Shown here: positions 1-21,763 of the stretch, in pieces
Layout: each line of letters begins with the position of its first letter
How positions within the stretch are numbered: position 1 is the stretch's first letter
Source of the DNA: a virus
Virus record (IMG/VR): IMGVR_UViG_3300017605_000360
Coordinates: 1 to 21,763 of that record
DNA: 21,763 nt
Direction: 5' to 3' (one strand)
Program-made: the position numbers and the translations under genes
Notes under the pieces: generated by a model
Told to the model about the DNA's origin: nothing
Database searches by the model: none
What the model saw: the letters and a program-made list of their open reading frames with translations, nothing else

Positions 1-118
1 GGAACCCCTCGCCGAGCGCGGTCGTCACGCCGAGCGCCGGCTCGCCGTCGAGGTAGTAGGAATGACCCTTCCCTCGGTTGACTCGACGGGTCGCCGGCGC
101 CGGTTTGCGAGGGCTCAT
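1..118 (-). CDS. Cas4-like / PD-(D/E)XK exonuclease, N-terminal part only
   Basis: A gene starting at ATG 118 (TAATG overlap) and running off the window, with 39 codons visible. After a basic start (MSPRKPAPATRRVNRGKG) comes HSYYLDGEPALGVTTALGEG. The pattern GHSYYLDG...GVTT.L is the usual N-terminus of actinophage Cas4-family/RecB-like exonucleases, which act in phage recombination or replication. The catalytic PD-(D/E)XK residues and any Fe-S cysteines would lie outside the window, so the call rests on the N-terminal signature alone. Confidence 0.6.
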   Translation of the reverse strand, partial: MSPRKPAPATRRVNRGKGHSYYLDGEPALGVTTALGEGF

Positions 119-348
119 TACCAGGGAGTCCGGATCGAGAGAACGTCCGTGAGGACGGCCTCGCGTCGATACAGGGCTCGGACGCCGGCCTCGAGGCCAG
201 CCGCATGAGAGAGGCCTCGAGCCTCGATCGGGTCGACGGAGTTGAGCAGGGAGACGACGCGAACGTCGTCTCCCTCGATCCGAGCGACCTCGGCCTCGGC
301 GACCGTCCTGAGCAGGACGGCGACGCGTCTGAGTTCGTTCGCGGTCAT
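118..348 (-). CDS. Small protein of unknown function
   Basis: A 76-aa protein beginning MTANELRRVAVLLRTVAEAE. It is mainly helical, with N-terminal amphipathic helices and a central IEGDDVRVVSLLNSVDPIEA. ATG 348 is in an ATGA overlap, and its TAA shares bases with the next ATG (TAATG at 116-120). The coupling on both sides supports translation. No recognised domain; its place before a probable exonuclease suggests membership of the DNA-metabolism operon, which is inference. Confidence 0.65.
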   Translation of the reverse strand: MTANELRRVAVLLRTVAEAEVARIEGDDVRVVSLLNSVDPIEARGLSHAAGLEAGVRALYRREAVLTDVLSIRTPW

Positions 349-689
349 GACGCGGCCCGGTCGTAAACGGCCTGTTTGATTTCCTCGTCCGTCCGCGGAT
401 CGTTGTCGAACGGAGGGACGTCACGGTTCGACCCGTCCTCGTTCCCGTCGCGCCAGGGCTCGAGGCCGTCCTCCCATCCGGACGGCGAGCGGGGATGAAT
501 CCGGTCCTCGTCCTCGCGTAGCAACGCGAGCGCGTCCTGGAGGCCGGCGACGCGACCGCGCCAGAACCAGCGGACGCCTTCCGAGGCGCCGGCGTTGTCA
601 CGCTCGATGACCATTTGTTCGGCGCGTTCGAGTTTCCGCTCGAGCGCCTCGAGGCGAGCCTCGGCGAGACGTTCGTCGACGAGGGTCAT
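345..689 (-). CDS. Coiled-coil protein of unknown function
   Basis: A 114-aa protein beginning MTLVDERLAEARLEALERKL. Residues 3-35 form a strongly charged coiled coil. A middle segment (VRWFWRGRVAGLQDALALLR) is helical, and the last 50 residues are acidic and Pro/Asn-rich (EDGLEPWRDGNEDG). ATG 689 overlaps the microprotein stop (ATGA) and has GAGGA 9 bases upstream; the longer open frame to 1034 is shadow. The stop overlaps the next gene by ATGA. No family recognised; likely cytoplasmic, perhaps a multimer or partner protein. Confidence 0.65.
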   Translation of the reverse strand: MTLVDERLAEARLEALERKLERAEQMVIERDNAGASEGVRWFWRGRVAGLQDALALLREDEDRIHPRSPSGWEDGLEPWRDGNEDGSNRDVPPFDNDPRTDEEIKQAVYDRAAS

Positions 690-769
690 GACCGCGGTCC
701 TCGAACCGCGAGGTAACACCACAGGGGGAGGCCGATGAGAACGACCGCCAGGGACAAAGCGAGAGTCAT
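686..769 (-). CDS. 27-aa single-TM microprotein
   Basis: A small gene of 27 codons plus stop. ATG 769 has AAAGGGG 5 bases upstream, and the TGA overlaps the ATG of the next gene at 689 (ATGA). The product begins MTLALSLAVVLIGLPLWCYL and ends in a basic AVRGPRS tail, a single membrane helix with a positive C-terminus. It is the first gene after the HTH gene and a promoter candidate. It could be a small lysis modulator, a superinfection-exclusion-type membrane peptide, or a leader coupling translation of the downstream gene. Confidence 0.6.
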   Translation of the reverse strand: MTLALSLAVVLIGLPLWCYLAVRGPRS

Positions 770-811
770 TTGAACCCCTTTCGTTGAGACGACGAAAATG
801 ACTCGAGGGGG

Positions 812-840
812 AGACTACAGGTCCAGCCGGACGGGAGCAA
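812..840 (-). promoter_or_regulatory. Candidate promoter in the 770-862 gap
   Basis: On the minus strand, TTGCTC (840-835) and TAGTCT (817-812) are separated by 17 bases, in the right order and spacing for a sigma70-type promoter (-10 of TANNNT form), though each hexamer matches consensus at only three of six positions. It lies in the one untranslated gap downstream of the HTH gene and would drive the 27-aa protein and the genes beyond. A weak inverted repeat (GTCC/GGAC) lies inside the spacer. Confidence 0.3.
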
Positions 841-862
841 TCCCCGGACGGGGGAGGTCGGT

Positions 863-1189
863 CTAGATGATCCCCTCCCTGTAGCAGCGGACGACGAGTT
901 CCATCCGGTCGCGAGCGTCGAACAACGCGAGCAGGCGTTTGACCCGATCCTTCGCCTGAGACGGGGAGACGCCCAACTCGTTCGCGATCCGCGGCGACGA
1001 GTAGCCGGCCGCGACGAGTTTGAGCGTCTCCCACAACGCCGGCGTCATCCGAGCCTCGCGGCCGGCGTACTTCCGGATATGCCGAGGAACGTCGAGCGCG
1101 GTCGCGAGGTCGACGATCAGACGCTCCGGAATCGGCTGAGAGAAAACGAGTTCGAGGACGAACTCATCCGAGGCGAGGGACCGGGGCAA
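863..1189 (-). CDS. LuxR/GerE-type HTH DNA-binding protein
   Basis: A 108-aa protein. Residues 49-108 follow the GerE/LuxR HTH well: TPALWETLKLVAAGYSSPRI, ANELGVSPSQAKDRVKRLLA, then RDRMELVVRCYREGII. There is no receiver or autoinducer domain, only 48 N-terminal residues of unknown fold. The only plausible start is TTG 1189, right after the in-frame TGA of the holin-like gene; no ATG or GTG lies between it and the HTH. It stands at the border of late and DNA-metabolism genes, before a gap with a candidate promoter, and so may regulate that boundary. The DNA target is unknown. Confidence 0.85.
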   Translation of the reverse strand: MPRSLASDEFVLELVFSQPIPERLIVDLATALDVPRHIRKYAGREARMTPALWETLKLVAAGYSSPRIANELGVSPSQAKDRVKRLLALFDARDRMELVVRCYREGII

Positions 1190-1408
1190 TCACTCGGAGT
1201 TCAGCTTGTTCCCGATATTCGGCTCGACGGCCGGAACCGCCGCTCCGATTCCGGCATAGGCGAGCGCCGCGATTCCGCCGGCGATCGCCGACGACCAAAG
1301 CGCCTCGCCCGTGACCGGCGAGCCCTGAGCCTGTAGCGCGACGAGGAACCCGGAGACGCCGAACAGAATGCTCCGGAGCGCGTAACGCGCCTCGACCTTA
1401 GTGAACAT
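1190..1408 (-). CDS. Two-TM holin-like protein
   Basis: A 72-aa protein. Hydrophobic segments YALRSILFGVSGFLVALQ (9-26) and LWSSAIAGGIAALAYAGIGA (38-57) flank a short QAQGSPVTGEA loop; the N-terminus is short and basic. This matches two-TM actinophage holins with the ALR.ILFGV.GFLVALQ type first helix. ATG 1408 has a good GGAGG 4 bases upstream, so it is translated independently of the gene before it. Its TGA is followed in the same frame, with no gap, by the TTG of the HTH gene. Together with 2254-2448 it forms a likely holin pair or holin/antiholin set. Confidence 0.75.
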   Translation of the reverse strand: MFTKVEARYALRSILFGVSGFLVALQAQGSPVTGEALWSSAIAGGIAALAYAGIGAAVPAVEPNIGNKLNSE

Positions 1409-1423
1409 GAGTCCTCCGATCGG

Positions 1424-1852
1424 TTAGGGACATTTCAGGACGATCCTCCGGCTGATTGAGTCCGTCTGTAGCCGCGAGTCGACGGCCTCGATCCGGTAGC
1501 GATGAGCGCCACAAACGAGGCGAACACGAATCGGCCTGACGGTCGCGGCGACGCTCTTGAGGTAGTTCCCGTCGCGGTAGACACGGAACCCGATGAGCCT
1601 GACGTCGTCCGTTGCTCGAGTCCATCCGAGGCGAGCGTATCGTCCCTGACGGTCGACCGTGACCGGCCCGACAATGACCGGCGGATCGTCGCCGGGAGGG
1701 ACGGGAATCGGGGGAGGTTGATCGCATAGCGGAGGGAGCGGGGGAGGGAGCGGTTCACAGGGAGGCGGAGGCGGAGGGAGCGGGGGGATCGGGAGCGGGG
1801 GGAGTTGTCCCGGGACGGCGATCGCGATGACGGCGAGGAACTCAGCGGTCAC
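1424..1852 (-). CDS. Proline-rich protein with FN3-like domain
   Basis: A 142-aa protein starting at GTG 1852, three bases after the previous stop. A short hydrophobic N-terminus (AEFLAVIAIAV, 3-13) could be a signal peptide or anchor. Residues 18-58 are about two-thirds proline (blocks such as PLPPPPPPCEPLPPP). Residues 60-140 look like a fibronectin type III domain (YARLGWTRATDDVRLIGFRV, YRDGNYLKSV, HRYRIEAVDS). Four Cys (32, 43, 114, 141) could form disulfides outside the membrane. The proline rod could reach into the cell wall with the FN3 part as a binding head. This is unusual in a lysis block, and the function is unknown. Confidence 0.7.
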   Translation of the reverse strand: MTAEFLAVIAIAVPGQLPPLPIPPLPPPPPPCEPLPPPLPPLCDQPPPIPVPPGDDPPVIVGPVTVDRQGRYARLGWTRATDDVRLIGFRVYRDGNYLKSVAATVRPIRVRLVCGAHRYRIEAVDSRLQTDSISRRIVLKCP

Positions 1853-1855
1853 GGC

Positions 1856-2257
1856 CTAGGCGCCGGGAAGGTTCAGACACGCGAGCGACCTAAACCGTTC
1901 CTCGACGTCCTTTTCCCGGTCGATCGCCTGACGGAACAGGGAGCGGCCTTGAGGCGAGTCGGGGTCGATCCCAATGTTCGTGAGCGCGAGTCGGAATTGA
2001 GCCCGGTCGACGCGAACCGTTACGCGTATCCGCTCGTTGAGCGCGTTGATTTGATTGCAGAAAACGAGGATCAGGTCGCGGCGTATCCGATTCTGCAACG
2101 CGTTCTCACGCTGAGCCTGAGTCGCCTTGACCTCCGCTCGAGCGACCGCTCGAGCAGCGCGGTCGACCCGATGATCCTCCCAGGTAACGACCGCGACCGC
2201 GATGAGGATGACGGCGAGGAACGCGGCGACCGTTCTCCAATGCCTGTCGGGGATCAT
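1856..2257 (-). CDS. Signal-anchor coiled-coil membrane protein in the lysis block
   Basis: A 133-aa protein beginning MIPDRHWRTVAAFLAVILIA. One TM segment (residues 9-26) is followed by a charged heptad-like region (28-70, with AVARAEVKATQAQRENAL) and a C-terminal helical domain (RVDRAQFRLALTNI, QAIDREKDVEERFRSLAC). This N-in, single-anchor, coiled-coil layout resembles inner-membrane spanins and other actinophage lysis-block proteins, though a spanin role would need a diderm or mycolata host. ATG 2257 is in an ATGA overlap with GGGAGG upstream; the longer frame to 2398 is shadow. Function is inferred only. Confidence 0.72.
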   Translation of the reverse strand: MIPDRHWRTVAAFLAVILIAVAVVTWEDHRVDRAARAVARAEVKATQAQRENALQNRIRRDLILVFCNQINALNERIRVTVRVDRAQFRLALTNIGIDPDSPQGRSLFRQAIDREKDVEERFRSLACLNLPGA

Positions 2258-2448
2258 TTCCCATCGCCTCCCAAAACCGGCTTGACGAGGATCAATCCAG
2301 CCGCCGCGGGAATGAGCGCCGGAGTCCGTCCGCGGTCGAACACGGCCGCATAGACGAGTAGCGCGACTCCGATATATCGGACGACCGTAGGGAACCATTC
2401 GTCGAGTCGCCGGCGACGACCGTTCGCGCCGCGGTCATCGGTCGACAT
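2254..2448 (-). CDS. Two-TM membrane protein, holin candidate
   Basis: A 64-aa protein whose ATG at 2448 directly follows the endolysin stop (TGA then ATG). The N-terminus is charged (RGANGRRRRLDEW). Two hydrophobic segments follow, TVVRYIGVALLVYAAVF (21-37) and PALIPAAAGLILVKPVLG (43-60), separated by a short DRGRT loop. Size, topology and position just after the lysin match class II-type holins. A second candidate lies at 1190-1408, so which one forms the lethal hole is unsettled. The stop overlaps the next gene by ATGA. Confidence 0.7.
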   Translation of the reverse strand: MSTDDRGANGRRRRLDEWFPTVVRYIGVALLVYAAVFDRGRTPALIPAAAGLILVKPVLGGDGK

Positions 2449-4026
2449 TCACTCGAGGGGAGGCCTGACGACCGCCGCAAAATCCGGCCGGTAGTGGAGC
2501 GTCCGCTCGACGGGACGGGGTTCACTCCCGAATGACGACCATCGCGACGACGTCGCGTCGCCGGCGCGTTTGCAAACCGTGACGTGACCCGGGCTCGAGT
2601 AGAGCGCGAGGTCGCCGACGAGGTAGTTCCCCGACGTGACCCGGGGGTTGTCATCGAGTTCCCTCGTCGAGCCGAGCCCCGTGTAGGCGTAGTCCGAGGG
2701 GTCGGGAACCGCCAGCCCGGATTTCGTCCGTCCCCAAAAATAGGCGAGGATCGCGTAACCCGAACAATCGACCCGGTGATATTTCTCCGGGTCGACGCCG
2801 AACCCCTGGAACGGTCGATCCATCGAGTAAACCCAGGCCGACGACGCCGCGGCCTCGGCTCGAGCGCAGTAGTCCGCGACGGCGACGCGGAACCGAGCGA
2901 CCTTCGCGTCCTGTTGATACTCGCCGGAGGCCTGACGGAGTAGCTTGATCGCGGTCGCGTCGAGCAGGGGCTCGCCGTAGTGAACGGCCTCCGGGTCGGA
3001 GACTCGAGCGCGACGGAGCGCCTGATACGTCTTGTCGCCGAGGTTCCCCGTCTGCATCGAGGGATCGTTCGGCCACGTCTGACGCTGAAAACCGCGGACG
3101 CCGGATTTGCCGACGTGACCCGATCCGTCGCCGAGCGCGAACGCGTCCCCGTAGGCCGGCGACCAGGTCGACGGCGACCAGGGGAGCAGACGGCCGGCTC
3201 GAGAAATCGCTCGTTTGAACGCGAGGACGTCGTCGCCTGACTGAGTCCCCTTCCCGGCTTTCGGCGGATACAGGGCTCGAGGGAGTTTGTCCGGCCCGAC
3301 GGGTTCGCCGGTCGCGTAGGGCTTTTCGTACCATTGAGCCGGCGGAGGCGACGGCGTCACGGGACGTAGTTTCTCACACGGGCTCGGCGCGATCCATAGA
3401 TTCCAGGCCTCCGCGGACGGCGTAATGTCATCGGCCGTGAACAGGGAGTGACAGACGGCGAGGTCGTAATCCTCCGGCGCGTTCGGCGCCTTCGTCTTGA
3501 ACATGAACGTCACGTTCACGAGCCCCTCGGCGAACGCGTGAGAAGCGCATTGACCCGGATGAGCCGAGGACGGAGACTCGTCGGGGAAAATCTCGAGCGC
3601 CGCGACGACCCGTTTGAGCGCCGACCAGCCCTGACCGTTCTGAACCCAATCCATTGTCGCCATATGAACCGGCCGGGTCCACCGCTCGAGCCTCGCGGCG
3701 ACGTCCTCGAGCGAGACGCCGTGAGCGACGAATTCCTCGGCGACGTTCTCTAGGTTGCAACCGATCGCCGGCGAGTCGTATCGGAGCCCGACGTCGATGA
3801 GCCGATCAATGTCGGCGAGGGAGTGACAATGCAACCAGGGGAAATGCTCGAGGCCGGCGCCGGTCCAGAGCATCCGGCAACGATCCCAAACCGTCGGGTC
3901 GCCGGCGACGTCGCCTCCGATATTCCAGGCGAGCCAACGGACGACCGGGGATTGAATGTCGGGTCGCTCGAGGTTCCCTCCGGGGACGCGACAGTAGGCG
4001 CCGGGGGTGAACAGGTCGAGCGTCAC
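2449..4026 (-). CDS. Modular endolysin: TIM-barrel-like, peptidoglycan-binding, NlpC/P60-type
   Basis: A 525-aa lysin with three parts. Residues 1-215 look like a (beta/alpha) barrel (VVRWLAWNIGGD, HFPWLHCHSLADIDRL, PVHMATMDWVQNGQ, NVTFMFKT), possibly glycosidase-like but without a family I can name. Residues 260-342 resemble a peptidoglycan-binding helical domain (DDVLAFKRAISRAG, VRGFQRQTW, LGDKTYQALRRA). Residues 370-525 are an NlpC/P60-type cysteine peptidase with VDCSGYAILAYFWG (C421) and GDLALYSSPGHVTV (H481). It should cut peptidoglycan from inside the cell. The start is GTG 4026 (GTGA overlap). It has no signal peptide, so export depends on a holin. Confidence 0.85.
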   Translation of the reverse strand: MTLDLFTPGAYCRVPGGNLERPDIQSPVVRWLAWNIGGDVAGDPTVWDRCRMLWTGAGLEHFPWLHCHSLADIDRLIDVGLRYDSPAIGCNLENVAEEFVAHGVSLEDVAARLERWTRPVHMATMDWVQNGQGWSALKRVVAALEIFPDESPSSAHPGQCASHAFAEGLVNVTFMFKTKAPNAPEDYDLAVCHSLFTADDITPSAEAWNLWIAPSPCEKLRPVTPSPPPAQWYEKPYATGEPVGPDKLPRALYPPKAGKGTQSGDDVLAFKRAISRAGRLLPWSPSTWSPAYGDAFALGDGSGHVGKSGVRGFQRQTWPNDPSMQTGNLGDKTYQALRRARVSDPEAVHYGEPLLDATAIKLLRQASGEYQQDAKVARFRVAVADYCARAEAAASSAWVYSMDRPFQGFGVDPEKYHRVDCSGYAILAYFWGRTKSGLAVPDPSDYAYTGLGSTRELDDNPRVTSGNYLVGDLALYSSPGHVTVCKRAGDATSSRWSSFGSEPRPVERTLHYRPDFAAVVRPPLE

Positions 4027-5489
4027 GGTTCCAATGCTACGCCCTGATACTCCCAGGGTCGACGCATGAATTGAGGGAACTCGCGAGTCAGGGGACCGCC
4101 TCCGAAATCGTCGAGACGCGTCGCCGTGTCCCCCTCGAACCCGACTCCGAAGAATCCTTGAGAGTAGAACTCCGGGTTATGCGACCGTTGAATTGCGGCG
4201 ACCCATTCCCAACCGGCGCCGAAATCTCGGAACAAGTGTTGTATCCATATGTCCCAATTGAGTTGTTGCAATCCGAGTTTTTCGCCGTCCGCCATGACGC
4301 CCCATATGACGCCGGTCACTCCCGGGACGTCGCCGTTGAACCCTGTCGAACCAATGAACGTCGCGCCGATCGGGAACGTCGCGGCGTTGAGGGCTCGCAT
4401 CGACGAATCGCGGTAGCCGACCGCCGCGGCGCCGACGGTCGCGGCCTGTCCGCTCCCGGTTCCCATCGCGAGGACGAGGTCGCCGACCGTGACGGCCGTT
4501 CCCCAAACCTCGAACTCGCCGCTCGCCGACTCCGTGAACATTTCGTCCAGCGTCCATTGCGAGCCCGACCCCGTCCCCGACGAACTCATCGCGTTTCGGT
4601 TCGAGACGACTCGCGTCCTCGCCGTCCCGAACCCCGGTTGATTCCCGGTCGTATCCCAAATCCCTCCGTCGGCCGGGTCCTCCGACGTCCGGTTGAAATC
4701 GTCGATTAGAGGCGTGTTCGGAAAATTCGGGTAATCGCCGTCGGGGATGAGCGCGACGATCGCGGCGAGCGCCTGAGCCGTCTCCCTCGTCGTCCCCGAC
4801 GCCGTCACGTCGACCGTGTCGCTCGAGAGGCCGGAGACGATCCGGAATCCGCCTCGAACCTGAACGTCGCCGGGAGGCGGAGCGCCGCTCGCGTTCCCGT
4901 GTCCGCTCGTTCCGTCGCCGGCGATTTGCGAGTAGTCGGAGTCCCAGGCCGAGAACCCGTCCGACTGTTGCCCATACGACGCGAGGACGTGAAGCATGAG
5001 ATATTCGCGGTTCGCGTCGAGGCCGGAGTAGGCCACGGCGCCCGGGTCCGTCCCGGCTCCCGTCCAAACCGTGACCAGCCGGTCGAAATCGAACGCCCAT
5101 CGACGATCGACGCCGACGTCGAGAGGGTCGAGGGAGAATTGCTCGAGACTGACGGCCTTCGCGCCCGGACCGAAGTGTTTGAGCGTAATCGTGTTAGTCG
5201 TCTCGAGGTCGGCGCGGAGTTGCGAAATGAACAGGCCGACCCATAGCTGACCGCCGTTCGGGTAGCTCGAGCAGAGTTGAAGGTATCGGTTCCCGGCGTC
5301 GTCGGAAACGGAACACTCCGGCGTCTGAGTTCCGTTCGGCCCAAAGAAATAGTGCGACGTCCAGGCGACGAACACGGCAACGAAATCACCGGCCGGGACG
5401 TCGGCCGACGGCGAAATCTCCATCGTGTATTTCGAGAAGTTGTATTCGCTCGCGTGTCCGAGCGATCCCTCCGAGTGAAAGACGCTCAC
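4023..5489 (-). CDS. Minor tail protein with C-terminal concanavalin-like domain
   Basis: A 488-aa protein. Residues 1-250 are beta-rich (FVAVFVAWTSHYFFGPNG, SVSDDAGNRYLQL, TAQALAAIVALIPDGD), resembling a jelly-roll or Ig-type domain that carries a D..GN.Y signature. A second half from residue 261 (LIDDFNRTSEDPADGGIWDT) to about 475 is a concanavalin-like sandwich. The start is GTG 5489 (GTGA overlap with the fibre gene), and the stop overlaps the endolysin GTG. It is the last tail gene before lysis, a typical place for receptor-binding or tip proteins. Carbohydrate binding is inferred from fold pattern and no catalytic residues were identified. Confidence 0.72.
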   Translation of the reverse strand: MSVFHSEGSLGHASEYNFSKYTMEISPSADVPAGDFVAVFVAWTSHYFFGPNGTQTPECSVSDDAGNRYLQLCSSYPNGGQLWVGLFISQLRADLETTNTITLKHFGPGAKAVSLEQFSLDPLDVGVDRRWAFDFDRLVTVWTGAGTDPGAVAYSGLDANREYLMLHVLASYGQQSDGFSAWDSDYSQIAGDGTSGHGNASGAPPPGDVQVRGGFRIVSGLSSDTVDVTASGTTRETAQALAAIVALIPDGDYPNFPNTPLIDDFNRTSEDPADGGIWDTTGNQPGFGTARTRVVSNRNAMSSSGTGSGSQWTLDEMFTESASGEFEVWGTAVTVGDLVLAMGTGSGQAATVGAAAVGYRDSSMRALNAATFPIGATFIGSTGFNGDVPGVTGVIWGVMADGEKLGLQQLNWDIWIQHLFRDFGAGWEWVAAIQRSHNPEFYSQGFFGVGFEGDTATRLDDFGGGPLTREFPQFMRRPWEYQGVALEP

Positions 5490-6739
5490 GCGAGAGCGCC
5501 GGGGAACGACTTCGCCGAGTTCCAGACGCGGAGGTAGTCATACGCCGCGGCGATGAGGCCGGCGGAGCCCGGACAAATCCCGATCCCGGCTCGAGCGAGC
5601 GTCCCGATCCCGGGGTTCCTCGAGTCGACGACCTTTTTCCAGACGAGGCCGTTGTGAGAAATCAGGTAGTCGACGTCGCTCGACGAGTTCGCTCGGATCG
5701 CGAGGTAGAGCGGCGAGCCGATGAACCGAGCGCCGGAGTAGACGTTCGCCGTTTGCGCCAGCTCGACCCATATTTGATTGCTCGCGTTGCCGACGAGAAC
5801 GCAATCCATGTTCCCTGAGCCGAGCGTCGTGTTCCCGATAAACAGTCCGTATTTCGTCCCGTCCGTCTCGACGATTTCGCGGTCGGCGAGTTTCGCAACG
5901 ATCGTGCAGGCCGGCGAGACTGAGAGGTAGCGGCCGACCCATCCGGAGTTGTCGTCGTCCCGAATGTAGTAGTGGTCCGGGACGGTCGTATCGGCGTCCT
6001 CGGCGTCGATCGAGCCGAGCGCCGTGAGCCCGGTGAGGCTCGACGTGTCGAACTCGAACGCCGTGTCCGGAGTGCCGAGCGCGTCGAACACGGGATCGCC
6101 GGCGCCGGACGTCGGGGGGTCGATCCATTCGTCGTCGTAATCCGTTCCGGAGGCCTTCGCGAGTATCTGTCCGGTCGTCCCTCCGGCCGGAACTCCGACG
6201 CCGTCGGCTCCGTCCGCTCCGTCGGCGCCGTCCGTCCCGTTCGTCCCGTTCGTCCCGTTCGTCCCCGGGGGACCCGTGACGACGCCGACCGCGTCCGGCG
6301 AGGCGAGAAAGTAGAAGTAAACGCCGAGCCCGGTCGCTCCGACCGCGGCCGAGTCGACGTCGATCGCGAGTTGTTGTCCCCACGCGACCTCGGCGTATGT
6401 CGGATCAACGACCGGGAGCGTCGCCGCGGTTTTCGACGATTTCTCGCCTGAGTCGATCGTGATAGGCGTCGAGAGAATGTCAATGCTCGACTGAACGTCG
6501 CGGATCATGACCTCGGTCGTTCCCGACCCGGGGTTCGAGATGAACGCGGCGACCTTCATGAGAACGTGTCCGTCGAGGTCCTCCGGAATCTCCCAGACGA
6601 ACCGAGCGTCCCCCGTCTGAACTTGAAGGTTGTCCCGGCCGACCTTGATCGGCCACATTGCGAGCGACGGGATCGGGTCGGGACCGCCGATCGTATGGTC
6701 CTCGGCGTGAATCGAGGGGATCGTCCGCTCGTTGCTCAT
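5486..6739 (-). CDS. Tail fibre with collagen-like and concanavalin-like parts
   Basis: A 417-aa protein. Residues 1-27 (SIHAEDHTIGGPDPIPS) look like a tail-attachment segment. Residues 28-150 form a beta-rich domain. Residues 156-182 are nine collagen-like G-X-Y triplets (GPP, GTN x3, GTD, GAD x3, GVG). VPAGGTTGQILAKASGTDYD (183-202) is a motif very common in phage fibres. From about 213 to the end is a concanavalin/LamG-like domain with YLAIRANSSSDVDYLISHNG and YDYLRVWNSAK. The start ATG 6739 is in an ATGA overlap with the hub gene; the upstream extension to 6835 is shadow. It is probably a trimeric fibre that binds host surface sugars. Confidence 0.82.
   Translation of the reverse strand: MSNERTIPSIHAEDHTIGGPDPIPSLAMWPIKVGRDNLQVQTGDARFVWEIPEDLDGHVLMKVAAFISNPGSGTTEVMIRDVQSSIDILSTPITIDSGEKSSKTAATLPVVDPTYAEVAWGQQLAIDVDSAAVGATGLGVYFYFLASPDAVGVVTGPPGTNGTNGTNGTDGADGADGADGVGVPAGGTTGQILAKASGTDYDDEWIDPPTSGAGDPVFDALGTPDTAFEFDTSSLTGLTALGSIDAEDADTTVPDHYYIRDDDNSGWVGRYLSVSPACTIVAKLADREIVETDGTKYGLFIGNTTLGSGNMDCVLVGNASNQIWVELAQTANVYSGARFIGSPLYLAIRANSSSDVDYLISHNGLVWKKVVDSRNPGIGTLARAGIGICPGSAGLIAAAYDYLRVWNSAKSFPGALA
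6234..6260 (-). repeat. Three tandem 9-bp units coding collagen-like GTN triplets
   Basis: GTCCCGTTC is repeated three times perfectly on the plus strand (6234-6242, 6243-6251, 6252-6260), coding consecutive Gly-Thr-Asn triplets in the fibre gene. Neighbouring Gly-Ala-Asp triplets are less exact copies. Such a tract can grow or shrink by slippage or recombination, changing shaft length. Confidence 0.85.
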
Positions 6740-8064
6740 GTAATCGGTTCCTGCCAGTATGTCGCCGGCGAGAGGTCGAGGGTCATATCGAGGAACGGAA
6801 ACCCCGTGTCGAGGTCCTTGACGCCGTAGCGCCACGTCTCCGAGATTCCCTCGACGAAATACGTCTCGGCCTCGATCCCTCCGCCTCCGGGGAACTCACG
6901 CGTCAGGACGATTTGATCCGAGACGTCGACCTGAGTCACGAACTCCCAGAGGTCCGGACCGCGAATGTCCGAGGGCCATAGCGCCTTGAACGAGAGTTGC
7001 GAGACTCGAGGCGCCGGCGTCGCGTAGTTGTTGACGATGTATTGCGCGAACGCGAGACATTCCTCCGGACCCGTGTTCCCCGTGACGATCCCGTCTTTCG
7101 TCATGAGGTCCGTCGCCTCCCAGGATCGGCCTCCGTGAGCGGCGATCGAGGTCGAGTCCTCGACGACCTGAGTCAGTCGATCCTTCGCTCGCATATCCGA
7201 GGGGTAGGCCATAGCCTGATTGCGGAGTAGCCGGCGCGACGAGGCGACCGAGAACGGAGGCCGAATCTGAATCCCTCCGGTTCCGGCCGTCCATGAATGA
7301 AAATCCCAATGAGTCGCGGTCGCCGCGGTTCCCGTCGGGTCGAACCGAGCGTTCCGTCCGTGAAAACAGACGACGCCGTATTTGTCGACGAACAGGTTCC
7401 CGATCCCCGGGAACTCGGCGTCCGCGGCGTCTCGCATGACCGAGAGGATCGACTCGCCGGGGGAGTATTTCGCCTCGAGGACGTTGACGTTCCCCGTGAA
7501 AATCGACGTGAGGCCGGAGGGGAACTCGCAATCGGCGAGCGCCTGATTGATCCGGATTTGTGGTCCCGTGACCAACGTATCTTCGTAGAACACGAACCCC
7601 GTCGAGCGAGCCGGCGGAGGATCGCCAGGGGGACCGACGCCGTTCGGGTTCGGGTGAAGGTGGAAATTCGAGAAGTAGTCGAGCGCGTCGACGGCCTCGA
7701 GCGTGACCGTTCCTTTGACGAGCCCGGACGGGTCGAGTTCATATCCGTGGTCATCGACAGCGCCTCGAAACCTAGGGTGCCAGGTGTCCGTCACGGGGTT
7801 TCGGACGGCGAACGCGAGCGGTCGGGAAATGTAGTCGACCGTCGTCGGGTCGAGGTCGCCGGCGCGATCGTTGAACGTCGCCGTCATGGTCCCCGTCTCC
7901 GTCTGTTCGAACTCGTCTTGACGGCCGCGACGAATCTCGACGCTCGAGAGTCGGAGGCCTCCGCCGGCGTTGTCGAGCCGGGTCCATGACGGGAGAACGG
8001 TTTTCAGGGTCGAGCCCGGAGCGACCGAGAGGCCTTCCCAATTGAAAACGTCGAGGACGCCCAT
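6736..8064 (-). CDS. Distal tail / baseplate hub protein
   Basis: A 442-aa protein beginning MGVLDVFNWEGLSVAPGS. An N-terminal region with SSVEIRRGRQDEFEQTETGT (residues about 40-59) and ATFNDRAGDLDP is the typical opening of actinophage minor tail proteins. A central part has ILSVMRDAADAEFPGIGNLF and VDKYGVVCFHGRN, resembling hub proteins of the phage-derived gp37/gp27-like class. The C-terminus has FVEGISETWRYGVKD and DMTLDLSPATYW. It follows the tape measure directly, as distal tail/hub genes do. ATG 8064 has GGGAG 8 bases upstream. It should close the tail tip and hold the fibres. The exact fold assignment is inferred. Confidence 0.8.
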   Translation of the reverse strand: MGVLDVFNWEGLSVAPGSTLKTVLPSWTRLDNAGGGLRLSSVEIRRGRQDEFEQTETGTMTATFNDRAGDLDPTTVDYISRPLAFAVRNPVTDTWHPRFRGAVDDHGYELDPSGLVKGTVTLEAVDALDYFSNFHLHPNPNGVGPPGDPPPARSTGFVFYEDTLVTGPQIRINQALADCEFPSGLTSIFTGNVNVLEAKYSPGESILSVMRDAADAEFPGIGNLFVDKYGVVCFHGRNARFDPTGTAATATHWDFHSWTAGTGGIQIRPPFSVASSRRLLRNQAMAYPSDMRAKDRLTQVVEDSTSIAAHGGRSWEATDLMTKDGIVTGNTGPEECLAFAQYIVNNYATPAPRVSQLSFKALWPSDIRGPDLWEFVTQVDVSDQIVLTREFPGGGGIEAETYFVEGISETWRYGVKDLDTGFPFLDMTLDLSPATYWQEPIT

Positions 8065-8067
8065 GAG

Positions 8068-10245
8068 TCAGGCTCCCGGCCGAACGCCGCGACGCTGAGG
8101 CGCGTTCCGTCCTCGTTTCTTTTGCTGACGGCGAGTGACGACTCCCTCGACTTTCTGTCCGTCTATGTAGACGTTGACCGTGATTCGGCCGTCGGGCTCG
8201 GCCGGACCGCGATCGCCGGGGAGCGGAGTCGCCGTCCGACCGGGAGGCCTCGAGCCTCCGCCGGGAGCGAGGTCGAGCCGGCCGAATTGCGCGAACCGTT
8301 GCCGAACCTCTTTCGTCTGAGACTCCGTCAGTCCGAGGCCTCGGACGAGTTGCTCGACGCCGCGTTTCGCGAACGTCGTCAACGGACCTGTCTGTTCCCC
8401 CTTGAGCGGCGAGGAAATCTCATCGAGCATCGACAGGATCGCGGCGCGAACCGTCCGGCCGACGGCCTTCGTTTTGTCCGTGAGGACGGCGACGATCCGG
8501 TCGAGTTCGCGGCGCGTTTTCGGAGTGTCGAACACGGTCCCTTTGAGTTGCTCGCGGAGCGACTGAGCGCGACGGAGAAGGGCGCGACGGCCGGCGACCG
8601 GCTTATCCCCCTCGGCCGTGAGTCCGAGCGCCTCGAATTGAGCCGCGTTGCGAGCGTCGTTGAGCGCCTGCGCCTGAGCCTGACGGTTCTCGAACAGGCG
8701 CCGGAGCAAATCCGTCGTCCGACCCTCGGCCGCGATCCGCTTGAGGATCGCCGTCTCGAGTTCCTTGAGCGCCCGGAGGTCGTCGTTGAACCCTCGCGTC
8801 GCCTGAGCGCGTTCGAGGTTCAGGTTGAGGGAGTCGATGATCGCGTCGAACGCGTCGTCCGATTTCTGTTTCGCGTTCGCGGCCTGTTCCGCGGTAGTCG
8901 AGGCGATCCTCGAGCGGACGTCCGTGAGTTGCTGGACGAGGTCGAACGTCCGACCCTCAACCGAGATTCGCCGGAGGATCGCGGCCTCGAGGATTCGGAG
9001 GTCGCGGAGGTCGTCGCCGAGGGAGGCCGTAATCGCGTCGTTGTCCAGCTTGAGCCCCATCCCCTTGACGAACGCGTCGAACGCGTGTTGAGCGCGTCGA
9101 TGTTCCCGGCTCGCCTCGAGCGCCTGACGCCGGCGTCGAGCGTCCTGTTCCTTGAGCGGCCCGAACGGATCGGGGACGGGTTTCGGTTTCGGGGTCGGAA
9201 CCGCCGGGAGGACGGGGAACCCTGGGAGCGTGTCGAGCCCGGGGAGTTGCCCCGGCTGTAGCGTCGCCGTGTTGAACTTGACGGCCGACGACGTCGCCGA
9301 ATCGAACGCGCCGGCAATATGACCGATCGCGACGGCGTAGGCCGCGAGGGGAGAAATCTCGAACAGGCCGGCCGCTCCGAGAACCCATTTCGGAGGCGTC
9401 GGAAAGTGAATTTTGTCGAGCGCCGCTTGAAACTTCTCGGCGCCGGCGGCCATGAGGTTCAGCGCGTGAACGACCTCGACGAGCGTCGGGAGTAGAACGG
9501 TTCCGAATTTCCCCTCGAGGTCGGCGACGTTCGCGGCGAGTATCCGTTGCTGATTAGCGAGGCCTCCGGACGTCCGAGCGAAATCGCCTTGAGCCTTAGT
9601 CGTGTCCTGCAAAATGATTTCGTACCGAGCGAGCGCCTTTTCCTGATTCGTGAGCGCCGTCGCGGTCGTTTTCCCCGTGTCCGCCATAGCGCGTTGCTGG
9701 ACACGCGACTCCGAGAGCAGGACGCCGAAACGACGGAGGGGCTCGGCCTCGCCGATGAGCCCGGAGCGGAGCGCCTCGAGGACGTCGGACGGGTTCGCGT
9801 TGTTGAACGAGGCGAGGTCGGCCGCGAGTTGAACGAGGCTCCGCGACATAGCCGCCGACTGTTGCGGCGCGAGGCCGACCGTCCGGAACAGGTTTCCGAA
9901 AATCCCCGTCGCCTCGAGCGCCTCGCGTTTCGAGACGCCCATCGCCGTTGCGGTCGTATCCGACCATTGAACGATTGCCTTCGACGAGTCTCCGAAAATC
10001 TGTTTCGACTTCGAGACTTCCTCGTTGATCGCCGAGGCTTGATCGACGGAGTCGCCGAGAACCTTGAACGCCGTCTGAACCGTCAGGACGCCGGCGCCGG
10101 CCGCGAGAAACCCTTTCGCGATCGCCGGCCCGACTCCGGAAACCTTCGTCTGCAACGTCTGTCCGGATTTCGCGGAGTCCTTGAACGCCTTTTGCAACGA
10201 GCGATCGTCGCCGACGATCTTGACCGTGAGAGTCCGCTCCGGCAT
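8068..10245 (-). CDS. Tape measure protein
   Basis: A 725-aa protein, the longest in the window. It is helical with hydrophobic stretches near residues 39-64 and 286-312, a Pro-rich hinge at 331-363 (VPTPKPKPVPDP), and a long charged helical second half. Residues 388-455 and 465-532 are two copies of one unit (AFDAF/AFDAI, ILEAAILRRI/ELETAILKRI, EGRTFDL/EGRTTDL). At about 0.15 nm per residue, the usual rule, it would set a tail of about 110 nm. It also forms the channel or plug for DNA delivery. The start is ATG 10245, and the stop is 3 bases before the hub gene. No lysozyme or peptidase motif was seen in it. Confidence 0.92.
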   Translation of the reverse strand: MPERTLTVKIVGDDRSLQKAFKDSAKSGQTLQTKVSGVGPAIAKGFLAAGAGVLTVQTAFKVLGDSVDQASAINEEVSKSKQIFGDSSKAIVQWSDTTATAMGVSKREALEATGIFGNLFRTVGLAPQQSAAMSRSLVQLAADLASFNNANPSDVLEALRSGLIGEAEPLRRFGVLLSESRVQQRAMADTGKTTATALTNQEKALARYEIILQDTTKAQGDFARTSGGLANQQRILAANVADLEGKFGTVLLPTLVEVVHALNLMAAGAEKFQAALDKIHFPTPPKWVLGAAGLFEISPLAAYAVAIGHIAGAFDSATSSAVKFNTATLQPGQLPGLDTLPGFPVLPAVPTPKPKPVPDPFGPLKEQDARRRRQALEASREHRRAQHAFDAFVKGMGLKLDNDAITASLGDDLRDLRILEAAILRRISVEGRTFDLVQQLTDVRSRIASTTAEQAANAKQKSDDAFDAIIDSLNLNLERAQATRGFNDDLRALKELETAILKRIAAEGRTTDLLRRLFENRQAQAQALNDARNAAQFEALGLTAEGDKPVAGRRALLRRAQSLREQLKGTVFDTPKTRRELDRIVAVLTDKTKAVGRTVRAAILSMLDEISSPLKGEQTGPLTTFAKRGVEQLVRGLGLTESQTKEVRQRFAQFGRLDLAPGGGSRPPGRTATPLPGDRGPAEPDGRITVNVYIDGQKVEGVVTRRQQKKRGRNAPQRRGVRPGA
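8650..9084 (-). repeat. Internal protein-level duplication in the tape measure gene
   Basis: Two units of about 68 codons, offset by 77 codons (8881-9084 and 8650-8853). Aligned landmarks are HAFDAFVKG with DAFDAIIDS, GDDLRDLRILEAAILRRI with NDDLRALKELETAILKRI, and VEGRTFDL with AEGRTTDL. Similarity is clear in protein but weak in DNA, so the duplication is old. A weaker third copy may begin at FEALGLTAEGD just after the second. Confidence 0.75.
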
Positions 10246-10248
10246 CGG

Positions 10249-10638
10249 CTACGCCGTCTCCCAGGCTCGGCCGACTGTCGCGAGGACGTCGTCGACCCGG
10301 TTCTCGACCTCGTTGACGTTCGCGTCGAGCGCCGGCTCGAGGCTCCGGCCGGTCATGAGGTCGAACAGGTTTCGCCTCGAGCGTTTTCCGCCGGCGCCCC
10401 TCGAGCGAGGCGCGACGTAAACGGTCGTCCTCGTCACGCCGACCCTCATTCGGGACCAACCCTCGGTCATGTTCCGGATACGTCCGAGCGCGAGCGTCTG
10501 AGCATCCGAGCGAACAGGCTCCGCGGCGTCGCGGAGCCCCTTCCGGAGTTCCCTCGAGAGGGTTTTGTCGGCGACCGCGAACGCTCGCGACAACTCGCGG
10601 AGTCCGTCGACGCGAACAGGCCGGGTCGCCGGCGCCAC
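10249..10638 (-). CDS. HK97 gp10-like tail/neck protein
   Basis: A 129-aa protein. VRVDGLRELSRAFAVADKTL, then LRKGLRDAAEPVRSDAQ, TVYVAPRSRG and a C-terminal helix VNEVENRVDDVLATVG follow the HK97 gp10-like pattern (DGL.EL...L, AEPV...A, small barrel, terminal helix). I place the start at GTG 10638, which overlaps the TAG of the chaperone extension (TAGTG); the longer in-frame reading to 10830 runs through chaperone sequence and is Arg-rich shadow. The family is usually coded in the neck cluster before the tail tube, so its position between chaperone and tape measure is less usual. A tail-completion role is inferred. Confidence 0.7.
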   Translation of the reverse strand: MAPATRPVRVDGLRELSRAFAVADKTLSRELRKGLRDAAEPVRSDAQTLALGRIRNMTEGWSRMRVGVTRTTVYVAPRSRGAGGKRSRRNLFDLMTGRSLEPALDANVNEVENRVDDVLATVGRAWETA

Positions 10639-11242
10639 TACAGGGAAATCCTCATCGCTCGGAGTTCGTCGAAACGTTGCAACGCGCCGAGAAGGTCGGA
10701 CGGCCTCAACTCGCCGACCCTGTCGGGAGTGATTCCAGGGAGGACGTGTCCGACTCGGAAATCCCAATATCCTCGAGGCTCGCCTCCGGAGTCCCCGACG
10801 ACGTCCCGATAGGTTTGCCAGAACCCCCATTCCTCTCGAGCGTTGAGGTCGCGCTCGTTTTGTCGGGCTCGTTCGGGGAGCCCGTCGGAGGGTCCGACTC
10901 GGCCGCTCCGCGGATCAACTCGAGGTCGAGGTCGAGGGCTCCGGCCTGTCCGACCTTGACGTTTATGTCGCCGTCCTCGACGTCCGGATGACGTCGACGG
11001 TAGGCGATATGAACGAGGGCTCGTTTGAAATCCGGGTTCCGTAGCTTCCCGGCCTGCAATAGCAGGTGAGCCCGTTTCTCGTCCTCCGACCAATCCGGAT
11101 GCGTCGGGAGAAAATCGGAGATGACGACGTCGGCGTAGATATAGAGAACGCGTTCCTCGTCGAGCGTGATTGTGTCGAGAGTCGGGATCGGAAACCGCTC
11201 GCCGTCGATTTCAAATCCCGACTCTCCCCTGTCCTCAGTCAC
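10638..11242 (-). CDS. Tail assembly chaperone, -1 frameshift long form (gpGT-like)
   Basis: The minus-strand frame one base back (-1) from the short chaperone is open through the overlap and encodes EEWGFWQTYRDVVGD, GYWDFRVGHVLPG and SDLLGALQRFDELRAM. These are Trp/aromatic-rich T-type sequences, unlike the low-complexity tail in the zero frame. No ATG, GTG or TTG suits a separate start for this piece, so it must be reached by frameshift, as in lambda G/GT. Candidate slip sites are C-AAA-ACG (10862-10856) and T-GGG-GGT (10829-10823), both phased for a -1 slip but neither a perfect heptamer. The exact fusion point is uncertain. It ends in TAG at 10638, overlapping the next GTG. Confidence 0.7.
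10706..11242 (-). CDS. Tail assembly chaperone, short form (gpG-like)
   Basis: A 178-aa protein beginning with GTG 11242. An acidic N-terminal half (LDEERVLYIYADVVISDFLP, WSEDEKRAHLLLQAGKLRNP) is followed by a helical part and then a disordered Ser/Thr/Pro-rich tail (from about residue 120). It sits between tail tube and tape measure, the fixed position of the G/GT chaperones. These bind the tape measure and recruit tube subunits during tail assembly. The last 50 or so codons overlap a second open frame carrying the T extension, reached by a -1 shift. The short form would be the majority product. Confidence 0.85.
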   Translation of the reverse strand: MTEDRGESGFEIDGERFPIPTLDTITLDEERVLYIYADVVISDFLPTHPDWSEDEKRAHLLLQAGKLRNPDFKRALVHIAYRRRHPDVEDGDINVKVGQAGALDLDLELIRGAAESDPPTGSPNEPDKTSATSTLERNGGSGKPIGTSSGTPEASLEDIGISESDTSSLESLPTGSAS

Positions 11243-11245
11243 GGG

Positions 11246-11662
11246 TTACGTCCCGGCGCCCGACTGAATCCCGTCCTCCGTCGCCGGCGTCGCCGAGAAC
11301 GGCATGACGGAAACCTGACCGCGAGTGTCGGCCGGCCCGAACTGATTGATCGTACAATCGGCGTAGTACGTCGTCGCCGTCGGATCGACGAGTCCGTTCG
11401 GCTGGAACAGAACCTCGACGATCGTCCGGTTCCGGTGCAGGTCCCAAATCGCCGGCGCCGATTCCTCCGTGTAGAACATTTCGCCCGTGAACCCCTGAGC
11501 CGTCGAGCCCGGGAGCGTCTCGTCGTTTCCGGACACGGAGAACCCGGAGACGTCCTCCGTCGAGTGTTCGGAGGAAAACCCGAACTGACGGAACGCGTTC
11601 GAGTAGTCCGTTCCGTCAATCTCGATCCGGTCATGCTTCGCGACCTTCTTAGAGAAACTCAT
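11246..11662 (-). CDS. Major tail (tube) protein
   Basis: A 138-aa protein beginning MSFSKKVAKHDRIEIDGTDY. It is beta-rich throughout, with the pattern IEIDGTDYSNAFRQFGFSSE, VSVMPFSATPATEDGI near the end and a Gly/Ser-rich C-terminus. This fits short actinophage tail-tube monomers that stack as hexamer rings around the tape measure. Placement immediately before the tail assembly chaperone and tape measure supports the call. The start ATG 11662 is in an ATGA overlap. If virion glycosylation occurs, tail tube and capsid are the usual acceptors in glycosylated mycobacteriophages; no acceptor site can be assigned here. Confidence 0.85.
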   Translation of the reverse strand: MSFSKKVAKHDRIEIDGTDYSNAFRQFGFSSEHSTEDVSGFSVSGNDETLPGSTAQGFTGEMFYTEESAPAIWDLHRNRTIVEVLFQPNGLVDPTATTYYADCTINQFGPADTRGQVSVMPFSATPATEDGIQSGAGT

Positions 11663-11880
11663 CCCGCTACGTCCTTTCTGTCGATTGTCACCCAGGCTCG
11701 CGGGAGCCGGAACGTTCCCGGCTCGATCGTCGGCTCGACCCTCTCGATTAGCTCGAGGTCGCCGCGAGCGATCGCCCTACCCTCGGCGAGAGGGCTCAGG
11801 CGAGCGCCGAATTCTGTCCCCGGTTCGTGTCCCCGATAGCGACGGGAGCCGGACACGCGATAGACGCCGATCGCCGTCAT
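11659..11880 (-). CDS. Small neck/tail-region protein
   Basis: A 73-aa protein beginning MTAIGVYRVSGSRRYRG. The sequence VYRVSGSRRYRGHEPGTEFGAR followed by AIARGDLELIERVEP suggests a small beta-barrel-like domain. The start ATG 11880 and the stop are both in ATGA overlaps, with the glycosyltransferase gene and the major tail protein gene respectively. Being directly before the tail tube gene suggests a neck, tail-completion or tube-associated part, but I do not recognise a named family. The long upstream in-frame extension to 12336 is an Arg-rich shadow of the glycosyltransferase gene. Confidence 0.65.
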   Translation of the reverse strand: MTAIGVYRVSGSRRYRGHEPGTEFGARLSPLAEGRAIARGDLELIERVEPTIEPGTFRLPRAWVTIDRKDVAG

Positions 11881-12635
11881 GCGACGACGGCCTCGCGATC
11901 CCGACCGTAGTGAGTCGCCATTTCCTCGAGCGCCTCGGCCGGGAACACGCCGGCGAGCGCCTCGAACGGATCGGCCGGCGCCGAGCCTCGCCAGCGACCA
12001 GCGACCTCGGAGTAGGCGTTTCGGTTCGAGCCTGTCGATTTCCAATCGACTATCTGTCGCGTGTCGATGGTCGGATATTCGACGCGGAACCGGATCGTCC
12101 GTTGCAGGTTGACCCAAATCGACGTGTCGCATCCCCTGACGCGATCCTCGTCGGCCGGCCGATAGTCGAGTCGCTTGAGGATCGCTCGAGGGTAGATACG
12201 GATTCCGGCGCCTCCGTCGTAATCGAGGAACCTCGACGTCAACTCGCGGCCGTCCTCGCGGACGAACGAAATCGTCTTGAACCCGACGACCGTGTTCGGC
12301 CGGGGGAGGTCGAGCAGAACCTCCGCGGCGATCCAATCGTCGGAGCCCAGGGGGACGACGTAGTCGACCGGACGGGGGTTCAGCGAGCGGTCACAGGCGA
12401 GTTGAATCCCGTCATTGAACCGCCGGCTCAGGAACAGGTTGTTCCGGCGGATCGTCCCGAACCCGAACTCGAGCGCCGAGTCTAGGTTCTCGTCATCGGC
12501 GATGACGACCGCCGAGGCGTCGACGCCGGCGTCCTCGAGGTCCTCGATCGTCCGCCGGAGTTGCCTGAGACAAATCCGAGTGAGCGCGAGCCGGCCATGA
12601 GCCGGGACGACGAACCACAGGCTCGGACGCTTCAT
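11877..12635 (-). CDS. Glycosyltransferase, GT2-like
   Basis: A 252-aa protein starting MKRPSLWFVVPAHGR, a typical GT2 first strand (VVPAHGR). AVVIADDENLDSA (42-54) is the nucleotide-binding strand. RRFNDGIQLACD (71-82) and VVPLGSDDWI (93-102) follow, with GSDDW giving the DxD-type metal site. Later come RFLDYDGGAGIRIYPR and RGCDTSIW, then a C-terminal helix AEALEEMATHYG. ATG 12635 has GAGGG 4 bases upstream and an ATGA overlap with the microgene; upstream in-frame ATGs at 12683 and 12704 lack good ribosome binding sites. It likely transfers a sugar to a phage or host acceptor, with specificity unknown. It ends the cassette. Confidence 0.8.
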   Translation of the reverse strand: MKRPSLWFVVPAHGRLALTRICLRQLRRTIEDLEDAGVDASAVVIADDENLDSALEFGFGTIRRNNLFLSRRFNDGIQLACDRSLNPRPVDYVVPLGSDDWIAAEVLLDLPRPNTVVGFKTISFVREDGRELTSRFLDYDGGAGIRIYPRAILKRLDYRPADEDRVRGCDTSIWVNLQRTIRFRVEYPTIDTRQIVDWKSTGSNRNAYSEVAGRWRGSAPADPFEALAGVFPAEALEEMATHYGRDREAVVA

Positions 12636-12739
12636 TCGTCCCTCGCCGGATTGAATTGAAACCGAAGGTTCGACGAGCCCCATAGAGCGAGCATGAACTC
12701 GCATTTCCCGGCTCGGTTCGCCGGTCCGCCGAGAGTCAC
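12632..12739 (-). CDS. 35-aa cassette microprotein
   Basis: A small gene of 35 codons plus stop. GTG 12739 overlaps the deacetylase stop (GTGA), and its TGA overlaps the ATG of the next glycosyltransferase (ATGA at 12635). It exactly fills what would otherwise be a 100-base hole in a run of coupled genes. The product begins MTLGGPANRAGKCEFM and ends with SSNLRFQFNPARDE; it has one Cys and a mixed basic/aromatic composition, with no membrane segment or known domain. It may be a translational coupler, a small enzyme partner, or a modified substrate. Evidence is the double overlap; function is unknown. Confidence 0.6.
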   Translation of the reverse strand: MTLGGPANRAGKCEFMLALWGSSNLRFQFNPARDE

Positions 12740-13479
12740 GCCGCGACCCTCGCGAACGCGTCAGGCCACCAATCCGGATGCACAAGCGCCTGCAAATGAA
12801 CGCCTCCGCCGGCGAACCGCTGAGCTACGTCGTCGAACGGTTGCGACCAAACGCCTCCGGAGTCCGAGAGGTAGTCGTCTCGAGGTAGCCAATTCGCGTC
12901 GTACTCGAGCGAATACAGCGAGCGCGAAACCGGCTCGAGCGCGAGAACCACGTTCCCGGCTCGGAGGAACCGATCGCCGGCGCCGTAGTCCGGCCGGCGC
13001 GACTCGACGAACATTTCGTCATTGACGAACCTCGCCGCATGACAGAGTTGATCGCCGTGAGCGACGGCGCCGCTCACGGGAACGCCGCTCGAGCGGAGTT
13101 CCTCGAGCGCCGCGAACAGAATCCGATGAGGGTCGTCGTCGTTGAGCAACGCGAGCGCGACGGCGTTGACGTGAATCCCAACCTCATGACCGAGGTCGAC
13201 GAACTCGCCGGCGCGAACGATCGCGTCCTCCCAATAGTGAGCGCCGTGTAGCAGGAAAAACGTCGACGAGTAGCCGCGCTCGAACTCCCATTCGGCAAAC
13301 GCGAGCGCCGTCTCGAACGACTGAGGATTGTCGTCGACGTCATGACGGAGCCCGATGACGCCGGCGCCCGTGTCCCCCTTGAACACGTCGCGGAGGGGGA
13401 CGACGCGTTCGGCTCGCGAGAGTAGCCGGCCGTCGAGCGCCTCGAGGTCGGCCGGCGTGAACGGAGCCCGGAGATTCAC
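12736..13479 (-). CDS. Polysaccharide deacetylase-like protein (CE4/NodB type)
   Basis: A 247-aa protein with the landmark motifs of the RHDVD branch of polysaccharide deacetylases: RHDVDD (45-50, catalytic base and metal Asp), GHEVGIHVNA (97-106, metal His98 and His103), AHGD (140-143), LSDSGGVW (204-211) and ALVHPDWW (231-238, the C-terminal His motif). Known members are metal enzymes that remove N-acetyl groups from sugars. The metal set looks complete, so activity is plausible. The start is GTG 13479 (GTGA overlap). No signal peptide is present, so it would act in the cytoplasm, fitting modification of a virion glycan or a nucleotide-sugar precursor rather than finished cell wall. Confidence 0.8.
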   Translation of the reverse strand: MNLRAPFTPADLEALDGRLLSRAERVVPLRDVFKGDTGAGVIGLRHDVDDNPQSFETALAFAEWEFERGYSSTFFLLHGAHYWEDAIVRAGEFVDLGHEVGIHVNAVALALLNDDDPHRILFAALEELRSSGVPVSGAVAHGDQLCHAARFVNDEMFVESRRPDYGAGDRFLRAGNVVLALEPVSRSLYSLEYDANWLPRDDYLSDSGGVWSQPFDDVAQRFAGGGVHLQALVHPDWWPDAFARVAA

Positions 13480-14051
13480 GCCGCGACCCTATCCCGTATC
13501 GACCGGACGCGTTCGGCGATTTCGTGTTTGAAACCTCTCGCCCATGACTGATGAGCCATACGGTTCGGCCTCGCCGCGATTTCGTGGTCGATCGTGAACT
13601 CGAGGTCGACGTGACGGAACGGCGTCAGGCCTCCGACGACGAGGTCGGCGTAGCGATAGAACGCGTCGTCTCGCGGCCATTCGCCGAGGTATCGAGCGAG
13701 CGCCCAGGGAGCGAGGTCGCGGTCGAGGATCGCTCCGCCATGCATGAGGACGAAATCCTCGAGCCCGTCGGGGTTCTCGCCGTGACCGTATGTCGAGACG
13801 ATCGTCCCGGGTTCATACGCGTCGACGAGGTCGGCGTGACGCTCGAAAATACAGTCGTCGTCCTGAACGTAGACGACGCTCGTCGGCGCCTCGGCGACGG
13901 CGAGCCAGCGGACGAACATTCCATACGCGTCCGGCCGGTCGCGGTCGCCGGTCCAGATGACGACGCTCCGATAGGGGAGCGTCTCGAGGATCGGCGCGAG
14001 GTCGACGTCGCCGCGAGTGACGAGGACGGCCGTCACGTCGGAGGGTTTCAC
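13476..14051 (-). CDS. GT-A-fold glycosyltransferase-like protein
   Basis: A 191-aa protein. The N-terminal strand VTAVLVTRGDVDLAPILETL (6-25) is followed by SVVIWTGDRD and then VVYVQDDDCIFE (59-70), where DDD (64-66) is placed like the metal-binding DxD motif of GT-A glycosyltransferases. Later features are HGGAILDRDLA and VVGGLTPFRHVDLE. It is short for a full GT2 enzyme but covers the nucleotide-sugar half. The start is GTG 14051 (GTGA overlap); the long Arg-rich in-frame upstream extension to 14480 is a shadow of the methyltransferase gene. Its job is inferred to be sugar transfer to a protein or a surface glycan. Donor and acceptor are unknown. Confidence 0.7.
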   Translation of the reverse strand: MKPSDVTAVLVTRGDVDLAPILETLPYRSVVIWTGDRDRPDAYGMFVRWLAVAEAPTSVVYVQDDDCIFERHADLVDAYEPGTIVSTYGHGENPDGLEDFVLMHGGAILDRDLAPWALARYLGEWPRDDAFYRYADLVVGGLTPFRHVDLEFTIDHEIAARPNRMAHQSWARGFKHEIAERVRSIRDRVAA

Positions 14052-14548
14052 TCGACGACCTCGTCGGGCTCGAGGACGCCCCATAGAACGCCGTTCCCCC
14101 GCTCGATGAGTTCGGTCGGGTGCCAGCCGCCGGGGACGTTGAGGACGTCGCCGTCGAGAACGCCGAGGACGACCGCTCGTTTCGCGATCGCCGTCCAGGG
14201 CTCGAGGTCGGCGTGAACGCGAGTCATCGCGGTTCCCCTGAACGGGTCGAGCGAGACGACGTCGAACCGCGCCTCGAGGTCGCGAGCCTTCCGAGCGAAA
14301 TCCCAGGCGTCGCCTACAACCCAATGCCAGTCGGGGTCGCGATAGAGGCCTCGCATTTCCTCGAGACGCTCGCCGTCGACGTCGACGAGCGTGACGAACG
14401 GGACGCCGGCGTCGGCGAAATGAACCGCGTCGTTGCGGCCGAGGAATGCCGCGGCGAACAGAACGAGCGCCGTGTCGCATCCCTCGAGGACGCTCGCCGG
14501 ATACGGTCCGGCGTCAATCGCGACGTGTTCGAGCGAGGGATAGGTCAC
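14048..14548 (-). CDS. SAM-dependent methyltransferase-like protein
   Basis: A 166-aa Rossmann-type protein. It has LVDVDGERLEEM (residues 54-65), an acidic end of strand 2 that usually binds the ribose of SAM; WVVGDAWDFA (76-85), the motif III-like adenine contact; and FDVVSLDPF (95-103), motif IV. The glycine loop of motif I is poorly conserved (residues 27-38, ALVLFAAAFLGR), so catalysis is not certain. GTG 14548 (GTGA overlap) is preferred over GTG 14557. Within the cassette it could methylate a sugar hydroxyl or a virion residue. A spermidine synthase-like or non-catalytic Rossmann protein is the alternative. Confidence 0.6.
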   Translation of the reverse strand: MTYPSLEHVAIDAGPYPASVLEGCDTALVLFAAAFLGRNDAVHFADAGVPFVTLVDVDGERLEEMRGLYRDPDWHWVVGDAWDFARKARDLEARFDVVSLDPFRGTAMTRVHADLEPWTAIAKRAVVLGVLDGDVLNVPGGWHPTELIERGNGVLWGVLEPDEVVE

Positions 14549-15198
14549 GCGAGCCACTCGACCTCGCGTCCCTCGAACCCAATCCGTTCCTTGAAATAGC
14601 GGAGGCCGTCCGTTCCGGAGTCATGACGGTTGTAAACGAGGAACCCTCCCGACTCACGCTCGACCTCGAGGACGCCGCGAGCGAGTAGATACATGACGTC
14701 ATCGCGGAGGTAGTCGCCGTGACCGAGGATTTGTGAGACGAGCGCCAGGTCGCCGGCCCGATAGATGAACGCATAGGCGACGAGGGGGACGGGTTTCTCG
14801 GCGCCGGCGAACACGCCGAACGCGTGAACGCCGTGTCGCGGACAGGGCCATTCGGGGTCGGGCTCCGGGCTCGGCCGCTCTCGATAGCCGGCCGACATAG
14901 GCCGACCCTGTCGCCGCTCGAGCGACGTGTTGATCGAATAGAGGTCGTCGACGTAGGCCTCGCGGACGAACGGCGCGAACCGATAGCCGAGACGCTCCGC
15001 TCGTCGAGCGCGACGTCGCGCCGTCCGATGAGTCTCGGCCCAGGCCTCGAGGTCGAGGCCGTCGAGGTCGAGGACGGAACAGACGTCGTATCGACCGAGG
15101 ACGAGTTGAGAGAGCAGGGGCTCAGCGAACGAGCGACAGACAGGCGAGCCCGAACACTCGAGTTCGAGCGCGATCGCGGTCCGGACCGCGGTCGTCAC
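14545..15198 (-). CDS. FemAB/GNAT-like acyltransferase
   Basis: A 217-aa protein. An Arg-rich helix (HRTARRRARRAERLGY, residues 57-72) precedes an N-terminal block with DDLYSINTSLERRQGRPMS, then a core with VAYAFIYRAGDLALVSQILG (140-159) and a C-terminal GTDGLRYFKERIGFE (195-209). The last is the conserved tail of GNAT/FemAB acyltransferases (GL..FK.R.GF). Such enzymes move acyl or aminoacyl groups from CoA or tRNA to amines, here perhaps an amino sugar. The start is GTG 15198 (GTGA overlap); the open frame extends upstream to 15561 only inside the neck gene. It is the first gene of the cassette and next to a deacetylase that could expose amines. The substrate is unknown. Confidence 0.7.
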   Translation of the reverse strand: MTTAVRTAIALELECSGSPVCRSFAEPLLSQLVLGRYDVCSVLDLDGLDLEAWAETHRTARRRARRAERLGYRFAPFVREAYVDDLYSINTSLERRQGRPMSAGYRERPSPEPDPEWPCPRHGVHAFGVFAGAEKPVPLVAYAFIYRAGDLALVSQILGHGDYLRDDVMYLLARGVLEVERESGGFLVYNRHDSGTDGLRYFKERIGFEGREVEWLA

Positions 15199-15659
15199 GA
15201 ACGCGCCGGAATGACGAGGAACGACCAAATCACTCCGAGATGAACGCCGCTCCCGTCGATCGTCGGGAACGGCCTGAACCCCGACTGACTCTCGAGGTTG
15301 AGGTCGGCCGCGAGGCCTCCGAGCGTCGGGTCGTCGTAAAGCGCCTGGACGACCGACGCGTCCGATTCGGGGTCGCACAGGTCGACGAGGATCGCTTGAT
15401 TTGCTCGAGCGTCGTTCGTCGCGACTCGAGCGCGGACGTTGATCCATTCGCCGGAGGCCGAGTCCGCGTCCGTCTCGCCGAACGCGGCCGTCTCGACGAG
15501 TTCGCGGCCGGGGTCGCCGGGATAGACGTCGATCGTCGGAGGCGACGGGTTCGCGATCCACAGGGGCTCGACCTGAATCGCGTTCAGGCTCGAGGACGCC
15601 TCGAGCGCGTCGCGGATTTGATCCGCCATAGCCGCGAGGATCGAGTTCAGCGAACTCAC
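15195..15659 (-). CDS. Neck protein, probable tail terminator
   Basis: A 154-aa protein. The N-terminus (NSILAAMADQIRDALEA) is an amphipathic helix, followed by IQVEPLWIANPSPPTIDVYP and a beta-rich region with EWINVRARVATNDARANQAI and a final strand GVIWSFLVIP. This alpha-then-beta arrangement resembles tail terminator (gpU-like) proteins that cap the tail tube and join it to the head. The start is GTG 15659 in a GTGA overlap with the adaptor gene. The downstream stop overlaps the first gene of the glycan cassette in the same way. A stopper-type neck protein is the main alternative. Confidence 0.65.
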   Translation of the reverse strand: MSSLNSILAAMADQIRDALEASSSLNAIQVEPLWIANPSPPTIDVYPGDPGRELVETAAFGETDADSASGEWINVRARVATNDARANQAILVDLCDPESDASVVQALYDDPTLGGLAADLNLESQSGFRPFPTIDGSGVHLGVIWSFLVIPARS

Positions 15660-15997
15660 GCGATCCCGAACCTATGTTTCAGGGGGTAGAGCGTGAACGC
15701 GTATTTCTCCCATGAGTTCCGAGCCAGGTGAGCCGACCCGAACTCGGAGCCGATCCCGGCGAGGCCTAGCGGAACCTCCTGCAATCCCCATAGTTCCGCG
15801 GCGCGTTGCAAACAAACCTGTTCGGCGACGGCGAGGTCGTCGTCGGCGACCGGGTCGTCGTCCTCGCGGTCGAGGTAGGCGTCAATCTCGACCGTCGCCA
15901 TTGTGAGGACGCGAGTCATCGCGGTCGTCTGTTCGGCCGTCGGGCTCCGGATTTCGAGGATTCGAGCGAGTTCAGTCTCGGAGGCGTATGTCGGCAT
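15656..15997 (-). CDS. Head-tail adaptor / connector protein
   Basis: A 113-aa mostly helical protein. The first 80 residues (ASETELARILEIRS, VLTMATVEIDAYLD, VAEQVCLQRAAELW) match the helical pattern of gp6/gp15-type head-tail connectors: short helix, long helix with a Tyr-Leu-Asp turn, then a helix with AAELW. The C-terminal part (KYAFTLYPLKHRFGIA) likely docks to portal or stopper. The start ATG 15997 has GGGAG 5 bases upstream. It lies first after the capsid gene, the usual place of the adaptor. Identity rests on pattern and position, not on a database match. Confidence 0.75.
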   Translation of the reverse strand: MPTYASETELARILEIRSPTAEQTTAMTRVLTMATVEIDAYLDREDDDPVADDDLAVAEQVCLQRAAELWGLQEVPLGLAGIGSEFGSAHLARNSWEKYAFTLYPLKHRFGIA

Positions 15998-16012
15998 CGA
16001 GGCTCCCGTTCG

Positions 16013-16098
16013 TCAGGGGGAGGGACGGGGACCCGGTTGTCGCGGGTCCCCGTCCCCGGGGGAGGGGGAGACGGATGAGCGCCTCCGACACCCCCTGA
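16013..16098 (-). repeat. Outer 8-bp inverted repeat enclosing the capsid hairpin
   Basis: TCAGGGGG on the plus strand at 16013-16020 is the exact reverse complement of CCCCCTGA at 16091-16098. One arm begins right after the capsid stop codon; the other ends about 15 bases before the next start. The RNA could close into a long stem with the 14-bp hairpin inside. A C-rich run between them offers AGGGGG a competing partner. The whole 101-nt gap between genes is filled by this structure plus the ribosome binding site GGGAG of the next gene. Confidence 0.6.
16022..16056 (-). terminator. Strong hairpin after the capsid gene
   Basis: A perfect 14-bp stem (16022-16035 with 16043-16056) around a 7-nt loop, extremely GC-rich, about 40 bases after the capsid stop codon. 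No U-tract follows on the minus strand (the next bases are TCCCCCTGAC), so it would be an intrinsic terminator of the tract-less kind proposed for high-GC bacteria, or an attenuator or RNA-stabilising hairpin that keeps capsid mRNA more abundant than neck and tail mRNA. It is nested in a perfect 8-bp inverted repeat, annotated separately. Confidence 0.7.
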
Positions 16099-17364
16099 TT
16101 ATGACGCGGTCGTGAGCAGCGCGAACGCCTCGTCCTCCGCGACGACGGCCTCGAACGCTCCGATGATCCCGACCTCGACTCCGCCGATCGCCGGCTCGAC
16201 GACCCGGAGTTCGACGGGAGCGCCGGGAGTCTCGGCGACGATGAGTTTGTCGCGGACGCCGACCGCCATGACGCCGGAGTCGAGCCCCCGGGAAATGACG
16301 ACCGAGAGGCCGGCGATGTTCCCCGACCCGTCGACGAACGAGAGGGAACCGTTCGCGAACACGGCCGGCGTTGCCGACGTGAGTCCGAGAAGGTAGGCCG
16401 CTCGATCCGGCGACAGGTAGAGCGTGTTCGCCATTTCGCCGGAGTTCCCGTAAACCTCGTTCAGTCCAGCGGCGACCGCCGTCATGAACGTCGCGAAATC
16501 CGGAGTCCCGGCGAGCGGGGAACCGATGATGTTGAGGAACGCGGCCGACTGTAGAACCTCGCCGGCGTCCTGTTCCGTCTTGAGCGCGTAGTCCGCCGCG
16601 GCGAGCGCGAACCACAGGTCGAGCGCGTTCGGCGTCGACCAATTGATCGCCTGCCAGGACAGGTCGCCTCCGCCGAGATACGTCGACGCGGTCGCATTCT
16701 CCATCGCGACCGTCATTTTCTGATTCCCGGCCTCCGTTTTCTGAGTCCCCTGAACCGCGACCACCGGCCGTTGCGTGATCTTCGGGAACGAGAGCGTCCC
16801 TCGGTTGAGGTCGACGTGAAACCCGGACGCGACGAGCGGCCGGCTCGCGTCGATGACCTGGAAAATCTGAGCGATGTGCTGTTCGGGGATGAGCCCGGGG
16901 ACGTCGGCCGTGAGCGTGTTCGCCGGCGTCCGCTTTGCGACCGCGAGCCTCTCGGCCGCTCGCGAGGAAACCTCGGAGCCGCCGGCGAGGGTCGCGATTT
17001 TCGAGCAAACCTCGGACGGCCGCGAGAGAATGTAGTCCCTCGCGTACTGAGCGAACGTCCGATACGCGACGTCTCCGTCGGCCGTGTCGATGAGTTCGCC
17101 GTCCTGAGCGGCCATGACGCGACGGACGCGAGTCGCCTCGGCGACGGAACGCCGAGTGTTCTCGACGACCTCGGCGAGTTCGCCGATTTCCGTGTCGAGC
17201 GACGTCATCCGAGTCCGGTAGCCGTTGATCTGTTCCGACTGAGACTCCGTCAGAACCTTCGCGTCGGATGACTCGACCGACGCGAGCAGGTCGTCGTGCA
17301 ACTTCGTGGTCGCGGCGCGTTCGTCAACCAGCCGAGCGAGCCGGACCTCCTGAACCGAATTCAT
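16099..17364 (-). CDS. Major capsid protein (HK97 fold)
   Basis: A 421-aa capsid subunit. Residues 1 to about 85 are charged and helical (LVDERAATTKLHDDLLASVE, then LDTEIGELAEVVENTRRSV), the internal scaffold/delta domain normally removed by the prohead protease. From about residue 95 on it follows the HK97 fold, with LTADVPGLIPEQHIAQIFQVI, the TLSFPKI strand and a C-terminal region giving ELRVVEPAIGGVEVGIIGAF. The start ATG 17364 has an excellent GGAGG 6 bases upstream, the strongest Shine-Dalgarno I saw in the structural block and fitting for the most abundant protein. The stop TAA at 16099-16101 is followed by a strong hairpin. The exact cleavage site cannot be read from sequence. Confidence 0.95.
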   Translation of the reverse strand: MNSVQEVRLARLVDERAATTKLHDDLLASVESSDAKVLTESQSEQINGYRTRMTSLDTEIGELAEVVENTRRSVAEATRVRRVMAAQDGELIDTADGDVAYRTFAQYARDYILSRPSEVCSKIATLAGGSEVSSRAAERLAVAKRTPANTLTADVPGLIPEQHIAQIFQVIDASRPLVASGFHVDLNRGTLSFPKITQRPVVAVQGTQKTEAGNQKMTVAMENATASTYLGGGDLSWQAINWSTPNALDLWFALAAADYALKTEQDAGEVLQSAAFLNIIGSPLAGTPDFATFMTAVAAGLNEVYGNSGEMANTLYLSPDRAAYLLGLTSATPAVFANGSLSFVDGSGNIAGLSVVISRGLDSGVMAVGVRDKLIVAETPGAPVELRVVEPAIGGVEVGIIGAFEAVVAEDEAFALLTTAS

Positions 17365-18103
17365 TTCGGACCTCCGTTTCGACAGTAACGTCGGAGCCGT
17401 CCGGAGGGGTCGCGTCGGAGGGGTCGCCGGCCGGCGAGGGGTCCGTTTGCGAGGGGTCCGCTAGGCGATCGGGAATGGTAATCCCTAGAGCGGCGATTCT
17501 CAAGGCGAGTTCGGGGTCGAACGGGATCGGGAGGAATTCCTCGTCGAGAACGACCTCCGGAACCGCGGCCGTCCGGACGCCCAGGACGACGGCGCCGGAG
17601 TAGGCCGGCTCGCGACATAGCGCGACCTTGACGAGTTTCGCTTTCATGCGACGAACGACGCCGTCGCGACCGCGGATCGAGCGGAGGAATCGACACTCGA
17701 CGGAGGCTCCGCCGAGAACTCCCTCGCGGACGAGCGCGAGCGCCGTCTCGCCTCCCGGCGTCTCGAGCATCCGGAACGCTCCGTGTAGGCCGTCAGGCCG
17801 ATCCTCGATCGACACGCCTCGGCCGACGACGTCGTCGATCCGATCGCCGTGTTCGAAATCGAGAAGGACGCGGTTCGGCGCGTTGAGGACGTGGTCGAAC
17901 ACGCCGGCGACGAATTCCTCCGTGTAGCGGACGCCTCGAGGAACGCCTCCGAGCCCGTCGTCCGACTCGACGCGTTCGCCGTAGGGGACTATCCGCATAT
18001 CGACCGTCCGGCCGTCGCCGGCCTCGAGGGTCGCCGAGTATTTCCGGACGGCGACGAGGTCGACCGGGACCTCGAGCGCCTCCGTCGTTTCCACAATGGT
18101 CAT
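17324..18103 (-). CDS. Prohead protease (HK97 family)
   Basis: A 259-aa maturation protease that trims the capsid precursor inside the prohead. The conserved core holds LLDFEHGD with probable catalytic His85 and GGASVECRF with probable nucleophile Ser134, matching the His/Ser positions of the HK97 protease family (peptidase U35/S78). The start is ATG 18103 in an ATGA overlap with the portal stop; an upstream in-frame extension to 18241 is inside portal and is not credible. The last about 60 residues are Asp/Pro/Ser/Gly-rich. The 3' end overlaps the capsid gene by 41 bases. A protease plus a long N-terminal helical region on the capsid protein implies a cleaved delta domain. Confidence 0.93.
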   Translation of the reverse strand: MTIVETTEALEVPVDLVAVRKYSATLEAGDGRTVDMRIVPYGERVESDDGLGGVPRGVRYTEEFVAGVFDHVLNAPNRVLLDFEHGDRIDDVVGRGVSIEDRPDGLHGAFRMLETPGGETALALVREGVLGGASVECRFLRSIRGRDGVVRRMKAKLVKVALCREPAYSGAVVLGVRTAAVPEVVLDEEFLPIPFDPELALRIAALGITIPDRLADPSQTDPSPAGDPSDATPPDGSDVTVETEVRNEFGSGGPARSAG

Positions 18104-19266
18104 CCGGAACCTCCGATCGCCGTGACAGTAGCCGGCGCCTGAGCCGGCGACGCCTGAGACACGTTTGAGAGTTGAGGATCGTTGACGTCCGAGTCCGACG
18201 TCAGGGGGAGGATCGTGTCCTCCGCCTCGAAATTGACCCATTGACCTCGAGGGAGCGCCTGAGCCGACAACGCGTCCGCGATCCGCTTAGCGGTCGGCCG
18301 CAACTCGAACCGCCACCATTGCTCGCCGAGTAGCGCCGGGTTTTGATAGTTGAGCCCCCCGGTCATCGGAATGTTGAGCAGGATCGCCGGGACGCCGAAC
18401 GCCGAGGCGATGACGCGAGCGTTGAATTCCTGAGTCTCGAGTAGCGCGAGGTCGCTCGGATTGAGCGACAACTCGGTCGGGTCGATTTCCGGGGGAACGA
18501 CGGGAGGGAGTCCCCCGCGGACGGCCGTCCGCTCGGCCCATTGCGACTGAATCTTGAGCGCCTGTTCCTCTTTGAGCCCCTTCGTGTCCTTGAGGTAGAA
18601 CGCCGGCATCCCTCCGGCCGAGACGCTCAACGACTGAGACGCCGCGGCGAGCGCCGCGTTCGCCTGTTGACCGTAGGCTCGGAGCGCCGAGGTTCCATGA
18701 ACGGCCGAGGACGGGTTCCGGTCAATTTGAATGATCCGGTCGGGGTCGAGCGGAGTGTCGCCGAACCGATACGTCCGAGCGCCTCCCGATTCCTCGATCG
18801 TGAGTTTCGACGAGTCGAGGACGGTCCAGAATTGAGGGAACCCGGAGGCGTAGAACGCGGTCGTATACAGACACGCGAACCCCCATCCGTAGATTTGACG
18901 GACGATCGCGAACACGGCGTCCGATACGCCGTTCGGATACCAATTCGGATCGGGGTTCGCGACCCATGCCGGCGGACGAGTGTCGCGGATCGCTCCGGCG
19001 TCATCGAGCGGCGAGCCCGGATTGAACGTCAGGGGCATCGACGCGATTTGCTGAGCGTTGAGTTGAATACAACGGTTCGCGACCCAAACACGCTCGGCGA
19101 GCGACGGCGTCCCGTAGGCCGGCGTCCCGAACGTCTCCGTCCAGAACGACGAAATCGGACCGAGGGGATTGAACAGGGAGACGGCCGTCCCCTCGAGGGG
19201 CTCGACGGCCTCGCGACGAGCGACGTCTCGGCTCGGCCCGAACACGAACTCGCGGAGTCCGATCAT
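18100..19266 (-). CDS. Portal protein (HK97 family)
   Basis: A 388-aa portal, the dodecameric ring at the capsid vertex through which DNA enters and leaves. Family features include an N-terminal segment with SLAERVWVANRCIQLNAQQI, a central beta region (YRFGDTPLDPDRIIQID), and the stem/crown segment with FNARVIASAFGVPAILLNI followed by LLGEQWWRFELRPTAKRI, the classic portal signature. The reading frame stays open to 19320, but the ATG at 19266 makes an ATGA overlap with the terL stop and is the better start. The stop again overlaps the protease start by ATGA. The Ala/Pro/Ser-rich C-terminus is typically disordered. It sits in the canonical terL-portal-protease-capsid order. Confidence 0.95.
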   Translation of the reverse strand: MIGLREFVFGPSRDVARREAVEPLEGTAVSLFNPLGPISSFWTETFGTPAYGTPSLAERVWVANRCIQLNAQQIASMPLTFNPGSPLDDAGAIRDTRPPAWVANPDPNWYPNGVSDAVFAIVRQIYGWGFACLYTTAFYASGFPQFWTVLDSSKLTIEESGGARTYRFGDTPLDPDRIIQIDRNPSSAVHGTSALRAYGQQANAALAAASQSLSVSAGGMPAFYLKDTKGLKEEQALKIQSQWAERTAVRGGLPPVVPPEIDPTELSLNPSDLALLETQEFNARVIASAFGVPAILLNIPMTGGLNYQNPALLGEQWWRFELRPTAKRIADALSAQALPRGQWVNFEAEDTILPLTSDSDVNDPQLSNVSQASPAQAPATVTAIGGSG

Positions 19267-20789
19267 AGAATGTTGACCTCCCGTCCGCCGCTCGCGAGGT
19301 CGAGTTCGAGCGCGGACCACAACGCGAACGAACTCGCGACGAGCGGCGATATATCGACCGCGGAGTTTCGCCTCGAGAACGCCCAGGCGTCACCGAGCGG
19401 CCTCGGTTTCGCTCCCTTGATCGCGAGCGTGAGTTCGTCCTGACCTAAATGTCGGATCGTCCCGTCGGCGACGGCGTCGACGAGCCGGCCGGTCGCCTGA
19501 GCGTGTTCGCCTGAGTCGAGACGCCTGACCTCGATTCCAAGGTCGGAAATAGCGTTCGCGATCGACACGGCCGGACCGTAGCCGTCACAGACGAACTCCG
19601 CGACCTCATGACGCGAGGCGAGTTGCTCGAGGCGCCTCGGAACCCAGGACGTCCCCTCTCGCGAGTCGATGAGTTCGACGAGGTAGTCGGCCTCATCGGA
19701 GACGCCGACGGCCGCGATCGACGAGCGCCTCGACGGGGACACGTCGAACGAGAGAACGATCGGGTCGCTCATGGTCGCGTCGCCGTCCTCGAGGTCGAGC
19801 CATTCCTCGAGCCCGATCAGCGTCGAGCCCGATCCCTCCGTGTCCGGATACGCGCCGACGCCGAGTAGCTCGACGGCGAACGTCCGGCGTTCCATCGACC
19901 GGAGTTCGCGTTCCATATGGTCGGGCTCGATGAGTTGACCGAGGCCGGGGTTCGCGATCCCCCATAGCCGGCGATCGCTCGCCATAGCGTCAGTCACGTC
20001 GAGGGGATGATCGGCGTCGACCGACCATTCGAGGTAGCAGAGCGACGGGTCGTCGCCGGCGAGCCCCCGGTTCCGAATTCGCGTGAATACGACCCCGTGT
20101 TCGTGAACCATTTCGTCGACCGCGGAGCCGGCGTAGATGAGTTGCGGTCCGTGAGGCGCCTTCGCTCGAGTCTGAGCGCGGAGAATCGGCATCATGGCGC
20201 CGTGAGCGGCCTCGGTTATGACCATCGCCTCGTCTAGTACGACGAGCCCTGCCGAAAACCCTCGCGTCCCCGATCGCGTCCGAGTGTAGAACCGGAGCGA
20301 GCGGCCGTCCTTGAGGTAAATCCCTTCCTGTCCGTGAGAGTGCTTGATCGTCGCGACCTGTTCGTATAGCTCCGGCGCGTTCCGGATGAGTCCCTCGAGG
20401 CGTTGCATATGCAACTCGGACGTCTTGAATTCGTGAGCGGTGTGAATCGACAGACGCGTTCCCAACTCGAACAAGTGACATAGCTCGAGCGCCTCGAGAA
20501 TCGCCCCCTTCCCGTTCTGCCGCGCCATGTTGAGGGCTCCCTCGAAATGAACCCATAGGTCGTTGTTGTCGACCGCCATGAGGTCGCGGAGCGCCGCTCG
20601 TTGATAGTCGAACAACTCGAGGCCGGCGCGTTTCGCGAGCCTCGAGGCCTGCGTTCCGTATGTCCGACGGTACGCTCGAGCCGATCGGATTCGCGGAGGT
20701 CGCTTGACCTTCCGCGAGGCGATCCGCTCCGGCGCCTCATGCGTCTCGGCCGAGCGACGACCTCGAGGCGCCTTGACGACCTTCGTCAT
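19263..20789 (-). CDS. terL: Terminase large subunit (ATPase and nuclease)
   Basis: A 508-aa packaging motor protein. The ATPase domain has a deviant Walker A ARQNGKG (residues 89-95, K94) and Walker B LVVLDEA (182-188, D186/E187). The RNase H-like nuclease domain has LSFDVS (D349), VCDGYG (D402) and a later acidic position near D479 (AVDIS). The protein docks on the portal, hydrolyses ATP to pump DNA into the prohead and cuts the concatemer. The start is ATG 20789 in an ATGA overlap with the preceding gene, and the stop overlaps the portal gene in the same way. The first 40 residues are basic. Length is normal for an actinophage TerL. A small terminase is not found next to it. Confidence 0.95.
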   Translation of the reverse strand: MTKVVKAPRGRRSAETHEAPERIASRKVKRPPRIRSARAYRRTYGTQASRLAKRAGLELFDYQRAALRDLMAVDNNDLWVHFEGALNMARQNGKGAILEALELCHLFELGTRLSIHTAHEFKTSELHMQRLEGLIRNAPELYEQVATIKHSHGQEGIYLKDGRSLRFYTRTRSGTRGFSAGLVVLDEAMVITEAAHGAMMPILRAQTRAKAPHGPQLIYAGSAVDEMVHEHGVVFTRIRNRGLAGDDPSLCYLEWSVDADHPLDVTDAMASDRRLWGIANPGLGQLIEPDHMERELRSMERRTFAVELLGVGAYPDTEGSGSTLIGLEEWLDLEDGDATMSDPIVLSFDVSPSRRSSIAAVGVSDEADYLVELIDSREGTSWVPRRLEQLASRHEVAEFVCDGYGPAVSIANAISDLGIEVRRLDSGEHAQATGRLVDAVADGTIRHLGQDELTLAIKGAKPRPLGDAWAFSRRNSAVDISPLVASSFALWSALELDLASGGREVNIL

Positions 20790-21481
20790 CGACCGCGACT
20801 CGACGAGAACGAGCCGGCTCGGAACCGTCGGAATTGACGCTCGCGAGCAGACTCGGTCGTCCAGACGCCGAACGGGAAACCGTCGTCCTCAGGGTCGGGC
20901 TCCGGATCGGGAGGGTACGGATAGACGCCGGCGCCGAAATCGGCGAACGTCGGAATGACCGTCGCGCCGGCCGCGATCGGCCACGCTCCGACGATCGGGT
21001 CGTCATCCGTCGCGGCGAGTAGTTGCTCCCATTCGCCGTCGAGCGGTTTTCGCCACCCCTCGAGGTCGGCGCCGACGACGCGGATTTTGAGCCGGTCGCC
21101 TGTCGCCCATGAGAACGTGTTGAAAACGTAGGGGAGCGATCCGACCGAGCCTCCGTTGACGAGTTTCGAGAGTGAGAGGTCGGATTCCCCGGACGAGTAA
21201 CGCTGAGCGCCGAGGTAGTAGCCGGAGATTGTCTCCGGGTCCCATCGGCCGTACAGGAACGCGGCGAACCCCTCATCGGGAGCAGGGAGTTCGAGCGTCG
21301 CGTGAATCTCAACGTCCTCGAACTCGTCCTCCCAAACCTGACCGCGGAACCCTCCGGCCGAACCAGCGGCGCCGGCGTTGCGCGAGAGTCGACCTCCGCC
21401 GGGAACGACCGGCCGTCCCCACGGAGGCTCGAGCGGAGTGAGCGGGTCCCCCTCGAACGTGTCGAGGATCGTCTCAGGCAT
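20786..21481 (-). CDS. Concanavalin A/LamG-like virion protein upstream of terL
   Basis: A 231-aa protein that opens with ILDTFEGD and then runs as a beta-rich sandwich-type sequence (FEDVEIHATLELP, GFAAFLYGRWD, ISGYYLGAQRY, GDRLKIRVVG). This pattern is typical of concanavalin-like lectin/glucanase folds in phage tail proteins. A similar LIDDFNR opening begins the second half of the tail protein at 4023-5489. The C-terminus (after about residue 188) is a Pro/Asp linker and a basic tail. The start ATG 21481 has GGGAG 9 bases upstream, and the stop overlaps terL by ATGA. A carbohydrate-binding, virion-surface role is inferred. Its place between HNH and terminase is unusual for a tail-type protein. 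Confidence 0.6.
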   Translation of the reverse strand: MPETILDTFEGDPLTPLEPPWGRPVVPGGGRLSRNAGAAGSAGGFRGQVWEDEFEDVEIHATLELPAPDEGFAAFLYGRWDPETISGYYLGAQRYSSGESDLSLSKLVNGGSVGSLPYVFNTFSWATGDRLKIRVVGADLEGWRKPLDGEWEQLLAATDDDPIVGAWPIAAGATVIPTFADFGAGVYPYPPDPEPDPEDDGFPFGVWTTESARERQFRRFRAGSFSSSRGR

Positions 21482-21484
21482 TCG

Positions 21485-21742
21485 TCACCACTCCCGGGAG
21501 TTTCGCCGACGGAGGCGCCGGCGCCAACCCCTGTTGCAACGGCGATGAGCCGGACCGAGGTATCCGCGACGGTCGTCCGTATGGTCGAGGTCCCAGGGCT
21601 CGCCGGGTCGGATCGTTCCTCCGCAACGCGGACATTCGACCTGTCCCCGTTCGACGAGGGGGACGAATCGAGCCCGAATCGCTCGATGAGCGACGCCGTA
21701 GCCGCGAGACGCCGAGGTTCCCCGGGGGCTCGGCCGATTCAT
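21485..21742 (-). CDS. HNH endonuclease
   Basis: An 85-aa protein with a compact HNH fold. A zinc-ribbon CPRC (C37, C40) is followed by DLDH (residues 51-54, catalytic His54) and YLGPAHRRCN (residues 61-70), the usual C-terminal H/C/N part of the motif. The remainder is Arg-rich, as expected for DNA binding. Phage HNH proteins next to terminase genes are known to help terminase cut and package DNA, and this gene leads the packaging block, so that role is inferred. It starts at ATG 21742 with no clear ribosome binding site in the 21 bases visible upstream. Its TGA is 3 bases before the next gene. A free-standing homing-type HNH is the alternative, but the position favours packaging. Confidence 0.88.
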   Translation of the reverse strand: MNRPSPRGTSASRGYGVAHRAIRARFVPLVERGQVECPRCGGTIRPGEPWDLDHTDDRRGYLGPAHRRCNRGWRRRLRRRNSREW

Positions 21743-21763
21743 CCGTAGAGAGGGAAAAGAACC

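Follow-up and report, generated by a model that had tools for sequence, protein, structure and literature searches.

A likely virion-glycosylation cassette within the structural operon of an uncultured phage

The window analysed here, a 21,763-nucleotide stretch of an uncultured phage (IMG/VR record IMGVR_UViG_3300017605_000360) whose host is probably an actinobacterium, carries among its structural genes a block of enzymes that, judging from sequence and predicted structure, is likely to be a cassette for glycosylation of the virion, acting in the cytoplasm of the infected cell. Most likely it is a more elaborate form of the virion glycosylation that, to our knowledge, is known from only a few mycobacteriophages. 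An earlier note on this DNA had suggested that the genes decorate virions, and this idea is well supported: the block keeps its place beside capsid and tail genes in two phage families that are unrelated to each other, the nearest cultured relatives encode glycosyltransferases, and the tail tube, capsid and tail terminator have Ser/Thr tips. If this reading is correct, virion glycosylation would be frequent across many uncultured phages whose hosts are probably actinobacteria, the cassette would move as a module from one capsid type to another, unrelated one, and virion chemistry would include amino-sugar steps of a kind that we do not know from virions.

Gene order and distribution

The relevant features, with the basis of each assignment, are:

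16099-17364, minus strand: major capsid protein, proposed acceptor, C-terminus ...LTTAS (tblastn to MooMoo/Corndogvirus capsid proteins)
15656-15997, minus-strand operon: head-tail adaptor (phrog_137, weak, E 0.007)
15195-15659, minus strand: tail terminator, possible acceptor, C-terminus ...PARS (phrog_17840, E 2e-4)
14545-15198, minus strand: Fem/GNAT-type acyltransferase, acylT, 217 aa (AF2 model, VIA, hhalign)
14048-14548, minus strand: class I (Rossmann) methyltransferase-like protein, MT (hhalign; PF08241 matches in family members)
13476-14051, minus strand: GTA, a GT-A glycosyltransferase (GT2-like) with invariant Q-DDD (PF00535 matches in members)
12736-13479, minus strand: NodB-fold polysaccharide deacetylase, WbmS-like, 247 aa (AF2 model, VIA, invariant residues)
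12632-12739, minus strand: 35-aa ORF, possibly spurious (no homolog)
11877-12635, minus strand: GT2-like GT-A glycosyltransferase, GT2 (PF00535 matches in members; profile match to 3bcv)
11659-11880, minus strand: g11659, small conserved protein between GT2 and tail tube (follows GT2 in most family members)
11246-11662, minus strand: tail tube protein, proposed acceptor, C-terminus ...SGAGT (position and the earlier note's annotation; the Pfam match is only weak, Dit-like, E 0.13)

The six overlapping ORFs described in the earlier note (11877-15198) are indeed found on the minus strand between tail terminator and tail tube, and all their junctions are four-base stop/start overlaps; an exact 4-nt GTGA/ATGA overlap occurs at 9/9 junctions from the adaptor (15997) to the tail tube (11662). 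Five of the six clearly appear to be real genes, with conserved motifs kept across 19-40 aligned sequences. The microprotein that the note had counted as a functional part is doubtful: no homolog of the 35-aa ORF was found, and it is absent in relatives in which deacetylase and GT2 directly adjoin; by our own estimate, a chance ORF with both overlaps would be infrequent and still not improbable. The absence of signal peptides and transmembrane segments was borne out, as no hydrophobic stretch of either kind was detected in the cassette proteins (maximal 19-residue Kyte-Doolittle mean of 1.67). Pfam and NCBIfam scans of the window's own cassette proteins gave no significant match, and PHROGs nothing usable; the family assignments rest on alignments of 19-40 members, structure models and profile-profile comparison.

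To call the cassette inserted, as was done earlier, is misleading, because the block is a standard, modular part of the window's phage family: more than 25 contigs carry the five enzymes behind the tail terminator, always in this order. A second family, whose capsid, portal and tail genes are unrelated (phrog_267/104/117), has GT2 immediately behind the capsid gene, and the other cassette genes come next in several contigs. GT2 has the widest distribution of all the cassette genes (51 viral loci); since it also occurs alone (L018) or with the methyltransferase only (L030, L031), it looks like the one key transferase to which the others have been added. In L073 and some short contigs the capsids end in Ser, and GT2 is absent from the sequenced part examined, a point against the glycosylation reading. 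Searches of INPHARED by tblastn with the deacetylase, GT2 and acyltransferase returned at best one match (E 0.02), and those with the relatives' GT2 and GTA returned none.

Folds and motifs of the enzymes

The earlier note had proposed a structure search of each protein, and this placed the deacetylase in the NodB fold and the acyltransferase in the Fem/GNAT fold. The deacetylase model (AF2, pLDDT 96) yields a VIA list whose top consists almost entirely of deacetylases of NodB fold, led by WbmS (PDB 3hft; Z 11.4, rmsd 3.6 over 174 residues, 17% identity), the Bordetella O-antigen deacetylase, which acts in bacterial LPS biosynthesis; the others follow WbmS within about 1 Z unit, and PDB 3RXZ (Z 10.2) is among the best. 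Residues R45, H46, D47, D49, H98, H103, H141, L232 and H234 are invariant in 24 aligned sequences. They include motif 1 of the CE4 family with its base and metal Asp (RHDVD; D47, D49) and motif 5, LxH (L232, H234). Of the two metal-binding His of motif 2, HxxxH, the second is replaced by V, I or L in all aligned sequences (V107 in the window), and the invariant H141 may take its place as metal ligand. Of the CE4-type deacetylase suggested earlier, the fold therefore stands and the canonical CE4 site does not, the enzyme being WbmS-like instead. We found no phage deacetylase in a virion-glycan pathway in the open-access literature.

The acyltransferase model (AF2, pLDDT 94) is closest to FemX (6snr, Z 14.9 over 191 residues) and to Sbb17 and Sba18 (Z 14.3-14.7); overall, Z values are 13-15 for FemX, FemA and Sbb17, against about 11 over about 135 residues for plain GNATs. 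Profile comparison with hhalign gave 90% for PF13480, 81% for FemAB and 77% for GNAT PF00583, with controls at 0.1% (PF08241) and 2.6% (PF09924). The C domain of MprF-type LPG synthases has a similar fold (Z 13.6) and was rejected for want of a profile match (2.6%). Near the C-terminus, where Fem-type enzymes have their catalytic Lys, the invariant K203 lines up with the FK motif found in FemAB. The best fold matches, FemX, Sbb17 and Orf11, are aminoacyl-tRNA-dependent transferases of about 285-400 residues, compared with 217 in the phage protein, which contains one complete GNAT domain and a short N-terminal part rather than the two complete domains of FemABX. One of the three, Orf11, glycylates streptothrisamine, an amino-sugar intermediate (PMC12945691). 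Unlike these transferases, the phage protein is distinctive in its loop: it keeps in most members the GNAT-type CoA loop QxxGx(G/A): the P-loop consensus Q/R-x-x-G-x-G/A between strand 4 and helix 3 reads Q156-I-L-G159-H-G161, with Q in 17/25, G in 25/25 and A/G in 23/25 members. This consensus argues against aminoacyl-tRNA as the donor. The N-acyl exchange on an amino sugar proposed in the earlier note is compatible with the folds; transfer from acyl-CoA cannot be assumed, because the fold is closest to Fem even though the CoA loop is kept.

PF00535 is matched by 9/19 members of the GTA family (best 3e-5), in which Q63, D64, D65 and D66 are invariant, and by 7/40 members of the GT2 family (best 4.6e-7), so that phage-encoded glycosyltransferases, as in Che8 and Corndog, are represented by two GT-A enzymes. 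The GT2 profile also matches the glycosyltransferase structure 3bcv (E 3.5e-4), the only match from PDB sequence searches with the cassette profiles. Homology between the GTA and GT2 families was considered and received no support from hhalign. The methyltransferase matches Methyltransf_11 at 92.5%, with partial coverage (57 columns), every other family being below 0.4%; PF08241 is matched by 3/24 family members, D53 is conserved in the alignment, and a glycine-rich SAM loop, G-x-G-x-G, is not evident there.

Candidate acceptors, pathway and alternatives

The proposed acceptors tend to end in a hydroxyl residue. The final residue is Ser or Thr in 12/13 divergent clusters of tail tubes (binomial P 3e-7), in 27/28 clusters of tail terminators (P 3e-24) and in 7/8 tail tubes of the second family (P 3e-6), all P values ignoring relatedness, as well as in 48/51 capsid sequences of the window's family, a weak count as these form only 4 clusters. 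The tips in the window are ...TTAS (capsid) and ...GAGT (tube). Among neighbouring proteins the frequencies are 0/16 for the adaptor, 2/30 for g11659 and 3/15 for TMP, with 1/19 for the second-family portal. The second family departs from the pattern elsewhere: Ala is a frequent last residue of its capsid proteins (VQA), and Ser or Thr does not end its tail terminators. The signature fits O-glycosylation at the C-terminal tip, and should be read as a correlate from the present analysis, not an established criterion. In the window's family it is strongest in the terminator, for which we know of no report of glycosylation, so that a structural reason for the terminal Ser/Thr is possible.

In the pathway that we propose, the GT2-like enzyme would use an activated sugar donor to glycosylate the tail tube at its last residue, Ser or Thr, and would do likewise, in the window's family, with the capsid and perhaps with the terminator; GTA would extend this first sugar, the WbmS-like deacetylase would strip an amino sugar of its N-acetyl group, the Fem/GNAT-type enzyme would acylate or aminoacylate the amine so exposed, and the methyltransferase would O-methylate the product. 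We infer the acceptors, the step order, the sugar, the acyl donor, the N-deacetylation followed by re-acylation, and the benefit, which could be masking or altered adsorption. A more specific version, in which the deacetylated amine is charged from aminoacyl-tRNA to give an aminoacylated glycan on the Ser/Thr tips of all three acceptors, seems to us rather unlikely. A role in DNA glucosylation was set aside on the structural-operon context and the association with fibre genes.

The enzymes could instead act within the cytoplasm on precursors of the host envelope, be they lipid-linked sugars or those of peptidoglycan or capsule, possibly to prevent superinfection or to keep released phage from adsorbing to debris. 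Such a role would agree with the classic substrates of Fem-type enzymes, lipid II or UDP-MurNAc-pentapeptide (PMC4964394), with the part of WbmS in O-antigen biosynthesis, and with a MAG containing a related phage contig, in which a deacetylase homolog lies beside genes that by eye are glycosyltransferase-like and ATP-grasp-like. We nevertheless consider it improbable, because the cassette lies among late structural genes in two unrelated families, is immediately coupled to capsid or tube genes, exchanges with fibre genes, and is accompanied by the Ser/Thr signature.

Those fibre genes raise the question of whether fibre or head-decoration proteins encoded beside the cassette, and not capsid and tube, receive the glycan. 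Fibre-like genes whose products abound in Ser, Thr, Ala and Gly separate deacetylase from GT2 in five loci (L004, L006, L008, L011, L017), in L019 they follow the deacetylase, and a 705-aa Ser/Ala/Pro-rich repeat ORF lies between capsid and adaptor in L115; the term is used only as "fibre-like", since the "g5486" and "fibre" HMMs match partly through low-complexity Ser/Thr/Ala/Gly repeats. However, the window's block contains no fibre gene, deacetylase and GT2 have none between them in three other loci (L005, L009, L012), and only 1/8 fibres end in Ser or Thr, which makes this option less probable still. Least probable of all is a deacetylase that trims host surface glycans as a virion protein at adsorption, like the turret head protein of the archaeal virus HFTV1, a NodB-fold deacetylase closest to 3RXZ (PMC12494034), for despite the shared match to that structure the window's enzyme is free-standing (247 aa) without an attachment domain, shares its translational coupling with enzymes whose donors are cytoplasmic, and showed no fusion to a structural domain that we noticed in aligned relatives.

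Cultured phages

Virion glycosylation, the reading we prefer, invites comparison with the nearest cultured relatives by capsid (tblastn), MooMoo and the Corndogviruses, both of which encode their own glycosyltransferases. Che8, Corndog and Myrna are reported to be glycosylated, and Che8 gp110 and Corndog gp38 to be essential (PMC12363180). Corndog and Catdawg resemble the window in having glycosyltransferases and a methyltransferase within the structural operon. Catdawg (cluster O), whose capsid is related to the window's (HMM E 1.7e-52), carries a TylF-type O-methyltransferase and three glycosyltransferases between portal and capsid protease; unlike the window, its stretch 6206-34796 has no annotated deacetylase or Fem/GNAT enzyme, and profiles of all five cassette enzymes detected no homology to Catdawg gp33-36 (best E 0.01). 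In Che8 and MooMoo the glycosyltransferases lie near the genome end, far from the structural operon, unlike in the window, and we know of no deacetylase/acyltransferase pair in either phage.

Like those of the window, the capsid and tube of Che8 and MooMoo are hydroxyl-ended: in Che8, Catdawg and MooMoo both proteins end in Ser (3/3 phages). Neither protein ends in Ser or Thr in D29, TM4 and Bxb1, nor do the capsid and candidate tube of Giles (0/4 phages); the tail terminator of D29 is Thr-ended. Against the reading, in Myrna, one of the phages reported as glycosylated, the protein next to the sheath, annotated only as a virion structural protein and probably the tube, ends in Val. If the glycosylation reading holds, terminal Ser/Thr on tube and capsid would be a simple predictor, with which glycosylated phages could be found from sequence and chosen for studies of antibody masking and adsorption. 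It has already picked out MooMoo, whose Ser ends were noticed first and whose glycosyltransferases, gp94 and gp96, were found afterwards.

Organization and modularity of the cassette

The window is a virus record of 21,763 bases. Its main structural genes are on the minus strand, and the six open reading frames that the earlier note had placed among them are all present:

11877-15198, minus strand: acyltransferase, class I methyltransferase (MT), GT-A glycosyltransferase (GTA), NodB-fold deacetylase, 35-aa open reading frame, GT-A glycosyltransferase (GT2)

Upstream of the cassette are a head-tail adaptor (phrog_137, weak match) and a tail terminator (phrog_17840). As all nine junctions from the adaptor to the tail tube are 4-nt overlaps, these genes form a single translationally coupled run. 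No membrane segment was found in any cassette protein, in agreement with the same note.

All gene families were mapped across the loci from profile searches (51 for GT2, 46 for the capsid, 32 for the acyltransferase, 17 for the deacetylase). L004, one related contig retrieved with the window deacetylase, has an identical gene order, with identities to the window of 49% (acyltransferase), 38% (MT), 54% (GTA), 59% (deacetylase), 59% (GT2) and 56% (capsid). In the window's family, more than 25 contigs, some of them truncated at the contig edge, have the block starting immediately 3' of the tail terminator; at this position L018 has GT2 alone, L030 and L031 only GT2 and MT, and L105 no cassette gene, while in L075 an acyltransferase-MT-GTA-deacetylase unit lies upstream of the protease. 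A second family differs from this one in its capsid, portal, protease and tail genes; there GT2 comes after the capsid gene, either alone or with the remaining cassette genes. Given this variable gene content and position and the occurrence in the second family, the block is modular and common to unrelated capsid types; in the contigs mapped it lies among structural genes wherever the neighbours are identifiable.

The tail tube gene is directly 3' of the capsid gene in L004 (4794-5210), L017 (2388-2837), L074 and L099, and follows GT2 in other family members, including the window (11246-11662), a difference in gene order that we read as relocation inside the structural operon. The window capsid and terminase resemble those of actinophages, and the related contig L115 is inside a MAG labelled Actinomycetota; these are the sole basis on which an actinobacterial host is suggested.

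Predicted activities of the enzymes

Modelled at pLDDT 96, the deacetylase resembles polysaccharide deacetylases in fold, with WbmS (3hft) as the best match. At the RHDxD, GHExGxH, HG and LxH positions there is no or almost no variation among aligned relatives, and the second His of HxxxH is absent. A bacterial WbmS-like deacetylase (RHDID; L117 1195-1836, minus strand, MAG G001) adjoins glycosyltransferase-like and ATP-grasp-like genes, and the phage enzyme may have come from a cellular gene of this type. The deacetylase also resembles in fold (TM 0.61-0.66) an uncharacterised protein from an uncultured phage of the Caudovirales, BFVD A0A6J5PLG9.

The acyltransferase model (pLDDT 94) aligns with FemX, Sbb17/Sba18, FemA and MprF over 176-191 residues; plain GNATs are a poorer match (~135 residues). 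In profile comparisons with sets drawn from Actinomycetota genomes it scored 90% with Acetyltransf_6, 81% with FemAB and 77% with GNAT (controls, 0.1-2.6%). There is an invariant Lys at the position of the FemAB FK motif, yet the GNAT CoA loop (consensus in PMC4964394) is retained, so that the Fem-like fold by itself does not decide the acyl donor. A precedent for aminoacylation of an amino sugar is the Fem-like Orf11, which glycylates its substrate from Gly-tRNA (PMC12945691). The MT profile matches Methyltransf_11 (92.5%), and GTA and GT2 were assigned to the GT2/PF00535 type via relatives.

C-terminal residues of virion proteins

Virion proteins of Che8, Corndog and Myrna are reported to be glycosylated by phage glycosyltransferases, the targets named being capsid and tail tube (PMC12363180; see also PMC11256854). 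The nearest cultured relatives of the window capsid are MooMoo and the Corndogviruses, one of which, Catdawg, has its own methyltransferase and three glycosyltransferases between portal and protease. In the primary paper on virion glycosylation the glycans reportedly sit at C-termini, and for this reason C-termini were compared.

In the window's family all but one of 13 divergent tail tube clusters end in Ser/Thr (the exception, L105, is without GT2 and its tube match is weak), as do 27/28 terminator clusters and 48 of 51 capsid sequences; Thr-to-Ser exchange occurs at the tip. The counts of such ends in other proteins are 0/16 for the adaptor, 2/30 for the small protein between GT2 and tail tube, 3/15 for the tape measure protein, near 0 for the enzymes. 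In the second family, whose tube is unrelated, 7/8 tube clusters are Ser/Thr-ended, and so are 4/7 capsid clusters, though not the commonest capsid type; portal, adaptor and terminator of this family have no such signature. Among cultured phages, Ser ends both capsid and tube in Che8, Catdawg and MooMoo, but neither protein in D29, TM4 and Bxb1, nor the capsid or any of the two candidate tube proteins of Giles. The MooMoo ends were noted before its gene content was known; glycosyltransferases gp94 and gp96 were then found in its record. Against the signature, the probable tube of Myrna ends in Val, and we know of no link between the terminal Ser/Thr of the tail terminator and a sugar. With these two observations, a small sample and metagenomic sequences related to one another, the signature gives strong support to virion glycosylation, but not proof.

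The cassette probably attaches a methylated glycan containing an amino sugar to the capsid and tail of the phage's own particles; on this glycan a new acyl group would take the place of the N-acetyl; the identity of this group, the order of the steps and the benefit are what we infer. Phage-encoded virion glycosylation is already known; new are the enzyme set, its spread as a module among uncultured phages, and the signature of Ser/Thr at the C-terminus.

Other genes of the window and its relatives

The product of the gene following the tape measure gene (window 6736-8064, and relatives) has a Ser/Thr end in 6/10 clusters, above background. Between capsid and adaptor, L115 has a 705-aa open frame (4804-6921) consisting of Ser/Ala/Pro-rich repeats (ATASAP...), which may or may not be coding, as other frames are also open. 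The protein encoded at window 5486-6835 contains collagen-like repeats GTNGTNGTNGTDGADGADG; it is a minor tail protein or fibre-like, and is related to the products of fibre genes inside the cassettes of relatives.
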